Assembly (NCBI RefSeq): GCF_900199375.1
Contig: NZ_LT900217.1
Location: 2,108,001 to 2,172,000, forward strand
DNA length: 64,000 bases
Origin: Gordonibacter urolithinfaciens
GTDB taxonomy: Bacteria; Actinomycetota; Coriobacteriia; Coriobacteriales; Eggerthellaceae
Direction: 5' to 3'
Made by a program: the position numbers and the translations under genes. Positions 1 to 64,000 of this stretch are shown one piece after another. Positions within the stretch are counted from its first letter, which is position 1, and each line of letters begins with the position of its first letter. The notes beneath the pieces are model-generated. The model was not told the DNA's origin. It did not search any database and saw nothing but the letters and a program-made list of their open reading frames with translations.

Positions 1-1006
1 GCGCGGGCGTCTCGCTCTTGTCGACGGCGGCGCCGGCCCAGTACGCCATCTTGTGGCCCGAACCGTTCCAGATGCCGCCGAACTCGGTCTGGTGCGCCGC
101 CCAGGGAATGAACTTCTCCAGCATGTCCTTGTCCTGGCCGAAGTCGCCCGTGGCGATGACCACGCCCTTCTTTCCGTTGAACCGCACGTAGCCGTCCTTG
201 CCCTTCGCCACGACGCCCACTACCTTGTCGCCGTCCTTCACGAGCTGCTGTGCGTCCGTCTCGTAGCGGATGTCCACACCGGCCTTCTCGCAATACAGCG
301 CCATGTTCGCGCACACGTCCTGCTGCGGGTTGTCGTCGGGGCCCTTGCCGTTGGGCCCGTCGAGGAACTCGTGCGTGCCGGGGAACTCGCCGTTGATGTT
401 CTCCGGGTCCTCGTACCAGTGCTCCATGACGGGGGTCAGGTCGTCGCCGCCCACGGAGCTGGCCGTGGTCATGCGGTCGATGAGCCAGTCCATGGCCTCG
501 CCCGAGCGGTTGAAGTGCAGCATCCACTTGCGGCCGTCCACGCGGTAGGAGTGATAGCCCATCATGCGCTTGTAGCGCTGGGCCACTTCCTCGACGGAGC
601 ACTCGTAGCCCTTCTCCTTCGTCAGCTTCGAGTTCATGGCGTAGATGGAGCCGCCGCGCCCGATGACGTGGTCCATGCGCTCGAGCATGACCACGTTCGC
701 ACCGTTCTCGGCGGCTGCGAGCGCGCAGCACAGGCCGGAGAACCCGGCGCCGATGACCACGACGTCGGCGTCCACCGTCTCCTTGATGTCGCCCTCGGCG
801 ATGGGATCGGGCGCCGTCTCGAAATCGTAGGTGCCGCCCGCGGCCTTGCCGTCGGAGGCCGACGTGCCCGCCTTGCCCTCCTTCGGCTGCGCAGCGCAGC
901 CGGCGAGCGTCCCCACGCCCGTGACGGCGGCGGTAGCCACGGCGCCCGTGGCGAATGCGCCCTTGAGGAAGCTGCGGCGGTCCATGCTCGTCTTCTCGTT
1001 CTCCAT
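1..1006 (-). CDS. Tat-exported FAD-dependent reductase, fumarate reductase flavoprotein-like (C-terminus outside window)
   Basis: The reading frame starts at ATG 1006 and runs off the left edge, so only about 335 N-terminal residues are visible. Residues 10-11 are the arginines of a twin-arginine signal (DRRSFLKG), followed by a hydrophobic stretch ending near 'LAGCAA', so export and possibly lipid attachment are likely. Around residue 75 comes a Rossmann FAD-binding motif (VVVIGAGFSGLCCALAAAE) and then a typical soluble fumarate/urocanate-reductase-type flavoprotein body. Family knowledge: such proteins reduce fumarate, urocanate, cinnamates or other enoates at the cell surface, taking electrons from a cytochrome or quinol partner. 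The substrate cannot be told from this fragment. It is divergent from a membrane LuxR regulator, an arrangement common in Eggerthellaceae. The family call is firm; substrate unknown. Confidence 0.85.
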   Translation of the reverse strand, partial: MENEKTSMDRRSFLKGAFATGAVATAAVTGVGTLAGCAAQPKEGKAGTSASDGKAAGGTYDFETAPDPIAEGDIKETVDADVVVIGAGFSGLCCALAAAENGANVVMLERMDHVIGRGGSIYAMNSKLTKEKGYECSVEEVAQRYKRMMGYHSYRVDGRKWMLHFNRSGEAMDWLIDRMTTASSVGGDDLTPVMEHWYEDPENINGEFPGTHEFLDGPNGKGPDDNPQQDVCANMALYCEKAGVDIRYETDAQQLVKDGDKVVGVVAKGKDGYVRFNGKKGVVIATGDFGQDKDMLEKFIPWAAHQTEFGGIWNGSGHKMAYWAGAAVDKSETPA

Positions 1007-1151
1007 GTGAAACCCCTTCCCTCCGGCGGAACGCGTCCAGCGCGCCCGCTCCCTGCCCGGCGCCCTCCGCACCGTGCGTTGCCCGCACCCTAGCACGCGT
1101 GGCGTGCGCTCCGCTTCGCCCATCGCAGGGAAAAAGCCGAATCGTGCGTTT

Positions 1152-1167
1152 TCACCCTGCGGGGTGA
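1152..1167. promoter_or_regulatory. 6-4-6 dyad between divergent reductase and LuxR genes
   Basis: A perfect inverted repeat (TCACCC-TGCG-GGGTGA) lies 45 bases before the LuxR start and just upstream of a TATGCT -10-like hexamer near 1180. It is well placed to be an operator for the regulator, but the role is inferred. Confidence 0.35.
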
Positions 1168-1211
1168 GGCGCGACGCGGTATGCTTGTGCGAGGGACAAA
1201 GGGGAGGGCCC

Positions 1212-2813
1212 ATGAAGGGAAGCCACGTTCGCCACCTGTTCAACGAGCCGGGCGACCGCGAGCGCGTGCGCGCGGAGCTCGGCCACGCCGCGGCGGGAAA
1301 CGCCCGTATCGCGCTGGCCATGGCAAGCTACATGGTTTGGCTGATAGCCTGCTGTACCGGGCCGGCCGTCGTGCTCGGGGCACAGGGGTCGGGAGGCGGC
1401 GAGATGCTCCTGCCGGCATGGCTGGGGCCGCTCGCGTGCATGGCGGCGGCGAGCGCGGTCATAGCCGTGTGGTTCAAGCGGACCCGCAAGGTGCCGAGTG
1501 CGACCTCGTGGACTGTGGCATTGGCGTCGCTTATGACGCTCGCGGCGGCCCTTCATCTGGTGTGGGCGCTCGACACCGGGCTGCCGACGGCTGCGCGGGG
1601 CGCGCTGTACCTGCTGGCGAGCCTGGTCATGGGTGTGGGATGCGCGCTGTTCCGCGTGGAGGTCGATCGCGTGTTCGGCTGGATAGGAACGCAGCAGACG
1701 TTGTACCAGGGCATGCTGGCCACCGTGGCGACGGCAGCCGTGCTCGCGATGCTGGCGGTGGCGGGCCGGGTATCCGGGTCGGGCGACCTGCCCCTGCTGG
1801 CAGCGCCCCTCGTGCTGCCGTTCGCGGGCGCCGCGCTGCTGCGCTCCGTGGTGGGCGGCTTCCCCCGGGCGCGTTACTACGGGCATGGGCGCGACGTGCC
1901 GCTGCCGTTTCCCGCGAAGTTCGCTGCCACGTCGTGCGTGCAGGGTCTGGCTGCCGGCGTGCTGTTCGCGGGAATGTTCGCGTTAGGCGGCGACGGCGCC
2001 GGGGTGGCCGCCGTCTTTGCCGGGGCGGGCGGCGCGGAGGCCGTGGCATGGACCTCCTCGTTCGGGAGCACGGCGCTGTGCTCTGTGGGGCAGCTTGCGG
2101 CGGTGGCTCTGCTGTTCGGCACGCTCGTGTTCCTGCGTCTCGACTTCAACCGGCTGGTGTACAAGGTGGCTTTCCCGTTCGTGGCCCTCGGCTTCGTTCT
2201 GCTTGCGCTGCTGCCCGATGCGACGGCGGTGGGCAGCGCGGTGCTGGCTGCCGGGTTCTGCTACCTCGACCTGGTGCTGTGGAGCCTGGGCGCCTGCCTC
2301 ATGAAAAACATGGGGCTGCCCGCCACCTGGATCGCCAGCTGTCCGGGTGCCGCGCTGTTCTGCGGCGTGGTGGTTGGCGCAGGGCTGGCCTTGGGCTTTT
2401 TGGGCGCCGAGATGTCGCCCGATGCCGCGCTGCTCGCCAGCTGCGTGGCGTGCCTCGTGCTGGCGGCGGCCCTGTTCCTGTCCAGCGGCAGCAACCTCAA
2501 GTACGGCTGGGGCACCGTGCGTCCCGGCGAGAGCAGCCTGGCGGCGGGCGACATGGCGGGAGTGGTGAAGTTCGTGGCCACCGAGCGTGCGGTCACGCAG
2601 CGCGAGAGCGAGGTCATGCTGCTGCTGGCCGAGGGCAAGTCGCGCCGCGCCGTGTGCGAGGCGCTGTCCGTGTCGCCCGACACGGTGAAGACGCATGTGC
2701 GCAGCATCTACCGCAAGCTCGCCGTGCACTCCCAGCAGGAGCTCATCGACTACCTGGCGCGCGAGCGGGAGGACCTGGCCGCCGACGGCTCCGAGCATCC
2801 GCTGGGGGCGTGA
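1212..2813 (+). CDS. Membrane-bound LuxR-family transcriptional regulator (about 12 TM helices plus C-terminal HTH)
   Basis: Predicted 533-residue protein. About 12 hydrophobic helices fill residues 35-425, in an MFS-like layout without recognisable transport motifs. A GerE/LuxR helix-turn-helix follows at about 455-515 (TQRESEVMLLLAEGKS, then SPDTVKTHVRSIYRKL). I chose ATG 1212 because a purine-rich ribosome site (AAAGGGGAGGG) lies directly upstream; the frame stays open to 1074 but lacks such a site. Proteins of this architecture are greatly expanded in Eggerthella and Gordonibacter, where they usually sit beside a reductase gene and are thought to sense its substrate. Here it is divergent from the flavin reductase at 1-1006, so control of that gene is the natural inference. 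Confidence 0.85.
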   Translation: MKGSHVRHLFNEPGDRERVRAELGHAAAGNARIALAMASYMVWLIACCTGPAVVLGAQGSGGGEMLLPAWLGPLACMAAASAVIAVWFKRTRKVPSATSWTVALASLMTLAAALHLVWALDTGLPTAARGALYLLASLVMGVGCALFRVEVDRVFGWIGTQQTLYQGMLATVATAAVLAMLAVAGRVSGSGDLPLLAAPLVLPFAGAALLRSVVGGFPRARYYGHGRDVPLPFPAKFAATSCVQGLAAGVLFAGMFALGGDGAGVAAVFAGAGGAEAVAWTSSFGSTALCSVGQLAAVALLFGTLVFLRLDFNRLVYKVAFPFVALGFVLLALLPDATAVGSAVLAAGFCYLDLVLWSLGACLMKNMGLPATWIASCPGAALFCGVVVGAGLALGFLGAEMSPDAALLASCVACLVLAAALFLSSGSNLKYGWGTVRPGESSLAAGDMAGVVKFVATERAVTQRESEVMLLLAEGKSRRAVCEALSVSPDTVKTHVRSIYRKLAVHSQQELIDYLAREREDLAADGSEHPLGA

Positions 2814-2875
2814 GGCCGCCGCGCGCCCTTTCATGCTATGCTGCGTCTGCCGATTGGTCCCAAGGAGGTTTCCCC

Positions 2876-3769
2876 GTGCTGCAGATAGGCGAGTTCTCCC
2901 GGCTCTCGCGCATATCGGTGCGCATGCTGCGCCACTACGACCAGGTGGGTCTGCTCAAGCCCGCCGAGCAGGACGCCCAGACGGGGTACCGTCGCTATGC
3001 CGTGTCCCAGCTGGCGGAGGCGAACCGCATTACCGTCCTGCGTGACCTGGGGTTCCCCATCCGGGAAATCGGGCGGCTGGTGCATGCGGACGACAGGGAG
3101 CTGGCCCGCGCCCTGGACGATCGCGCGCGTGAGCTCGAGGAAGGCATCGGGCGTGAGCAGCGCCGACTTGCCGACCTGCTCCGTTTCCGGCAGGACGTGG
3201 AGGCCGGCGGGTCCGCCATAAGCTGCGAGGTGGCGCTCGTGTCGGTTCCCTCCTACCAGGTGGTGGCGCTGCGCATGGAGCTGGAGGGCTACGGCGAGGA
3301 ACGGCGGGCTTGGGAGCGGCTGGGCGCATTCATGAGAGAGCGGAAGATTGCGCCATCCGAACCTTACACGGAGTACTGCGAGTTCTGCGACGAGGGGGCG
3401 GCGGCCGATGCGGGCGGCGATGCTGCAGGCGGTGCAGGGGACGCGATCGCCGCAGGCGGCGCGCCCTGCGGTGCCCCATCGCCCGTCACGGTGGAGGTGG
3501 CCGTGGCCACCGATGCGCACGGCGAAGACGACGGGCCGCTGCGCTTCTACCGCAGCGCCGCGCTGCCGCTTGCCGCGAGCATCAAGGTGTACGGCCCCTA
3601 CGAGAACATCGCGCCCGTGTACGCGTCGTTCGCGCGGTGGCTGGAAGATCATCCCGCGCTGCGCATGGCCGGCCCCACGCGCGAGGTGGCCCATCGCGGC
3701 CCGTGGAACGCGGAAGACCCGCAGGACTACCTTACGGAGTTTTTGGTTCCCGTCCAGAAGACCGCTTGA
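2876..3769 (+). CDS. MerR-family regulator with GyrI-like effector domain
   Basis: A 297-residue protein starting at GTG 2876, preceded by AAGGAGG at 2862-2868. The N-terminus is a MerR winged helix (IGEFSRLSRISVRMLRHYDQ), then a dimerising coiled coil. From about residue 120 there is a BmrR/GyrI-like ligand-binding domain ending in LTEFLVPV, typical of multidrug-sensing activators. Odd: an Ala/Gly-rich insert of about 30 residues (after CEFCDEGA) interrupts the effector domain. Only 63 bases separate it from the LuxR gene, but each has its own start signals. The ligand is not predictable. Confidence 0.85.
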   Translation: MLQIGEFSRLSRISVRMLRHYDQVGLLKPAEQDAQTGYRRYAVSQLAEANRITVLRDLGFPIREIGRLVHADDRELARALDDRARELEEGIGREQRRLADLLRFRQDVEAGGSAISCEVALVSVPSYQVVALRMELEGYGEERRAWERLGAFMRERKIAPSEPYTEYCEFCDEGAAADAGGDAAGGAGDAIAAGGAPCGAPSPVTVEVAVATDAHGEDDGPLRFYRSAALPLAASIKVYGPYENIAPVYASFARWLEDHPALRMAGPTREVAHRGPWNAEDPQDYLTEFLVPVQKTA

Positions 3770-3844
3770 CCCTCCCACGGTGTCAGCCCCTATGCTCCTC
3801 ATCATGTGCCGCCGCAGGGGCGGCCATCGCGAGAGGAGCAATCC

Positions 3845-4324
3845 ATGCAAACGTTTTCCGTTCATCCCGTCGGCGTCGTGAGCGGGGGAGGGGAGGGGCC
3901 TGCGCAGCTGCGCATCGACCCGGCGTACCGCGACGGCCTGCGCGGCCTCGAGGGCTTCGGCCACGCCGTCGTCATCTGGTGGGCGCACGAGGTTGACGAC
4001 CCCGAGCTGCGCGCGCTCACCGATGCGGGGCGCCCCTACACGCGTCTCGACCACGACCTGGGCATTTTCGCCACGCGGAGCCCGCTGCGGCCCAACCCGC
4101 TGGCCCTCACGGCCATCGAGCTGGCCGCCGTGGACGCGGACGCCGGTATTGTGGAGACGCCCTACCTCGACGCCGCCGACGGCACCCCCGTGCTCGACCT
4201 CAAGCCCTACACCCCCAGCATCGACCGCATCGAGCACCCCATCGTCCCCGCCTGGTGCGCTCACTGGCCCGCAAGCACGGAAGCCTCCGCCGATTTCGAC
4301 TGGGCGTCCGAGTTCCGCTTCTAA
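3845..4324 (+). CDS. trmO: tRNA (adenine-N6)-methyltransferase TrmO-like (TsaA/YaeB family)
   Basis: A 159-residue protein. The family signature FATRSPLRPNPLALT lies near residue 80, and the fold-closing motif (LDLKPYTPSID) follows about residue 120. Family knowledge: TrmO uses S-adenosylmethionine to methylate the t6A37 nucleoside in some threonine tRNAs. The protein is the short, single-domain form, lacking the C-terminal extension seen in E. coli. ATG 3845 is supported by GAGAGGAG upstream. The family is clear; the tRNA substrate is inferred from homologues. Confidence 0.8.
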   Translation: MQTFSVHPVGVVSGGGEGPAQLRIDPAYRDGLRGLEGFGHAVVIWWAHEVDDPELRALTDAGRPYTRLDHDLGIFATRSPLRPNPLALTAIELAAVDADAGIVETPYLDAADGTPVLDLKPYTPSIDRIEHPIVPAWCAHWPASTEASADFDWASEFRF

Positions 4325-4359
4325 CGCGACGCGGAGCGCAGAAGTAATAAGTTCGTAAT

Positions 4360-6005
<1,646 letters not shown>

Positions 6006-6021
6006 GCCGGTTGCGCACTGT

Positions 6022-6063
6022 GCGGGCGGCTCGCCGTGGGGAACGGCGGGCCGCCCGCTTTGT
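6022..6063 (+). terminator. Rho-independent terminator of eno
   Basis: A 16-bp stem (GCGGGCGG... pairing with ...CCGCCCGC, one G-T wobble) with a small loop, directly followed by TTTGT. It lies 16 bases after the eno stop codon. Confidence 0.85.
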
Positions 6064-6106
6064 AGGTGACAGAATAAAAAGGGGATTCTACCAGGGGGTT
6101 CGTCCA

Positions 6107-6685
6107 ATGTTGGAAGCACGTGCCGTCACGGCTGGAACCGAGGATGCGCAAGAGGTGGAGCGGTTGCTGGAAGCCGCGTTCCCACCGTATGAGCGCCCGC
6201 CGTTCTCGTTTCTTACCACGCAGGCCGAGCGCGAGGAAGTGTCGCTGCTCGCCTATCGCGACGAAGGGCTGTTCTGCGGATTCGCCTTCATGATAGAGGA
6301 CGCGAGGCTGGCGTACGTGCTCTTCCTCGCCGTTGGCGAGGGGGTTCGCTCGAAGGGCTACGGCGCGCGCATGCTCGCCGACATCGAGCGGCGCTGCCCC
6401 GGCAAGACCATCGCGCTCGACATCGAGCCAGTGATCGAGGGCGCCCCGAACGTTGTCCAGCGGCAAAGGCGCCGCGACTTCTACCTGCGCAACGGCTTCG
6501 CGCCCACGGGCATCGCGAACTGCTTCGAAGGCGACGTGTACGAGGTGCTCGCGAAGGGTCCGGGTTTCGAGTCGGACCGCTTCCTCGCGCTGATCAACGA
6601 ACTGCCGGAAGGCGAGGACAAGACGCTCGCCCCGCTCGAACAGGCGGTGCCGGCCTATGCCGAGCGGCTGCTCGCTGCTCGATGA
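6107..6685 (+). CDS. GNAT-family N-acetyltransferase
   Basis: A 192-residue protein with the GNAT fold: acyl-CoA-binding region around 'FLAVGEGVRSKGYGARMLADI' (residues about 75-95, with the R/Q-x-x-G-x-G/A-like SKGYGA loop), then a beta strand and 'RRRDFYLRNGFAPTG' near 125, typical of the GNAT C-terminal half. An extra C-terminal helix of about 40 residues follows. It starts at ATG 6107 after a CCAGGGGG purine tract. Substrate unknown. It stands alone between the eno terminator and a convergent gene. Confidence 0.8.
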   Translation: MLEARAVTAGTEDAQEVERLLEAAFPPYERPPFSFLTTQAEREEVSLLAYRDEGLFCGFAFMIEDARLAYVLFLAVGEGVRSKGYGARMLADIERRCPGKTIALDIEPVIEGAPNVVQRQRRRDFYLRNGFAPTGIANCFEGDVYEVLAKGPGFESDRFLALINELPEGEDKTLAPLEQAVPAYAERLLAAR

Positions 6686-6732
6686 GCGCCCAGAGAAGCG
6701 CTGATTGATGCAACGGTGACGGATGCCTCCAA

Positions 6733-6806
6733 GGCAAGGGTTTCTGCCCTTGCCGGCAGCGGGATTGTTCCGCAGGAGGCGGCAAGCGCAGGGTGCTTGC
6801 CCTGCG
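6733..6806. terminator. Two hairpins between convergent genes
   Basis: Two short perfect hairpins lie between convergent genes: GGCAAGGG/CCCTTGCC at 6733-6754 and CGCAGGG/CCCTGCG at 6787-6806. Neither has a T tract. They may end transcription from both sides, or belong to the dispersed intergenic repeat noted in the findings. Confidence 0.45.
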
Positions 6807-6836
6807 AAACGGCCTATGACGGAGCTTCGGCGTTTC

Positions 6837-7406
6837 CTAGAAGCCCAGGTGTGCGTCCGCGTCCGGCTCGGGGTTGTGCAGCAGGCCTTCCTCGAGCATG
6901 CGGGCGCCCACGGCCAGGTACTCGTCGCCCGCCGCGGTGCACAAGCGCGCGATTTCCTCATCCGACAGCGTGCGGTTCACGCGCGCGGGCATGCCCATAA
7001 CCAGGCTGCCGTCGGGAAGCTCTTTGCCCTCGGATACCAGCGCGCCGGCGGCCACCACACAATTCGCGCCCACCTTCGCCCCGTTCATGACGATGGCGCC
7101 CATGCCCACGAGCGCGTTCGGCCCTATCTCGCAGCCGTGTATGACGGCGCCGTGCCCTATGGTGCAGTGGTCGTGGAGGATGGCGGGATGATCGCGGTCC
7201 ACGTGGACGACGGCGTTCTCCTGGATGTTCACCTCGTCGCCGATGATGACGGGCGCGTCGTCGGCGCGGATCTGGGCACCGGCCAGCACGCAGGAGTCGC
7301 GCCCGATGGTCACGTCGCCCACGATGCCGGCGGCGGGGGAGAGGCGCGCGCTCGGGTGGATGCGAACGTTGCGGTAGAGGGAGGGCTTGGCTTCGGCGTG
7401 GGTCAT
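6837..7406 (-). CDS. Gamma-carbonic-anhydrase-like hexapeptide-repeat protein
   Basis: A 189-residue left-handed beta-helix protein of the YrdA/PaaY/CaiE type. Hexapeptide repeats run from about residue 22 to 130 (for example VTIGRDSCVLAGAQIRAD and CTIGHGAVIHGCEIGPNALV). Histidines in the positions used for metal binding (VVHVDRD, HDHCTIGHGAVIHG) suggest a bound Zn or Fe at subunit interfaces. Family knowledge: homologues are trimeric, some with carbonic anhydrase activity, others thioesterases; activity here is unproven. ATG 7406 is preceded by AAAGGA, and an ATTATA (TATAAT on the minus strand) at 7436-7441 may be its -10 element. Confidence 0.8.
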   Translation of the reverse strand: MTHAEAKPSLYRNVRIHPSARLSPAAGIVGDVTIGRDSCVLAGAQIRADDAPVIIGDEVNIQENAVVHVDRDHPAILHDHCTIGHGAVIHGCEIGPNALVGMGAIVMNGAKVGANCVVAAGALVSEGKELPDGSLVMGMPARVNRTLSDEEIARLCTAAGDEYLAVGARMLEEGLLHNPEPDADAHLGF

Positions 7407-7716
7407 AGGGATTCCTTTCGGTCGATTCCCTTCCTATTATAACGGCGCTTGCGAGGTGCCGACTGGTTTCGGTGGGCGCAGGAGAGGAAGCGGGGGAAAT
7501 GCGGCAAGGGGAGGTGGGCTCGGCGAAGTCGAAGGTCGGTGCGGGCGGAGGGCGCGGCGAAATCGAAGAGCGGCGCGCACGGGGGCGGCAAAGTCGCCGT
7601 CCGTAACTATACTTTCAGCGCTATAATAGTCGGCATGGTATATCGAAGGTGCGCAACGGCCCGCGTCGGCGAAGGCGGCGGGGCGGGGCGCGCTTTTTCA
7701 GGAAGGGGACGAACCG
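7407..7716. other. Divergent intergenic region before moeA
   Basis: This 310-base region separates the beta-helix protein from moeA. It holds a minus-strand TATAAT at 7436-7441 and a plus-strand TATAAT at 7622-7627, the latter about 90 bases before moeA. I could not find a good -35 partner for either. The remainder is purine-rich, low-complexity sequence with no open frame I trust. Confidence 0.4.
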
Positions 7717-8973
7717 ATGAAGGAAATGATCTCGCTCGAAGAGGCCCGCGAACTCGTGCTCGCGAACGTGGAGCCGTTGCCGCAGGAGACGGTGCCGGTG
7801 CTGGAGGCGGTGGGCCGCGTGGCAGCCGAGGACCTGCGCAGCGACATCGACATCGCCCCGTTCGCGCATTCGGCCATGGACGGTTTCGCGGTGCGCGCGG
7901 CCGAGCTGGCTGCCGCGAGCGCCGAGGCGCCGGTGGAGATGGACGTCATCGCGGAGGTTGCGGCCGGCGACGTGTACGAGGGCTCCATCGGGGAGGGCCA
8001 GTGCGTGCGCATCATGACGGGCGCGCCGGTTCCCGACGACGCCGACGCCGTGGTGAAGTACGAGATCGTGGACGTGGTGACCGGTGACGGCAAGCCAGGA
8101 AGCCGCGTGGCGTTCACCGCCCCCGTGAAGGAGCGCAACAACGTGCGCGAGGCGGGCGAGGAGGCCAAGGCCGGCGAGGTTGTGGTGGAGGCCGGCGAGG
8201 TCATCGGCTCGGCCGGCGTAGGGTTCCTGGCGGGCTGCGGCGTGGTGGAGGTGCCCACGCACCGACGCCCGCGCGTGGCCATCATCTCCATCGGCAGCGA
8301 GCTGGTGGACCCCACCGAGGTTCCCACGCCCGGCAAGATCCGCAACTCGAACAGCTACGCGCTGGCCGCGTGCGCCCAGGCCGCAGGCTCCGCACCCACG
8401 ATCCTGCCCATCGTGGAGGACACGCTGGAGGCCCTCGCGGCCGCCGTGTCCGCCGCGGCCTGCGAGTACGACTTCGTGGTGACGAGCGGCGGCGCCTCCA
8501 ACGGCGACTTCGACTTCATCAAGCCCGTGGTGGAAGAGCTGGGCGAGCTGCTCATGACCACCGTGAACATGCGTCCCGGCAAGGCCCAGACGTTCGGCGT
8601 GGTGCAGGGCACGCCCGTGTTCGGCCTGCCCGGCAACCCGGCGGCCGCCTACGTGGGCTTCGAGATGATCATTCGCCCCGCGCTGCGCAAGATGCAGGGT
8701 TACCGCCATTTCACGCGTCCCGTGGTGAAGGCGAAGCTCTCGCGCGACGTGAAGAAGAACGATCCGCGCCGCATCTTCCTGCGCTCCACGTTGTACAAGG
8801 ACGATGCGGGCGAGTACGTGGTGGCGCCGGCGAAGAACCAGAGCTCGGGACTGTTCGGCGTCATCCAGCGCAGCAACTGCATGGCCATCATGCCCGAGGG
8901 CTTGGAGTCGCGCACGGCCGGCTCGCTCATCGACTGCATGCTGTTGGACGTTTCCGAGGAGGTCAGCCTGTAG
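7717..8973 (+). CDS. moeA: Molybdopterin molybdenumtransferase MoeA
   Basis: A 418-residue protein that inserts molybdate into adenylated molybdopterin to make molybdenum cofactor. Signatures: HSAMDGFAVRA near residue 50, IMTGAPVPDDADAVVKYE near 100, TSGGASNGDFDFI near 255 (the MoeA/MogA fold's substrate loop) and GLPGNPAAAY near 302. Start ATG 7717 follows AGGAAGGGG. It forms a functional pair with mogA downstream, and the nearby DMSO-reductase-family operon would consume the cofactor. Confidence 0.93.
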   Translation: MKEMISLEEARELVLANVEPLPQETVPVLEAVGRVAAEDLRSDIDIAPFAHSAMDGFAVRAAELAAASAEAPVEMDVIAEVAAGDVYEGSIGEGQCVRIMTGAPVPDDADAVVKYEIVDVVTGDGKPGSRVAFTAPVKERNNVREAGEEAKAGEVVVEAGEVIGSAGVGFLAGCGVVEVPTHRRPRVAIISIGSELVDPTEVPTPGKIRNSNSYALAACAQAAGSAPTILPIVEDTLEALAAAVSAAACEYDFVVTSGGASNGDFDFIKPVVEELGELLMTTVNMRPGKAQTFGVVQGTPVFGLPGNPAAAYVGFEMIIRPALRKMQGYRHFTRPVVKAKLSRDVKKNDPRRIFLRSTLYKDDAGEYVVAPAKNQSSGLFGVIQRSNCMAIMPEGLESRTAGSLIDCMLLDVSEEVSL

Positions 8974-9140
8974 GTTCCGCCGGCCTGTCGGCCGCCGGAA
9001 CAGCCGACGCTGCGAAGGGCCGTGGCACGCCGCCTTCGCGCGATCCCGGAAGCTCGCGTACCCAAAGTACGCTTCGCCTCCGCGATCTCACGAATGCGAC
9101 GCACCACGGCCCTTCTCGCTGACTTACTAACGCCAACCTG
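8974..9140. repeat. Structured 167-bp intergenic repeat, copy 1 (between moeA and mogA)
   Basis: First of two homologous segments flanking mogA. It contains a terminator-like hairpin at 8974-9001 (one mismatch). A conserved linker follows, then a long hairpin whose outer stem is AAGGGCCGTGG at 9015-9025 with its complement at 9104-9114. The hairpin's inner apex is GCGTAC-CCAAA-GTACGC. A conserved tail, CTCGCTGACTTACT, ends the unit. The second copy is at 9644-9809. Confidence 0.85.
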
Positions 9141-9156
9141 CGAGAAAGGAACGACC

Positions 9157-9639
9157 ATGTCCGAACAAGCTCTGACATTCGCTCTTATCACCTGCTCCGA
9201 CACGCGCAGCATGAAGGAGGACACCGCGGGCGCCGCGCTTGAGGCGCTCATCGCCGAGAAGGGGTGGACGTGCGCGAGCCACGTGGTAGTGCGCGACGAG
9301 CGTGCCGACATCGCCGCGGCCATCGTGGCCGCCTGCGACGAGCTTGATGCCGATATCGTGCTGACCTGCGGCGGCAGCGGTCTTTCTTTGCGCGACGTGA
9401 CGCCGGAGGCCACGATGGACGTGTGCGAGCGCAACGTGCCCGGCATCGCCGAGGCCATGCGCGCCCACTCGCTGGCCATCACCCCCTACGCCATGCTCTC
9501 GCGTGCGCTGTGCATGCAGCGCGGCCGGCACCTGGTGATCAACCTGCCCGGCAGCGAGAAGGCGGCCCGCGAGAACTGGGACGGCATCGTGGCCGCCCTG
9601 CCGCACGCCGCCAAGATGATGGCGGGCGGCGGGCACTAG
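9157..9639 (+). CDS. mogA: Molybdopterin adenylyltransferase / MoaB-like protein
   Basis: A 160-residue MogA/MoaB-family protein. The diagnostic GGSGLSLRDVTPEATMD lies near residues 70-85, and MLSRALCMQRGRHLVINLPGSEKAA follows in the C-terminal half. Family knowledge: the enzyme adenylates molybdopterin before MoeA adds molybdenum. ATG 9157 follows GAGAAAGGA. It is separated from moeA by one copy of the folded 167-bp repeat and followed by another, so the gene sits inside a direct-repeat pair. MogA versus MoaB cannot be separated by eye. Confidence 0.88.
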   Translation: MSEQALTFALITCSDTRSMKEDTAGAALEALIAEKGWTCASHVVVRDERADIAAAIVAACDELDADIVLTCGGSGLSLRDVTPEATMDVCERNVPGIAEAMRAHSLAITPYAMLSRALCMQRGRHLVINLPGSEKAARENWDGIVAALPHAAKMMAGGGH

Positions 9640-9643
9640 GAAG

Positions 9644-9809
9644 GTTCCGGCGGTCTGCCGACCGCCGGAACGAGCCGACGCTGCGGCCGGCTGTGGTACC
9701 CGATCTTCGCGCGATCCTGGAGACTCGCGTACAAAAGTACGCTTCGCCTCCGCGATCCCACGAATCTCGGGTACCACAGCCGGCCTCGCTGACTTACTGT
9801 GCCAACCTG
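9644..9809. repeat. Structured 167-bp intergenic repeat, copy 2 (after mogA)
   Basis: Second copy. The first hairpin, 9644-9671, is perfect with 12-bp arms. The long hairpin has a perfect 19-bp outer stem (9685-9703 with 9767-9785), and the same GCGTAC-AAAA-GTACGC apex. Outer-stem bases differ from copy 1 on both sides, yet pairing is kept, which indicates selection for structure. The end abuts the stop of the convergent membrane-anchor gene. Confidence 0.85.
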
Positions 9810-9817
9810 TGCGTCCC

Positions 9818-10672
9818 CTAAAACCCCACCGTCAAATGCAGCTGGTAGAACTCCACGCGGGTGACGAGCACGGCGGTCAGCAGCAGCAATGTTCCTGCCC
9901 CGCTCAAGGCCAGGGCCGCCTGCGGGCTGCGGCGGGATCGCAGCGACAAGGCGGCGCAGATGCAGCCGGCGGTGCCTGCGAGGGCGTGGAACGTGATGGC
10001 CGTGCCGTAGCCCGGCACGAGCGCGCTGGCCACCAGCTCGTTGTTCGCCACGTCGGCGAGGCTCTGCTGGTGCAACGCCAGCACGACCGTGCCCGCCGCC
10101 AGCGCAACGGCGCTCACCGCCACGAGCACGGCGTCGTACCGTCGCCGCCCGGCGCGTGCCAGGTGCAGGAACAGCAGCCCGAGCATCGGCCCCGCCAGCA
10201 ACGCCGAGAACCACAGGTTCGTCGGCGTGAACCAGGTGTCCCAGGTGGGCACCGTGTCCACCGCATAGGCAAGCGACGTGCAGGCCACCAATGCCGCGCC
10301 GGCTGCGCAGGTCAAAACGAGCCACGGCTTCGCCACTGAATCGGGGAAGTGCTGCTTGAAGGCCGCCATCCAGTACGAGCCGGCCAGGAACAGGAAGGCC
10401 ACGGCCGCCAGCACCTCGTTCGACAGCGGCGAGCGCCCCACGCCCGAGAACACGTGCAGCGCGTTGGCCGGCGTGCCCAGGTGCGTGGCCGAGGCGATGA
10501 AGCCCACGAGCACCACCGAGAACGGCAGCGCCGCCAGGCGGTCGATGCGCACGGCGGCCTCGTGGTCGCGCTCGAGCAGGCGCGCCAGGGCGAGCGCGAT
10601 GAACGCGATGGTGCCGGCCGGCGCCAGCGTGGTGAACAACGCGAGCGAGAGCTCGTCGAAACCGCTGGTCAT
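9818..10672 (-). CDS. dmsC: DmsC-type membrane anchor of a molybdopterin oxidoreductase
   Basis: A 284-residue integral membrane protein with eight hydrophobic helices (for example LALFTTLAPAGTIAFIALAL near residue 10 and FSVVLVGFIASATHLG near 50), matching the DmsC anchor family. Family knowledge: DmsC binds and oxidises menaquinol and passes electrons to the ferredoxin subunit. ATG 10672 follows AGGAGATATAGGT. It is the last gene of a minus-strand operon: catalytic subunit, ferredoxin, ferredoxin, anchor. The 2-base gap to the upstream ferredoxin gene indicates coupled translation. Confidence 0.85.
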   Translation of the reverse strand: MTSGFDELSLALFTTLAPAGTIAFIALALARLLERDHEAAVRIDRLAALPFSVVLVGFIASATHLGTPANALHVFSGVGRSPLSNEVLAAVAFLFLAGSYWMAAFKQHFPDSVAKPWLVLTCAAGAALVACTSLAYAVDTVPTWDTWFTPTNLWFSALLAGPMLGLLFLHLARAGRRRYDAVLVAVSAVALAAGTVVLALHQQSLADVANNELVASALVPGYGTAITFHALAGTAGCICAALSLRSRRSPQAALALSGAGTLLLLTAVLVTRVEFYQLHLTVGF

Positions 10673-10674
10673 AC

Positions 10675-11316
10675 CTATATCTCCTGGTGATTCGCAATAT
10701 ACCCGCCCTCTTGGGCGGCCAGTACGGCCGCGGGCGAGGGGAGGATGAAGAGGTTCGGCCACGTGGCGTCCTCCGGCGGTAGCGGCAGGATGGAGCGCAC
10801 GACGCCCGGATGCCGTGCCGCGAGCTCTGCCGGGTCTCCCCATTCGAGCGCCCGCACGGGGCAGGCCTCGACGCATACGGGCCCCAGCCCCTCGTCCAGC
10901 CGCGCGCGGCAGCCGTCGCACTTCGAGCTCTTCTTCAGGTGCTGGTCGATGAAGGGGGCGTGATAGGGGCAGGCCATGGTGCAGTACCCGCAGCCGATGC
11001 ACTTGCGCTCGTCGGGCCACACGAGCCCGCGGTCGTCCTTGTGCATGGCGCCGGTAGGGCACACGCGCGTGCAGGCGGGGTCGCCGCAATGGTTGCACGC
11101 GAGCGACAGGTGGTAGGCGAACACGCCTGTGGCAACGGCCATGCCCGCCTCGGTGCCCGCGCCCGCCGCGCCGGGCCGCTCCCACGTGCCGCCCTCGTAG
11201 TCGATGACGCGCCGGAACATGGCCTCGGCCCCGAGGTCGCGGTAGTCCTTGCACGCCATCTCGCAGGTCTTGCACCCGGTGCAGCGCGTGTTGTCGAAGA
11301 AGAATCCGAACGTCAT
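10675..11316 (-). CDS. Second DmsB-type four-cluster ferredoxin subunit
   Basis: A 213-residue iron-sulfur electron-transfer subunit. Four cysteine groups are visible: CTGCKTCEMACKDY near residue 12, CNHCGDPACTRVCPTGA near 70, CIGCGYCTMACPYHAP near 105, and CDGCRARLDEGLGPVCVEACP near 130. This is the four [4Fe-4S] arrangement of DmsB/NrfC proteins. It is a paralogue of the protein encoded at 11484-12119. The two genes are separated by 167 bases with two very stable hairpins, so their ratio may be set by attenuation. It overlaps functionally with the anchor gene 2 bases downstream, suggesting this copy is the one physically bound to the anchor. Confidence 0.85.
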   Translation of the reverse strand: MTFGFFFDNTRCTGCKTCEMACKDYRDLGAEAMFRRVIDYEGGTWERPGAAGAGTEAGMAVATGVFAYHLSLACNHCGDPACTRVCPTGAMHKDDRGLVWPDERKCIGCGYCTMACPYHAPFIDQHLKKSSKCDGCRARLDEGLGPVCVEACPVRALEWGDPAELAARHPGVVRSILPLPPEDATWPNLFILPSPAAVLAAQEGGYIANHQEI

Positions 11317-11383
11317 GAGCGGCCCTCTGCCATGCTCCCCTGCCCGCACGCTCCTGGAGCGGGCATCCCGCCCCAGTATACCG

Positions 11384-11470
11384 GAAGCGGCCGCGCCGGG
11401 GAGGGAGGGGCGCGGCCGCTTCTTCAGAGAGGTGCGGGGCCCGGCGGCCGCAAGCGCTGCCGGGCCCCGC
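11384..11470 (-). terminator. Two tandem very stable hairpins between the paired ferredoxin genes
   Basis: Perfect 12-bp stem at 11434-11470 (GCGGGGCCCGGC and complement) and perfect 14-bp stem at 11384-11422 (GAAGCGGCCGCGCC and complement). No T tract follows either on the minus strand. They sit inside an apparent operon, so partial termination or mRNA 3'-end protection is more likely than a full stop. Confidence 0.6.
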
Positions 11471-11483
11471 GGAAACGGTGCTG

Positions 11484-12119
11484 TTACGCGGGGACGTTCG
11501 TGACTTCCTTCTCGTTCGCTATCGCCCCCGTGGTGTCGCCGGGCTCCTTGGCGGCCGGGCAGGGGTTGATGGCGATGGACGGCGTGGTCTCGTCCGGCGA
11601 GGGCATGGGGGCGATGCCCGCCACGGTGCCGGTGTGGGCCGCGCGCAGCTCCTCGATGTCGCCCCATTCGAGCGCGCGCACCGGGCAGGCGTCCACGCAG
11701 ATGGGGTTCAGGCCCTCGGCCACGCGGTCGGCGCAGCCGTCGCACTTCTGGGCCTTCTTGGCATCGTCGAGAACGGGCACGTTGTAGGGGCAGCTGGTCA
11801 CGCAGGCGCCCACGCCCGTGCACTTCTCCTGGTCGATGTGCACGAGGCCCGTCTTGCCGTCCTTCTCGATGGCGCCCGATGGGCACTTGGCCATGCACGC
11901 CGGCATGGCGCAGTGGTTGCAGGCCAGCGACACATGGTAGGCGAACGTGTCGGTGGTGTAGATGCCGTCGCCGGCATCGATCCACGAGCCGCCCTCGTAG
12001 TCGTATACCTTGCGGAACGCGATGGTGGCGGGCAGGTCCTTGTAGTCCTTGCACGCCATCTCGCAGGTCTTGCAGCCCGTGCAGCGCGTGCTGTCGAAAT
12101 AGAAACCGTACTGGGTCAT
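11484..12119 (-). CDS. dmsB: DmsB-type four-cluster ferredoxin subunit
   Basis: A 211-residue protein with the same four cysteine groups as the paralogue downstream (CTGCKTCEMACKDY, CNHCAMPACMAKCPSGA, CTGVGACVTSCPYNVP, CDGCADRVAEGLNPICVDACP). In the third group one cysteine of the usual CxxCxxC spacing is shifted (CTGVGAC instead of CIGCGYC), so that cluster may be altered or have different ligation, as seen in some DmsB proteins. It begins 15 bases after the catalytic subunit's stop and would accept or donate electrons for it. Confidence 0.87.
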   Translation of the reverse strand: MTQYGFYFDSTRCTGCKTCEMACKDYKDLPATIAFRKVYDYEGGSWIDAGDGIYTTDTFAYHVSLACNHCAMPACMAKCPSGAIEKDGKTGLVHIDQEKCTGVGACVTSCPYNVPVLDDAKKAQKCDGCADRVAEGLNPICVDACPVRALEWGDIEELRAAHTGTVAGIAPMPSPDETTPSIAINPCPAAKEPGDTTGAIANEKEVTNVPA

Positions 12120-12134
12120 GGTTGCGTTCCTCCT

Positions 12135-14549
12135 TTACGCTTTCGCTACTTGGACGATGAGCGAGTGCACGCCGTTGCCCTTCGCGAGCGGCGAGGGATG
12201 GTAGGGGGTGATGGTGTTGATGCAACCGCCCTTGTCGATGCGGTCGCCCGCCATGTCGGCGTCGTGCCAAGCGCCCTGCGGGATGCCTACGGTGCCGGGG
12301 ATGATACGCGGCGTGACCTTGGCCTCGATAAGCATCTCACCCACGGGGCTCTTCACAGAGCACTTATCACCGTTGGCGATGCCGCGCTCCTGAGCGTCCA
12401 GATCGTTGATCCAGATCTGCTGGCGGCAGGCCTGATTGAGCTCTTCCACTCCGCCGTAGGAGGAGTGCGTGCGGGACTTGTAGTGGAAGCCAGAGGCGTA
12501 CAGCGGGAATTCGTCGGTGGTGCTGCCGTAGCCTAGGTAGCCCGGGTCGAACACGGGGATGGGGGTAACGACGTCGCACTCGGCCAACTCGAGCTTCGCG
12601 GCATCCTCGGCAAGGCGCTCGGCGTAGATCTCGATCTTGCCCGACGGCGTCTCAAGCGGGTTCTTGGAGGGATCGGCCACGAAGTCGACCAGGCCGATGA
12701 CCGGCTCGAGCTCGCGCTTGTAGTGCCCCTGGGCCTTGATTTCGTCCCAGCTGGGCATGTTGCCGTCCTTCTCGGCGGACTTCTTGTAGATCTCCTCGAT
12801 CCACTGCTCCTGCGTCTTGCCCTCGGTGAAGTCATCCTTCAGGCCCAGCTTGTCGGCGATACCGGAAACGATGTCATACTCTTTCTGGGCATCGCCCGGG
12901 GCATCCTGCGCCGGGCCGCCCACCACGACGCCGTTGTAGTACTCGGCATAGCCGTTGGCCGCCATGTGCATCTGCTCGGCGCGCATGGCGTCGGGCAGCA
13001 AGTAGTCGGCGTACTTGGCGGAGTCAGTCATGACGGTGTCGATGACCACGATGCACTCGAGCTTGCTCTCGTCCTGCAGGATGTCGTGCACGAGGTTGAT
13101 ATCGGAGTGCTGGTTCGAGATGCAGTTGCCGCCGTAGTTCCAGAGGAACTTGATGCCGGTCGAAAGCTTGTCGGCGCCGCGCACGCCGTCCTTTGCGGCG
13201 GTCATCTGCTCGCCGTGGTCGGCGGCGTTGAGCCACTGGTAGCAGTTGATAGCCGTCTTCACCGGGTTCTCGCCCTTGGGCATGCTGCCCAGGATGCCGC
13301 CCGGCTCGGCCTCGCGCATGCCCGTGTTCGTGCCGGGCTTGCCGATCATGCCCGTGAGGATGGGCAGCATGCAGATGGCACGCGAGGTGTTCTCGCCGTT
13401 GTTGTGGCGCTGCGGGCCCCAGCCCTGCACGACGAACAGCGCCTTTGCGGACGCGATGTCGGCGGCCAGCTGGCGGATGCGATCGGCGGTGATCTGCGTG
13501 ATGGGGGCAGCCCACTCTGGCGTCTTCTCCACCATGTCGTAGCCGGTGCCCATGATGTAGTCCTTGTAGGACTTGTTCTGCCCCTTGGCGGACTCGGGCA
13601 TGGTGTCCTCGTCGTAACCCACGCAGTACTTGTCCAAGAACTCCTTGTCTACCTGGTCGTTCGCGATCAGCTCGTGGGCGATGGCGTTCACGAGGGCCGC
13701 GTCGGTTCCCGTGCGGATGGGCAACCACTCGTCAGGGTGTCCGGAGCTCGTCTCGTTCAGGCGGTAGTCGATGTTGACGATCTTCGCACCGGCCTCGCGC
13801 ACCTTCGCGAAGTCGTAGACGATGTTGGCGCCGCCCATGCGCGTGTCGGCCGGGCTGTTGCCGAACATGATGACCAGGTCGGACTTCTCGGCCTCCGACA
13901 TGGACGAGGCGTACACGCTGTCATAGGGGTTGCAGCCGTCGCCGTAGGTGTAGGGCATGCCGGACTGCATCATGTTCGTGGAATAGTCGGCGTAGCTCTT
14001 CAGGTAGCCGCCCATCAGGTTCGCAAGGCGCGGGAACAGGCGGCTTGTGGCGGAGGAAACGCCGCTGCCGTAGTTCATGTACACGGCCTCGTTGCCGTAC
14101 TTGTCGATGGTGTTCTTGAGCGCGTCGGCGATGCCCTGGTATGCCTCGTCCCAGCTGATCTCCTTGAACTTGCCCTCGCCGCGCTTGCCCTCGCGCTTCA
14201 TGGGCTTCATGAGGCGGTCGGGCGAGTTGATCCAGCGGCGGATGGTGCGGCCGCGCAGGCAGGCACGGGCCTGCAACCCGGCGGCATCGCCCACGTTGTC
14301 CGTTTCGGCGTAGACGATCTTGCCGTCCTGCACGTGCCAGCGCAGCAGGCACGAGCCGCCGCAGTTGACGACGCACTGGCTGTAGACGATCTCGTCAGCC
14401 GTCGCGGCGCCCCCGTCCTTGGCGCCTTCCTCGCTCTTGGGGGCGCAGCCGTACAGCGCGCTTCCGGCGGCCCCGGCCAGCGCGAGCCCGGCGAGCGAGC
14501 CCTTCACGAACGTGCGGCGCGACAGCGTCGCTGCTTCGTTCATTGCCAT
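12135..14549 (-). CDS. dmsA: DMSO-reductase-family molybdopterin oxidoreductase, catalytic subunit (Tat-exported)
   Basis: An 804-residue protein. RR at residues 11-12 (SRRTFVKG) begins a Tat signal. C59, C63 and C67 plus a later cysteine (ARACLRGR) bind the N-terminal [4Fe-4S] cluster. The YADYSTNMMQSGMPYTYG segment matches the DmsA region carrying the serine that ligates molybdenum, and DEWLPIRTGTDAALVNAI and PQGAWHDADM are typical cofactor-binding blocks. ATG 14549 is preceded by GGAGGG; the in-frame extension to 14582 is unlikely. Family knowledge: exported complexes of this type reduce S- or N-oxides or other organic acceptors with menaquinol electrons. The acceptor is not determinable. 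Divergent from a membrane LuxR regulator. Confidence 0.9.
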   Translation of the reverse strand: MAMNEAATLSRRTFVKGSLAGLALAGAAGSALYGCAPKSEEGAKDGGAATADEIVYSQCVVNCGGSCLLRWHVQDGKIVYAETDNVGDAAGLQARACLRGRTIRRWINSPDRLMKPMKREGKRGEGKFKEISWDEAYQGIADALKNTIDKYGNEAVYMNYGSGVSSATSRLFPRLANLMGGYLKSYADYSTNMMQSGMPYTYGDGCNPYDSVYASSMSEAEKSDLVIMFGNSPADTRMGGANIVYDFAKVREAGAKIVNIDYRLNETSSGHPDEWLPIRTGTDAALVNAIAHELIANDQVDKEFLDKYCVGYDEDTMPESAKGQNKSYKDYIMGTGYDMVEKTPEWAAPITQITADRIRQLAADIASAKALFVVQGWGPQRHNNGENTSRAICMLPILTGMIGKPGTNTGMREAEPGGILGSMPKGENPVKTAINCYQWLNAADHGEQMTAAKDGVRGADKLSTGIKFLWNYGGNCISNQHSDINLVHDILQDESKLECIVVIDTVMTDSAKYADYLLPDAMRAEQMHMAANGYAEYYNGVVVGGPAQDAPGDAQKEYDIVSGIADKLGLKDDFTEGKTQEQWIEEIYKKSAEKDGNMPSWDEIKAQGHYKRELEPVIGLVDFVADPSKNPLETPSGKIEIYAERLAEDAAKLELAECDVVTPIPVFDPGYLGYGSTTDEFPLYASGFHYKSRTHSSYGGVEELNQACRQQIWINDLDAQERGIANGDKCSVKSPVGEMLIEAKVTPRIIPGTVGIPQGAWHDADMAGDRIDKGGCINTITPYHPSPLAKGNGVHSLIVQVAKA

Positions 14550-14613
14550 GGTTTCCCTCCTTCTCCTTGGTAACTCCTCCAAGGGCCACGCTACCGAAAT
14601 AACAGGGCAGCAG

Positions 14614-14634
14614 AATCACACTTTGCATGTGATT
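14614..14634. promoter_or_regulatory. 7-7-7 dyad in the dmsA/LuxR divergent promoter region
   Basis: Perfect inverted repeat AATCACA-N7-TGTGATT, 65 bases upstream of the dmsA start on the minus strand. A smaller dyad, GGTG-N6-CACC, lies at 14658-14671. Either could bind the LuxR protein or an FNR/CRP-type regulator; this is inference. Confidence 0.4.
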
Positions 14635-14703
14635 TAAGCGTTTGTCCAGTTCAGGGAGGTGTGGTATCACCCCATTCGCCGGGCGGCCTGCACAGTGCGC
14701 AGG

Positions 14704-14730
14704 TTGCCCGGTGCTGCTTTATACTATAAT
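14704..14730 (+). promoter_or_regulatory. Promoter of the second LuxR regulator gene
   Basis: TATAAT at 14725-14730 with a TTGCCC -35-like hexamer at 14704-14709 (15-base spacing). The consensus -10 overlaps the first possible ATG (14729), which argues that translation starts downstream, at GTG 14777. Confidence 0.5.
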
Positions 14731-14776
14731 GGACGCACAGGGCAAGGAGATCGAGGCAGGGGAGGGCCGACTTCAC

Positions 14777-16354
14777 GTGGCAGAAGGCGCCGCGCATACG
14801 CATGTGTCCAGTTGGGGGTACGCGTGCTTCCTCACGGTGAACGCCACGTCCATCTGGGGCGGCGTGTTCCCGTTTCTGCCGATGGAGTTCCAAACGGCGG
14901 AGGTCACGCTCACGTTCTTCCTCGCTCAGTCGCTCGCGTTCTGGGGCGCGTTCGTGGCAAGTGCCGTGGGGTCGTACCGTTTCCCGCACGGGGCGCGGCG
15001 CATGCTGGTGTCGTTGAGCGCCATCCTCGTGTTCGCCGGGTCGGCGTGCCTCATCGGCGCCATGTACGTTTTCGAGGCCGTGCTCGTGCTCGTGGCCGCG
15101 GGCGGCGTGCTCTTGGGCATCGGGTGCGCGGGCCTGTTCATGCTCTGGCAGCGTTACTTCGCCTCGCTGCCGCCCGCCCAGGGCAACGTGCGGCTCGTGG
15201 TGGGCACGGCGCTTGCTCCCTTCATCTACTTCGCGCTGTACCTTGTGCCCATCGCCCTCACAGCGTTCCTCGTGCCGCTCGTGTTCGTGCCCTTGTGCGG
15301 TCTCTGCATCGCGCTCTCCGTGCGCGAGATGCGCATGGACCAGCCCATGTTCGAAGATGTGCCGCGCCAGCATCCGCAGGTCTACCGCCAGGTGGTTTCC
15401 GACTACTGGCGCAGCGCGCTGTGCGTGGGATCGCTCGCGTTCGCCAGCGGGGTCATCCGCGGCATCGCCCTTCTGCACCAGGAGATCAGCTTCGTGGTGA
15501 ACAGCGCTTCCATGCTGGGCTCGTTCGTGTCGGCTGCCGTGCTCTTGCTGCTGTGGCGGCGCATGAGCTTCCGCTTGGGGCTCACGTCGGTGTTCCGTGT
15601 GGTGTACCCGCTGGTCATAACGGGCTTTTTGCTGCTGCCGTTCTTGGGCGCGGGCTACCTGAACCTGTTCGCCGCCTTCACCTACATGGTGTTCTCGCTC
15701 GTGCTCATGCTCATGATGATGCAGTGTGCGCAGGTCTCGCGCGACCGCGGCATCAACCCCGTGTTCATCTACGCGTTCTTCGGCGCCGTGGTGTACCTCA
15801 TGCAGGCCGTGGGCTTTCTGCTGGGGTGGGTGAGCGACTTCGTGTCGGTGGACGGGTTCGACTGGTTGTTCTTCGTGGCCATGGTGTCCAGCTACGTGCT
15901 GGGCATCACGCTGCTGGTGTCCACGGGCACGCTGTTCAAGGCCGTGGCATCGAAGGGCACCGTGACGGCGGATCCCATCGAGTTTTTGCGCCGCGGCTCC
16001 GCCGACGCCGACGGACGGAGCCCCGCTTCCGGCCCTGCAAAGGACGGCAAGCCCGCCAAGCCCGCCAAGGCCGCGCCGAAGCGCCGCAACCGCCCCAGCG
16101 CCTCGGACGACGCCGGCGCCATCCGCGACCGCACGTCCAAGCAGTGCCGCGCCATGCAGGAGGCCTTCGGCCTGTCCACGCGCGAGACGGAGGTCATGGA
16201 GCTCATCGCCCGCGGCAACAGCATGGCGAGCATTGCCGAGCGCCTGGTCATCAGCGAGAACACGGTGCGCACCCATGCGAAGCACATCTACACGAAGCTC
16301 GACATCCACAAGCGCCAGGAACTGTTGGACATGCTCCACGAGCGGGAGGGGTAG
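14777..16354 (+). CDS. Membrane-bound LuxR-family transcriptional regulator
   Basis: A 525-residue protein with about 12 membrane helices (residues 10-400). A charged, Lys/Ala/Pro-rich linker follows at about 415-455 (KPAKPAKAAPKRR), then a LuxR helix-turn-helix at about 465-525 (LSTRETEVMELIARGNS, SENTVRTHAKHIYTKL). I prefer GTG 14777, preceded by GGGGAGGG, over ATG 14729, which lies inside a TATAAT promoter hexamer and has no ribosome site. It is divergent from the dmsA operon, repeating the reductase/regulator pairing seen at the left end of the window. Control of that operon in response to its acceptor is inferred. Confidence 0.85.
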   Translation: MAEGAAHTHVSSWGYACFLTVNATSIWGGVFPFLPMEFQTAEVTLTFFLAQSLAFWGAFVASAVGSYRFPHGARRMLVSLSAILVFAGSACLIGAMYVFEAVLVLVAAGGVLLGIGCAGLFMLWQRYFASLPPAQGNVRLVVGTALAPFIYFALYLVPIALTAFLVPLVFVPLCGLCIALSVREMRMDQPMFEDVPRQHPQVYRQVVSDYWRSALCVGSLAFASGVIRGIALLHQEISFVVNSASMLGSFVSAAVLLLLWRRMSFRLGLTSVFRVVYPLVITGFLLLPFLGAGYLNLFAAFTYMVFSLVLMLMMMQCAQVSRDRGINPVFIYAFFGAVVYLMQAVGFLLGWVSDFVSVDGFDWLFFVAMVSSYVLGITLLVSTGTLFKAVASKGTVTADPIEFLRRGSADADGRSPASGPAKDGKPAKPAKAAPKRRNRPSASDDAGAIRDRTSKQCRAMQEAFGLSTRETEVMELIARGNSMASIAERLVISENTVRTHAKHIYTKLDIHKRQELLDMLHEREG

Positions 16355-16485
16355 GGAGCTGCGTGCGGGAAATCGCTGATTGCGATCAGTGCACAGGGTG
16401 CCTACTTCGCGAATTCTACAGGTTCTGTTACAGAGCAGTGAACGTGCTCCGAAAAGGCACGGCAAAGACGAGAAAGGCTACTTAA

Positions 16486-17355
16486 ATGAAGGAAATTACG
16501 ATTGATGTATGGGCGATAGTGTCTGAACTGATCGAGCGGGTTCCCGGTTTGCTTATAAATCGCGAGGCATTTTTGAGGGATGTATTTCGCGATAAACTTA
16601 GTCCTGATCAGTTGAATAGAGTGGTTGAACTTGGCGATTACGGAGATGTTTCGCTGGATATGCTCGACTCGGCGGCGAATTCTTGCATCAACAAAACGCG
16701 CTTAACCACTTCAGGAGCTTCGTTCGTCGCGGGCTTACCGAGTTCGCTTCCGACGCTTCCCGCCACTGTAACCGCGGACATAACGCAGTCATTCGCTTTT
16801 TATGTTCGCATTGCGCAGCAGCTTTCTTACATATATGGAGAAGCGAACGACTTTACAAAGATGCAAGATGACGACAGGATGACGAAGCTTCTGCTGTACA
16901 TCGGGGCTATGTTCGGCATCGAGGCAGCGTCGCAAGTGCTTGCCTTGATGAGCTATAACGCAGGAAGAATACTTGCCAAGAAATTCGGTCAGGTTGCTGT
17001 AACTAAAGTTCTTAATGGGGTCCCATGGAAAGTGGCGAGAACGATTGCCAAAATGCTCGGGGTCAAGCTGACGAAAGGCGTTGTTCAGAAGGGTATCTCC
17101 AAGGTCGTACCGGTTCTTGGCGGGGTCGTGTCGGGTGCTTTAACTTACGCAACATTCGGTCCGATGGCGAAGAAACTTCAGTGTGCTCTTCGCGATAACC
17201 TTAAAGCATCCGAAGCGGAAATCGAGGAGCTGTACGAAGTTATATCTTCGGAAGACGATATGGATATTGCGATCTCTGTCTGCAGCGATGTTATTGAAAG
17301 CGAGGTGTTGGACCCCGCAGAGTTCAAGGAGGATGGCTCCAAGGAGAAAAGCTAA
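16486..17355 (+). CDS. EcsC-like protein of unknown function, A+T-richer than its surroundings
   Basis: A 289-residue protein. The middle resembles EcsC-family proteins: a Gly/Pro-rich segment (ASFVAGLPSSLPTLPATVTA) followed by an amphipathic 'FAFYVRIAQQLSYIYG' helix. A second glycine-rich amphipathic region (VPVLGGVVSGALTYATFGPM) lies near residue 220, and the C-terminus is acidic. Family function is not established; membrane association is plausible. ATG 16486 follows GAGAAAGG. Codon use is visibly less G+C-biased than in neighbouring genes, and it is next to an IS110 element, so I infer horizontal acquisition. It could be part of a defence or toxin-resistance function, but nothing here shows that. 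Confidence 0.6.
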   Translation: MKEITIDVWAIVSELIERVPGLLINREAFLRDVFRDKLSPDQLNRVVELGDYGDVSLDMLDSAANSCINKTRLTTSGASFVAGLPSSLPTLPATVTADITQSFAFYVRIAQQLSYIYGEANDFTKMQDDDRMTKLLLYIGAMFGIEAASQVLALMSYNAGRILAKKFGQVAVTKVLNGVPWKVARTIAKMLGVKLTKGVVQKGISKVVPVLGGVVSGALTYATFGPMAKKLQCALRDNLKASEAEIEELYEVISSEDDMDIAISVCSDVIESEVLDPAEFKEDGSKEKS

Positions 17356-17443
17356 GCAGGAGGTCACTGATATATCGGGCTCCGCCCACCTTGAAACGCG
17401 AGCGGCTGGTTCTCCCAGTGCTATTCTACTAGGTAGTTTCACT

Positions 17444-17449
17444 TATAAT
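17444..17449 (+). promoter_or_regulatory. -10 element for the bridge-RNA-like transcript
   Basis: TATAAT immediately upstream of the folded RNA segment. The -35 position falls at the element's left boundary, as expected if a full promoter forms only when the two ends join in the excised circle, which is known for IS110-family elements. Confidence 0.55.
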
Positions 17450-17454
17450 CCTCT

Positions 17455-17645
17455 TGCGGAAGCTATGCATGGCTTCCGCAGCTGGTCGTCGCTGGAACCG
17501 GACACCGGCGCAGTGCTAATGCTACCTATAGCTCCCAGTATCATGCCACCGGATCCAGCGGCGCCCGTCCATCGCCGATAAGATTGATGCCGACAGGCTC
17601 CGTAGAATACTGCTCGAGGACAGGCGCCCTGCGACAAGGCCAGCT
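17455..17645 (+). ncRNA. Bridge-RNA-like noncoding RNA of the IS110 element
   Basis: Order of structure matches IS110 bridge RNAs. A 5' hairpin spans 17455-17480 (9-bp stem, loop containing TGCATG). A stem follows (CGCTGGAACCGG, closing with CCGGATCCAGCG near 17550-17561) enclosing a variable internal loop at about 17511-17541. A second loop region at about 17562-17625 is almost identical in the other copy. In the established IS621 model the first loop reads the target and the second the donor. The match of each loop to the left junction (see the element entry) supports this. Ends are estimated from where similarity to the second copy stops. Confidence 0.7.
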
Positions 17646-17669
17646 TCCATTCATCGAGGAAGGGGAACT

Positions 17670-18884
17670 ATGGAGCGGGCGGAGATGGATTACGACGTGT
17701 ATGTCGGCGTGGATGTCGGGAAGACCAAGCATTACGCGGTGGCGCTCGACGGAGCAACGGGCAAGCGGTTGTTTTCCCGACCCTTCGGCCAGGATGAGGC
17801 GAGCATTCGCGAGCTGCTGGAGGATGCGAGCGGCTACGGCAAAGCGCTCGTGACCGTCGACCAATTCGGCAACATCGGACGATTGGTGGTGGCGGTCGGC
17901 AAGGATATGGGATTGGACGTTGCCCATATCACCCCCAAGGACTTTAAAGACATCTCTACGACCTACAAGGAAGGAAAATCGGACGCCAAGGACGCCTTCA
18001 TCATCGCCGACGTGTCCCTCAGCACCCCGAGGCTGATCCGGCCGGTCGGCACGCGCGACGGTGTGATCGCAGAGATCAAAGTCCTCAACTCGCGGCGGGC
18101 GGATATCGTCAAAGAGCGCACGCGCTACTACAACCGCCTGCACGACCTCCTGCTTCAAGCGTCCCCGCCCCTCGAGCAGCTTTTCGAGGGCGAGAAGCTC
18201 CATTCAGGCCTGGCCGTGAAGATGTTCGAACGCTACGGCGGCCCGCGCGGGCTCAAGCGCGCCGGCAAGGCCCGCGTGTCAAAGTGGGCAGGAAGCGTCA
18301 AGTGCCAGAAGAACCGTGGCCCGGCGATGGCGGAAGAGGTATTCGAGGCGCTTGGCACCATGACGGTTGAACTCCCGGCGACCGAGGTCATCGAGATTCA
18401 GATCAAGAAGCTGGCCAGGCGCATCCTCGAGCTCGACCAGGAGGAATCCGAGCTGGACGCCGCCATCGAGGAGCGCGCAGATGCGGTGCCCGAGACGGCG
18501 ATCCTGAAGAGCATTCCCGGCATCGGTCGCGTCCACGGGGCGACGATCGCCGCCGAGATCGGCGACATCAGCCGCTTCCCAGACGCGAACCACCTGGCTT
18601 CCTACGGGGGCATCGCGCCCGTGAAGGAAGAGTCGGGAACGAGCGTCAAGAAGAACAAGCGGAGAAAGAGCGGGAACCGGAGGCTCAAGAACGCGCTCAT
18701 CCAGTCGGCGCAGATGGCGATTCGATTCGATCCCAGATGCAAGGCCTATTACAACAGAAAGCGCGCCGAGGGCTTGAAGCGCAAACAGGCGCTCCGAGCC
18801 CTGGCGCGACGGCGCGTAGACCTCATCTACGCGCTCCTGGCGAACGGCACCTTCTACGAGCCGTCGCATCGCGCAGCAGCCTAG
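17670..18884 (+). CDS. IS110-family transposase (DEDD recombinase)
   Basis: A 404-residue protein. N-terminal RuvC-like domain: the first acidic residue is in YVGVDVGKTKH (D15), and the acidic pair in KSDAKDAFIIAD lies near residue 110. The C-terminal Tnp_20 domain has the family's IPGIGRVHGATIAAEIGD and FASYGGI-like block (LASYGGIAPVKEESG), containing the serine nucleophile region near residue 325. Length and both domains are complete, so it is probably active. ATG 17670 follows GAGGAAGGGG. It works on DNA together with the upstream noncoding RNA. Confidence 0.93.
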   Translation: MERAEMDYDVYVGVDVGKTKHYAVALDGATGKRLFSRPFGQDEASIRELLEDASGYGKALVTVDQFGNIGRLVVAVGKDMGLDVAHITPKDFKDISTTYKEGKSDAKDAFIIADVSLSTPRLIRPVGTRDGVIAEIKVLNSRRADIVKERTRYYNRLHDLLLQASPPLEQLFEGEKLHSGLAVKMFERYGGPRGLKRAGKARVSKWAGSVKCQKNRGPAMAEEVFEALGTMTVELPATEVIEIQIKKLARRILELDQEESELDAAIEERADAVPETAILKSIPGIGRVHGATIAAEIGDISRFPDANHLASYGGIAPVKEESGTSVKKNKRRKSGNRRLKNALIQSAQMAIRFDPRCKAYYNRKRAEGLKRKQALRALARRRVDLIYALLANGTFYEPSHRAAA

Positions 18885-19016
18885 TCCTTTTCCGAAAGCA
18901 GGTCCTTTGCGCTCCTCGTATTATAGAGCATGGGGGGTAGATTTTGCACACCCTGATCCCAGTCGGGGCAACAAGAAAGCCTTTCTTTTCCTCGAGGATC
19001 GAGCGGAAATGTCGCC

Positions 19017-19022
19017 TATAAT
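19017..19022 (+). promoter_or_regulatory. -10 element of the second bridge-RNA-like copy
   Basis: TATAAT at the same position relative to the folded segment as in the first copy (9-14 bases before the first hairpin). No convincing -35. Confidence 0.45.
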
Positions 19023-19030
19023 ATCGATCT

Positions 19031-19220
19031 GGACGGGCTGTGCATGGCTCGTCCGCTGGTCGTCGCTGGAACCGGACACCGGCGTTGCAATATTGCTCTC
19101 CGAGAGCCTAGCAAATCATGCCACCGGTTCCAGCGGCCCCCGTCCATCGCCGATAAGATTGATGCCGACAGGCTCCGTAGAATACTGCTCGAGGACAGGC
19201 GCCACGCGACAAGGCCAGCT
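19031..19220 (+). ncRNA. Second bridge-RNA-like segment, without its own transposase
   Basis: Homologous to 17455-17645 over its whole length. The first hairpin (19031-19054) has a different stem but keeps pairing and the TGCATG loop. The stem CGCTGGAACCGG/CCGGTTCCAGCG is perfect here. The enclosed loop (about 19085-19114) is completely different in sequence from the first copy, while the donor-type loop (19141-19205) is nearly identical. Similarity ends at the same place (CAAGGCCAGCT) in both. No transposase follows, so it is either a relic of a second insertion or an orphan guide that the neighbouring transposase could use. The rest of 18885-19420 holds no gene I can support. Confidence 0.65.
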
Positions 19221-19420
19221 GCTCCGTCTAGGGAGATAAATCAAAGAGTAAGGAAAGCTTCTGACAACGGAGGCTTGGTTGGTTGTGCGCCAAACAGGCT
19301 GGCAGCCGTCTCTTGACCGCAGTTTTCAAGGAATCCACGCCCCGTGATTTGCTTTTATTTCGTTATAGATTGATACTGGTGCGCGAAAACGAACGGCGAT
19401 CGAGCGAGGACGACAGCAGC

Positions 19421-20809
19421 ATGACGGCACAAGAGCTACCGAACGGATTCACCGGGTTCGCGAACCGCAAGCCGGGCTTCGAGCCGGCCAGCGCCAGCGT
19501 GGGGCACACGCCGGTGGGAGGCTACACCACAGGCGGCGGCGCGTCGCTCGCGGGCGTCCCAGCTGGCTACGAGCGGGGCGCGCAGGGGGCGTTCCAGTAT
19601 GCACGCGACCATGCGCGGCCCGACACGGGCGCGGCGAGCTTCGACCCCGACAAGCTGCGCCTCATCCCCGACACCGACCGTCGCTGGGCCTGGACGGAGA
19701 TCGATTTGAACGCTTTGCGCCACAACGTGGCGTCTCTCAAGCGCCACGTGGGACCCGGCGTGCGCGTCATGGCCGTGGTGAAGGCCGACGGCTACGGGCA
19801 CGGTGCGGTGCGCTGCGCGAAGACGGCGCTGAACTCCGGCGCCGAGTATCTGGGCGTGGCCACGGTCAACGAGGCCATCGAGCTGCGCGAGGCACTGGTG
19901 AATGCGCCCATTCTCGTGCTCTCTCAGCCCCCTGACGAGGCCATTCCCCTGCTGCTGGCCTACAAGGTCATGCCGAGCGTCTACACGCCCGACTTCGCCA
20001 TCCGCTACGCCGAGGCGGCCGACGCCTTCGGCATCCGCGCGCCGTACCACCTGGCCGTGAACACGGGCATGAACCGCATCGGCGTGCGGCACGACCAGGT
20101 GGTGGAGTTCCTGTCGCAGGTGAGCTTCCACCGCGCGCTCGACCTGGTGGGCACGTTCACCCACTTCGCCACGGCCGATGCGCCCGAGACGCTGGACTTT
20201 CACATACAGACGAAGCGCTTCCTCGAGGCTATCCAGGGCATGCGCGTGGCCGGCGTCGACCCCGGCATCATCCATGCCGCCAACTCGGCTGCGGCCATCC
20301 GCTATCCCGACGTGCACTTCGATATGGTGCGCCCCGGCATCGCGTTGTACGGCCTGCACCCGTGCCCGGAAACGCGCACGATGATCGACCTCAAGCCCGT
20401 CATGAGCGTGCACGCGCGCGTGACCGATGCGCGGCTCGTTCCCATGAGCGAGGGCGTGAGCTACGGCATGAACTACCGCAGCCCCGGCAGCGTGAAGATA
20501 TGCACCGTGCCCGTGGGCTACGCCGACGGCCTGCGCCGGGGGCTCTCGGGCCGCACGGACTTCATCGTGTCCGGCCAGCGGTTCCGCCAGGTGGGCAACA
20601 TCTGCATGGACCAATGCATGTTCGAGGTGGACATGCGCATCTACGGCACGCGCCGCCGCGTGGACCCGCAGATCGGCGACGAGGTGGTGCTGGTAGGACG
20701 CCAGGGAGACTCGGTGATCACGCTCGACGACATGGCGAACACGCTGGGCACGATCCACTACGAGCTGTCCATCGGGTTCGCGCAGCGCATGCCCAGAGTG
20801 TACGTGTAG
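19421..20809 (+). CDS. alr: Alanine racemase with an unusual N-terminal extension
   Basis: A 462-residue PLP enzyme converting L- to D-alanine for peptidoglycan. The PLP lysine is K121 in VVKADGYGHG. The second catalytic residue is Y348 in VSYGMNYRSPG, followed by the typical VPVGYADGLRRGLSG and GNICMDQCMFEVD. Oddity: about 95 residues precede the usual start (WAWTEIDLNALRHNV), rich in Gly, Ala and Pro and without family similarity. The first plausible ATG is 19421, with a weak ribosome site (GAGG); no better internal start is obvious. The IS110 islet ends about 200 bases upstream, so the promoter region may have been altered by insertion. Confidence 0.92.
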   Translation: MTAQELPNGFTGFANRKPGFEPASASVGHTPVGGYTTGGGASLAGVPAGYERGAQGAFQYARDHARPDTGAASFDPDKLRLIPDTDRRWAWTEIDLNALRHNVASLKRHVGPGVRVMAVVKADGYGHGAVRCAKTALNSGAEYLGVATVNEAIELREALVNAPILVLSQPPDEAIPLLLAYKVMPSVYTPDFAIRYAEAADAFGIRAPYHLAVNTGMNRIGVRHDQVVEFLSQVSFHRALDLVGTFTHFATADAPETLDFHIQTKRFLEAIQGMRVAGVDPGIIHAANSAAAIRYPDVHFDMVRPGIALYGLHPCPETRTMIDLKPVMSVHARVTDARLVPMSEGVSYGMNYRSPGSVKICTVPVGYADGLRRGLSGRTDFIVSGQRFRQVGNICMDQCMFEVDMRIYGTRRRVDPQIGDEVVLVGRQGDSVITLDDMANTLGTIHYELSIGFAQRMPRVYV

Positions 20810-20843
20810 GCTCTCGCAAAGAGCAGGGAGAAGGGGGATTCGC

Positions 20844-21548
20844 ATGCCCAAGCCGCATATTCCGCTGGAGGACATCCGCGCACAGGTGGAGGCCTGCCGC
20901 AAATGCCCGCTGGCCGACGGCCGCACGCAGACGGTGTTCGGGGTGGGGAACCCCTCGGCGCGCGTGCTGATCGTGGGCGAGGCGCCGGGCAAGAACGAGG
21001 ACTTGCAGGGCGAGCCCTTCGTGGGCAAGGCTGGCCAATATCTGAACGAGCTCTTGGCTATCGCGGGGCTGGCGCGCGAGGACGTGTTCATCGCGAACGT
21101 GCTGAAGTGCCGGCCACCCGGGAACCGCGACCCGCGCCCGGAGGAGATCGAGCTCTGCACCCCGTACCTGCGCGAGCAGACGCGCACCATCGACCCCGAG
21201 TTCATCGTCACGCTGGGCAACTTCTCCACGAAGTTCATCCTGAAGACGGAGATCGGCATCACGCGCCTGCACGGCACGCTGCAGCGCGCGGGCAAGTTCA
21301 AGGTGTTCCCCATCTTCCACCCCGCCGCCGCCATCTACGACGGCTCGAAGCGCGAGGCCCTGGAGAACGACTTCGCCACGCTCGGCGAGCTGCTGCGCGC
21401 GAGCGACGCGGAGAAGGCGGCGGCGCCTGCCGAGCAGGTCGACAGCTCCGCGACTCCTGCGCAGCCCGCCTCTGTTGCCGCCGAGCCGCCGGCGGACGAG
21501 ACCTCCGCCGTCTCGCAGCCCGCGGTGGAGCAGCCGCATCTGCTCTAG
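20844..21548 (+). CDS. Type-4/5 uracil-DNA glycosylase with [4Fe-4S] cluster
   Basis: A 234-residue protein removing uracil from DNA in base excision repair. Motif A is GEAPGKNEDLQGEPFVG, and four cysteines (CRKC near residue 17, C in NVLKCRPPGNRDP, C in EIELCTPYL) fit the iron-sulfur cluster of family-4 UDGs. The FHPAAAIY motif gives the catalytic histidine region. About 50 C-terminal residues are Ala/Pro/Glu-rich and probably disordered. It lies 34 bases after alr and is probably co-transcribed. Confidence 0.9.
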   Translation: MPKPHIPLEDIRAQVEACRKCPLADGRTQTVFGVGNPSARVLIVGEAPGKNEDLQGEPFVGKAGQYLNELLAIAGLAREDVFIANVLKCRPPGNRDPRPEEIELCTPYLREQTRTIDPEFIVTLGNFSTKFILKTEIGITRLHGTLQRAGKFKVFPIFHPAAAIYDGSKREALENDFATLGELLRASDAEKAAAPAEQVDSSATPAQPASVAAEPPADETSAVSQPAVEQPHLL

Positions 21549-21590
21549 GGAACACCGATATCTGCGTCACCTGCCCTGCGCTTCCGTACC

Positions 21591-21620
21591 CCGCTAACGA
21601 AAGTTTTCTTTCGTTAGCGG
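21591..21620. terminator. Perfect 13-bp hairpin after the UDG gene
   Basis: CCGCTAACGAAAG-TTTT-CTTTCGTTAGCGG. No T tract follows the stem. Located between convergent genes; probably a bidirectional terminator. Confidence 0.6.
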
Positions 21621-21652
21621 GCATTGTGGCAGCGTGGCGTGACAAGGGGGTG

Positions 21653-21809
21653 TGACAAAGGGACTGTGACAAAGGGACGGGGATAATGTCACGCTCTGCG
21701 ACTGGCAACGACGCCGAAACTCTTGCAGGAGCGTGACATTATCCCCGTCCCTTTGTCACGCCGAAACTCGTGCGGGAGCGCGACATCAACCCCGTCCCCC
21801 TGCCACGCC
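21653..21809. repeat. REP-like palindromic cluster with 31-bp perfect inverted repeat
   Basis: GTGACAAAGGGACGGGGATA... at 21666-21696 is repeated perfectly in inverted orientation at 21729-21759. The right arm, with its leading CGCCGAAACTC unit, recurs in degenerate direct form at about 21760-21808 (GCGACATCAACCCCGTCCCC). A shorter GTGACAAAGGGA unit precedes the left arm. This fills the convergent gap before corA. Confidence 0.8.
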
Positions 21810-22733
21810 CTACAGCCATTTCTTCCTCTTGAAGATCACGAGCTCCACCACGATGATGACGATGCATATCACGATGATGGCCTGATAGCCCCATTGCCAG
21901 TCCAGGCCGGGCATGTTCGCGAAGTTCATGCCGAACCAGCTGGTGATGAGCGTGAGCGGAGCGAACAGCGTGGTGATGACGGTGAACCACTGCATGGTGT
22001 CGTTCTGCTGGATGTCGATCTGCGTCTGGTAGAGCTCGCGCAGCTGCAGGCTGTACTCCTTGAGCGTCTGAGAACGCTTGAGCAGGCGCTCCACCGTTTT
22101 CTCGAGCGAGTGGAACAGGCGGGCCTCCCCGTTGGTGAGCAGCTTGTTCTCGTTGTCGCCGATGGTGCCCGTCATGTCCACGAGCTGCTGGTAGAACGTG
22201 TCGATGCGCAGAAGCCGCCGCCGGAAGCCCAGCATCTTGCGGTTAGCCACGTTGCCGCAGCGGTCGATGATCTGCTCCTCCACGTCCTCCATGCGGTCCT
22301 CCACGTCTGCGAGGTACGCCAGGTCGTCCTTCACGAGCAGCTTCATGAACTCGAACAGGCAGTGCGCCGGCGTGGGCTCTTTCAGCACGCCGATGCGCTC
22401 GATGTCGTCGAGCAGGCGCGTGCACACCTGCCCCTCGTCGATGAAGATGAGGTTCGTCTTGTTCAGGTAGAAGGCGAACTTGAGCGTCTCGCCCATGAGG
22501 TTCTTCTTGTCGGGCACGGCGAACGACCCGATGAGGCTGTCGGGGAACACGTCGAGGTAGGTGCTCTCGGCCTCGGTGAGCGTGCGCAGTGCCGAGAGCG
22601 TGTCTGCGCCGGCCACGCCGAGCTTGGCGAACTCCTGGGTGGTGATGACCTCCACCACCGACGCCCCCGGCTCGATGGGCTGGTCGAGCGGCACGGCTTT
22701 CAGCTGCTTGGTCAACACGTATTTCTGCGCCAT
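21810..22733 (-). CDS. corA: CorA-type divalent metal transporter
   Basis: A 307-residue protein with the CorA plan: a cytosolic alpha/beta domain, a long charged helix (about 150-245, including RLLKRSQTLKEYSLQLRELY), then two C-terminal membrane helices. The pore signature is present as WFGMNFANMPG (GMN motif) after the first helix, and the protein ends with a basic KRKKWL tail. Family knowledge: pentameric channel for Mg2+ or Co2+/Ni2+ uptake. ATG 22733 follows GAGGAGGAAAG. Ion specificity is unknown. Confidence 0.88.
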   Translation of the reverse strand: MAQKYVLTKQLKAVPLDQPIEPGASVVEVITTQEFAKLGVAGADTLSALRTLTEAESTYLDVFPDSLIGSFAVPDKKNLMGETLKFAFYLNKTNLIFIDEGQVCTRLLDDIERIGVLKEPTPAHCLFEFMKLLVKDDLAYLADVEDRMEDVEEQIIDRCGNVANRKMLGFRRRLLRIDTFYQQLVDMTGTIGDNENKLLTNGEARLFHSLEKTVERLLKRSQTLKEYSLQLRELYQTQIDIQQNDTMQWFTVITTLFAPLTLITSWFGMNFANMPGLDWQWGYQAIIVICIVIIVVELVIFKRKKWL

Positions 22734-23042
22734 GGCTCTTTCCTCCTCGATGGGCGCCGATGCGGACGGCTGCGCCGCGCTGCTCGGCGGAAGGCCGCGG
22801 CCGATTTCGCCGCCACTCGCCTCGTCGAGGGATGGGCGGGGCTGCGCATACCGGCTGCGCCCTCCATCGATTATAGGTTCCCTGCCACCTCGGCGATTTT
22901 CTCTCCGCTGACCGCTCGGTAACCTGTTAGAAACATGGGGACGGCGGGCATGTTGCTATAATGGCGGCCATACTTCTATGGGGAGCGGCACCGCGCATCG
23001 TCCGGTGCTGCTTCTCTCTATGAGACGAGAGAGGGCGAAGCC
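22734..23042. other. Divergent intergenic region corA/nfnA
   Basis: A TATAAT hexamer at 22957-22962 lies about 80 bases before nfnA and is its likely -10; no good -35 was found. The remaining roughly 200 bases show no open frame or repeat that I can support. Confidence 0.4.
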
Positions 23043-23906
23043 GTGTATCCCATCGAACGAGTAGAACCGCTCAATGCGGAAGTCACCCGCATGGTCGTGC
23101 GCGCGCCCGAGATAGCGCGCAAGATCAGGCCGGGCCAGTTCATCATGCTGCGCATCGACGAGCGCGGCGAGCGCATCCCGCTCACCATGAACGAATGCGA
23201 CCCGGTCGCGGGCACCGTCACCATCGTGTTCCAAGCGGTGGGCGCCACCACGATGCGCCTCGCGCAGCTGAAGGCGGGCGACGCGCTCTTGGACTTCGCC
23301 GGCCCGCTGGGCAACCCCACCGAGCTGGAGGGCGCGCGCCGCGCGTGCGTCATCGGCGGCGGCCTGGGCACGGCCATCGCGTACCCGCAGGCCAAGTGGC
23401 TGCACGAGCACGGGTGCGAGGTGGACGTGATCACCGGCTTCCGCAACAAAGACCTCATCCTGCTGGAGGACGAGATAAACGCGTGCTCCGCGCGGCAGAT
23501 CATCATGACCGATGACGGCTCCAACGGCAACAAGGGCCTGGTGACTCAGGCGCTGCAGCAGCGCATCGACGAGGGAGCGGACTACGACCTGGTGCTGGCC
23601 GTGGGACCCGTCATCATGATGAAGTTCGTGGCCGCCACCACGAGGCCCTACGGCATCAAGACGCTCGTGAGCATGAACCCGCTCATGATCGACGGCACGG
23701 GCATGTGCGGCGGCTGCCGCGTGAAGGTGGGCGACGAGTACCTGCATGCCTGCGTGGACGGGCCGGACTTCGACGGCCACCTGGTGGACTACGACGACGC
23801 CATGCGCCGCGGCGTGATGTACCGCAGCTTCGAGGGCGCAGCGCGCGAGGCGGCCGAGGGCCGCGACTGCAACGGCGGAACCGACGGCGAGCGGAAGGGG
23901 GCGTAG
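23043..23906 (+). CDS. nfnA: NADH-dependent ferredoxin:NADP oxidoreductase, NfnA-type subunit
   Basis: A 287-residue flavoprotein of the sulfide dehydrogenase beta / NfnA type. An FAD-binding beta-barrel is followed by a NAD-binding domain (CVIGGGLGTAIAYPQ near residue 100). A C-terminal cysteine cluster (MCGGCRVKVGDEYLHACVDGP) for a [2Fe-2S] centre follows. It begins with GTG 23043 after GAGAGAGGG and is separated by one base from nfnB. Family knowledge: NfnAB couples NADH and reduced ferredoxin oxidation to NADP+ reduction by electron bifurcation in anaerobes; homologues were also called sulfide dehydrogenase SudB. The bifurcating role here is inferred from the pair. Confidence 0.88.
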   Translation: MYPIERVEPLNAEVTRMVVRAPEIARKIRPGQFIMLRIDERGERIPLTMNECDPVAGTVTIVFQAVGATTMRLAQLKAGDALLDFAGPLGNPTELEGARRACVIGGGLGTAIAYPQAKWLHEHGCEVDVITGFRNKDLILLEDEINACSARQIIMTDDGSNGNKGLVTQALQQRIDEGADYDLVLAVGPVIMMKFVAATTRPYGIKTLVSMNPLMIDGTGMCGGCRVKVGDEYLHACVDGPDFDGHLVDYDDAMRRGVMYRSFEGAAREAAEGRDCNGGTDGERKGA

Positions 23907-23907
23907 C

Positions 23908-25395
23908 ATGGCGACCAGCTACGAGGTGAACCGGCAGAAGGAGAAAACGCCCGTTTCCGAGCTCGATCCGGCCGAGCGCGCGAAGACGTTCGACGAGGTG
24001 GCGCTGGGCTATACCGAGGAAGAGGCGGTGGCCGAGGCGCGCCGCTGCATCCAGTGCCCGAACACCCCCTGCGTGGGCGGCTGCCCGGTGGGCGTGCCCA
24101 TCCCGCGGTTCGTCGAGCAGGTGGCCGAGGGCAACTTCGCCCGGGCGTACGCCATCGTGAAGAGCGCGAACTCGCTGCCGGCCATCTGCGGGCGCGTGTG
24201 CCCGCAGGAGACGCAGTGCGAGGGCGTGTGCACGCGCGGCAGGAACGGCGAGCCGGTGGCCATCGGCCGCCTGGAGCGCTTCACATCCGACTGGGCGTTC
24301 GCGCATCCCGAGGAGGCGGCCGCGGCCATGGACGGGCTGCGCGAGGAGTGCGCTGCGGGCGACGAGCTCGCCTGCAGCATCTGGCGCGGCGCGGAAGGCG
24401 CGGTGTCGCAGGACCTGGCCGGCAAGCGCGTGGCGGTCATCGGCTCGGGTCCGGCGTCGCTGACCTGCGCGGGCGAGCTGGTGAAGCGCGGATGCGACAT
24501 CACGGTGTTCGAGGCGCTGCACAAGGTGGGCGGCGTGCTCACCTACGGCATACCCGAGTTCCGCCTGCCGAAGGACCTCGTGCAGCGCGAGGTGTCGAAG
24601 CTGGGCGACAAAGGCGTTTCGTTCGAGGTGAACGCCCTGGTGGGCAAGCTCTACGACATCGACGAGCTCATGGAGGACCGCGGCTTCGACGCCGTGTTCG
24701 TGGGCACGGGCGCGGGGCTTCCCAGCTACCTGGGCATCGAGGGCGAGGGCCTCAACGGCGTGTCGGTGGCGAGCGAGCTTCTGACCCGCGTGAACCTTAT
24801 GAAGGCGTACCAGTTCCCCGAATACGAGACGCCGGTGTACGCGGGCAAGAAGTGCGTGGTGGTGGGCGGCGGCAACGTGGCCATGGACGCGGCGCGCACG
24901 GCGAGGCGCCTGGGCGCCGACGTGACCGTGGTATACCGCCGCGGACGCGAGGAGATGCCGGCGCGCGCCGAGGAAGTGCACCATGCCGAGCAGGAGGGCA
25001 TCAAGTTCCAGCTGCTGACGAACCCGGTGCGCATTCTGGGCGACGAGAGCGGCTGGGTGTCGGGCGTCGAGTGCGTGCGCATGGAGCTGGGCGAGCCCGA
25101 CGCGAGCGGACGCCGCCGCCCCGCGCCGATCGAGGGCAGCGAGTTCGTCATCGACATCGACATGCTGGTGGTGGCGGCAGGGTCGAAGACCAACCCGCTG
25201 ATCGCGAAGACCACCCCGGGGCTCGAGGTGACGCCGCGCAGCCTGATCGTGGCCGACGAGCGCACGGGCGCCACGTCGAAGCCGGGCGTGTTCGCCGGCG
25301 GCGACGCGGTGATCGGCGCGGCGACCGTCATCCTGGCCATGGGTGCCGGCAAGCGCGCCGCGGCGGGCATCGGGGAGTATCTGACGCAAGAGTAA
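23908..25395 (+). CDS. nfnB: NADH-dependent ferredoxin:NADP oxidoreductase, NfnB-type subunit (glutamate synthase small-chain-like)
   Basis: A 495-residue protein. N-terminal cysteines (CIQCPNTPCVGGCPVGVPIP near residue 47, then CGRVCPQETQCEGVC near 92) bind two [4Fe-4S] clusters. Two Rossmann folds follow: FAD at about 173 (VAVIGSGPASLTCA) and NADPH at about 315 (VVVGGGNVAMDAARTARRLG). It closes with the FAD-contacting GVFAGGDAVIGAATVILAMG. It resembles GltD, but there is no glutamate synthase large subunit, and nfnA is adjacent, so the Nfn/Sud assignment is preferred. Confidence 0.9.
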   Translation: MATSYEVNRQKEKTPVSELDPAERAKTFDEVALGYTEEEAVAEARRCIQCPNTPCVGGCPVGVPIPRFVEQVAEGNFARAYAIVKSANSLPAICGRVCPQETQCEGVCTRGRNGEPVAIGRLERFTSDWAFAHPEEAAAAMDGLREECAAGDELACSIWRGAEGAVSQDLAGKRVAVIGSGPASLTCAGELVKRGCDITVFEALHKVGGVLTYGIPEFRLPKDLVQREVSKLGDKGVSFEVNALVGKLYDIDELMEDRGFDAVFVGTGAGLPSYLGIEGEGLNGVSVASELLTRVNLMKAYQFPEYETPVYAGKKCVVVGGGNVAMDAARTARRLGADVTVVYRRGREEMPARAEEVHHAEQEGIKFQLLTNPVRILGDESGWVSGVECVRMELGEPDASGRRRPAPIEGSEFVIDIDMLVVAAGSKTNPLIAKTTPGLEVTPRSLIVADERTGATSKPGVFAGGDAVIGAATVILAMGAGKRAAAGIGEYLTQE

Positions 25396-25418
25396 CGCGT
25401 TTATCCATCGTTTTCTGG

Positions 25419-25446
25419 AACGAGTGTTTCACGTGAAACACTCGTT
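25419..25446. promoter_or_regulatory. parS chromosome-partitioning site within a 28-bp palindrome
   Basis: TGTTTCACGTGAAACA at 25425-25440 is the exact bacterial parS consensus bound by ParB. It is extended by AACGAG/CTCGTT into a perfect 28-bp palindrome, followed by CGTTTTATT. The same structure could act as the nfnB terminator. parS sites normally cluster near the replication origin. Confidence 0.9.
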
Positions 25447-25468
25447 CGTTTTATTGAGGAGGCCTTCC

Positions 25469-26788
25469 ATGTCGTTCGACCCGATCGCCTACATCAACGA
25501 GCCGCGCTGGCTAGAGTCGCGGCTCGGGCTCGATCGCATTCGCGAGCTGCTCGATCGGCTGGGCCGGCCGCAGGACCGCCTCAAGTTCGTGCACGTGGCC
25601 GGCACGAACGGCAAGGGGTCGACCTGCGCCTACCTCGCCTCCATCCTGCAGGCCGCGGGCTTGCGCACGGGGCTGTTCACCAGCCCGTACCTCATCGCGT
25701 TCGAGGAGCGCATCCGCGTGGACGGGGCGAACATCTCGGCCGACGACCTCGCCGAGGCGACGCTGCTCGTGAAGGAGCAGGCCGAGGCCATGGCGGACCA
25801 TCCCACCGAGTTCGAGCTCATGTGCGCTGTGGCGCTCGTGCATTTCGCGCGGAGCGGCTGCGACATCGTGGTGCTCGAGGTGGGCCTCGGGGGGAGGCTC
25901 GATTCCACGAACGTCATCGACGCGCCCGAGGTGGCCGTCGTCGCGCGCATCGGGCTCGACCATACGAAGCTGCTCGGCACCACGCTGGCGGCCATCGCGG
26001 CCGAGAAGGCCGGTATCGTGAAGCCGGGTTCGGCCGTGGTGTCCTGGCCGCAGGAGCCCGCGGCAATGGCCGTGATCGGGGCGGCGGCTGCGGCCGCGGG
26101 GGATTCGCTGGTCGTGCCCGACTTGGCGCGCTTGGATGCCGGTCCGGTGGACTGGGCGGGTCTCGGAGCGCCCATGCGCCCGTTCTCCTACGGGCGCTTC
26201 GCTGACCTGCGCACGCGGCTGCTCGGCAGCTACCAGCCGGCGAACGCGGCGCTCGCCATCGAGGCGGTCGAAGCGCTGCGTGCCCGGGGCTGGGTCGTCG
26301 CCGACGATGCAGTTCGCCGCGGTATCGTCGAAACCGCGTGGCCCGGGCGCTTCGAGATCGTGCGCGCGGCGGCGGGCGAGCCCACGATTGTGGTGGACGG
26401 CGGCCATAACCCGCAGGGAGCCCGCGCGCTCGCCGATTCGCTGGCAGACGTATTTCCCGGCCGCAAGCCCGTGTTCGTCGTCGGCGTGCTGGAGGACAAG
26501 GACTACCCGGCCATGCTGGAGACGGTGCTGCCGCTCGGCGCGGCGTTCGTGTGCGTGGCGCCCGACAATCCCCGCGCGCTTCCTGCCGACAAGCTGGCCC
26601 GTGCCATCCGCTGGACGGGCCAGGACCTCTTGGGATGCTCGGCATGCACGCGCCCCTACGTTGCGCGCGACATGCCCGACGCGCTCGCCCGTGCCCGCGA
26701 GCTGGCCGGCCCGGACGGCCTCGTGTGCGCCTTCGGCAGCCTTTACTCGGTAGGGTCGGTGAAGGCGGCGCTCGGGACGCCGGCTTGA
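25469..26788 (+). CDS. folC: Folylpolyglutamate synthase / dihydrofolate synthase
   Basis: A 439-residue Mur-ligase-family enzyme adding glutamate to folates. P-loop GTNGKGST near residue 44; folate/omega-loop region TSPYLIAFEERIRVDG near 72; EVGLGGRLDSTN near 140 and DGGHNPQGARALADSL near 312 are characteristic. ATG 25469 follows GAGGAGG; an in-frame upstream start at 25424 would lie inside the parS palindrome and is rejected. Confidence 0.93.
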   Translation: MSFDPIAYINEPRWLESRLGLDRIRELLDRLGRPQDRLKFVHVAGTNGKGSTCAYLASILQAAGLRTGLFTSPYLIAFEERIRVDGANISADDLAEATLLVKEQAEAMADHPTEFELMCAVALVHFARSGCDIVVLEVGLGGRLDSTNVIDAPEVAVVARIGLDHTKLLGTTLAAIAAEKAGIVKPGSAVVSWPQEPAAMAVIGAAAAAAGDSLVVPDLARLDAGPVDWAGLGAPMRPFSYGRFADLRTRLLGSYQPANAALAIEAVEALRARGWVVADDAVRRGIVETAWPGRFEIVRAAAGEPTIVVDGGHNPQGARALADSLADVFPGRKPVFVVGVLEDKDYPAMLETVLPLGAAFVCVAPDNPRALPADKLARAIRWTGQDLLGCSACTRPYVARDMPDALARARELAGPDGLVCAFGSLYSVGSVKAALGTPA

Positions 26789-26859
26789 AGGCTCTACCGC
26801 AGGGTCGTCCCGCGTAGCAAGGGCTTCGCTCTGACGTCGATCGGGACCGTCCCCTAGGT

Positions 26860-26886
26860 CGCGGCAAGGGCGGATCCCTTGCCGCG
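26860..26886. terminator. Perfect 11-bp hairpin between folC and the ACP gene
   Basis: CGCGGCAAGGG-CGGAT-CCCTTGCCGCG, no T tract, in a convergent gap. The arm contains the GCAAGGG core also seen in the hairpin at 6733-6754. Confidence 0.5.
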
Positions 26887-26977
26887 CGTTCAACCCGCGA
26901 GAACCGGTGGGGCGGAGCTTTCGCTACAGCTTCTTCGAGGGCGCATCCTGCGGCGCCGGCGTGCTAGGATGGAGACG

Positions 26978-27196
26978 CTACAGGGAATCGACGTATGCCA
27001 CGAGGTCGCCCACCGTGTTCAGGCCCTCGGGTTCTCCGAAGTCCACCTCGCAGGCCTCCTCGAGGTCGCAGATGAGCTCCACCATGTCGAGCGAGTCGAT
27101 GCCGAGGGAATCGAAGGTGGACTCCGCGGTCACGGTGGACGGGTCGATGTCGAGATTCTCCTGCAGGATGTTCGTGATGGTGTCGATGGTGGCCAT
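26978..27196 (-). CDS. acpP: Acyl carrier protein
   Basis: A 72-residue acidic four-helix protein. The serine of LGIDSLDMVELICDLEE carries the 4'-phosphopantetheine arm. It serves fatty-acid or related acyl chemistry in the cytosol. It stands alone here, with no fatty-acid synthesis genes beside it, so it could be the housekeeping ACP or an additional one. ATG 27196 follows AAGGAAGG. Confidence 0.9.
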   Translation of the reverse strand: MATIDTITNILQENLDIDPSTVTAESTFDSLGIDSLDMVELICDLEEACEVDFGEPEGLNTVGDLVAYVDSL

Positions 27197-27316
27197 GGGC
27201 CTTCCTTTCTATGGGAAAACGTCGGCACTCATGGTAGCAGACGCGGGGGGCGTGCGCAGCCCCGCGCACGGAAAGGGCGGCGCTCGGAGCTCGGGCTCCG
27301 CGGTAAGGAGACGGCG

Positions 27317-27928
27317 ATGTGCGGACGGTTCGTCATGATCCCGCGCGACGTGGTGGAGCGCATCGTGCGCGAAGTGGAGCAGGGCTTGCCGCCTGACGTG
27401 CCCGACTACGAGCTGGCCGGCCTGGACGCGTTCCCCGGCGCGTGCGTGCCCGTGGTGGTGCCGGGGGAAGGCGCGGGCGGGTCGGGGCGCCTGGCGGTGG
27501 CGGAGCTCGATTAGGGGTATCCGGTGAGCTGGGCGAAGCGGCCCGTGTTCAACACGCGCGTGGACACGGCCACCGGCCCGCGCGGCCAGATGTGGCGCGA
27601 GTCGCTTGAGCAGCGCCGCTGCGCCGTGCCCACGCTGGGCTTCTACGAGCCCCACCGAACCGAGCGCGCCGTGAGCCCCAAGACGGGCCGCGAGGTGAAG
27701 GTGCAGTGCGCGTTCGGCCTGCCGGAGAACCCGGTCACGTTCTTGGGCGGCATCTACGAGGACGGCCATTTCTCGATCATGACCTGTGAGCCCAACCGCT
27801 GGGTGCGCGACGTGCACGACCGCATGCCCCTCGTTCTGCGCCCGTCCGAGCTGGGCGATTGGCTGGGCCCGCGCTATGCCGACTTGTTCGACCGCCGCGA
27901 CGTGGAGCTGGCCTGCCGCGTGGCGTGA
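27317..27928 (+). pseudogene. SOS-response-associated (YedK/HMCES) protein gene with in-frame amber stop
   Basis: Starts at ATG 27317 (AAGGAG upstream) with MCGRFVM, giving the catalytic Cys2 that crosslinks to abasic sites. After codon 65 the frame meets TAG at 27512-27514 and then continues open, in the same frame, to 27928 with the rest of the family: GYPVSWAKRPVFNTRVDT, RRCAVPTLGFYEP near residue 110 and the C-terminal part ending near LGPRYADL. Family members normally have Trp directly before the Gly, so a single TGG-to-TAG change explains the break. Full length would be 203 codons. A sequencing error or stop-codon readthrough cannot be excluded. Confidence 0.8.
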
Positions 27929-27946
27929 CCGGACGAGGCGCGTCCC

Positions 27947-29485
27947 CTACGCCAGGTCGCCGCGCGCGGCGAACACGGCGGCGATCACGTCCTCGAACAG
28001 GTCGACGTTCGAGGTGGTGTACGGTATGTTCGACATGACGCTCACCAGGTAGCGGCGTCCGTCCTTCGCCACGATGCCCGCGTCGCACAAGGCGTTGTAC
28101 TCGCCGTTCTCGAACGATTCCATGGACCAGCCCGGCTTGCTCTGTACCTGAACGCCCTCGTCCTTCAGAGCTTCGCGCAGGTAGGATGTCTCGTCCCTCT
28201 CGAGCAGCCCCGCGAGCCACTGGGCCGTCTCGGTGCCGGAGGCCAGGTACTCGCTCGCGTTCGGCCACAGCCGCACGCCGTCGCGCACCGTATAGTGCGG
28301 GAACCACGTGTCGTAGGCCAATGCCGGGTCGACGCCCAGGCCCTCCAGGTACGCTGCCAGCGCGTCGTCGCTGTAGTCGTAGCGCAGGGCGCCGTAGGTG
28401 TCGTTGCTGGAGAACAGGATGGCGCTCTCTATCATGCTGCCTATGAGTTCGGAGCCCTGCGAGGAGAACACGCCCGACTCGCTCATGAAGCCGCTCGTGA
28501 CGAAGTCGTCGCGGGTGGCGAGGCCCGTCTCTAACTGGCTTTGGCAGAAGTAGACGCAGTACGGCCCCTTGAACGAGCTGGCCCCGTAGAACACGGCGTC
28601 CACGTTGCTCGCGATGCCGCGGCCGGTGCCCAGGTCCACAAGCGCGAACCCGAAGGAGCGGTCGTTTTCCGCGAAGGGGGCGAAAGCCTGGTCGATCGCC
28701 GCTTTCGACGCGTCGGACAGCACGGGCTGCACGGCCACGGCGCTGCCCTCCGCCGGGGCGGGGGCGAACGCTTGCGGCTCCGTACCCGTCGGAAGATCCA
28801 GCTCGGCCAACCCCGTCTCGACGGCGGGCAGCGCCGCAAGGCGCTCCTCGGGTGTGGGAGGGCTCTCGGCCTCGGCCTCGGCGGCGGGCTCCTCTTCCGT
28901 CGGGGTAGCAGAGCAGGTGCTGAACAGGTTTGATATCCCGAAAAAGAGCAATGCGCACGCGGCTACGACGCCTGCGACGAGCACGATCCTCCGCAGCGGG
29001 TTCTGGTCGGGCCCGCCGCCGGCGTAGAGCGTGGGGGCGGGGCGCGCGGAGGAGCGGGTCGCCGGGCGCTTGGACGGGCGGGCGGCGACCTGTCCGGCGG
29101 GATGGGCGTCGGGCCGCGGTGCGGTGCGGTTCGCGGGGCGCTTTGAAGCCGGGGAGGTACGCTCGGCCGGTCGGGACGCTGGGCGTTCGGTCACGTGCGC
29201 GGAAGGCCGGGCCGAGGGGCGCTGCGGGCGGTTCGACCGGGTCTGCGGCCGATCCGCATCCCCGTTCTCGGGCGCCAATGCCTCGCCGCACGTGCGCGTC
29301 TGCGCGTCCTCCGGGGTCGACGACCTCCGGTTTCCCGCATTTTCCGCGGCCGGGCCGATCTGCTCGGCCGTCTGGCCGGGGGTGCTCTCCAGGTAGTCCC
29401 GGGCGGAGAGCACGACCCGCCCCGCCCGGGCAGGGCGGGGAGAACGGGAGGACCGAGCGTCATCGTGCTTGTTGGGACCGGTCAC
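27947..29485 (-). CDS. Membrane-anchored serine hydrolase, class A beta-lactamase-like
   Basis: A 512-residue protein. About 165 N-terminal residues are Arg/Pro/Ser-rich and probably disordered in the cytosol. One membrane helix follows (IVLVAGVVAACALLFFGI), a Glu/Ala/Pro-rich linker, then an extracellular serine beta-lactamase-like domain from about 245. The active-site motifs are SSFK (in YGASSFKGPYC), SND (in FSSNDTYG) and KPG near residue 460 in place of KTG. Family knowledge: such domains include beta-lactamases, D,D-peptidases and inactive cell-wall-binding forms. The substitution in the third motif makes true beta-lactamase activity uncertain. GTG 29485 follows AAGGGGAG, 18 bases after hpf, with which it is probably co-transcribed. 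Confidence 0.8.
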   Translation of the reverse strand: MTGPNKHDDARSSRSPRPARAGRVVLSARDYLESTPGQTAEQIGPAAENAGNRRSSTPEDAQTRTCGEALAPENGDADRPQTRSNRPQRPSARPSAHVTERPASRPAERTSPASKRPANRTAPRPDAHPAGQVAARPSKRPATRSSARPAPTLYAGGGPDQNPLRRIVLVAGVVAACALLFFGISNLFSTCSATPTEEEPAAEAEAESPPTPEERLAALPAVETGLAELDLPTGTEPQAFAPAPAEGSAVAVQPVLSDASKAAIDQAFAPFAENDRSFGFALVDLGTGRGIASNVDAVFYGASSFKGPYCVYFCQSQLETGLATRDDFVTSGFMSESGVFSSQGSELIGSMIESAILFSSNDTYGALRYDYSDDALAAYLEGLGVDPALAYDTWFPHYTVRDGVRLWPNASEYLASGTETAQWLAGLLERDETSYLREALKDEGVQVQSKPGWSMESFENGEYNALCDAGIVAKDGRRYLVSVMSNIPYTTSNVDLFEDVIAAVFAARGDLA

Positions 29486-29503
29486 CGTTCTCCCCTTCGG
29501 ATG

Positions 29504-30079
29504 CTAGGCTTCTTCGCGCTGCTTGAGCAGGCCGTAGCCGCCGTCGTCGCGGCGGTAGAGCACGTTTACCATGTTGGTGTCGCGGTCGGTGTAGGCGAAG
29601 AAGTCGTGGCCCAGTAGGTCGATCTTCACGAGCGCCTCCTCCTCGGTCAGCGGCTCGAACTCGATCTCCTTCACGCGCACAACCTCTTCGTCGGCTGCGA
29701 GCTCCTCCATGAGCTGGTCGAGGTCCTTGGTCGGCACGGGCTCGGTGCGGATGGTCTCGTCCACGGCGCGCAGTTTGCGGTCGATGACCTTCGTCTTGTA
29801 CTTGCGCAGCTGGCGGACCACCTTGGCGGCGGCCACGTCGATGGCTGCGTACATGTCCTCTTCGCATTCCTCCACGCGGATGATATGGCCCTTCGTGCGC
29901 AGGGTGACCTCGCAGCAGGCAGGACGGGGATTCGCGGGATTCTTCTCCACGTACAGAACAACCTCGGCAACGAGAGGGTCGATGTCCATGACCTTCATCG
30001 AGTTGCCGATCTTCTCCTCGGCGTATTGACGCAGTGCATCGGTTACGGGCATTTTGCGTCCGGCTACGGTAATGCTCAT
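29504..30079 (-). CDS. hpf: Ribosome hibernation promoting factor, long form
   Basis: A 191-residue protein. The N-terminal HPF/YfiA domain (about 1-105: ITVAGRKMPVTDALRQYAEEKIG and the basic RQLRKYKTKVIDRK end) binds the 30S decoding centre. The C-terminal domain (about 130-190: VVRVKEIEFEPLTEEEALVKI, then FFAYTDRDTNMVNVLYRRDDGGYGL) dimerises 70S ribosomes into 100S. ATG 30079 follows GAGGTGAG; the GTG nine bases upstream overlaps this ribosome site and is rejected. Confidence 0.93.
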   Translation of the reverse strand: MSITVAGRKMPVTDALRQYAEEKIGNSMKVMDIDPLVAEVVLYVEKNPANPRPACCEVTLRTKGHIIRVEECEEDMYAAIDVAAAKVVRQLRKYKTKVIDRKLRAVDETIRTEPVPTKDLDQLMEELAADEEVVRVKEIEFEPLTEEEALVKIDLLGHDFFAYTDRDTNMVNVLYRRDDGGYGLLKQREEA

Positions 30080-30417
30080 AGCACTCACCTCTTACCTCGT
30101 GGCGAATAAAAAAAGCTTGGCCGGAAGCCCTGGCCGAGGTCGTGCGGGGCGGATACCGATATGCCGCTCATGCAAGACCCAAGTCGACTCCTCACGCCAA
30201 ACTGATAGGTACAGCATAGCGCAAAACGCCCGACTGCGGCAGGGTATTTTAGAGTCGTTGGCAAAACGGCGCACGCGGCGGGGGCATGCGGGGTGCCGTC
30301 TTGGAGAGAATGCGCTACGTTGTGAAATCGGGTTGGAAACGAGTGGCGAATACGTGGCCCACGAGGGTGTATAAGGGATAATACGACCTTCAGGCATTGT
30401 CGACAGATAGGGCGGAC
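30080..30417. other. Divergent intergenic region hpf/nhaA
   Basis: Somewhat A+T-richer 338-base region. A minus-strand TATGCT at 30213-30218 may serve hpf, and GATAAT at 30377-30382 lies 36 bases before nhaA. No clear -35 elements, operators or small genes are visible. Confidence 0.35.
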
Positions 30418-32238
30418 ATGGCATCCACACCGGCCAAAGAGCAGAAGCTGTTCATCAACGAGGTGCAACGCCATCAGGCGCGCTACCGCAAGCTCATCCA
30501 ATTCACGCACTCTTCGACGAAGGCCGCGGGCGCCATGCTCCTGGCGGCCGTCGTGGCGCTGATCGTGGCGAACACCGGGGCGTACGAGGCGTTCCTGGAC
30601 TTCTGGCACACGGAGGTGGGCGTTTTCTTCGGCGACGGGTTCGCCGGCATGTCGCTCGGACACATCATCAACGACATCTTCATGGCCATTTTCTTCCTGC
30701 TGGTGGGCCTGGAGGTGAAGTACGAGCTCACGGTGGGCGAGCTCACGAACATCCGCCAAGCGCTGCTGCCCATCGTGGCGGCCGTGGGAGGCGTGCTGGC
30801 TCCCATCGGCATCTACCTGGCCTTCAACGCGACGAACCCGGAGACGGCGCACGGCTGGGGCGTGCCCACGGCCACCGACATCGCGTTCGCGCTGGGCATC
30901 CTGGCGCTCTTGGGCAACCGCGTGCCGAACGGCGTGCGCGTGTTCCTGAGCACGTTGGCCGTGGCCGACGACATCATCGCCATCTTGGTCATCGCCATCT
31001 TCTACGGGCACAGCCCGTCGCTGCCGTGGCTGGCCGTGGCCGCCGTCGTGCTGTTCGTGCTCGTGCTCATGAACCGCAACCACATCTACTCGCTCATTCC
31101 GTACCTGCTGGTGGGAGCCGTGCTGTGGTACTGCGTGTATATGTCCGGCGTGCACGCCACCATCGCCGGCGTGCTGCTGGCGTTCACCATTCCCTCGGGG
31201 TCGCGCGTGAACATCAAGAGCTTCCTCACCTGGTCGGGCGACAAGGTGCGCGAGGCGCGCTCGGCCTACCAGCCCGAGACGCCCGTCATCGCGCAGGGCG
31301 GCTACATCGAGACGGTGCAGGACCTGAGCCGCGTGGCGCGCCAGGTGGTGCCGCCGGCCACGCGCCTGGAGCACCGGCTGTACCCCTGGGTGTACTTCGG
31401 CATCCTGCCGCTGTTCGCCCTCACGAACGCCGATGTGAGCTTCCTGGGTGTGGACGTGGGCGCCATGCTCTCGAGCCCGGTGCTCTACGGCGTGCTGCTG
31501 GGCCTGCTCGTGGGCAAGCCGCTTGGCATCATGCTGTTCAGCATGGCGGTGGTGAAGTCGAAGCTGGCGTCGCTGCCGGAGAACGTGAACTGGTTCCACA
31601 TGCTGGGCGCGTCCATCCTGGGCGGCGTGGGCTTCACCATGGCCATCTTCGTGGCGAACCTGGCGTTCCCCGACGAGGGCCTGGTGGCCACGGCGAAGCT
31701 GGGCATCCTGGCGGCGTCGCTCCTGGCCGGGGTGCTGGGCTTCGTGCTGCTGCTGCTGCAGGCGAAGGCGGCGCAGAAGCGCGGCGTGGCGTACCTGTCG
31801 TCGAGCGCCGACGACATCACGCGCCAGACGGCGGGCGACGAGGCCGCGCGCGAGGCTGAGGAACTGCTGCGCGATTTGGAGGATCCGGCGATCAAGGACG
31901 AGGTCGAGGCGGCGAAGAAGCGCGGCGGCGTGTTCGAGATAGCCGTGGACTTGGGACCGACCGGCCTTTTGGGCGGCGGCTCCATCGGGGACGTGCGCGA
32001 GGCCGTGCGCAACGAGGTGGTGCGCGTGCTGCGCGAGGAGGGCAAGGACGACCTCCTGGAGAAGGTGCAGGAGGAGTTCAAGGAGCACGCCGGCGAGCCC
32101 CCGCTGGCCAGCGTGGAGGAGACGCTTCTGCGCGAGAGGGGCGAGGACGCCCTTTTGAGGGCGATTCGCCGCGAGAGCGACGACGTCGTCGGCATGAGCG
32201 GTGGCAAGGGCGGGGACGAGGACGAGCCGCGGGATTAG
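30418..32238 (+). CDS. nhaA: Na+/H+ antiporter NhaA with long C-terminal cytosolic extension
   Basis: A 606-residue membrane protein exchanging sodium for protons. The paired transport aspartates are D184-D185 (LAVADDIIAILVIAIFY); TDIAFALGILALLGNRVP and GGVGFTMAIFVANLAF are family signatures. The antiporter core ends near residue 445. The remaining about 160 residues are highly charged and helical (for example EAAREAEELLRDLEDPAIK, and VREAVRNEVVRVLREEGKDDL), absent from E. coli NhaA and possibly regulatory. ATG 30418 follows AGGGCGG; an upstream TTG at 30397 is less likely. Confidence 0.9.
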   Translation: MASTPAKEQKLFINEVQRHQARYRKLIQFTHSSTKAAGAMLLAAVVALIVANTGAYEAFLDFWHTEVGVFFGDGFAGMSLGHIINDIFMAIFFLLVGLEVKYELTVGELTNIRQALLPIVAAVGGVLAPIGIYLAFNATNPETAHGWGVPTATDIAFALGILALLGNRVPNGVRVFLSTLAVADDIIAILVIAIFYGHSPSLPWLAVAAVVLFVLVLMNRNHIYSLIPYLLVGAVLWYCVYMSGVHATIAGVLLAFTIPSGSRVNIKSFLTWSGDKVREARSAYQPETPVIAQGGYIETVQDLSRVARQVVPPATRLEHRLYPWVYFGILPLFALTNADVSFLGVDVGAMLSSPVLYGVLLGLLVGKPLGIMLFSMAVVKSKLASLPENVNWFHMLGASILGGVGFTMAIFVANLAFPDEGLVATAKLGILAASLLAGVLGFVLLLLQAKAAQKRGVAYLSSSADDITRQTAGDEAAREAEELLRDLEDPAIKDEVEAAKKRGGVFEIAVDLGPTGLLGGGSIGDVREAVRNEVVRVLREEGKDDLLEKVQEEFKEHAGEPPLASVEETLLRERGEDALLRAIRRESDDVVGMSGGKGGDEDEPRD

Positions 32239-32521
32239 CGGCCTCCGGTATCCGCGCAGGGGGGGGCGTGCCGGTGCCCGGTATGCGCCCGTCCAGGCTG
32301 CCGTGCTCCCGTTCTCCGCGCGAGCCGTGCTGCACCTGCGCCATGCCGCGATCGCCGGTGCCGCGCTTCCGCACGGCCGCAGGCTGCGCTGCGCGCGAGC
32401 CCCGAGGAACGGTTGGCCGGAGCCTCGCTGTCCGCGTGGCTTCTGCATGGGGATCGCGCCCGCCGTGCGAACCCTGCGCTATACTGTACGGTCGAAAACG
32501 CCATGCGAACGAAGGGAAACC

Positions 32522-33901
32522 ATGGAAGCTGCCGCCATCGTGCTCGCCGCGGGTGCCGGAACCCGCATGAAGTCGAAGAAGCCCAAGGTCGTCCACGAGG
32601 TGCTGGGCAAGCCGCTCGTGCGCTGGGTGGTGGACGCCGCCCACGAGGCCGGCATCAGCCGCGTTGCGACCGTCGTGGGCCACGAGCGCCAGCAGGTGGA
32701 GCCGCTTGTGGAGGCCGACACCGACGTGGTGGTGCAGCCCGAGCGCCGCGGCACGGCCGACGCCGTGGCCGTGTGCGCCGAAGCGCTCGCCGGCTTCGAC
32801 GGCTCGCTCGTGGTTCTCTCGGGCGACTGCCCGCTCATCACCGCCGACACCATCCGCCGGCTCGTGGACATGCGCGAGCAGGCCGACGCGGCCGTGGTGG
32901 TGCTCACCATGGAGCTGGAGAACCCCTACGGCTACGGGCGCATCGTGCGCGACCGCGTGGGCGCCGTGGAGCGCATCGTGGAGCAGAAGGACGCGAACAG
33001 CGCCGAGGCCGCCATCTGCGAGTGCAACTCCGGCTTCTACTGCTTCGACGCCCGCGCGCTGTTCGACGCGCTCGGCCAGGTGGACGACGACAACGCCCAG
33101 GGCGAGTTCTACCTCACCGACGTGCTGGCCATCTGCCGCGCCGCCGGCCGCCCCGTGCTGGCGCTCCCCACCGACGATCCGTCCGAGTGCCTGGGCGTGA
33201 ACTCGCGGGCCCAGCTGGCCGAGGCCACGAAGTTCGCCCAGCGCCGCATCAACGCCGCGCACCTGGCGGCCGGCGTGACCATGACCGACCCCGACCAGGT
33301 GTGGATTGGGCCCGACGTGGTCATCGAGCAGGACGTGGAGCTGCTGCCGCAGACGTTCCTCATGGGCAGCACGTCCGTGGGCGAGGACAGCGTGATCGGC
33401 CCGAACTCGCGGCTGACCGACACGGTGGTGGGGCGCGGCTGCACCGTGGACGAGACGGTGGCCGTGGAGGCGCTCATCGACGACGGCGCCTCGTGCGGCC
33501 CGCGCGCCTACCTGCGCCCGGCCGCGCACCTGTGCGAGGGCGCCAAGGCCGGCACCCATGTGGAGATCAAGAAGTCCACGGTGGGCAAGGGCTCGAAGGT
33601 GCCGCACCTGTCCTACATCGGCGACACCACCATCGGCGAGGACGTGAACATCGGCGCCGGATCCATCACCTGCAACTACGACGGCAAGAAGAAGTGGCCC
33701 ACCGTCATTGGCGACGGCGCGTTCGTGGGGAGCGACACCATGATGGTGGCCCCGGTGAGCATCGGCGCGGGCGCCATCATCGGCGCGGGCTCCTGCATCA
33801 CGAAGGACGTGGCGGCCGACGCGCTGGCCCTGACGCGCCCCGAGCAGCGCGAGATTCTCGGTTGGGCCGCCAAGAAGCGCGAGCAGCAAGCCCAAGGGTA
33901 G
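32522..33901 (+). CDS. glmU: Bifunctional GlmU: glucosamine-1-phosphate acetyltransferase / N-acetylglucosamine-1-phosphate uridyltransferase
   Basis: A 459-residue enzyme making UDP-GlcNAc for peptidoglycan. The N-terminal nucleotidyltransferase (LAAGAGTRMKSKKPKVVHEV, then LSGDCPLI near 100) is followed from about 250 by a left-handed beta-helix acetyltransferase (VGEDSVIGPNSRL, KKSTVGKGSKVPHLSYIGD, and GAGSITCNYDGKKK). ATG 32522 follows GAAGGG, and a TATACT at 32480-32485 may be the -10. It heads the conserved glmU-prs-pth order, though a strong terminator separates it from prs. Confidence 0.95.
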   Translation: MEAAAIVLAAGAGTRMKSKKPKVVHEVLGKPLVRWVVDAAHEAGISRVATVVGHERQQVEPLVEADTDVVVQPERRGTADAVAVCAEALAGFDGSLVVLSGDCPLITADTIRRLVDMREQADAAVVVLTMELENPYGYGRIVRDRVGAVERIVEQKDANSAEAAICECNSGFYCFDARALFDALGQVDDDNAQGEFYLTDVLAICRAAGRPVLALPTDDPSECLGVNSRAQLAEATKFAQRRINAAHLAAGVTMTDPDQVWIGPDVVIEQDVELLPQTFLMGSTSVGEDSVIGPNSRLTDTVVGRGCTVDETVAVEALIDDGASCGPRAYLRPAAHLCEGAKAGTHVEIKKSTVGKGSKVPHLSYIGDTTIGEDVNIGAGSITCNYDGKKKWPTVIGDGAFVGSDTMMVAPVSIGAGAIIGAGSCITKDVAADALALTRPEQREILGWAAKKREQQAQG

Positions 33902-34297
33902 GTCTGCCGCTTCCTGCCCAAGGGTTCTTCGCGAAAACGGGGTCGGAAAGTCACCGTTTTGGCCGCTGTGAAGTGTTTTGACGCGCCCGGAGGCCTTCCG
34001 GGCGCGTTTTTCGTGGAGCACAAGCGCATTTCCCCTGGTCGGCGAAAGCACGTGTCCCCCTTTAGGCGTCCGAGAGCTTCACGGCGTCCAAAACTGTGCA
34101 TCGAGTTCCCCGGAAGGTCGAGATGCCCCGAAGGGGGGCAATTCCCGATCAGGATATTTCGTTGCGGTCAATCTGCGAAGATACCGAAGTTGTCACTGTG
34201 CGGGCACCCTGCCTGCGGATACAATAGTGCCCATGTGAGAGGGGGCGACTGCTGCGGCGGGCGCGGCGGCCCCGCGGCAACATGAAGGAGCGCGCAC
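33902..34297. other. Intergenic region glmU/prs
   Basis: A 396-base gap containing the glmU terminator near its left end and a TGCCCC/GGGGCA mini-hairpin near 34128-34144. A TACAAT at 34220-34225 may be the prs -10. No gene is supported. Confidence 0.4.
33981..34011 (+). terminator. Rho-independent terminator of glmU
   Basis: ACGCGCCCGGA-GGCCT-TCCGGGCGCGT, an 11-bp perfect stem followed by TTTT (five T in a row counting the stem's last base). Confidence 0.9.
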
Positions 34298-35263
34298 ATG
34301 ACGGAAGTGCAGAAGAGCATGGCCTTGTTCTCGGGGTCGGTCAACCCCGAGCTCGCCGACGAGATAGCGAAGCACCTGAACGCCTCGCTCGGCAACGTGA
34401 AGCTGGAGAAGTTCGCGAACGGCGAGATCTACGCGCGCTACCAGGAGAGCGTCCGCGGCGCCGACGTGTTCCTCATCCAGTCGGTGTGCGGCGCCGAGGG
34501 CTACGACGTGAACGACGCGCTCATGGAGCTGCTCATCATGACCGACGCCGCCAAGCGCGCCTCCGCGCGCTCCGTGTCGGCCGTCATCTCGCACTACGGC
34601 TACGCGCGCCAGGACCGCAAGGCCGCGCCGCGCGAGCCCATCACAGCGAAGCTGGTGGCCGACCTCTTGGCCGCGGCGGGCGTGGACAACGTGATCACCG
34701 TCGACCTGCACCAGGACGCCATCCAGGGCTTTTTCGACCTGCCGGTGAACCACATGACGGCCATGCCCATTTTCGTGGACTACTACCGGTCCATGGGCTT
34801 CGACCCCGAGCAGCTGTGCGTGGTGTCGCCTGACGTGGGCCGTGCGAAGGCGGCGAAGAAGTTCTCCACCATGCTGGACTGCGACATCGCCATCATGCAC
34901 AAGGATCGTCCGAAGCACAACCAGGCCGAGATCACGGCGCTCATCGGCGACGTGAAGGACAAGGTGTGCATCCTCAACGACGACATGATCGATACGGCCG
35001 GCTCGCTGGTGGCGGCCGCGTCTACCCTCAAGGCCAAGGGCGCCGCGCAGGTGTACGCGTGTGCCACCCACGGCCTGTTCAGCGGTCCGGCGTACGACCG
35101 CATCGCCAACTCAATCATCGAGGAGGTCGTGGTGACGAACGCGGTGCCCGTGCCGCTGGAGCGCCAGACCGGCAAGATCAAGGTGCTGTCGCTGGCCTCC
35201 CTGTTCGCGAAGACCATCAGCAACGTGTACGACAACGGCTCCGTGGCCTCGCTGTTCGAGTAG
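34298..35263 (+). CDS. prs: Ribose-phosphate pyrophosphokinase
   Basis: A 321-residue enzyme making phosphoribosyl pyrophosphate for nucleotide, histidine and tryptophan synthesis. Visible are SHYGYARQDRKAAPREPITAK near 105 (ATP site), VDLHQDAIQGFFDLPV near 133, VVSPDVGRAKAAKKF near 173, and the PRPP loop LNDDMIDTAGSLVAAA near 227. ATG 34298 follows GAAGGAG. pth begins six bases downstream. Confidence 0.96.
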   Translation: MTEVQKSMALFSGSVNPELADEIAKHLNASLGNVKLEKFANGEIYARYQESVRGADVFLIQSVCGAEGYDVNDALMELLIMTDAAKRASARSVSAVISHYGYARQDRKAAPREPITAKLVADLLAAAGVDNVITVDLHQDAIQGFFDLPVNHMTAMPIFVDYYRSMGFDPEQLCVVSPDVGRAKAAKKFSTMLDCDIAIMHKDRPKHNQAEITALIGDVKDKVCILNDDMIDTAGSLVAAASTLKAKGAAQVYACATHGLFSGPAYDRIANSIIEEVVVTNAVPVPLERQTGKIKVLSLASLFAKTISNVYDNGSVASLFE

Positions 35264-35269
35264 GGCGCA

Positions 35270-35827
35270 ATGTACCTGATCGTAGGCCTGGGGAATCCGG
35301 GCGAGGAATATGCGCACACGCGCCACAACGCCGGGTTCGACGCGGTGGATGCCATCGCGGGCGAGGTGGGAGCGCGCTACTGGAAGACGGAGTGCGGGTC
35401 GCTCACGGCCAAGGGAGCCTACCGCGACGTCGACCTCGTGCTCGCCAAGCCCCAGAGCTACATGAACACGTCGGGCGGCCCGGTGAAGCAGCTCATGAAC
35501 GCCTACGGCGTGGACGCGGAGCACCTTATCGTCATCCACGACGAGCTGGACATCGACCCCGGCACCGTGCGCGTGAAGTTCGGCGGCGGGCACGCGGGGC
35601 ACAACGGCCTGCGCTCCATCTGCGACAAGCTGGGCACGCGCGATTGGAGCCGCGTGCGCGTGGGCATCGGCCGCCCGCCGGGACGCATGCCCGTGGTGGA
35701 CTGGGTGCTGTCGCTGCCAAAGAAGGAGGCCGCCGACGACTTCGCCTACGCCGTGGACCGCGGCGCCCAGGCCGCGCTCTCGCTGGTTACGGCGGGCTTG
35801 GAGAAGACCCAGCAGGCGTTCAACTAG
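35270..35827 (+). CDS. pth: Peptidyl-tRNA hydrolase
   Basis: A 185-residue enzyme that recycles peptidyl-tRNA released from stalled ribosomes. LIVGLGNPGEEYAHTRHNAGF opens the protein with catalytic H19; KPQSYMNTSG near 62 and GGGHAGHNGLRSI near 105 are the family's substrate-binding blocks. It starts six bases after prs and is translated with it. Confidence 0.95.
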   Translation: MYLIVGLGNPGEEYAHTRHNAGFDAVDAIAGEVGARYWKTECGSLTAKGAYRDVDLVLAKPQSYMNTSGGPVKQLMNAYGVDAEHLIVIHDELDIDPGTVRVKFGGGHAGHNGLRSICDKLGTRDWSRVRVGIGRPPGRMPVVDWVLSLPKKEAADDFAYAVDRGAQAALSLVTAGLEKTQQAFN

Positions 35828-36036
35828 GGGAAGCGCCGATTCTCGCCGCATTGGCGTTGGTGCCGTAAAGCAAGGGCTGGGCCCTCGTTGGAAACCTACG
35901 GTATGTTACCTGTTGAGCGGCAAAGGCAGTGCCCCTGCTCTGCGGGACGGCTGCGGCGCGCCCAGCGCTCGCCCCGATGCGGATGCGCGGGTTTGCGCTT
36001 CAGCAGCTCCTTGTCTGCAATAAAGCCGTTTCTCGC

Positions 36037-36699
36037 TCATCTCATCGTCACTATCCACTCCACGAGCAAGAACGCCGTGATGAACAGCAGCAGCGCGCCG
36101 ATGGCGCGCGCCTGCTGCTTGTCGGCTCCCAGCTTCCGCTCCAGCTCGCTCGATCCCGGATGGGAGTTCACGAACTGCAGCCCCTTGCCCGTGATCAGCA
36201 TGTACAGCGAGAACGCGAGCAGGCCGAACACGATTGCGCCCATCCCCAGGTCGACGAGCAGCTGCGCCACGTCGACGGGCGCAGCGAACCCGGCTTCCGC
36301 GAAGCACATCGCCACGCTTGCCGCCTGGAAGAGGTCGAGCACGGCGAACACGCCGGCGACGACGGGAAACGACATCTGACCGCCGAAGCTGTCCGACACG
36401 AGCCAGTCCTCGCGCCCGGTCGCTCGCTGACGCTCGAAGACGGCGAACAGGAGAGCGGCCGCGATCTCGATGACGAAGAGAATGCCAGCGCCGACGAAGA
36501 GCTCTGCTTTTGATCCCCAACGGTCGGGCCCGCCCACGTCGAAGTGCACGGGAACCGTCTCCGACAGGAACGGCTGGGCGGCGGCGGTGAGAACGAGGGG
36601 AAGCGCGGCGAGCGCGATGAGGGCCGCGATGCGCCAGCGACTCCGCCGTGCAGGGACTTGACCGTCGGCATCGCAGTTGTGCTCGGAGTTGGAAGACAT
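36037..36699 (-). CDS. DUF1648-like integral membrane protein
   Basis: A 220-residue protein. After a hydrophilic N-terminus, four or five hydrophobic helices are visible. Between the first and second lies VPVHFDVGGPDRWGSK, the signature loop of DUF1648-containing proteins such as SdpI-like immunity and YhdP-type membrane proteins. The rest includes FVGAGILFVIEIAAALLFAV and a C-terminal hydrophobic helix ending in TMR. I chose ATG 36699 (AAAGGG upstream); longer starts up to 36936 are possible but lack similarity. Function unknown. Confidence 0.65.
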   Translation of the reverse strand: MSSNSEHNCDADGQVPARRSRWRIAALIALAALPLVLTAAAQPFLSETVPVHFDVGGPDRWGSKAELFVGAGILFVIEIAAALLFAVFERQRATGREDWLVSDSFGGQMSFPVVAGVFAVLDLFQAASVAMCFAEAGFAAPVDVAQLLVDLGMGAIVFGLLAFSLYMLITGKGLQFVNSHPGSSELERKLGADKQQARAIGALLLFITAFLLVEWIVTMR

Positions 36700-36947
36700 G
36701 GCCGCCGCCCTTTCGAACGCTCGCATAAGCATATTTAGCAATACTAAGTATAGACGAAGGGGAATCAACGAGGCAAGCGGGTCTCGGGCGCTGCGTCCTG
36801 CCGGGCGCTTGACGGCAGGACACCTGCCCAGGGAGCGCACCTCGGCCGCTCCGTCCGGAGCGTTTCCCCGATTTAGGAGCGTTTGGGCCGCGGCGCTTGG
36901 GCTATACTTGAAGGGATGGCGAAGGTACGGAGGCAAAGGAGGCTGCG

Positions 36948-38324
36948 GTGCGGGAGTTGGTCAAGGGCGAGCGGGGGCGCGTGTACGCGCTGTTCGCCAT
37001 CGTGATGCTGGCCTCCGCCTTCGGCAACCTCTCGCAGACGGCCGTGAACGCCATGATGCCCGAGATCATGGGCGAGTTCGCACTCGACGTGAGCTTGGGC
37101 CAGTGGCTTACCACCAGCTACATGCTGGTGCTGGGCATCGCGGTTCCCGCGGCCACGTTTTTGGGGAAGCGGTTCACCACGCGCCAGCACGTGTTCATCG
37201 CCCTGACGTTCTTCCTGGTGGGGGCCCTTGCCGACTGCCTGGCCTCGAATTTCGCCGTGCTGCTGGCCGGGCGCATCTGCCAGGCCGTATCCACGGGGCT
37301 TCTGCTTCCGCTCATGCAGACTATCGCCATGACGCGCTTTCCCGAGGGTCGCCGCGCCACGGCCATGGGCATCGCGGGCATCGCCATGGGCTTTGCGCCG
37401 AACATCGGACCGACTGTCGGCGGGGCCTTCAGCTTCTCGTTCGGATGGCGCAGCTTCTTCGTGCTGCTGCTGGCAGGCGTGGTGGTGCTGGGGGTTGCCA
37501 CGGCGCTGCTCGTGCGCGGCGGGGAGGGCAACCGCAGCGAGCGGTTCGATACGCTGTCGTTCATGCTGTCGGCGCTGGGCTTCGGCGGCTTGCTGCTGGG
37601 GTTCTCCGAGGCGAGCAGTTTCGCGCTCACCAGCCCGTTCGTCTGGGGCCCGCTCGTGGCGGGCGCGGTGTTCCTCGTGCTGTTCGTGCAGCGGCAGAAG
37701 CGCGTGGAAGATCCGCTCATCAACATGGACATCTTCAAGTCGGGCCAGTACACGGTCGGTTTCGCGGTGTTGTGCCTGCTGCATGCCTCGTTCATGGGCG
37801 TGACGCTGGTCATCCCGTTGTACGTGGAGGGGCCATGCGGCGGCACGGCGCTCGACGCGGGGATCGTGCTTTTGCCCGGCACGTTGGCGGCGCTGTTCCT
37901 GAACCCGCTGGCCGGCGTGCTCACCGATCGGTTCGGCATCCGTCCCGTGACGCTGGCATCGGGCGCGCTCTTGGCGGTCGGATCGGTGCTCATGGTGTTC
38001 CTGGACGAGGAGACGCCGCTCGCCGTCACCACGTTCTGCCAGGCCGTGCGCGCGTTCGGCGTGTCGGGGCTCATGGGCCCGCTCATCTCGTGGAGTCTCG
38101 CCGGCCTGCCGGGGCGTATCGTTACCGACGGCAGCTCGTTCTCCATCGCGGGGCGCCAGGCGTGCGCCTCGCTCGGCACGTCGGTCATGGTGCTGCTCAT
38201 TGCCCTGGCGGGCACCTCGGCTGCCGCGGCCTCCAACCCTGCACTGCCCTACCAGCTGGCGTTCGCCTTCTCGGCTGTGTTCGCCGTGGCCACGTTCGTC
38301 GGCATCGTGGCGAAGGTGCGCTAG
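36948..38324 (+). CDS. MFS transporter, DHA2 (EmrB-like) drug exporter
   Basis: A 458-residue protein with about 14 hydrophobic helices. Signatures: NAMMPEIMGEFALDVSLGQW in the first loop, RICQAVSTGLLLPLMQTI after helix 4, and GFAPNIGPTVGGAFSF (motif C of drug antiporters) in helix 5. GTG 36948 follows AAAGGAGG. Family knowledge: proton-driven export of amphiphilic compounds; substrate unknown. A PadR-type regulator gene lies 400 bases downstream on the same strand, and could regulate it. Confidence 0.87.
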   Translation: MRELVKGERGRVYALFAIVMLASAFGNLSQTAVNAMMPEIMGEFALDVSLGQWLTTSYMLVLGIAVPAATFLGKRFTTRQHVFIALTFFLVGALADCLASNFAVLLAGRICQAVSTGLLLPLMQTIAMTRFPEGRRATAMGIAGIAMGFAPNIGPTVGGAFSFSFGWRSFFVLLLAGVVVLGVATALLVRGGEGNRSERFDTLSFMLSALGFGGLLLGFSEASSFALTSPFVWGPLVAGAVFLVLFVQRQKRVEDPLINMDIFKSGQYTVGFAVLCLLHASFMGVTLVIPLYVEGPCGGTALDAGIVLLPGTLAALFLNPLAGVLTDRFGIRPVTLASGALLAVGSVLMVFLDEETPLAVTTFCQAVRAFGVSGLMGPLISWSLAGLPGRIVTDGSSFSIAGRQACASLGTSVMVLLIALAGTSAAAASNPALPYQLAFAFSAVFAVATFVGIVAKVR

Positions 38325-38476
38325 GGCCGCTTCGAGCACGCTCTGGGACGGATAGCGCTGCTGCGGCTCACCTGCTCGGGTATCGTCGAACCAGGCTGTG
38401 GCTGGCGCGGGCACGTTGATATCAGCGCAACGACCGGATGACGGCTTTTCGGGACGCATGGCGGCATGGGCAAAGA

Positions 38477-38532
38477 TATATGTTGACAACATAGATGTTT
38501 CGGGAGTATATATGTTCATGTCATATAGCTGT
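38477..38532 (+). promoter_or_regulatory. Promoter with overlapping dyads upstream of the PadR gene
   Basis: TTGACA at 38483-38488 and TATATA at 38507-38512 (18-base spacing) form the clearest promoter in the window. The -35 lies in the dyad ATGTTGACAACAT, and a second dyad, TATATG-N7-CATATA, begins at the -10. ATGT/ACAT half-sites are typical of PadR operators, so autoregulation is likely. The rest of 38325-38724 holds no gene I can support. Confidence 0.6.
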
Positions 38533-38724
38533 AGACGACAGAGCGGGCGAACGGCGAATGCCGGCAGGTCGCGGAGGAACGACGACCGCCGCAGAAGGGG
38601 CGGCCAGACGGCGTAAAGCTTGCGGCCTGCTGAGGCAGCGCGACGGAAGCGCCGCGTTGGCCGGTGCAAGCCGCTAACCCGCCGAAGAGACGGCCGACGG
38701 GCCGAGTAAAAGGAGGCGACGCGC

Positions 38725-39159
38725 ATGCCGCGAGGCGACTGCGGAGGAGAGGGTGCCCGGCAACCGTGCTGTCGACGGCGCGGCGGGGGCGGCGGAGCGT
38801 TGGTGGAGCCGGCGGCGTTGGCGGCCCTGCTGTATGCCGGCGGCTACGGCTACGACATGCGCCGCACCATCCTCGACATGACGGACGGCGAGGTGGACGT
38901 CGACGTGGGCGGGCTGTACCGTTCGCTGCGGAGGCTGGAGGACGAGGGCGCTGTGGCGTCGCGCTGGTGCGAGGACGCCTCCGGCCCACGCCGGCGCGAG
39001 TACGAGCTCACGGAACAAGGCCTGGAGCTGGCCGAGCAGTGGCTCGACGCGCTTCGGGCACGCCAGCGGCTCGACGAGCTGCTGGTGGGGTTGCTGGAAG
39101 GCGGCCTGAACGCCGCCGGCCGAATCCGCGAGAGCGCGCAAGCGCCGAGCGAAGGCTGA
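38725..39159 (+). CDS. PadR-family transcriptional regulator
   Basis: A 144-residue protein. A Cys/Arg/Gly-rich leader of about 25 residues precedes a PadR winged helix (LAALLYAGGYGYDMRRTIL, then DVGGLYRSLRRLEDEGAVAS near 70 and RRREYELTEQGLELAEQWL near 95), with a short C-terminal helix for dimerisation. ATG 38725 follows AAAAGGAGG. Its cysteine-rich start is unusual and could bind a metal or sense redox state, which is speculation. The NifX-like gene follows on the same strand. Confidence 0.83.
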   Translation: MPRGDCGGEGARQPCCRRRGGGGGALVEPAALAALLYAGGYGYDMRRTILDMTDGEVDVDVGGLYRSLRRLEDEGAVASRWCEDASGPRRREYELTEQGLELAEQWLDALRARQRLDELLVGLLEGGLNAAGRIRESAQAPSEG

Positions 39160-39403
39160 AGAACTCCGGATGGCGTCGCAATAAGCTGTAGGCGATGGGC
39201 GCGAAAGCTCTTGCCAGCCCAGCGAAACGGCGGATGGCGGCGCGGGCGCGAAGGCGCGCAGATGGCTGCCGCCGTCCGTCCTGCTGACTCGGCAAGGCGG
39301 TGTCTGCGCGGGCGTTCGGGAAACGAGAAGGGCACGACCCGAGGCGACGAGGCCTCGGAAGACGATAAGCGGAACGGCGACGTTCCGGGAAAGAAGGGTC
39401 ATC

Positions 39404-39784
39404 ATGGGAGAAACGCTGAAACTCGCGGTGCCGACGATGGGCGCAGCCGACCTTGCATCCGAGCGCTCGGGCCATTTCGGCCACTGCGACTGCTTCACCA
39501 TCGTGGACATCGAGGACGGCGAGATCAAGGGCACGTCAGAGCTGGCGAACCCGCCGCACGAAGAGGGCGGCTGCCTGCGCCCGGTGGGCCTGCTGGCCGA
39601 CGCCGGCGTGGACGCCATCGTGGCGGCCGGCATGGGCATGCGCCCGATGATAGGCTTCAACGACGCGGGCATCACGGTGTACTTCGAGAACCAGACGCCG
39701 AACGTGGGCGAGGTCGCGAAGCTCGTGGCGGCCGGCAGCGTGCCGATCATGGGTGCCGAGAACGCCTGCAACCACCATCACTGA
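39404..39784 (+). CDS. NifX/NifB-domain iron-molybdenum cofactor-type protein
   Basis: A 126-residue single-domain protein of the dinitrogenase FeMo-cofactor family. RSGHFGHCDCFTIVDIEDGEI near 20-40 and PHEEGGCLRPVGLLADAGVDAIVAAGMGMRP near 50-80 give the usual fold and putative cluster-binding His/Cys. It ends CNHHH. Nitrogenase genes are absent, so, as in many anaerobes, it is more likely a metal-cluster or metal-binding accessory. Possibly controlled by the PadR protein encoded just upstream (244-base gap). Confidence 0.8.
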   Translation: MGETLKLAVPTMGAADLASERSGHFGHCDCFTIVDIEDGEIKGTSELANPPHEEGGCLRPVGLLADAGVDAIVAAGMGMRPMIGFNDAGITVYFENQTPNVGEVAKLVAAGSVPIMGAENACNHHH

Positions 39785-39804
39785 GTTCGCAAAACGATCG
39801 ATTG

Positions 39805-39838
39805 CGAGGGGCGCCCGCCGAACGGCAGGCGCCCCTCG
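39805..39838 (+). terminator. Terminator of the NifX-like gene
   Basis: CGAGGGGCGCC pairing with GGCGCCCCTCG (11 bp, perfect), 20 bases after the stop codon; weak T content after it. The following 400 bases, to the TPR gene, are A+T-richer in places and contain no supported gene. Confidence 0.65.
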
Positions 39839-40239
39839 TGCGTTCTAGGGAGAGACTGATTAACGTAACGACGCCCTTCTTGATTGCGCTAGGTTTGCAG
39901 CATTTGAACACGGCCCTTTAAATACGACTGAAAGAGTCATGGACTAAATCAGAGGCTAGAGCATGCTTGAACGAATTTCTGCCGACACGAATCCGAGAAA
40001 CCTCTGGTGGCGAAAAGCCGTCCCCGAGGTTCGCCGTCGAAAACATGCCATAGCCTCCGACTTCGTCCCGCCCCTTCTGCGGTGCTTTTCTGCTGTGCCC
40101 TTTTGGCGGCTCTAGGGAAGCACCGTTAACCAGTGTCTTCCTAGGGGATGGCGTGCACGTATGCCATGCAGACGTGCTGGGTTTTGGGCGCAGGGCTGCC
40201 TGGTCGTGCTATCCTGCTCGGTGAGAGAAAGGAGCGGGC

Positions 40240-43149
40240 TTGGGCCGCGGAGAGGAACAGGGACGAAGCGCAGGGCAAGGCGGGACGTACGTCGTGTCGG
40301 CGGCCAGGTCATTGCTTGGCGCCACGCGCCGCGTGCTGCCCGATGCCGTGCCGTCGCCGTCCGCGCCTGCAGCGGCAGACGCGCAGGCGCCGGTATACGG
40401 CTGGATTGCCGGGGCCTGCGCGGCGCCATCCAAGGGCGACCGCTACGTGGTGGAGTTCACGGGCAGGCGGGAGTTCCGCATCCTAGCCTACGTGGACCGC
40501 TTCGGGCGCGCGTTCTCCACGGACCGGCCGCTCACTGCGCCGCCTGCCCGCAGGCCCGATCTCGACTTCGCGCGCTTTGTCGACGAGGGTCCCGCGGACA
40601 TGGGCCGTGGCCCTGCAGAGACGTGCGCGGACGGGCATACGGCCGTCCGGGGAGCGCGCACCGACGCGGAGCGCGGCCCGGGGGCTCGCCCGGACGGGGA
40701 GCACGGCTGCGTGGAGGTGCGCACGGGCGGCGAGGACGAGCGGCAGGTGGCGCGGTACTTGTGCAAGGGCGGCCGCTACACGTTCACGGACACGTGGTTC
40801 GACTTCGGGCCGCACGCCGCAGGCCTCTCCTACGACGACGCCCTCGCCCGCGCCTACCTGGCGTTCGTGCACCGGCCCCGGCTGGGCGGGGCGGAGGTGC
40901 CCGAGAGGGGCACGGCCTTCGTCCACGAGCGTCTGCGGGAAACCCCGCTCCTACCGGTCCTGCGCACCATCGTCGACGAGGTGCGCAGCGCTGAGAGCGA
41001 CCCGGTGGTGCAGCCGCCCGCCCTGGTGAGAGGCCTTGTGCGGTGGCTCGAGGAAGCCGGCCTGGACGGCCTGCGCCCGCCGGCCGTGCCGGACGAGGCG
41101 CTGCGGCTCGTGCGCACCGCGCGCTACGCCAACCTTTACTACATAGCGCAAGAGGACGAGGACGCGGCCGTCGACCGCCGCACCGTCTGGGCCCTGGAGG
41201 CCGCGCTCAACCGGTTCACCCTGATGGAGGAGGCGTTCGGTGACCGCGCGACGCTGGCCGGCGACGCGGACTGCGCACGCTGGGATGCCTACCTGATAGA
41301 GACGGCGGGGGCGCAGGCGTTGGGCGCCGAGCGCCTGGCCGGCACGCCCCGAGGGTCCGATGACGGTGAATGGGAGGCGCGTTGCCGCCTGGCCGGCGTG
41401 CTTGAGCGGCTGAAGCTGCCGGTGCGCATCGAGGCGCAGATGCAGGCGAACGTGGCGGAGGGCCTTGCAGCTTTCCGGCTGACGGTGCCGGACGCCGCGC
41501 TCATGCCCGCGCGCCGATGGGTCGAAGGCCCGGCAGGTGCCGGCTGGGAGGACGTGCCGACCGCCGAGCGCGACGCCCAGGCGCGCCGCTACGCCATGCA
41601 CTTCGGCCTGGCGCTCGCCACCGCGGCGTTCGAGGCCTCTCCGGCCATCCGCCGCGTCGACGTGGCGGCCTGCCCGCTCGGGGACGGCGCTCCGCCTGCC
41701 GCGCCCGATGGCTGCGAGAACCCTGCCTCGCCGGACGCCGAGTTTCCCGCCGATCGGCAGGAGGCGGCCTACTACCAGGTTGCGCTCACCCGCCGGGCCT
41801 ACGAGGAGTCGGGCTGCTTCCGCAGCGCCCTCGAGGGCGACCCCGCGCCGCTGCTCGCGTATTGCGGCGCCGTGTGCGACCTGCCCGGGGCCGACCCGTT
41901 CGCGCTCATGCAGGCGCTGCCCTCCACCGTGCGGCGCCAGGAGCTGCCCGAGCTGGACGACGCGCCCCTGCCGCAGGCCGTGCGGCCCGTGCTCGGCGCC
42001 GACGATGCGCGCGACCTGCGCATCGCGGCCGAGGCTCGCCGCCGTCGCGTGGGAGAGGGGTTGGCCGACCGCATCGCGCGCGCCGGCAGCGCCACCGAGG
42101 CCATTCGCATCGTGCGTAAGGAGCAGCACGCCGCCCGCACCCTCGGGGACGACCAAGGGGTCTCGGCCTGCACGCGCCTCATGGCGGCGCTCGCGGAGGG
42201 AACGCTGGACACCGAGGACCAGAACGCCGCGGTGACGTGCTTCCTCGGCGAGGACCGCTGCCTGGCCGCCCTCGCCCGCGCCCGTGCGCTCGCCCCGCGC
42301 GACCCCGCCGAGGCGGTGGCCGTGCTGGCGGACGCGGTGTCCGAAGCCGCCGCGCTCGACGGCTACACGGACGGCGCCGTGACCGCATACCGTGCGTTCG
42401 ACTCGTACGCGGCGCGCGTGCGGTACTCCCGCGCCCTGCGGGCCGTGCGCCAGAGGGGCGCCGGCGGTTCGCAACCATCAGCCCCGTCCGACGCGCCCGC
42501 TGTGCCGACCCTCGCCGCTCGGGCGGCCGCGGACGCGGGCAGGAGCATCCAGCTGGCGCCCGACTCGTTCTTCCTCTGCCATTTGGAGATCGTCACGCTG
42601 CTGGAGCGCTCGTTCGACCGCGTGGACGACGCCTTGCGCTACGGCAGGCGCGCCATCGAGCTGGCGCCCGCCTCGGCCGGCGGTTACCGCCAGCTCGGCC
42701 GCGCCTACATGCTGGTGGGCGATATGGACAGCGCTGCGGCCGTGCTGGAGGCGGGCCTGGATGTGGCCGCGCAGCCGAACGACGTGGCCATTGCCTACTA
42801 CCAGCTGGCCTATGCGCTGTGGAAGGCGGGCAGGCCGCGCGCGGGTGCGGCCTGCTACCTCAAGTCGGTCATGACGTCGCCCGTGATGGCGCTGCAGGCC
42901 GTGGCCGAGCTCAAGGAGCTGGCCGCAGAGCACGGCATGGAGCCGATCGAGCGCGATGCCGTGGATGACGAGCTGCGCAGCGCAGGGATAGTGCTGGCGC
43001 CGACGGAGGAGATGTTCGAGACCCTGGACGCGGGTGCCGCGGCCGCTGTGGACGCCGGCCTGTTCCCGGTCGCCCGAAACCTGTTGTCGCTGCGCCTGCA
43101 CTACCGCCCGGACGACGCTCTGGTGAACGTGCTGAAGTCGCTGGAGTGA
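40240..43149 (+). CDS. Large TPR-containing protein of unknown function
   Basis: A 969-residue protein starting at TTG 40240 after GAAAGGAG. No signal peptide or membrane helix is apparent. Residues 50-110 look like a small beta domain (VYGWIAGACAAPSKGDRYVV, FRILAYVDRFGRAFS). The middle is alpha-helical and acidic without recognised motifs. From about 780 there are at least three tetratricopeptide-like repeats (AGRSIQLAPDSFFLCHLEI, DDALRYGRRAIELAPASAGG, YMLVGDMDSAAAVLEAGLDV), suggesting a protein-interaction scaffold. It is single, between the NifX-like gene and the LysR gene that is convergent with it. Function unknown. Confidence 0.7.
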   Translation: MGRGEEQGRSAGQGGTYVVSAARSLLGATRRVLPDAVPSPSAPAAADAQAPVYGWIAGACAAPSKGDRYVVEFTGRREFRILAYVDRFGRAFSTDRPLTAPPARRPDLDFARFVDEGPADMGRGPAETCADGHTAVRGARTDAERGPGARPDGEHGCVEVRTGGEDERQVARYLCKGGRYTFTDTWFDFGPHAAGLSYDDALARAYLAFVHRPRLGGAEVPERGTAFVHERLRETPLLPVLRTIVDEVRSAESDPVVQPPALVRGLVRWLEEAGLDGLRPPAVPDEALRLVRTARYANLYYIAQEDEDAAVDRRTVWALEAALNRFTLMEEAFGDRATLAGDADCARWDAYLIETAGAQALGAERLAGTPRGSDDGEWEARCRLAGVLERLKLPVRIEAQMQANVAEGLAAFRLTVPDAALMPARRWVEGPAGAGWEDVPTAERDAQARRYAMHFGLALATAAFEASPAIRRVDVAACPLGDGAPPAAPDGCENPASPDAEFPADRQEAAYYQVALTRRAYEESGCFRSALEGDPAPLLAYCGAVCDLPGADPFALMQALPSTVRRQELPELDDAPLPQAVRPVLGADDARDLRIAAEARRRRVGEGLADRIARAGSATEAIRIVRKEQHAARTLGDDQGVSACTRLMAALAEGTLDTEDQNAAVTCFLGEDRCLAALARARALAPRDPAEAVAVLADAVSEAAALDGYTDGAVTAYRAFDSYAARVRYSRALRAVRQRGAGGSQPSAPSDAPAVPTLAARAAADAGRSIQLAPDSFFLCHLEIVTLLERSFDRVDDALRYGRRAIELAPASAGGYRQLGRAYMLVGDMDSAAAVLEAGLDVAAQPNDVAIAYYQLAYALWKAGRPRAGAACYLKSVMTSPVMALQAVAELKELAAEHGMEPIERDAVDDELRSAGIVLAPTEEMFETLDAGAAAAVDAGLFPVARNLLSLRLHYRPDDALVNVLKSLE

Positions 43150-43158
43150 AGAACGCGT

Positions 43159-44088
43159 TTACGGGATGATGGGCTTGGGCAGGATCTCGCTTAGCTTCTT
43201 GCGGTTGCGCAGCAGCAAGAGGAATGACTCCTCGTCGGCTGTGAGGTTGCCCTTGGTGTGCGTGAGGATGCTGAGCGCCCGCGCGAACGAGCAGTCCTTC
43301 ACGCGCAGCGCCGTCATCTGCTTCAGGCGGCACTCCTCCTGAACGGTCAGCGCGGAGATGACGGCCACGCCCATGTGGCACCTCACCGCCTGCTTGATGG
43401 CCTGCGTGCTTCCCAGCTCAAGCCGTATGTTCAGATCCTGGTGGTTGAAGCCGCTGCGCGCCAGGGCCAGCTCCATGACCTTGCGCGTGCCGGAGCCCTG
43501 CTCGCGGGTGATGAGCGTCTCGGACGCCAGCTCGCTGAAGCTGATGGACTGGCTCGTGCTCCATGGATGGTCGCTGGGCACCACGACCACCAGCTCGTCG
43601 TGCCAGAACGTCTCCACGGTGAAGTTCGGCTCGTCGGGCACAGGTCCTTCGATGAGCGCGACGTGCAGCCGCTTGTCCATGATCTCGCGCGCGAGAATCT
43701 CGGTGTCGGCTATCTGCACGTCGATGTCGGCATCCTGTTCGTTCGTGTAGTACTCGCGCAGGAAGAAGGGCAGGAGGTACTCGCCGATGGTGAACGTGGC
43801 CCCGATGCGGATGCCGTGATGGCAGGTGGCCGCCTTGAGCACGGCCTCGCGCGCCTCGCAGATGAGCTGCACGATCTCCTTCGCGTAGCCGTAGAACACC
43901 TCGCCGCTCTCGGTGAGGGTGACGCCCCGGTTGGTGCGGTCGAGGAACTGCGTGCCGTATTCCTTCTCCAGGTTCTGGATGTGGATGCTCACGCTTGGCT
44001 GGCTCATGTGCAGTCGTTCGGAAGTGCGGGTGATGTTGCCGGTGTAGGCAACGTCCTTGAATACGAGAAACTCCTCTAAAGAACTCAT
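43159..44088 (-). CDS. LysR-family transcriptional regulator facing the sulfite-respiration island
   Basis: A 309-residue regulator. The N-terminal winged helix spans about 1-60 (LEEFLVFKDVAYTGNITRTSERLHMSQPSVSI in family terms), followed by a two-lobed periplasmic-binding-like effector domain (IRIGATFTIGEYLLPFFL near 93, and ITREQGSGTRKVMELAL near 195). ATG 44088 follows GAGGGGG. It is divergent from the DsrM/DsrK-like gene pair at 44529-47015 and its promoter region contains a strong dyad, so it probably controls these genes and perhaps the downstream sulfite genes. The ligand is unknown; a sulfur compound would be a reasonable guess. Confidence 0.88.
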   Translation of the reverse strand: MSSLEEFLVFKDVAYTGNITRTSERLHMSQPSVSIHIQNLEKEYGTQFLDRTNRGVTLTESGEVFYGYAKEIVQLICEAREAVLKAATCHHGIRIGATFTIGEYLLPFFLREYYTNEQDADIDVQIADTEILAREIMDKRLHVALIEGPVPDEPNFTVETFWHDELVVVVPSDHPWSTSQSISFSELASETLITREQGSGTRKVMELALARSGFNHQDLNIRLELGSTQAIKQAVRCHMGVAVISALTVQEECRLKQMTALRVKDCSFARALSILTHTKGNLTADEESFLLLLRNRKKLSEILPKPIIP

Positions 44089-44528
44089 GCCGCCCCCTCA
44101 TGCTTTGCAAAAGGCCGACAAGGCCCCTTGTTAGACAACGAACGGTACCCTCCCCGGAAAAAAGTATAAGTACAGCGGTGGTAATTTGGCCATAGAGAGA
44201 ACAGGGGATGCCATACGTAATTCCGATTCCAGGGAAACGCTGCCTCCCACGTTGCCGAATCCTTGTCCTCCCCTTGCTGCGCTCATGGTGCCGCAGCAGA
44301 GTATCACCAGATGAACCGATGGTTTTCTTCTTCATTGCACAGAGGGGGCCCAGCGTTTGCGCAACCATTCTACCGCAAGTCATAGCCGCTTCTTATGACG
44401 CTATCGCAAAACTGAATTTTACACTTCGGCAACCGTGCCGTAGCTTTAACGTCATGCCGATGCATCACGCCGAGACGGTTTTTCCACCGATGTGCGCTCC
44501 GGAAAAAGGGCGTAGGGGGGCGGTTTCA
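44089..44528. other. Divergent regulatory region LysR / DsrM-like gene
   Basis: A 440-base region, A+T-richer than its surroundings. It holds the dyad at 44379-44399 and a possible promoter, TTTACA at 44418-44423 with TAGCTT at 44441-44446 (17-base spacing). The frame upstream of 44529 is open back to 44208, but that part shows no family similarity. Confidence 0.5.
44379..44399. promoter_or_regulatory. Probable LysR-type operator
   Basis: Perfect dyad GTCATA-N9-TATGAC, containing the T-N11-A spacing typical of LysR-family sites, about 20 bases before a TTTACA -35-like element. Confidence 0.5.
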
Positions 44529-45392
44529 ATGACGGTTGACATGCTCGTATCCGTGTTCATTCTGCTTGCGATGTTCGGTTTCTTCGCGCTGTCCTTGAGG
44601 AAAGCCTACAAGTTCGCGCACATGCAGATCCATGCGCGCCTCGACCTCTATCCCGTTCCCAAGGAAGGCGGCGGGCGGGCGGCCTACGGCGGCTCGTACA
44701 TGGAGGAGCCCGAGTGGTGGACGAAGCCGCGCAAGATCGACCGGGTCAACGAGGCCGTCGACATCATGAAGGAAATGCTGTTCATCAAGAAGCTTTTCGT
44801 GCACCAGCGCGTGCTGTGGTGGGCGTCGTACTCCATGCACCTGGGTATCTACGTCATGCTGGGATGGTCGGTGCTGCTGCTGGTCAGCGTGGCATGGCAT
44901 CCCGACTGGTACGTGCTCGTGGTGACCGTCGTCGGGGTCGTCGGCTTCGCGCTGTCGACGGTCGGCTGCGTGCTGCTGCTGGTGCGCCGCGTGTCGGACC
45001 GCGTGCTGGCTAAGTACACCACCCCGCTCGAGTACTTCAACATCGTGCTGCTGCTGACGGTGCTGCTCACCGGCGCGTACTCGTGGCTGTTCGTCGCGTC
45101 GCCCTTCGCGGTGGCCGCGCAGGTGTTCACGCTGAGCGCCACGGACCTGCCGCCCATCGTGCTCGTGCACCTCGCGCTGCTGGGCATCATGTTCCTGTAC
45201 ATCCCGCTTTCCAAGATGAGCCACTACGTGGGCAAGTTCTTCTGCTTCCACAAGGTGCTGTGGGACAACGATCCCAACCTGCCGGGCAGCTCCGTGGAGC
45301 GCCGGTTCGAGGACGCCGCGGCGCATCCTGCCCATACCGGCTGGTCGGCTGCGAAGCAGCAGGCGCCCACGTCCGAGTCGTCGAAAGGATAA
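44529..45392 (+). CDS. DsrM/HmeC-like membrane cytochrome b (NarI-type quinol-interacting subunit)
   Basis: A 287-residue protein with an N-terminal membrane helix, a cytosolic loop (QIHARLDLYPVPKEGG), then about five helices with histidines positioned for heme b (for example YSMHLGIYVMLGWSVLLLVS, and VHLALLGIMFLYIPLSKMSHYVGKF in family terms). The fold is that of the respiratory nitrate reductase gamma family, as in DsrM, HmeC and TmcC. The partner HdrD-like gene begins 6 bases downstream. Family knowledge: such pairs move electrons between menaquinone and cytosolic thiol/disulfide or ferredoxin pools. It is a paralogue of dsrM at 60943-61932. ATG 44529; ribosome site GGGGGGC. Confidence 0.78.
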   Translation: MTVDMLVSVFILLAMFGFFALSLRKAYKFAHMQIHARLDLYPVPKEGGGRAAYGGSYMEEPEWWTKPRKIDRVNEAVDIMKEMLFIKKLFVHQRVLWWASYSMHLGIYVMLGWSVLLLVSVAWHPDWYVLVVTVVGVVGFALSTVGCVLLLVRRVSDRVLAKYTTPLEYFNIVLLLTVLLTGAYSWLFVASPFAVAAQVFTLSATDLPPIVLVHLALLGIMFLYIPLSKMSHYVGKFFCFHKVLWDNDPNLPGSSVERRFEDAAAHPAHTGWSAAKQQAPTSESSKG

Positions 45393-45398
45393 GCGGTC

Positions 45399-47015
45399 AT
45401 GGCCATGGAATACAAGAACGTGCGGACCACGGACATCTCGAAGCGGGAAGGCCTGCTGAGCGCCCTCGACGACTTGTCGCCCCTGCCCGCGCCGTACGAC
45501 AAGAACGGCCTGGAGCCCGCTTTCAAGGACCCGAAGCCCGAATGGGCCGAGACGAACTGCTGCTCGCTCGACGGCTTCTGCGCCATCGACACGATGAAGC
45601 GCCCCGAGACGCAGGAAGAGGAGGACGAGCTCAAGGTCAAGTTCCTCAAGGGACTGGAGAAGCTGTTCCTCGACGCCAACAACAAGTACCTGCAACCGCT
45701 CAGCTTGACGATGGAGTACTGCGCGAAGTGCAACACGTGCTCGGAGGCGTGCCATGTGTACAAGGCGGCGAACGGCGACGAGATATACCGTCCCATCTTC
45801 CGCGTGGACGTGCTGCGCAAGCTGTACAAGAAGTACTTCACCCGCTCGGGCAAGCTTCTCGGCTCCCTCACCGGGGCGGACATCGACCTGGATTGGGAGA
45901 CCATCGCGCGGTTGGGCGAGTCGGCCTACCGCTGCAACCTGTGCCGACGCTGTGCGCAGGTGTGCCCGATGGGGCTGGACAACGGCATGGCAGCCCGCGA
46001 GATACGCAAGATATTCAGCATGGAGATGGGCCTGGCCCCCACGCCCGTGCACGCGAAGGGCACGCAGCTGCAGCTGAAGACGGGTTCCTCCACGGGCCTC
46101 ACGAGGCCGGCCCTGATGGACACGCTCGAGTTCATCGAGGAGGACACCTACGAGCGCACGGGCCGCAAGATAAAGTTCCCGCTCGACAAGAAGGGCGCCG
46201 ACGTGCTGCTCTTCCACAACGCGGGCGAGTTCATGGCTTGGCCCGAGAACCCGGCGGCCTTCGCCATCCTGCTTGACGAGGCGGGCGTCGACTGGACGCT
46301 CAGCACCGACGTGGTGGGCTACGACAGCGTGAACTACGGCATCTGGTACGACGACGTGCAGGCCAAGAACGTGGCCATGGCGCAGTTCGAGGCGGCCAGG
46401 AAGCTGGGCGTGAAGCGCATCGTCATCGGCGAGTGCGGCCATGCCCACAAGGCGGCCGTCGTGGGCGCCGACCGCATGGCCGACAGCCAGGAGCGCGGCG
46501 TGCCCGTGGAGAGCTTCCTGCCCATGATGGCCGAGTTCGTGCGCAACGGGCGCCTGAAGTTCGACCCTTCGAAGAACGACTTCCCCGTCACGTTGCACGA
46601 TCCGTGCAACATCGTGCGCCAGATGGGCATCGTGGAGCCCCAGCGCGAGATCCTGCGTGCGATAGCGCCGCAGTTCCGCGAGATGACGCCCCACGGGGTG
46701 GACAACTACTGCTGCGGCGGCGGCAGCGGGTTCGCCATCATGAACTCCTACAACTTCGGCGACTTCCGCACGAAGGTGAGCGGGCGCATGAAGTTCGCCC
46801 AGATACTCAACGCGTTTGCGGACGAGATGGAAGACCCCGACATAGTGAAGTACGTCTGCGCTCCGTGCTCCAACTGCAAGGGCACGATACGCGACCTCCT
46901 TCAGGCGTACAAGGCCACTGCGCGCTACAACGTGCAGTACGGCGGCATCGTCGAGCTCATGGTCAACGGCTTGGCGAGCATGGATCGGCCCTACTTCGAG
47001 TTCCTGGAGGAGTAG
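45399..47015 (+). CDS. DsrK/HmeD/HdrD-like iron-sulfur oxidoreductase
   Basis: A 538-residue cytosolic protein. Two [4Fe-4S] motifs are visible: CAKCNTCSEACHVY near 109 and CNLCRRCAQVCPMG near 180. Two CCG-type segments follow, with GECGHAHKAAV near 345 and HDPCNIVRQ/ NYCCGGGSGFAIMNS/ CAPCSNCKGTIRDLL from about 400 on. This is the HdrD-type arrangement in which the CCG cysteines hold a special cluster that reduces disulfides such as DsrC trisulfide or heterodisulfides. Unlike the DsrK of this window, it keeps the final CxxC. It is translated with the cytochrome-b gene upstream, so a second DsrMK-like complex is likely. Confidence 0.82.
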   Translation: MAMEYKNVRTTDISKREGLLSALDDLSPLPAPYDKNGLEPAFKDPKPEWAETNCCSLDGFCAIDTMKRPETQEEEDELKVKFLKGLEKLFLDANNKYLQPLSLTMEYCAKCNTCSEACHVYKAANGDEIYRPIFRVDVLRKLYKKYFTRSGKLLGSLTGADIDLDWETIARLGESAYRCNLCRRCAQVCPMGLDNGMAAREIRKIFSMEMGLAPTPVHAKGTQLQLKTGSSTGLTRPALMDTLEFIEEDTYERTGRKIKFPLDKKGADVLLFHNAGEFMAWPENPAAFAILLDEAGVDWTLSTDVVGYDSVNYGIWYDDVQAKNVAMAQFEAARKLGVKRIVIGECGHAHKAAVVGADRMADSQERGVPVESFLPMMAEFVRNGRLKFDPSKNDFPVTLHDPCNIVRQMGIVEPQREILRAIAPQFREMTPHGVDNYCCGGGSGFAIMNSYNFGDFRTKVSGRMKFAQILNAFADEMEDPDIVKYVCAPCSNCKGTIRDLLQAYKATARYNVQYGGIVELMVNGLASMDRPYFEFLEE

Positions 47016-47022
47016 GCGCTGC

Positions 47023-47053
47023 CCGGGGTCGCGCAAAAGGCGCGCGGCCCCGG
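47023..47053 (+). terminator. Hairpin after the HdrD-like gene
   Basis: CCGGGGTCGCGC pairing with GCGCGGCCCCGG (12 bp, one wobble). No T tract; it could be a weak terminator between the electron-transfer pair and the hem genes. Confidence 0.5.
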
Positions 47054-47120
47054 GGTTGACCGGGTTTCACGCGCGTCTGCTGGGGAGCGGGCGGCTGGGG
47101 GATGAGACGGGAGCGGGACT

Positions 47121-48482
47121 ATGCATACCATCGTCGTGGGGCTGAGCATCAAGCGCGCACCCCTTGAGATTCTTGAGCAGCTGAGCGTGCACCACTCGCA
47201 AAACGAGCTGTGCGTGCAGGATGTGAAGGCGGCCGCCGGGCTCGCCGGCGCCGTGGTGCTGAGCACGTGCAACCGCCTGGAGTTCTACGGCGTGTGCGAG
47301 GACGCCGACGAGGGCGTCGCCCGGGTGCGCGACTTCATCCTGGGCCAGGGGGGCGCGGCCGATGCAGCCCCGGCGCGGCAGTTCCGCGAGCTTTTGTACG
47401 CCTTCACGGACGGGCGCGCCGTGCGCCACCTGTTCGAGGTCGTGTGCGGCCTGGACTCGCTCATCGTGGGCGAGACGGAGATAGCCGGCCAGGTGTCGCG
47501 TGCCTACCGGGCCTCCTGCAAGGCGGGGGCAAACGACAAGATGGTCAACGTGTGGTTCCAGCGCGCGCTGTCGCTGGGCAAGAAGGTGCGCTCCGAGACG
47601 CGCATCAGCCGCTACTCCACCTCCATCGGGCGCATTGCCGTGGAGCTGGCCGCGCGGGAGCTGGGCGGCATCGCGGACAAGCGGGTGCTCATCCTGGGCG
47701 CGGGCGAGATGAGCGAGCTGACCATGAAGTACCTCGTGGCGCAGGACGTGTCGGTGGCCATGGTGTCGAACCGCTCGCTGGAAAAAGCGCAGCGGCTGGC
47801 CGGCCAGTACGGCTTCGGCGCCTGCTCCCTCGACGAGATGGACGCCTGCCTGGAGCAGGCCGACGTGGTGTTCTCGGCCACGGCGGCGAAGAGCTGCCTG
47901 GTGGGGCGCGAGCGCCTGGCCGCGATCATGGAGCGCCGCGCCGAGCGGCCGCTGCTGTGCATCGACATGGCCCTTCCGCGCGACATCGACCCGGCGGTGC
48001 GCGACATCCCCAACGTGAGCTGCTACGACATCAACGAGTTGCGCGACGTGGCCAACCGTCACCAGAACGAGCGCCTGCGCGCGGCCAAGACGGCCGCCCA
48101 GCTCATCGACGAGGCGGCGGCCGACTTCGAGCGCTGGCAGCGCTCGCTGGAGTACATCCCCACGATCGACGCGCTCTACCGCCAGGCCGACCGCATCAAG
48201 GCCGACAAGCTGGAGCGCGCCATGGGCAAGCTCTCGGGCCTCACGCCCAGCCAGAAGCAGGCCGTGCAGTGCCTGGCCACGTCCATCGCCCACCAGCTGG
48301 TGCACGAGCCCGTGGCGTCGCTCAACGCCATGGCGGGTTCCGAGAAGAGCCGTGCGTACGCCGCCATGCTGCAGGAGCTGTTCCACCTCGATCCCGAGGA
48401 GGAGCCTGCGAGTGCGGAGGCGCCGGTGCCTGCGGAGGCGGGAGCGGGCCCCGGGGATGCGTTGACGGGAGGTTCGCGATGA
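47121..48482 (+). CDS. hemA: Glutamyl-tRNA reductase
   Basis: A 453-residue enzyme reducing glutamyl-tRNA to glutamate-1-semialdehyde, the first step of the C5 tetrapyrrole pathway. The catalytic cysteine is C50 in VLSTCNRLEFYG; GLDSLIVGETEIAGQVSRAY near 112 and the NADPH-binding VLILGAGEMSELTMKYL near 188 are typical. The C-terminal 25 residues are Ala/Glu/Pro-rich and extra. It opens a run of tightly coupled genes, hemA-hemC-cobA/hemD-hemB-hemL; its stop codon overlaps the hemC start. In this context the product is most likely destined for siroheme. Confidence 0.95.
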   Translation: MHTIVVGLSIKRAPLEILEQLSVHHSQNELCVQDVKAAAGLAGAVVLSTCNRLEFYGVCEDADEGVARVRDFILGQGGAADAAPARQFRELLYAFTDGRAVRHLFEVVCGLDSLIVGETEIAGQVSRAYRASCKAGANDKMVNVWFQRALSLGKKVRSETRISRYSTSIGRIAVELAARELGGIADKRVLILGAGEMSELTMKYLVAQDVSVAMVSNRSLEKAQRLAGQYGFGACSLDEMDACLEQADVVFSATAAKSCLVGRERLAAIMERRAERPLLCIDMALPRDIDPAVRDIPNVSCYDINELRDVANRHQNERLRAAKTAAQLIDEAAADFERWQRSLEYIPTIDALYRQADRIKADKLERAMGKLSGLTPSQKQAVQCLATSIAHQLVHEPVASLNAMAGSEKSRAYAAMLQELFHLDPEEEPASAEAPVPAEAGAGPGDALTGGSR

Positions 48483-49408
48483 AGCGCCTGGTCATAGGCA
48501 CAAGAAAGAGCGAATTGGCATTATGGCAGGCGAAGTGGGTGCGCGAGCGCCTGATCGAGGCGCATCCCGGCCTGGAGGTTGAGCTGGCCGAGACGGACAC
48601 GGCGGGCGACCGCGACCTGGCGACCCCCCTGCCGCTCGTGGACGGAAAAGGCGTGTTCACGGCCGAGATCGAGGAGGGCCTGCGCGACGGGACCATCGAC
48701 CTGGCCGTGCACAGCCTGAAGGACCTGCCCACCGAGCTGCCGGAGGGTTTCGAGATCGGTGCATACTGTATACGCCACGACCCGCGCGACGCGTTCCTGG
48801 GCAAGGACGGCATGACGCTGGCCGACCTGCCCGAGGGAGCGCGCATCGGCACCTCGAGCCTGCGCCGGGCCGCCCAGGTGCATCGCGTGCGCCCCGACGT
48901 GGAGTGCGTGAGCATCCGCGGGAACCTGGCCACCCGCTGGCGCAAGCTGCAGGAGGACGAGGGCATGGCCGGCATCATCCTGGCCGTGGCCGGGGTGGCG
49001 CGCCTGGGATGGCGCGACCGCATCACCGAGTACCTGGCGCCCGACATGGTCATGCCGGCCGCGGGCCAGGGCGTCATCGCGGTGGAGGTGGCCGCGGGCC
49101 GCGACGACGCCGCCGCGCTCGTGCGGGCCGTGAACCATGCGGAGTCCGAGCGCGCGGCGCGTGCCGAGCGCAGCTTCCTGGCGGCGCTCGAGGGCGGCTG
49201 CCAGACGCCCATCGGCGCGCTGGCCGTGTGCACCGGCGACGTGGTCAGGCTCTCGGGCATGGTGTGCAGCCTGGACGGCAGTCACATGGTGCGCGTGGAG
49301 CGCACGGGCACGCAGCCCGAGCGCGTGGGCCGCGAGGCCGCCGAGGACGCGCTCGCGCGGGGCGCGGCGGATATCCTGCCCGCGGGCGCCGATCGGGCGG
49401 GGGTGTGA
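48479..49408 (+). CDS. hemC: Hydroxymethylbilane synthase (porphobilinogen deaminase)
   Basis: A 309-residue enzyme polymerising four porphobilinogens. It opens with RLVIGTRKSELALWQAKWV; AVHSLKDLPTELPEGF near 76 and GTSSLRRAAQVHRVRPD near 125 contain the substrate-binding Arg and Asp residues. C241 in LEGGCQTPIGA carries the dipyrromethane cofactor. The start ATG overlaps the hemA stop as ATGA, showing translational coupling, and cobA-hemD follows after one base. Confidence 0.95.
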   Translation: MKRLVIGTRKSELALWQAKWVRERLIEAHPGLEVELAETDTAGDRDLATPLPLVDGKGVFTAEIEEGLRDGTIDLAVHSLKDLPTELPEGFEIGAYCIRHDPRDAFLGKDGMTLADLPEGARIGTSSLRRAAQVHRVRPDVECVSIRGNLATRWRKLQEDEGMAGIILAVAGVARLGWRDRITEYLAPDMVMPAAGQGVIAVEVAAGRDDAAALVRAVNHAESERAARAERSFLAALEGGCQTPIGALAVCTGDVVRLSGMVCSLDGSHMVRVERTGTQPERVGREAAEDALARGAADILPAGADRAGV

Positions 49409-49409
49409 C

Positions 49410-50942
49410 ATGCCGCATTCGACGGGAGAGACCCGGGTATACCTCGTGGGCGCCGGACCCGGCGACCCCGGCCTGCTCACGCTCAAGGGCCGGGCGGCCA
49501 TCGAGCGTGCCGACGTGCTCGTGTACGACCGGTTGGTGTCGCCGCGCCTGCTGGGCTACGCCCGGCCGGACTGCGAGCTCGTCTACGTGGGCAAGACCCC
49601 CGACCACCACACGCTGCCCCAGCACAAGATCAATGCCCTGCTGGTAAAGAAGGCGCTGGCCGGCAACGTGGTCGTGCGCCTGAAGGGCGGCGACCCGTTC
49701 GTGTTCGGGCGCGGCGGCGAGGAGGCGGAGGAGCTGCGCGACCACGGCCTGCCCTACGAGGTGGTGCCCGGCGTGACGTCGGCCATCGCCGCCCCCGCGT
49801 ATGCGGGCATCCCGGTGACGCACCGCGACGCGGCCTCGTCGTTCACGGTGATCACGGGCCACGAGCGCGACGGCAAGGGCACCTCGGCTATCCCGTGGGG
49901 GCAGGTGGCGCGCCTCAAGGGCACGCTCGTGTTCCTCATGGGCATGGAGAACCTGCCGCGCATCGTGGACAACCTCGTGGGGCACGGCATGGATCCCGCC
50001 ACCCCTGCGGCCGTCGTGCGCTACGGCACCTGGCCGATGCAGCGCACGGTGTGCGCCCCGCTGGCCTCCCTCGAGGAGCGCGTGGGCGAGGAGGGCATCG
50101 AGAACCCGGCCGTGATCGTGGTGGGGCAGGTGGCCGCGCTGCGCGAGCGCCTGTCCTGGGCGGAGCGCAAGCCGCTGTTCGGCAAGACCGTCGTGGTCAC
50201 GCGGGCCCGCCACCAGGCATCAGCCCTCGCGTCCTCCCTCGAGGAGCGCGGCGCGCAGGTCCTCGAGTTCCCGGCCATCGAGATAGCCCCCCCGACCGAC
50301 CCGCGCCCGCTCGCCGAGGCGGTGGCCGGTATCGAGGCGTACCACTGGGTCGTGTTCACGAGCGCGAACGGGGTGGACGCCTTCTTCGCCGAGGCCGCGG
50401 CCCAGCACCTCGACGCCCGCTGCCTGGCAGGAGCAGAGGTGGCGGCCATCGGCACGGGAACCCAGGCGGCGCTCGCGGCCCACGGCATCACGCAGGTCCA
50501 GGTTGCGCGGGAGTTCTGCGCCGAGGGTCTCGCAGGGCTGCTGGCGGATAAGGTGCGCGCGGGAGAGCGCGTGCTCATCGCCCGTGCCGAGGAGGCCCGC
50601 GACGTGCTGCCCCGGGCGCTCGAGGAACAGGGTGCCCTGGTGAGCGACGTGGCCGCGTACCGCACGCAAGCGGTGGCGGAGGGCGCGGAGGCGCTCGCGG
50701 CCGCCCTGAGCGCGGGCGACGTGGATGCCGTCACGTTCACCAGCTCGTCCACGGTGACGAACCTGCTGGCATGCCTGGGGGGCCCGACGCTGCTCGAGGG
50801 GACGGACCTGTACTCCATCGGCCCCGTGACTACGGAGACGCTGCGCGCAGCGGGCCTCGAACCCCGCGCCCAGGCGGCCGAGTACACCATCGCGGGCCTC
50901 GTGGCCGCGCTCGTCGATTCGCAAGAAGGAGAGCTCCCATGA
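49410..50942 (+). CDS. cobA-hemD: Fused uroporphyrinogen-III C-methyltransferase / uroporphyrinogen-III synthase
   Basis: A 510-residue fusion. Residues 12-250 form a CobA/SUMT SAM-dependent methyltransferase (LVGAGPGDPGLLTLKG, VVRLKGGDPFVFGRGGEE, VVPGVTSAIAAPAYAGIP), methylating uroporphyrinogen III to precorrin-2. From about 256 (FGKTVVVTRARHQASALA) to the end is HemD uroporphyrinogen-III synthase (VVFTSANGVDAFF, and AVTFTSSSTVTNLL). Such fusions occur in Firmicutes and Actinobacteria. The fusion hands the HemD product straight to the siroheme/cobalamin branch, fitting the siroheme-dependent dsrAB downstream. Confidence 0.93.
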   Translation: MPHSTGETRVYLVGAGPGDPGLLTLKGRAAIERADVLVYDRLVSPRLLGYARPDCELVYVGKTPDHHTLPQHKINALLVKKALAGNVVVRLKGGDPFVFGRGGEEAEELRDHGLPYEVVPGVTSAIAAPAYAGIPVTHRDAASSFTVITGHERDGKGTSAIPWGQVARLKGTLVFLMGMENLPRIVDNLVGHGMDPATPAAVVRYGTWPMQRTVCAPLASLEERVGEEGIENPAVIVVGQVAALRERLSWAERKPLFGKTVVVTRARHQASALASSLEERGAQVLEFPAIEIAPPTDPRPLAEAVAGIEAYHWVVFTSANGVDAFFAEAAAQHLDARCLAGAEVAAIGTGTQAALAAHGITQVQVAREFCAEGLAGLLADKVRAGERVLIARAEEARDVLPRALEEQGALVSDVAAYRTQAVAEGAEALAAALSAGDVDAVTFTSSSTVTNLLACLGGPTLLEGTDLYSIGPVTTETLRAAGLEPRAQAAEYTIAGLVAALVDSQEGELP

Positions 50943-51916
50943 AGATGCGCAAGCGCCCCCGCCGCCTGAGGGAAACGGCCGGCCTGCGGGCCATGGTCCG
51001 CGAGCACCACGTGCGCGTGGACGATCTGGTCTACCCGCTGTTCGTGTGCAGCGGCACGGACAAGCAGGAGCCCGTGCCCTCCATGCCCGGCGTGTTCCAC
51101 TACTCCCTCGACCGGCTCGGGCCGGTGCTCGACGAGGTGGCGGGCAAGGGCATTCCCGCCATCCTCCTGTTCGGGCTGCCGCCCTTCAAAGACGCCCGCG
51201 GCACGCAGGCCTATGCCGAAGACGGCATCGTGCAGCAGGCCGTGACCCTTGCCAAGGAACGGCAGCCCGGGCTCACCGTCATCACCGACGTGTGCCTGTG
51301 CGAGTACACCGACCACGGCCACTGCGGCCTGGTGGACGGCGAGCGCGTGCTGAACGACGAGTCGGTGGAGCTGCTGGCCGCCACGGCCGTGTCCCATGCC
51401 CGGGCGGGGGCCGACATCGTGGCGCCGTCCGACATGATGGACGGCCGCGTGGGGGCCATCCGCGACGCGCTCGACGAGAACGGCTTCGCTCACGTGGCCG
51501 TCATGTCCTACGCGGCGAAGTTCGCCTCGGCCTTCTACGGGCCGTTCCGCGAGGCGGCCGACTCGGCGCCGCAGTTCGGCGACCGCAAGAGCTACCAGAT
51601 GGACCCGGCGAACGGCGACGAGGCCCTGCGCGAGGTCATGCTCGACGTGGAGGAGGGCGCGGACCTCGTCATCGTGAAGCCGGCCATGGCCTACGGCGAC
51701 GTGCTGTACCGCACGAAGCAGGCCTGCGGCCTGCCCGTGGCCGCCTACTGCGTGAGCGGCGAGTACGCCATGGTGAAGGCCGCGGCCGCGCAGGGGTGGA
51801 TCGACGAGCGCCGCGTGGTCATGGAGGCGCTGCTGGGCTGCAAGCGCGCGGGCGCCGACCTGCTTATCACGTATCACGCCCTCGACGTTGCCGGGTGGCT
51901 GCACGAATCGATGTGA
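50939..51916 (+). CDS. hemB: Delta-aminolevulinic acid dehydratase (porphobilinogen synthase)
   Basis: A 325-residue enzyme joining two aminolevulinates. The two Schiff-base lysines are K194 (SYAAKFASAFYGPFR) and K247 (LVIVKPAMAYGD), at positions close to those in E. coli. The DVCLCEYTDHGHCG segment carries the three zinc cysteines, so this is the zinc-dependent form. The start overlaps the previous stop as ATGA. Confidence 0.96.
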   Translation: MKMRKRPRRLRETAGLRAMVREHHVRVDDLVYPLFVCSGTDKQEPVPSMPGVFHYSLDRLGPVLDEVAGKGIPAILLFGLPPFKDARGTQAYAEDGIVQQAVTLAKERQPGLTVITDVCLCEYTDHGHCGLVDGERVLNDESVELLAATAVSHARAGADIVAPSDMMDGRVGAIRDALDENGFAHVAVMSYAAKFASAFYGPFREAADSAPQFGDRKSYQMDPANGDEALREVMLDVEEGADLVIVKPAMAYGDVLYRTKQACGLPVAAYCVSGEYAMVKAAAAQGWIDERRVVMEALLGCKRAGADLLITYHALDVAGWLHESM

Positions 51917-51920
51917 CCGA

Positions 51921-51946
51921 CCGCGCCGGCAAGACGGCCGGCGCGG
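51921..51946 (+). other. Intercistronic hairpin hemB/hemL
   Basis: CCGCGCCGGC pairing with GCCGGCGCGG (10 bp, perfect), immediately before the hemL ribosome site. No T tract, so more likely mRNA processing or stability control than termination. Confidence 0.5.
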
Positions 51947-51968
51947 GGAAGAAGGAGGTGTGCCGGGC

Positions 51969-53255
51969 ATGCTCGACACGACGAGAAGCGAGGAAGCGTT
52001 CCGCATTGCCTGCCGGGTGATACCGGGAGGGGTCGACTCGCCCGTGCGCGCCGCGCGCGCGGTGGGGCGCAACCCGGTGTTCCTGGCGCGCGGCGAGGGC
52101 GCGCACGTCTGGGACGTCGACGGAAACGGCTACGTGGACTACGTGGGCTCGTGGGGCCCGCTCATCTGCGGGCACGCCCATCCTGCCGTGGTGGAGGCCC
52201 TGTGCCGCGCAGCGCAGCAGGGGTCTTCCTTCGGCGCGCCCACCGAGGCCGAGACGGCGCTGGCCGAGGAGATACGCCGCGCATACGACGCGGTGGAGAT
52301 GGTGCGGTTCGTGAACTCCGGAACCGAGGCAACCATGAGCGCCCTGCGCCTGGCGCGCGGCGCCACCGGGCGCGACTACATCGTGAAGTTCGAGGGCTGC
52401 TACCACGGCCACTCCGACAGCCTGCTGGTGAAGGCCGGCAGCGGTGCGCTCACCAACGGGAATCCCAGCTCGGCCGGCGTGCCGAAGGAAGTGGCCGAGA
52501 AGACGCTCGTGGCCCGCTACAACGACAGCGAGAGCGTGGCCGCGCTGTTCGACCAGTACCGCGAGCGCATCGCCGCGGTCATCGTGGAGCCGGTCGCGGG
52601 CAACATGGGCGTGGTCCCGCCCGATCCCGGCTTCCTGCTCGACCTGCGCGCGCTCACGCTGGAGCAGGGAACCGTGCTCATTTTCGACGAGGTGATGACG
52701 GGCTTCCGCGTGGACTACGGCGGCGCCTCGCGCTATTACGGCGTGCTGCCCGACCTCGTATGCCTGGGGAAGGTCATTGGCGGCGGGCTGCCGCTCGCGG
52801 CCTTCGGCGGGCGCGCCGACCTCATGCAGGGCTTGGCCCCCCTCGGCCCGGTGTACCAGGCGGGCACCCTCTCGGGCAACCCGCTGGCCGTGGCGGGCGG
52901 CTTGGCTACGCTCAAGCTGCTGCAGGAGCCCGGCACCTACGAGAACCTTTTCAAAACCACCGCCGACCTGGCTGACGGCCTGGAGGGCATCGCGCGCGAT
53001 TGCGGCGTGCCGCTGCAGGTCAACCGCGTGGGGGCCATGTTCTCGGCCTTCTTCGCGGACGAGCCGGTGGTCGACTACGAAAGCGCCTGCAACGCCGATG
53101 CCGACAGGTTCGCGCGCTACTACCGGGCCATGCTGGAGGCGGGCGTGTACCTTGCCCCGAGCCAGTTCGAGGCGGCGTTCGTCTCGACGGCCCACAGCGG
53201 GCAGGACATCGCGTTCACGCTGGAGCAAGCCGAGCGCGCGATGCGCGCCCTTTAA
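51969..53255 (+). CDS. hemL: Glutamate-1-semialdehyde 2,1-aminomutase
   Basis: A 428-residue PLP enzyme converting glutamate-1-semialdehyde to aminolevulinate. VNSGTEATMSALRLARG near 117 and FDEVMTGFRVDYGGA near 240 are typical of class-III aminotransferases; the PLP lysine is K268 in LGKVIGGGLPLAAFGG. ATG 51969 follows AAGGAGGTG. With hemA it supplies the C5 route, completing everything from glutamyl-tRNA to precorrin-2 within one run of five genes. Confidence 0.96.
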   Translation: MLDTTRSEEAFRIACRVIPGGVDSPVRAARAVGRNPVFLARGEGAHVWDVDGNGYVDYVGSWGPLICGHAHPAVVEALCRAAQQGSSFGAPTEAETALAEEIRRAYDAVEMVRFVNSGTEATMSALRLARGATGRDYIVKFEGCYHGHSDSLLVKAGSGALTNGNPSSAGVPKEVAEKTLVARYNDSESVAALFDQYRERIAAVIVEPVAGNMGVVPPDPGFLLDLRALTLEQGTVLIFDEVMTGFRVDYGGASRYYGVLPDLVCLGKVIGGGLPLAAFGGRADLMQGLAPLGPVYQAGTLSGNPLAVAGGLATLKLLQEPGTYENLFKTTADLADGLEGIARDCGVPLQVNRVGAMFSAFFADEPVVDYESACNADADRFARYYRAMLEAGVYLAPSQFEAAFVSTAHSGQDIAFTLEQAERAMRAL

Positions 53256-53318
53256 CGCATCGCGCGGTACGTGCGTGCAGCTCGAAGACGAGTTCGCAAC
53301 GGGAAGGAGGTGATTGGT

Positions 53319-53507
53319 ATGTATATGGTTTCTCTTGACGAGGAGGCGTGCACCGGGTGCAACTCATGCGCAGACGGTTGTCCCGCGGGCATTTTGGATT
53401 TCGACGGGGAGAAGGCCTCTATCAAAGGCGACCCGTGCGACTGCATGGGCTGCGAGGCCTGCACGACGGTATGCCCGTCCGGCGCTATCACCGTGATGGA
53501 ACTGTAG
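53319..53507 (+). CDS. Two-cluster [4Fe-4S] ferredoxin of the dsr operon
   Basis: A 62-residue ferredoxin with [14 protein letters not shown] and [14 protein letters not shown]. It has a very strong ribosome site (GGGAAGGAGGTG) and lies between hemL and dsrA, so it probably delivers electrons to the sulfite reductase or to the flavin/CCG proteins. An extra cysteine (CDCMGC) precedes the second motif. Confidence 0.9.
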
Positions 53508-53541
53508 CGCCAACGAACCCCCCGGAAAACAGGAGGATATT

Positions 53542-54732
53542 ATGGCAGAGAAGAGAGAAACCCCCCAGCTCGACGAGCTGGAGAAGGGTCCGTGGCCAAG
53601 CTTCGTGACCCAGATCAAGCGCGCCGGCGAGAAGAACGCCATGGCCGACGATCTGCTGGGGCTGCTCGAGACGTCCTACGAGGACAAGGTCGGCCACTGG
53701 AAGCACGGCGGCATCGTGGGCGTGAAGGGCTATGGCGGCGGCGTCATCGGCCGCTACACCGACATGCCCGAGGAGTTCCCGAACATCAGCGAGTTCCACA
53801 CGGTGCGCGTGGCCCAGCCGAGCGGCTGGTTCTACACGACCGACATGCTGCGCGAGATCTGCGACGTGTGGGAGGAGCGCGGCAGCGGCCTCACGAACAT
53901 GCACGGTTCCACCGGCGACATCATCTTGCTGGGAACGACCACCGACCAGCTGCAGCCCATCTTCGACGACATCAGCGACCGCGGCTTCGACCTGGGCGGC
54001 TCCGGTTCTGACCTGCGCTCGCCGAGCTGCTGCGTGGGCCCCGGCCGCTGCGAGCATGCCTGCTACGACACGCTTGACATGTGCTACGACCTGACCAACG
54101 AGTACCAGGACGAGATCCACCGTCCCATGTGGCCGTACAAGTTCAAGTTCAAGATGTCCGGCTGCGCGAACGACTGCGTGGCGGCCCAGGCGCGTGCCGA
54201 CTGCTCGATCATCGGCACCTGGCGCGACTCCATCATCATCGACCAGGACGAGGTGAAAAAGTACGCCGCCGACGGCCTGGACATCCAGATGGACGTGTGC
54301 CACCGCTGCCCCTCGCACTGCCTGACCTACGACAAGGATACGCAGGAGCTCTCGGTGAACGCCGAGGAGTGCACGCGCTGCATGCACTGCATCAACGTCA
54401 TGGGCAAGGCCATCAAGCAGGGCAAGGAGAAGGGCGCCACCATCATGATCGGCGCGAAGTCGACCATCGTGAAGTCCGCCTTCATGTCGTGGGTCATCGT
54501 GCCCTTCATGAAGATGGAGCCGCCCTACACCGAGTTCAAGGAGATGATGGACCGCATCTGGGACTGGTGGGACGAGAACGGCAAGACGCGCGAGCGCATC
54601 GGCGAGCTCATCTACCGCCTGGGCATGGGCGAGTTCCTGCGCGCCACGGGCATTCCGGCCGTTCCCCAGATGGTGTACCGTCCGCGCGCCAACCCCTACG
54701 TGTTCTGGCAGAAGGACGAGATCGAAGTCTAG
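53542..54732 (+). CDS. dsrA: Dissimilatory sulfite reductase, alpha subunit
   Basis: A 396-residue siroheme protein reducing sulfite, with dsrB as partner in an alpha2beta2 enzyme. Cluster and siroheme ligands are visible in [17 protein letters not shown] near 155-170 and [15 protein letters not shown] near 205. An inserted ferredoxin domain with CHRCPSHC and [15 protein letters not shown] lies near 250-295. The length is a little short of typical 420-residue DsrA proteins. ATG 53542 follows AGGAGG. Presence of DsrD in the same cluster indicates the reductive direction. Confidence 0.96.
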
Positions 54733-54783
54733 CGCGCTCGCGCTTGAACCGTATTGTTCCCGTTGAAAGATGAGGTGAGTTAC

Positions 54784-55839
54784 ATGCCCAAGATCGACAA
54801 TGGACCTCCGGACTACCGTAAGAACCTGCCGCCTATCGTGGAGCAGAACTACGGCAAGTGGGAGTACCACGAGTCGCCGCGTCCCGGCGTGCTGAAGCAC
54901 GTGGGCCCGGCCGGGGCGCTGTACAGCGTCCGCTGCGCCTCGCCCCGCCTCGTGTGCGTCGACTTCATCCGCGACGTGTGCGCGCTGGCCGACAAGTACT
55001 GCGGCGGCTACCTGCGCTTCACCAGCCGCAACAACATCGAGTTCCTCGTGTCGGACGAGCAGAACGTCGAGCCGCTCATCGAAGAGTGCGAAGCTCAAGG
55101 GCTGCCCGTGGGCGGCACCGGCGCGTCCATCAGCAACGTCGTGCACACGCAGGGCTGGGTGCACTGCCATACGCCGGCCACCGACGCCTCCGGCATCACG
55201 AAGGCGGTCATGGACGACCTGTTCGAGTACTTCAAGCGCGACGACCTGCCCAACAAGCTGCGCATCGCCATGGCGTGCTGCCTGAACATGTGCGGCGCCG
55301 CCCACGTGAGCGACATCGCGCTCGTCGGCATCCACCGCACCGTGCCGCGCATGGACCACGAGGCCATCCGCAAGGGCACCGAGATTCCGAGCCTGGTGGC
55401 GTGCTGCCCCACGGCGGCCATCCGCCCCGACCCGAAGAACAAGAGCGTTACCATCGTGGAGGAGCGCTGCATGTACTGCGGCAACTGCTACACCATGTCG
55501 CCTGGCATGCACATCATGGATGCCAAGAACGACGGCGTGGCCATCCTGATCGGCGGCAAGGTGTCCAACGCCCGCACGGCGCCCAGCTTCTCGCGCATGG
55601 TCATCCCGTTTCTGCCGAACAACCCGCCGCGCTGGCCCGAGGTCACCGAGGCGGTGCGCCACATCGTGGATCTCTGGATCGCCAACGCCCGGAGGGGCGA
55701 GCGCTTGGGCGAGTGGGTCGAGCGCATCGGCTGGGAGCGTTTCTTCAGCCTGTCGGGCATCCCGTTCACCGACAAGCACATCGACGACTACATCTTCTCG
55801 CGCGAGACGTTCAGGACGTCGGCGGCGTTCAAGTACTAG
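54784..55839 (+). CDS. dsrB: Dissimilatory sulfite reductase, beta subunit
   Basis: A 351-residue subunit that carries the catalytic siroheme in the DsrAB enzyme. [20 protein letters not shown] near 80 is a conserved siroheme-binding region. [20 protein letters not shown] near 165-185 and [11 protein letters not shown] near 210 hold the coupled-cluster cysteines. [15 protein letters not shown] near 233 is the inserted ferredoxin. ATG 54784 follows GAGGTGAG. Electrons would come from the ferredoxin or a DsrC-type carrier, not present in the window. Confidence 0.96.
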
Positions 55840-55852
55840 CGCTTCGAGCTCT

Positions 55853-55896
55853 CAATCCGCGTCGGCGGGGCCGGCGGAACCGGTCGGCGCGGATTG
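55853..55896 (+). terminator. Hairpin after dsrB
   Basis: CAATCCGCG pairing with CGCGGATTG (9 bp, perfect) around a G+C-rich loop that can itself fold. No T tract. It could lower expression of the genes downstream of dsrAB. Confidence 0.5.
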
Positions 55897-55987
55897 GTCA
55901 ACGATAGCCGACGACATCGCTTATCGCTGATCGAGTGTTTGAGGGACGAGCGGCATGCAGCTGCTCGAACAAAGAAAAGGGGATATT

Positions 55988-57349
55988 ATGTCAACAAACA
56001 ATACCAAGACCAACGGCGGGGGCCTCAAGAGCCTCTATTTGAAGGAGGACTGGTGGGCCGTATGGATCGGCCTCGGCATCGTCGTCGTCGCCCTGGTCCT
56101 TTGGGCAACCGGGCAGTCCGGCATCCTGGGCGCCCTCAACGTCAAGTTCGCGGGATACAGCGACTTCTCGGGCCTGCTGCCGTGTGTGACCGGGATCTTC
56201 CCGAACGCGATCATCCTTTACGTCGTATTGGCCGTCATCTTCTCCATCGTCATGGGCATCATGGGCAAGAACGTGCCCAAGTTCTTGGGCGGCTTCACGC
56301 TCCTCTACGTGATGGCCATCTTGGTCCAGATCCTCTCCGCTTGGAGCCTGGCGAAGCAGTTCAGCCTCGAAGCGCCGGTCATGGCCCTGATCGTGGGCAT
56401 CATCATCGGCAACTTCGTGAAGATCCCGGACTGGTTCGAAGCCGGCATGCGCACCGAGTTCTACGTGAAGACCGGCATCGTGCTCATGGGCGCCACGCTT
56501 CCCTTCACGCTGATCCTGCAGTCCGGCCCGGTTGCCCTCATGCAGGCCACCATCATCGCCGTGTCCACCTTCCTGGTGATCTACTTCTGCGCCTCGCGCC
56601 TGTTCAAGCTTGAGAAGCCGTTCGCGGCGACGCTGGCCACCGGCGGTTCTATCTGCGGCGTGTCGGCCTCCATCGCCATCGGCTCTGCCGTGAACGCCAA
56701 GAAGGAGCACGTGTCGGTGTCCATCTCGATGGTTGTTATCTGGGCTACGATCATGGTGTTCCTGCTTCCCGTCGTCTGCCGCGCCCTCGGCTTGTCCGAC
56801 GGCGCCTCCGGCGCGTGGATTGGCACGTCCGAGTTCGCGGACGCCGCCGGCATGGCCGCGGCCGCCCAGTTCGGCGACGGCGCCATCACCACGTTCACCC
56901 TCATGAAGGTCGTCGGCCGCGACATCTTCGTGGGCGTGTGGGCCTTCATCCTGGCCATCATCTCCGTCACCATGTGGGAGAAGGGCGAAAGCGCCGACGG
57001 CACCCGCCAGAAGCCGTCCGCCGGCGTTATCTGGGAGCGTTTCCCGAAGTTCGTCGTGGGCTTCTTCATCGCCTCCATCCTCATCACCGTCGTGACGTTG
57101 GCGAGCACTCCCGACGTTGCGGCCACCATCGACAAGCAGGTCCTCAGCCCCATCAAGGGCCTGCGCGGCTGGGCGTTCATCCTGTGCTTCCTCTGCATCG
57201 GCCTGACCACGCGCTTCAAGGCGCTCGCCGCCACCGGTTGGAAGCCCTTCGCGGCCTTCACCTGCGGCGTCGTGGTCAACGTGGCGCTCGGCTTCCTGTT
57301 CTCCACGATTATCCTGAACAGCTACTGGACGACCGTGGGACTCGGGTAA
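55988..57349 (+). CDS. YeiH-family putative sulfate/sulfite transporter
   Basis: A 453-residue protein with about 11-12 hydrophobic helices. The central GGSICGVSASIAIGSAV and VKTGIVLMGATLPFTLIL segments are the hallmarks of the YeiH/'putative sulfate exporter' family (Cons_hypoth698). Family knowledge: some members are linked to sulfonate breakdown, where they are thought to export sulfate or sulfite. Lying between dsrAB and dsrMKJO, here it may import sulfite or move a related anion; direction is not known. ATG 55988 follows AAAGGGGA. Confidence 0.82.
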   Translation: MSTNNTKTNGGGLKSLYLKEDWWAVWIGLGIVVVALVLWATGQSGILGALNVKFAGYSDFSGLLPCVTGIFPNAIILYVVLAVIFSIVMGIMGKNVPKFLGGFTLLYVMAILVQILSAWSLAKQFSLEAPVMALIVGIIIGNFVKIPDWFEAGMRTEFYVKTGIVLMGATLPFTLILQSGPVALMQATIIAVSTFLVIYFCASRLFKLEKPFAATLATGGSICGVSASIAIGSAVNAKKEHVSVSISMVVIWATIMVFLLPVVCRALGLSDGASGAWIGTSEFADAAGMAAAAQFGDGAITTFTLMKVVGRDIFVGVWAFILAIISVTMWEKGESADGTRQKPSAGVIWERFPKFVVGFFIASILITVVTLASTPDVAATIDKQVLSPIKGLRGWAFILCFLCIGLTTRFKALAATGWKPFAAFTCGVVVNVALGFLFSTIILNSYWTTVGLG

Positions 57350-57352
57350 GCA

Positions 57353-57727
57353 ATGGACGAGCCAACCGTAGTCAAGCATACCTGCATTCAAAGCGCCTGC
57401 TTCTTCCTCCCGTTCTTCGAGGCGGGGGAGTGGCGCCGGAGGGGGAAATCGCCTTGGAAGTCCGTCAAGAAGATCGAGGCGACTCCGGATGCGATTCGCG
57501 AGCTCGCGGCCTACACGAACCGGTGCATGTCGCACAGCGCGGCCGTCATGGAGTTTTTGCTCAGCATCCATGACGACTGGGAGATCACCGTCAAGAAGGA
57601 CGGGGTGTGGATGGAGACGGAGACGATGATCTACGAGGACATCCTGCCCCGGCTCGAAGAGGCGGGGATCAGCGAGAACGACTACGCGCTCTACAGCGAG
57701 TACACGCGCAAATGGGGCATGATCTAG
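57353..57727 (+). CDS. Small protein of unknown function in the dsr cluster
   Basis: A 124-residue acidic, probably soluble protein starting 4 bases after the transporter stop. It has two cysteines in the N-terminal HTCIQSACFF, a basic patch (RRRGKSPWKSVKK) and an acidic, aromatic C-terminal half (DGVWMETETMIYEDILPRLE). I recognise no family. Tight spacing and clean terminator after it argue for a real gene co-translated with the transporter. Confidence 0.65.
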   Translation: MDEPTVVKHTCIQSACFFLPFFEAGEWRRRGKSPWKSVKKIEATPDAIRELAAYTNRCMSHSAAVMEFLLSIHDDWEITVKKDGVWMETETMIYEDILPRLEEAGISENDYALYSEYTRKWGMI

Positions 57728-57749
57728 CCCCGGAGGTTCATGCTTGAAG

Positions 57750-57791
57750 CCGCAGGCGGTCTCGCTAAAACGGGGCTGCCTGCGGTTTTTT
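57750..57791 (+). terminator. Rho-independent terminator ending the dsrAB transcript
   Basis: CCGCAGGC pairing with GCCTGCGG, 20-base loop, followed by six T. It is the clearest canonical terminator in the island and separates ferredoxin-dsrAB-transporter from later genes. Confidence 0.85.
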
Positions 57792-57826
57792 CACCGCAGG
57801 GGCGACGCGAGGGGAAAGGGGTCAAG

Positions 57827-58696
57827 ATGAGAGCTTACGAGCGTATCGTGGAGGTGCTCGGCGACGAGGCCGACGCGGAGTCGCGCGAATGGGTGCGTCG
57901 CAAATACACCATCAGAGTGCGCGTCGCGGGGGTTGCCGCCTTCGCGCTGTTCGTGATGATCATGGGAATGTCGGGCACCCCCTGGTTCGCCATCAGCACG
58001 TTCATCCTTCTGCCGCTCATGATCGTCGCGGTTTTCTTCGGGGTGTTCATGAGGGGCTCGGTGAACAAGGGGCTCACGCGCCTCATCGACGACGACTGCG
58101 ACCCGCTCCTGTGCGCTCGTTGGACGCTTGCCCTGCTCGAGAAGGACAAGAAGAACGCCGACCCGCGCAGCGGGCTGTTCAGCTATGCCTACGCCCTGCG
58201 ATGGCAGGGCAAATGGAACGAGGCGGCCAAGCTCATGCGGGCTCTGGAGGACGACGCCGACCCCCAGGGGATGTTCCTCTACCACAACCTTCTGGCGTAC
58301 TGTGCGTGGGACAAGCGCGACCTCAAGGGCCTCACTGCCGAGGTCAAGGCTTTGAAGGAGCTGCCCGCCGAGGGGCTGTCGAAGGATGCTGCTTCCCACA
58401 TTGCCGAGCACGTGGCCCTGCGCGATATGCTGTCAAAGGAGCTTAACGGGAAGCCGTCCAAGGCGGCGGCCGGGTATCTCCAGGTTGCCGATGACCCCAA
58501 GGCCCTCCCCGCGCATCGCGTGCTGTTCTCGCTGAAGGCGGCGGGCTGCCTGGCCGATCCTGCCGAGCGGCATGCGCGCCTTGCCTACGTGGCGGAGCAT
58601 GGCGGTACCACCTGGTGCACGGCGGAAGCGAGGAAGCAGTTGGAGAAGGAGTCCCGCAAGGAGCTCGCCGGTGCCCCTGCGGGCACGGCGTCCTAG
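57827..58696 (+). CDS. Two-helix membrane protein with TPR-like cytosolic domain, function unknown
   Basis: A 289-residue protein. After about 30 residues come two membrane helices (VAGVAAFALFVMIMGM, and FAISTFILLPLMIVAVFFGV). A cytosolic, mostly helical domain of about 200 residues follows, with repeat-like pairs (ARWTLALLEKDKKNADPRSG, YALRWQGKWNEAAKLMRALE) that resemble TPRs. The start ATG 57827 (AAAGGGG upstream) is preferred because an earlier in-frame start lies inside the terminator. No family recognised; the dsr context is the only functional clue. Confidence 0.7.
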   Translation: MRAYERIVEVLGDEADAESREWVRRKYTIRVRVAGVAAFALFVMIMGMSGTPWFAISTFILLPLMIVAVFFGVFMRGSVNKGLTRLIDDDCDPLLCARWTLALLEKDKKNADPRSGLFSYAYALRWQGKWNEAAKLMRALEDDADPQGMFLYHNLLAYCAWDKRDLKGLTAEVKALKELPAEGLSKDAASHIAEHVALRDMLSKELNGKPSKAAAGYLQVADDPKALPAHRVLFSLKAAGCLADPAERHARLAYVAEHGGTTWCTAEARKQLEKESRKELAGAPAGTAS

Positions 58697-58720
58697 GCGG
58701 GCACGAGGGAAGGGGCCAAC

Positions 58721-59188
58721 GTGTCCGACATCACGAAAAGCGGGGTGCGGGCGCTTGTCGAGGCCGGCGACGAGACGGCTATCCTGGCGCTGTTCGACGA
58801 GGACCCGCATCGGGTGCAGCGCTTCCTCAAGCGGCTGGCCTGCGCGCCCGACGTGGCGCACCACGCGCGCACCGTCGCGTGCTTCCGCATGCTCTCGCGC
58901 GAGCGGTCGGCGGGTATGCCCGAGTTCTTCCGGGAGACCATCCGGCGCAGCCTGTGGGAGATGAACGAGGAGGGCGGCAACGTGGCGTGGTCGGCGCCGG
59001 AAATCGCCGCCGCCGTGGTGGCCGGCGCGCCCGAGCGTTACGGCCGGTTCGCCTCGTACCTGATCATGGCCGCTCTCGACGAGCCCACGTTCCACCCGAG
59101 CCTGCTCGCCGCCGCCGACCTCCTGGCCGCCGCCGACCCCGCGCTGGTGGAGGAGTTCCTGCCCCAGCTGGAGTCCCTGCGCCGCTGA
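58721..59188 (+). CDS. HEAT-like helical protein, possibly of the DVU0298 type
   Basis: A 155-residue protein built of helix pairs. The central RSLWEMNEEGGNVAWSAPE motif recalls a small HEAT-repeat family (NNEESGG-W-APE pattern) that I associate with sulfate reducers (DVU0298-like); that association is from memory and tentative. GTG 58721 follows GAGGGAAGGGG. It lies 24 bases after the preceding gene and is probably co-transcribed. A scaffold or regulatory role in the dsr system is inference. Confidence 0.6.
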   Translation: MSDITKSGVRALVEAGDETAILALFDEDPHRVQRFLKRLACAPDVAHHARTVACFRMLSRERSAGMPEFFRETIRRSLWEMNEEGGNVAWSAPEIAAAVVAGAPERYGRFASYLIMAALDEPTFHPSLLAAADLLAAADPALVEEFLPQLESLRR

Positions 59189-59266
59189 GCCGGCGGGCGT
59201 GCTGTTATTAACGGCGGAACTCGTTACACGAATGCAAGGAAACTGGAACCGACCGAAGGTCCGTCT

Positions 59267-59923
59267 CTACAAAAGGGTTGCGCAGGCGGTCCGCTCGGCT
59301 TCCAGCAGCTCTTCCAGGAGGCGCTCGGCGGCCTCTTCATCGGCGGCTTGCACGAGGCGCTGGACGCGGCCGTCGGTGGCCTGCTGCCAGAAGCGGAGGC
59401 GGGCGGGCTCGTCGGGCAGGGCGGCGATGGCGCGCGGGCGCCAGGCGGCCAGAAGGTCGAGGTAGGCCTCGAAGCCCGCGGGGATGCGCTCCTCCAGCTC
59501 GCTGCGCAGCCGGCGCGCCGTGAGCGGGCTCGCGCCCTCGGTGGACACGGCGATGGACAGCTTGCCCCGGCGCAGCACCGAGGGGAGGAAGAACGTGCAG
59601 AGCTCCGGCCGGTCGGCCACGTTCACCATGAGATGGGCCTCCGACGCGTCGCGGTAGGCACGCGCGTTCACGTCCTCGTCATCGGTGGCCACGAACACGA
59701 TGTCGGCGCCGCGCAGGTCGTCGGCATCGTAGGCCTTGGCGCGCCAGGCGCACCGGCCCGCGTCGACGAGCGCGCGGAGGGCGTCCGTGACCTCGGGCGC
59801 TACGACGGTGACGGCTGCCTCGGCGGCCAGCAGCCCCTCGACCTTCCGGGTGGCGACGGCGCCCCCGCCCACGACGAGCGCGGCGCGGTCCTGCAGGACG
59901 AGCGAGACGGGATACGTTGGCAT
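59267..59923 (-). CDS. Precorrin-2 dehydrogenase (siroheme synthase N-terminal/Met8-like)
   Basis: A 218-residue protein. The NAD-binding ALVVGGGAVATRKVEGLL near residue 11-30 and VFVATDDEDVNARAYRDA near 75, followed by VNVADRPELCTFFLPSVLRRG near 100, are diagnostic of the CysG N-terminal / Met8 family. It oxidises precorrin-2 to sirohydrochlorin and in some members inserts iron to give siroheme. It lacks a methyltransferase domain, which cobA-hemD provides. ATG 59923 (GGGGAAAGGGG upstream) is chosen over an in-frame start at 60016. It is the only minus-strand gene inside the island, divergent from dsrD. Confidence 0.9.
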   Translation of the reverse strand: MPTYPVSLVLQDRAALVVGGGAVATRKVEGLLAAEAAVTVVAPEVTDALRALVDAGRCAWRAKAYDADDLRGADIVFVATDDEDVNARAYRDASEAHLMVNVADRPELCTFFLPSVLRRGKLSIAVSTEGASPLTARRLRSELEERIPAGFEAYLDLLAAWRPRAIAALPDEPARLRFWQQATDGRVQRLVQAADEEAAERLLEELLEAERTACATLL

Positions 59924-60202
59924 GGCGCCCCTTTCCCCAAGGCGTGATCGGGCTTGGCGCCCGCGCCTGCCATTGTAGCGCACACGGTGGCGGACGGCTG
60001 CCGAAGCGCGGGGCAAAAAGCATTAAAAATGATGGTTGAACAGGTATTAAAGGTGGTCATCGCGTTTCGTAATGCCTTGATGAAAACCTTTTATTTTACA
60101 GGTGGCGAGCAGGATGATTTACTGGTAGCTGCGTGGGGAAGGGCAACGGGTTCGGCCCGGTACGCCTTCCTTGGCACGCGCCCTATCGAGGAGGAGGCTC
60201 GT

Positions 60203-60424
60203 ATGCAAAAAGGTGCTGCAGATCCTGCCATCAAGCAAAAAGTTCTCGATTACCTTGACACGGTGGAGAAGGCGAAGAGCAAGGAGATAGCCAAGGCGAT
60301 CTCCGAGGAGAAGTCCGCCGTCGACCTGGCCGTCAAAGAGCTTGCGTTCGAGGACAAGGTCGAATACCTCTACATCACCACCACGTTCGTCGCCCTGAAG
60401 GGCAAAGTCGCCCCTCCCGAATAA
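60203..60424 (+). CDS. dsrD: DsrD-type winged-helix protein
   Basis: A 73-residue protein: KQKVLDYLDTVEKAKSKEIA, then KSAVDLAVKELAFEDKVEYL and a short beta hairpin ending ALKG. This is the size and winged-helix pattern of DsrD. Family knowledge: DsrD accompanies DsrAB only in reductive sulfite/sulfate reducers and has been shown to activate DsrAB. ATG 60203 follows GAGGAGGAG; the longer open frame to 59954 is discarded. It sits with dsrMKJ rather than directly after dsrB, unlike in Desulfovibrio. Confidence 0.8.
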   Translation: MQKGAADPAIKQKVLDYLDTVEKAKSKEIAKAISEEKSAVDLAVKELAFEDKVEYLYITTTFVALKGKVAPPE

Positions 60425-60433
60425 GACGTGCTC

Positions 60434-60946
60434 ATGGGCACGGTCTACGGGGAGATCGACGCGAGGAGAAGTTCTCTCTTCAAGGCTTGGAGGGCGTGTT
60501 TCGACGGCGGGTCCGAATCCGCCTTCCCTGTTGCGGCGGGGAAGGCGGGCCGGTTTTCCAATCCCGCCGCCTATCTTGCCGACGAGTGCGCAAGCGACGT
60601 GCTCGCCTGGTTGGCAGACGCGGGGGAAGAGGCGGATATTCCCGCCTCGGTGGCCGACTGGTGCCGCCTGCGAGCCGTCCAGGAGACGGATCAGGCGCAT
60701 GCGTTGCGCCCTCTTCTCGATCTGAAGCAGGTTGTACGCGACGCTGTGGGCGTCGCAGCCGGCGACGAAGAGCTCGCCTCGGTGGACGAGCGCATCGACG
60801 CCTTGGGGCGCTACGCGTCCGACCGGTACGTCGAATCTCGGGAGAAGCTGAACCAGATCAGGTTGGACGAGATGCAGAGAGGTGAGGGTCTCATGAACAG
60901 AAGGCTGGCCCGTGAACGGGCCCGGCGCGAGGGGGACGCGGTATGA
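60434..60946 (+). CDS. RsbRD-N-like protein upstream of dsrM
   Basis: A 170-residue helical protein. SVADWCRLRAVQETDQAHAL followed by LLDLKQVVRDAV (residues about 75-110) matches the conserved 'RAVQ...LK' core of RsbRD N-terminal-like domains. Such a gene is often found immediately before dsrM in sulfate reducers. The C-terminus is a basic helix (LMNRRLARERARREG). The start may be GTG 60428 or ATG 60434; neither has a strong ribosome site, in keeping with coupling to dsrD. Its stop overlaps the dsrM start (ATGA). Function unknown; a DsrMK accessory is plausible. Confidence 0.7.
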   Translation: MGTVYGEIDARRSSLFKAWRACFDGGSESAFPVAAGKAGRFSNPAAYLADECASDVLAWLADAGEEADIPASVADWCRLRAVQETDQAHALRPLLDLKQVVRDAVGVAAGDEELASVDERIDALGRYASDRYVESREKLNQIRLDEMQRGEGLMNRRLARERARREGDAV

Positions 60947-61932
60947 GGATCGTCGGCCCCCTGATCTTGACGTTGGCCCTCGCCGCCGTGGCCTGGGTGG
61001 GCACGCAGTACGCGGGCCTCTACGCCGTGTTCGGCATCGTCATTCCCTATCTCGCCCTGGCGAGCTTCGTGGGCGGGTTTGTGTTCCGCCTCGTGAAGTG
61101 GGGTAAGTCGGCCGTGCCGTTCCGTATCCCCACCACCTGCGGCCAGCAGAAGTCGCTGCCGTGGGTCAAGCAGAACAAGATAGAGAACCCCTCGTCCTTC
61201 GCGGGCGTCGTGGGCCGCATGCTGCTCGAGGTGCTGGTGTTCCGGTCGCTGTTCCGCAACACGAAGACCGAGAAGCAGGGCGAGGCCCTCGGCGTGGGCT
61301 CGGCGAAGTGGCTGTGGCTCGGCGCGCTCGTGTTCCACTGGTCCATGCTGATCATCGTGCTGCGCCACCTGCGCTTCTTCCTGGAGCCGGTGCCGGGGGC
61401 CATCGTGGCCCTCGAAGGCGCCGACGCGTTCTTCCAGATCGGGCTGCCGGCACTCTACCTCACCGACCTTTTGATCGTGAGCGCGCTCACGTTCCTGTTC
61501 ATCCGGCGCGTCGTGATCCCGCGCGTGCGCTACCTGTCGCTGCCGAACGACTTCTTCCCTCTGTTCCTGCTGCTGGGCGTGGTCATAGCCGGCATCGCGA
61601 TGCGCTACTTCTTCCGCGTTGACATCGAGGGCGTCAAGGAAGTGGCCATGGGGCTGGTGACGCTGCATCCGGTGGTGATAGCCGGCATCGGCTCCATATT
61701 CTACGTGCACCTTTTCCTGGCGAGCGTGCTCATCGGGTACTTCCCGTGGAGCAAGCTCATGCACGCCGGCGGCATCGTGCTGTCGCCCACGCGCAACCAG
61801 GCCAACGACAGCCGCGCGGTGCGCCACGTGAACCCGTGGAACCCCGACCTGCCCGTGCACACGTACGCCGAATACGAAGACGAGTTCAAGGACAAGCTGG
61901 TCAAGGCCGGGTTGCCGCTGGATGCGGAGTGA
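60943..61932 (+). CDS. dsrM: DsrM, menaquinol-oxidising cytochrome b of the Dsr complex
   Basis: A 329-residue membrane protein. Two N-terminal helices, a cytosolic loop with IPTTCGQQKSLPWVKQNKIENP, then about five NarI-like helices with heme-ligating histidines (LGALVFHWSMLIIVLRHLRF, and VVIAGIGSIFYVHLFLASVL). The PFRIPTTCGQQKSLPW block is a DsrM signature and separates it from the HmeC-like paralogue at 44529. It starts as ATGA overlapping the preceding stop. It would pass electrons from menaquinol to DsrK. Confidence 0.93.
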   Translation: MRIVGPLILTLALAAVAWVGTQYAGLYAVFGIVIPYLALASFVGGFVFRLVKWGKSAVPFRIPTTCGQQKSLPWVKQNKIENPSSFAGVVGRMLLEVLVFRSLFRNTKTEKQGEALGVGSAKWLWLGALVFHWSMLIIVLRHLRFFLEPVPGAIVALEGADAFFQIGLPALYLTDLLIVSALTFLFIRRVVIPRVRYLSLPNDFFPLFLLLGVVIAGIAMRYFFRVDIEGVKEVAMGLVTLHPVVIAGIGSIFYVHLFLASVLIGYFPWSKLMHAGGIVLSPTRNQANDSRAVRHVNPWNPDLPVHTYAEYEDEFKDKLVKAGLPLDAE

Positions 61933-61937
61933 GGGCG

Positions 61938-63602
61938 ATGGCGAAACTACCGAAACAAGACGAGCTTCTGGACTTCTCCTTCGACGTGCCCAAGACGGGC
62001 TGGATGCACACGCCCACCGAGTTCAAGGAGGGCATGTACTGCTACGGCACGAAGCCGAAGAACCTCGAGGTCGTGGGCATGCCGAACGGCCACGACTGGT
62101 CGCCGGCCGACGAGGACTGGCATTTGCCGGAGGGCTGGAAGGACATCGTCCTCAACGGCATGGAAGACCTCATGAAGAAGTACCGCTCGTTCAAGCTGTA
62201 CATGGACGTGTGCGTGCGCTGCGGTGCCTGCGCCGACAAGTGCCACTTCTACCAGGGCACGGGCGACCCCAAGAACATGCCGGTGGTGCGCGCGGAGCTG
62301 CTGCGCTCGGTGTACCGCCGCTACTTCACCACGTCCGGCAAGCTGCTCGGCGAGCTGGTGGGCGCGCGCGACCTCACCGAGGACGTCATCAAGGAATGGC
62401 ACTACTACTTCTACCAGTGCACGGAGTGCCGCCGCTGCTCGGTGTTCTGCCCCTACGGCATAGACCAGGCCGAGATCACCCTCATGGGCCGCGAGCTGCT
62501 GAACCTGCTGGGCCTGAACACGGAATGGATAGCCGGGCCGGTTGCCAACTGCTACATGAAGGGCAACCACGTGGGCCTCGAGCCCCAGACCATCATGAGC
62601 AACATCGAGTTCCTCATGGAGGACCTGCAGGACATCACCGGCAAGACCATCAACCCGTCGTTCAACCGCAAGGGCGCCGAGATCCTGTTCGTGGTGCCGT
62701 CGGGCGACTTGTACGCCGAGCCCGGCACGTACACGTTCATGGGCTACATGCTGCTGTTCGAGCAGCTGGGGCTGGACTACACGCTGTCCACGTACGCATC
62801 GGAGGGCGGCAACTTCGGCTTCTTCACGGCCAACGACATGGCCAAGCGCCTGAACGCGAAGATGTACGCCGAGGCGAAGCGCCTGGGCGTGAAGTGGATA
62901 CTGGGCGGCGAGTGCGGCCACATGTGGCGCCTGGTGAACCAGTACATGGACACGTGGAACGGCCCGGCGGACTTCCTGAAGGTTCCCGTGTCGCCCATCA
63001 CCGGCACGCGGTTCGAGAACGCGGCCTCCACGAAGATGGTGCACATCACCGAGTTCACGGCCGACCTGCTGTACCACGACAAGATCAAGGTGGACCCGAG
63101 CCGCAACGACCATCTGGTGGTCACGTACCACGACTCGTGCAACACCTCGCGCGCCATGGGCCTTTTGGAGGAGCCGCGCTACATCATCAACAAGGTGTGC
63201 AACCACTTCCACGAGATGCCCGAGGAGACCATCCGCGAGAAGACGCTGTGCTGCGGCAGCGGGTCGGGCCTGAACGCGGGCGAGAACATGGAGCTGCGCA
63301 TGCGCGGCGGCTTCCCCCGCGCGAACGCCGTGCGCCACGTGCGCGACAAGTACGGCGTGAACACGCTGGCGAACATCTGCGCGCTCGACCGCGCGTCGTT
63401 CCCGGCCCTCATGGACTACTGGGTGCCCGGGACGAAGGTCATGGGCGTGCACGAGCTGGTGGGCAACGCGCTCGTGCTGGACGGCGAGGGCGAGCGCACG
63501 CTCGACCTGCGCCTGGAGGAGCTGCCGAAGAAGCTCGCGCCGGCGCCCGCGGAGGGCGCGGGGGCGGCGCGCGACGGGGAAGGCGGGGCGGACCATGTAT
63601 AA
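61938..63602 (+). CDS. dsrK: DsrK, HdrD-like catalytic iron-sulfur subunit of the Dsr complex
   Basis: A 554-residue cytosolic protein. CVRCGACADKCHFYQG near 94 and CTECRRCSVFCPYGID near 165 bind two [4Fe-4S] clusters. The CCG region has GECGHMWRLV near 330, HDSCNTSRAMGLL near 398 and LCCGSGSGLNAGENMELR near 440, and ends with NICALDRASFPALM. The final CxxC of HdrD is replaced by CALD, as I recall for genuine DsrK. The extreme C-terminus (about 20 residues) is Ala/Gly/Glu-rich and extra. Family knowledge: reduces the DsrC trisulfide formed during sulfite reduction. Confidence 0.94.
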   Translation: MAKLPKQDELLDFSFDVPKTGWMHTPTEFKEGMYCYGTKPKNLEVVGMPNGHDWSPADEDWHLPEGWKDIVLNGMEDLMKKYRSFKLYMDVCVRCGACADKCHFYQGTGDPKNMPVVRAELLRSVYRRYFTTSGKLLGELVGARDLTEDVIKEWHYYFYQCTECRRCSVFCPYGIDQAEITLMGRELLNLLGLNTEWIAGPVANCYMKGNHVGLEPQTIMSNIEFLMEDLQDITGKTINPSFNRKGAEILFVVPSGDLYAEPGTYTFMGYMLLFEQLGLDYTLSTYASEGGNFGFFTANDMAKRLNAKMYAEAKRLGVKWILGGECGHMWRLVNQYMDTWNGPADFLKVPVSPITGTRFENAASTKMVHITEFTADLLYHDKIKVDPSRNDHLVVTYHDSCNTSRAMGLLEEPRYIINKVCNHFHEMPEETIREKTLCCGSGSGLNAGENMELRMRGGFPRANAVRHVRDKYGVNTLANICALDRASFPALMDYWVPGTKVMGVHELVGNALVLDGEGERTLDLRLEELPKKLAPAPAEGAGAARDGEGGADHV

Positions 63603-63984
63603 GGGAGGAAGGATCATCGCCTTCGCGGCGCTGTTCTGCCTGGCGGTGCTGTCGCCGTTCATCGTGAACCTGGCCAACGCCGCGCCGGCCCCCGAGACGA
63701 GCCTCGACACGCCCGCCATCAACGCGCAGCAGGCGAAGGAGTGCGTGGCGTCGACGGAGTACATGAAGGACAACCACATGCAGCTGCTCGACGAGTGGCG
63801 CAACGACGTGGTGCGCGACGGCTCGCGCGAGTACGAGAGCGCGTCGGGGCAGGTGTACGAGAAGAGCTTGGACGGCACCTGCCTGGAATGCCACTCGAAC
63901 CGCGAGGAGTTCTGCGATTCCTGCCACGACTACGCGTCGGTCGATCCGTACTGCTGGGACTGCCACGACGGCGAAGCGTCATGA
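63595..63984 (+). CDS. dsrJ: DsrJ, triheme cytochrome c of the Dsr complex
   Basis: A 129-residue exported protein. An N-terminal hydrophobic helix (IIAFAALFCLAVLSPFIVNL) is a signal anchor. Three CxxCH heme sites are present: C96-H100 (CLECH), C107-H111 (CDSCH) and C120-H124 (CWDCH). KECVAS near 48 may hold the cysteine that ligates one heme in other DsrJ proteins. It overlaps dsrK by 8 bases and the next start by 4, so the DsrMKJO genes are translationally coupled. Confidence 0.93.
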   Translation: MYKGGRIIAFAALFCLAVLSPFIVNLANAAPAPETSLDTPAINAQQAKECVASTEYMKDNHMQLLDEWRNDVVRDGSREYESASGQVYEKSLDGTCLECHSNREEFCDSCHDYASVDPYCWDCHDGEAS

Positions 63985-64000
63985 GGCGCGGGCGGCCAAG
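63981..64000 (+). CDS. dsrO: Start of dsrO (cut by the window edge)
   Basis: ATG 63981 overlaps the dsrJ stop as ATGA. The six visible codons read MRRGRP, where an Arg pair fits the beginning of a Tat signal. Identification as dsrO rests on the conserved dsrMKJO(P) order rather than on the few residues. Confidence 0.55.

What the first reader, a model, noticed from the sequence alone, without database searches (positions are those of the whole stretch)
17416..19220. Two bridge-RNA-like segments around one IS110 transposase, with same donor loop but different target loop
The segments at 17455-17645 and 19031-19220 share a 5' hairpin (paired stems with different sequence but a conserved TGCATG loop), a 12-bp stem and a second loop that is nearly identical. 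The loop inside the stem has completely different sequence. In the IS110 bridge-RNA model that is the target-reading loop, while the conserved one reads the donor. In the first copy, CAGTGCTA of the target loop equals the sequence at the left junction, and GTAGAATA of the donor loop is the reverse complement of the first bases inside the element. The second copy has no transposase, so it is either a relic or an orphan guide that could redirect the intact transposase.
Basis: partly seen in the sequence, partly recalled or inferred. Interest (0 to 1): 0.8.

Follow-up and report, generated by a model that had tools for sequence, protein, structure and literature searches.

The report
Jumping gene with two RNA guides
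A small bacterial jumping gene of the RNA-guided IS110 kind carries two different guide RNAs instead of one: they recognise the same element ends but read different landing sites, so one enzyme may have two destinations; that the second guide works is inferred, not shown.

Summary
Relatives give the element's end grammar, and the four other genomes of the genus carry the uninterrupted site. The right end is therefore 19374, beyond copy 2, and 17425-19374 (1.95 kb, AT core) is one IS110-group element with bridge RNA 1 in the LE, an intact-looking transposase and bridge RNA 2 in the RE. Both RNAs have the same donor guides, which match the element's ends. A model built without them scores them 117 and 120 bits. 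They differ in the target loop and in the 5' hairpin stem, whose changes are largely compensated. RNA 1 reads the present site, CAGTGCT-AT-ACTGG before alr; RNA 2 does not. RNA 2's predicted target is absent from the host within two mismatches. It occurs exactly in 2 of 138 family genomes, both times in the promoter of an AbiE toxin-antitoxin operon; at one mismatch, sites are no commoner than the control. Of 87 testable IS110 loci only this one has a bridge-RNA-sized repeat on both sides of the transposase. Best reading: a two-guide IS110 element. Nothing was expressed or assayed.

The parts
17416..17424 (+). left half of the target site, CAGTGCT, plus AT core (17423-17424)
   Evidence: equals LTG 1; the four other genomes of the genus have AGTGCTATACTGG uninterrupted
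17425..19374 (+). whole IS110-group element, 1950 bp, counted with one AT core (the right one)
   Evidence: end grammar of relatives, uninterrupted site in relatives
17444..17449 (+). -10 box TATAAT of bridge RNA 1; in the circle it gains a -35 TTGATT from the RE, spacer 18
   Evidence: consensus match only
17454..17648 (+). bridge RNA 1 (in the LE)
   Evidence: 117.3 bits with a model built without it; fold
17511..17519 (+). left target guide 1, CAGTGCT, then AA where the other members aligned read AT
17532..17541 (+). right target guide 1, CTCCCAGT plus AT (reverse complement AT ACTGGGAG)
17582..17588 (+). left donor guide 1, GATTGAT, same letters as the right end of the element
17602..17608 (+). 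right donor guide 1, GTAGAAT, reverse complement of the left end ATTCTAC
17670..18884 (+). IS110 transposase, 404 aa, DEDD_Tnp_IS110 plus Transposase_20
19017..19022 (+). TATAAT ahead of bridge RNA 2, without a good -35 (TCGAGG, spacer 19)
   Evidence: consensus match only
19030..19225 (+). bridge RNA 2 (in the RE)
   Evidence: 119.9 bits with a model built without it; fold
19085..19093 (+). left target guide 2, TTGCAAT plus AT
19107..19116 (+). right target guide 2, CCTAGCAA plus AT (reverse complement AT TTGCTAGG)
19157..19163 (+). left donor guide 2, GATTGAT
19177..19183 (+). right donor guide 2, GTAGAAT
19364..19374 (+). right end of the element, TATAGATTGAT, with AT core 19373-19374
19375..19379 (+). 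right half of the target site, ACTGG
   Evidence: matches RTG 1 over 5 bases; joined to AGTGCTAT in relatives
19421..20809 (+). alr (alanine racemase), the gene behind the target promoter; start codon chosen by eye
   Evidence: Pfam; same arrangement in relatives

Best explanation
One IS110-group insertion sequence carries two bridge-RNA genes, one in the LE upstream of the transposase and one in the RE downstream. Shown from sequence: one element, two RNAs of one family, identical donor guides that match the element's own ends, different target guides, an intact-looking transposase. Inferred: both RNAs are made and load the same recombinase; guide 1 put the element into the alr promoter; guide 2 lets the same element enter another site, most likely the promoter of AbiE type IV toxin-antitoxin operons. 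In IS621 the target loop and the donor loop of one synaptic complex are suggested to come from two different RNA molecules (PMC11208158, passages), so two RNAs that share a donor loop should be interchangeable except for the address.
For: Ends from relatives and an uninterrupted site in all four other genomes of the genus place both RNAs inside one insertion. A model built from five relatives, without the window, scores copy 1 117.3 and copy 2 119.9 bits. 102/106 and 30/30 identity in donor half and long stem against 16/31 in the target loop; 4 of 9 hairpin pairs changed on both sides with pairing kept. The guide grammar holds in six distinct elements: right-side match of 4-7 contiguous bases from the core against at most 1 in 30 swapped pairs. 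Guide 1 fits the present site (left 7/7, right 5 contiguous). Guide 2 fits two abiE promoters in different genera (left 7/7, right 6 contiguous), the only exact 15-mer sites in 138 genomes. RNA 2 has the canonical AT core guide.
Against: No transcript or activity data. RNA 2 has a -10 but no good -35. No site in the host genome within two mismatches of its predicted 16-mer target. At up to one mismatch the family genomes have 17 sites and the control pattern 17; the tool does not say how many control sites are exact. No element was seen inserted at an abiE promoter. No second example of a two-RNA element among 87 testable loci, so there is no sign of selection across lineages. Copy 2 folds only moderately better than shuffles (5 of 200 at least as well). 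Left-guide matches in two of four readable relatives (4 of 7) do not exceed the best swapped pair.
Confidence: 0.62

Rival explanations
1. Copy 2 is a captured relic: the left end of a second, differently targeted IS110 copy once lay beside or inside the RE, lost its transposase and ends, and its bridge-RNA gene is now passively carried inside the first element without being used.
For: One case among 87 testable loci; poor -35; no good target in the host; related truncated RNAs without a neighbouring transposase exist in G047, so such remains do occur.
Against: No donor ends and no halves of target 2 flank copy 2; copy 2 scores as high as copy 1 in an independent model; its only large differences are the target loop and a compensated hairpin, which is not a pattern of decay.
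Confidence: 0.3
2. Copy 2 works, but not as a target guide: as a spare donor-loop RNA, as a reserve for re-programming copy 1 by recombination, or as a regulator of the transposase.
For: The donor half is kept almost unchanged (102/106). In IS621 target loop and donor loop are suggested to come from separate RNA molecules (PMC11208158, passages), so a second donor loop alone could act.
Against: The target loop is also well formed, with an AT core guide, and its predicted site exists exactly in two abiE promoters.
Confidence: 0.08
3. The abiE match of guide 2 is chance: guide 2 may function, but its true target is unknown or lies in DNA not held here.
For: 17 sites against 17 control sites at up to one mismatch; none of the 45 viral contigs with the exact 16-mer encodes a relative of these AbiE proteins near it; two plasmid abiE promoters looked at match at 9 of 15 at best; 0.03-0.6 exact sites expected by composition, assuming 2.3 Mb per genome.
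Against: Both exact sites in 138 genomes, in different genera, share one narrow context, although the AbiEi proteins are only 35% identical.
Confidence: 0.3

Closest known systems
IS621 and the IS110 group (bridge RNA in the LE; PMC11208160 section 12 read and passages, PMC11208158 passages)
   Same: DEDD plus Tnp recombinase, bridge RNA upstream of the gene, target and donor loops with left and right guides, dinucleotide core, junction-type promoter
   Different: a second bridge RNA in the RE with another target loop; AT core instead of CT; Asp where IS621 has Glu60 (by spacing)
IS1111 group (seekRNA or bridge RNA in the RE; PMC11187229 passages, PMC11208160 section 12)
   Same: copy 2 sits downstream of the transposase, where IS1111 elements carry their RNA
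   Different: copy 1 sits upstream as in IS110; the transposase was not placed in a tree
TIGR-Tas (PMC12045711, passages)
   Same: several dual-guide RNAs served by one Nop-type protein; distant relation of the proteins stated in that paper
   Different: two separate full bridge RNAs, no array; Tas model far under its cut-off
Two-pathway transposons such as Tn7 (recalled, no call)
   Same: one element, two ways of choosing a site, one of them a fixed chromosomal site
   Different: here the choice would lie in two RNAs and not in two proteins; analogy only

Membership tests
IS110 family (IS110 group) | DEDD RuvC-like domain plus Transposase_20 domain | tested here: met
   PF01548 E 1.9e-34, PF02371 E 4.7e-28; NF033542 223 bits, cut-off 140; IS621 match over residues 232-400. 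Second motif residue is Asp64 in 10 of 10 aligned; its equivalence to Glu60 rests on spacing
IS110 family (IS110 group) | bridge RNA in the LE with target and donor loops | tested here: met
IS110 family (IS110 group) | guides match target and donor around a dinucleotide core | tested here: met
IS110 family (IS110 group) | one bridge RNA per element (as usually described, not a formal rule) | tested here: not met
   two RNAs inside 17425-19374
IS110 family (IS110 group) | RNA transcribed and bound by the recombinase | not testable with these tools
   no expression or binding data
IS1111 group | bridge RNA in the RE | tested here: met
   copy 2 at 19030-19225 downstream of the gene, but copy 1 lies in the LE
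IS1111 group | sub-terminal inverted repeats of 7-17 bp | tested here: inconclusive
   no inverted repeat of 12 or more joins the two ends; shorter ones were not searched
TIGR-Tas | Tas protein with a tandem guide array | tested here: not met
   Tas model 52.2 bits, cut-off 100; two separated RNAs, no array

The most novel reading that the evidence does not exclude
An RNA-guided transposon with two programmed destinations: guide 1 keeps it at a conserved chromosomal promoter (alr), guide 2 sends it into AbiE toxin-antitoxin promoters, operons that elsewhere ride on conjugative elements and plasmids. That would be an RNA version of a two-pathway (stay or spread) strategy, and at the same time the kind of intermediate that a move of the bridge RNA from LE (IS110) to RE (IS1111) would need.
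Probability: 0.25. Interest if true: 0.87.

Novelty: new variant of a known kind. Interest (0 to 1): 0.72.

Why it matters
In the passages I saw, an IS110 element is described with one bridge RNA, and the TIGR-Tas paper calls it 'a single two-stem unit' (PMC12045711, passages). An element with a second RNA that keeps the donor loop and changes the target loop suggests that nature may already multiplex these recombinases, which also bears on their use as tools. Durrant et al. infer that the bridge RNA moved from one end of the element to the other when IS110 and IS1111 separated (PMC11208160, section 12). An element with a copy at both ends is the intermediate that such a move would need, and it can be tested in a plasmid assay.

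Tried and rejected
Rfam 15 over the window gave no match at gathering thresholds, so I built models from relatives. Scans with the transposase of genome contigs (one locus, 25% identity) and viral contigs (none) gave no close relative; the relatives came from the genome search.

Nested insertion of a second element: rejected as the present state, because no donor ends and no target-2 halves flank copy 2. An eroded one cannot be excluded and is kept as a rival.

RNAs without a neighbouring transposase in G047: at first taken as support for free-standing guides, then read as relics. The four are cut at different points before AT-CAG and score lower (48 to 97.9 bits); the best transposase match in that genome is 29% identical and lies elsewhere.

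Guide 2 in the host genome: the 16-mer TTGCAATATTTGCTAG with up to 3 mismatches gave 6 sites against 5 for the control, all with 3 mismatches, one of them inside copy 2 itself; none of the six loci holds a relative of the two AbiE pairs.

Guide 2 elsewhere: 45 viral contigs hold GTTGCAATATTTGCTA, none with a relative of these AbiE proteins in the stretch held; a scan of viral contigs with the G066 AbiEi protein found none; two plasmid abiE promoters, of 66 records with AbiEi relatives, were read and lack the site. Of the 17 sites found in 138 family genomes, the 15 with one mismatch show no AbiE relative within the roughly 3 kb held for each. I shortened the pattern from 16 to 15 letters, after seeing the first result.

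Survey for two RNAs: of 113 transposase matches tallied I took 87 (30 loci and 57 fetched stretches), plus 11 loci from earlier searches (one of these, L045, is also a row). 11 of these 98 lacked 250 bases on one side and were dropped; the number left is again 87, several of them copies of one IS. The test (a sequence repeat over 28 bits) would miss strongly diverged pairs. L160 had a 49-nt repeat (41 bits) that I did not follow up.

Guide table: six elements with readable ends; letters were copied by hand. Left out: G308 (RNA deleted), G086 and G047 (ends not found), and the more distant elements of L039, L040 and L044-L047.

Paper searches for a known case: 'two bridge RNAs', 'dual bridge RNA', 'multiple bridge RNAs', 'bridge RNA array', 'second bridge RNA' gave one paper, where the phrase means two engineered RNAs per site; further. 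Only the held open-access library was searched, without preprints.

Full report
What is there. The window (G000:C1:2108001-2172000 of a one-contig 3.29 Mb genome) holds an IS110 transposase at 17670-18884 with a bridge-RNA-like segment on each side. In that genome the RNA has no further strong copy (the two copies and one 33-nt match) and there is one other transposase match, 34% identical.

The two segments. Identity between them is 30/30 for the 5' strand of the long stem with ACACCGG, 102/106 from ATCATGCC to the 3' end, 16/31 in the target loop, 18/27 in the 5' hairpin, and 25/53 and 29/62 in the DNA outside. Both fold into a hairpin, a target stem-loop and a donor stem-loop (z -4.1 and -2.4; 0 and 5 of 200 shuffles fold at least as well). 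Read by eye from these folds, nine hairpin pairs can be compared: 4 same, 1 changed on one side, 4 changed on both sides and still paired. An alignment of eight family members gives 35 consensus pairs, 11 of them with at least one change on both sides. To avoid circularity I built a model from five relatives only. It finds copy 1 at 117.3 bits and copy 2 at 119.9 bits, so copy 2 is no worse a bridge RNA than copy 1.

Where the element ends. In the six closest relatives aligned the transposase is 51-59% identical and the RNA lies just upstream of it; in one of the six, G308, it has lost its middle part. Two near-identical copies in G020 with different surroundings fix the ends...AAGG-AT-TCTACGG at the left...ATAGGTTG-AT-CCCG at the right. 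The same grammar in the window puts the left end at AT-TCTAC (17423) and the right end at TATAGATTGAT (19364-19374), followed by ACTGG. GATTGATACTGG, allowing one mismatch, occurs once in the window. All four other genomes held for the genus have the uninterrupted AGTGCTATACTGG ahead of alr (first seen). Between 17400 and 19400 GATTGAT occurs only at 17582, 19157 and 19368, and ATTCTAC only at 17423. Hence copy 2 is inside the element. The DNA left of the element is not alike in those relatives; the homology I saw begins at the site itself.

The guides. In six distinct elements (RNA 1 of the window included) the right target predicted from the RNA matches the real right flank for 4-7 contiguous bases from the core, against at most 1 in 30 swapped pairs. 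Left matches are 4, 4, 7 and 7 of 7 in the four elements with a readable left flank; 20 swapped pairs average 1.35 with a maximum of 4, so two of the four do not exceed the best swap. RNA 1 fits its site (7/7 and 5 contiguous). RNA 2 does not (2/7 and 0). In alignment A2 RNA 1 has AA where the core guide of the other seven members reads AT; RNA 2 reads AT.

A candidate target for RNA 2. The grammar predicts TTGCAAT-AT-TTGCTAGG. The host genome has no site within two mismatches of the first 16 letters. In 138 genomes of the family the 15-mer TTGCAATATTTGCTA occurs exactly twice, in G066 (same genus) and G057 (another genus), where 0.03-0.6 would be expected depending on G+C and assuming 2.3 Mb per genome. 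Both sites lie just upstream of an abiEi-abiEii pair (PF13338 and PF08843; sites and frames), inside a palindrome seen by eye. AbiEi of Streptococcus agalactiae is reported to bind inverted repeats in its own promoter (PMC7319586, start of the abstract in the listing). The two AbiEi proteins are 35% identical. Against this stands that at up to one mismatch the number of sites equals the control, 17 and 17, that the other 15 sites are not near AbiE relatives, and that two plasmid abiE promoters read do not hold the site. In G066 the operon lies next to a tRNA-Met and a Schlafen-type helicase gene. AbiE occurs on conjugative elements (PMC11062541, abstract), and AbiEi relatives occur in 66 plasmid records.

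How it would work. In IS621 the target loop and the donor loop of one complex are suggested to come from two RNA molecules (PMC11208158, passages). Two RNAs with one donor loop and two target loops would then share all parts except the address. RNA 1 has a -10 in the LE and gains a -35 (TTGATT, spacer 18) when RE and LE join in the circle; RNA 2 has TATAAT but no good -35 and may come from read-through of the transposase transcript. Expression, binding and use of RNA 2 are inferred.

How common it is. The RNA model finds 13 matches in 8 of 138 family genomes and 15 in 10 of 396 genomes drawn from the class; among them only this genome has two RNAs in one element (both with strict filters that lose weak matches). 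Of 98 IS110 loci taken for a test of a repeat on both sides of the transposase 87 had enough flank; only the window's locus shows one of bridge-RNA size (214 bits; next 41 bits over 49 nt).

Comparison. It is a member of the IS110 group by domains, RNA position, guides and core. Position 64, which corresponds by spacing to Glu60 of IS621, is Asp in all ten sequences aligned. It differs by the second RNA in the RE, the place where IS1111 elements carry theirs. Durrant et al. infer a shift of the RNA between the ends (PMC11208160, section 12). This element is what an intermediate would look like, but whether it has anything to do with that old event was not tested; I made no tree.

Verdict. I rate one element with two bridge-RNA genes as near certain (about 0.93), and two working guides at 0.62.

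Noticed in passing
L068, L071, L073, L074 (genome G047): Four bridge-RNA relatives without a neighbouring transposase in the stretch read, cut short at different points before AT-CAG; two end right after their own left donor guide (AAGGTTGAT), as if that copy of the end sequence had served as a right end. Perhaps non-autonomous remains of an IS110 element.
   Followed up: partly
window 16486-17355: A 289-aa reading frame without a Pfam or NCBIfam match between a LuxR-type regulator gene and the element; no match to it in any other locus held, including the stretches ahead of alr of the four genus relatives.
   Followed up: partly
window 17518-17519: The core guide of RNA 1's left target guide reads AA; the other seven members of alignment A2 read AT.
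   Followed up: no
window 17859-17861: Asp64 in place of IS621 Glu60 (by spacing) in a VDQ motif that is invariant in 10 of 10 relatives aligned; a branch with a DDDD active site.
   Followed up: no
L042 (genome G308) about 1356-1447: An element with an intact-looking transposase whose bridge RNA has lost the part between left target guide and donor loop (92 instead of about 147 positions).
   Followed up: no
window 17416-17424 and 19364-19423: The insertion splits what looks like the extended -10 (TGCTATACT, consensus recalled) of alr, presumably an important gene; the right end leaves TTGATACT in its place, which may restore a promoter.
   Followed up: no
L160 (genome G250): A 49-nt direct repeat (80%) on both sides of another IS110 transposase.
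   Followed up: no
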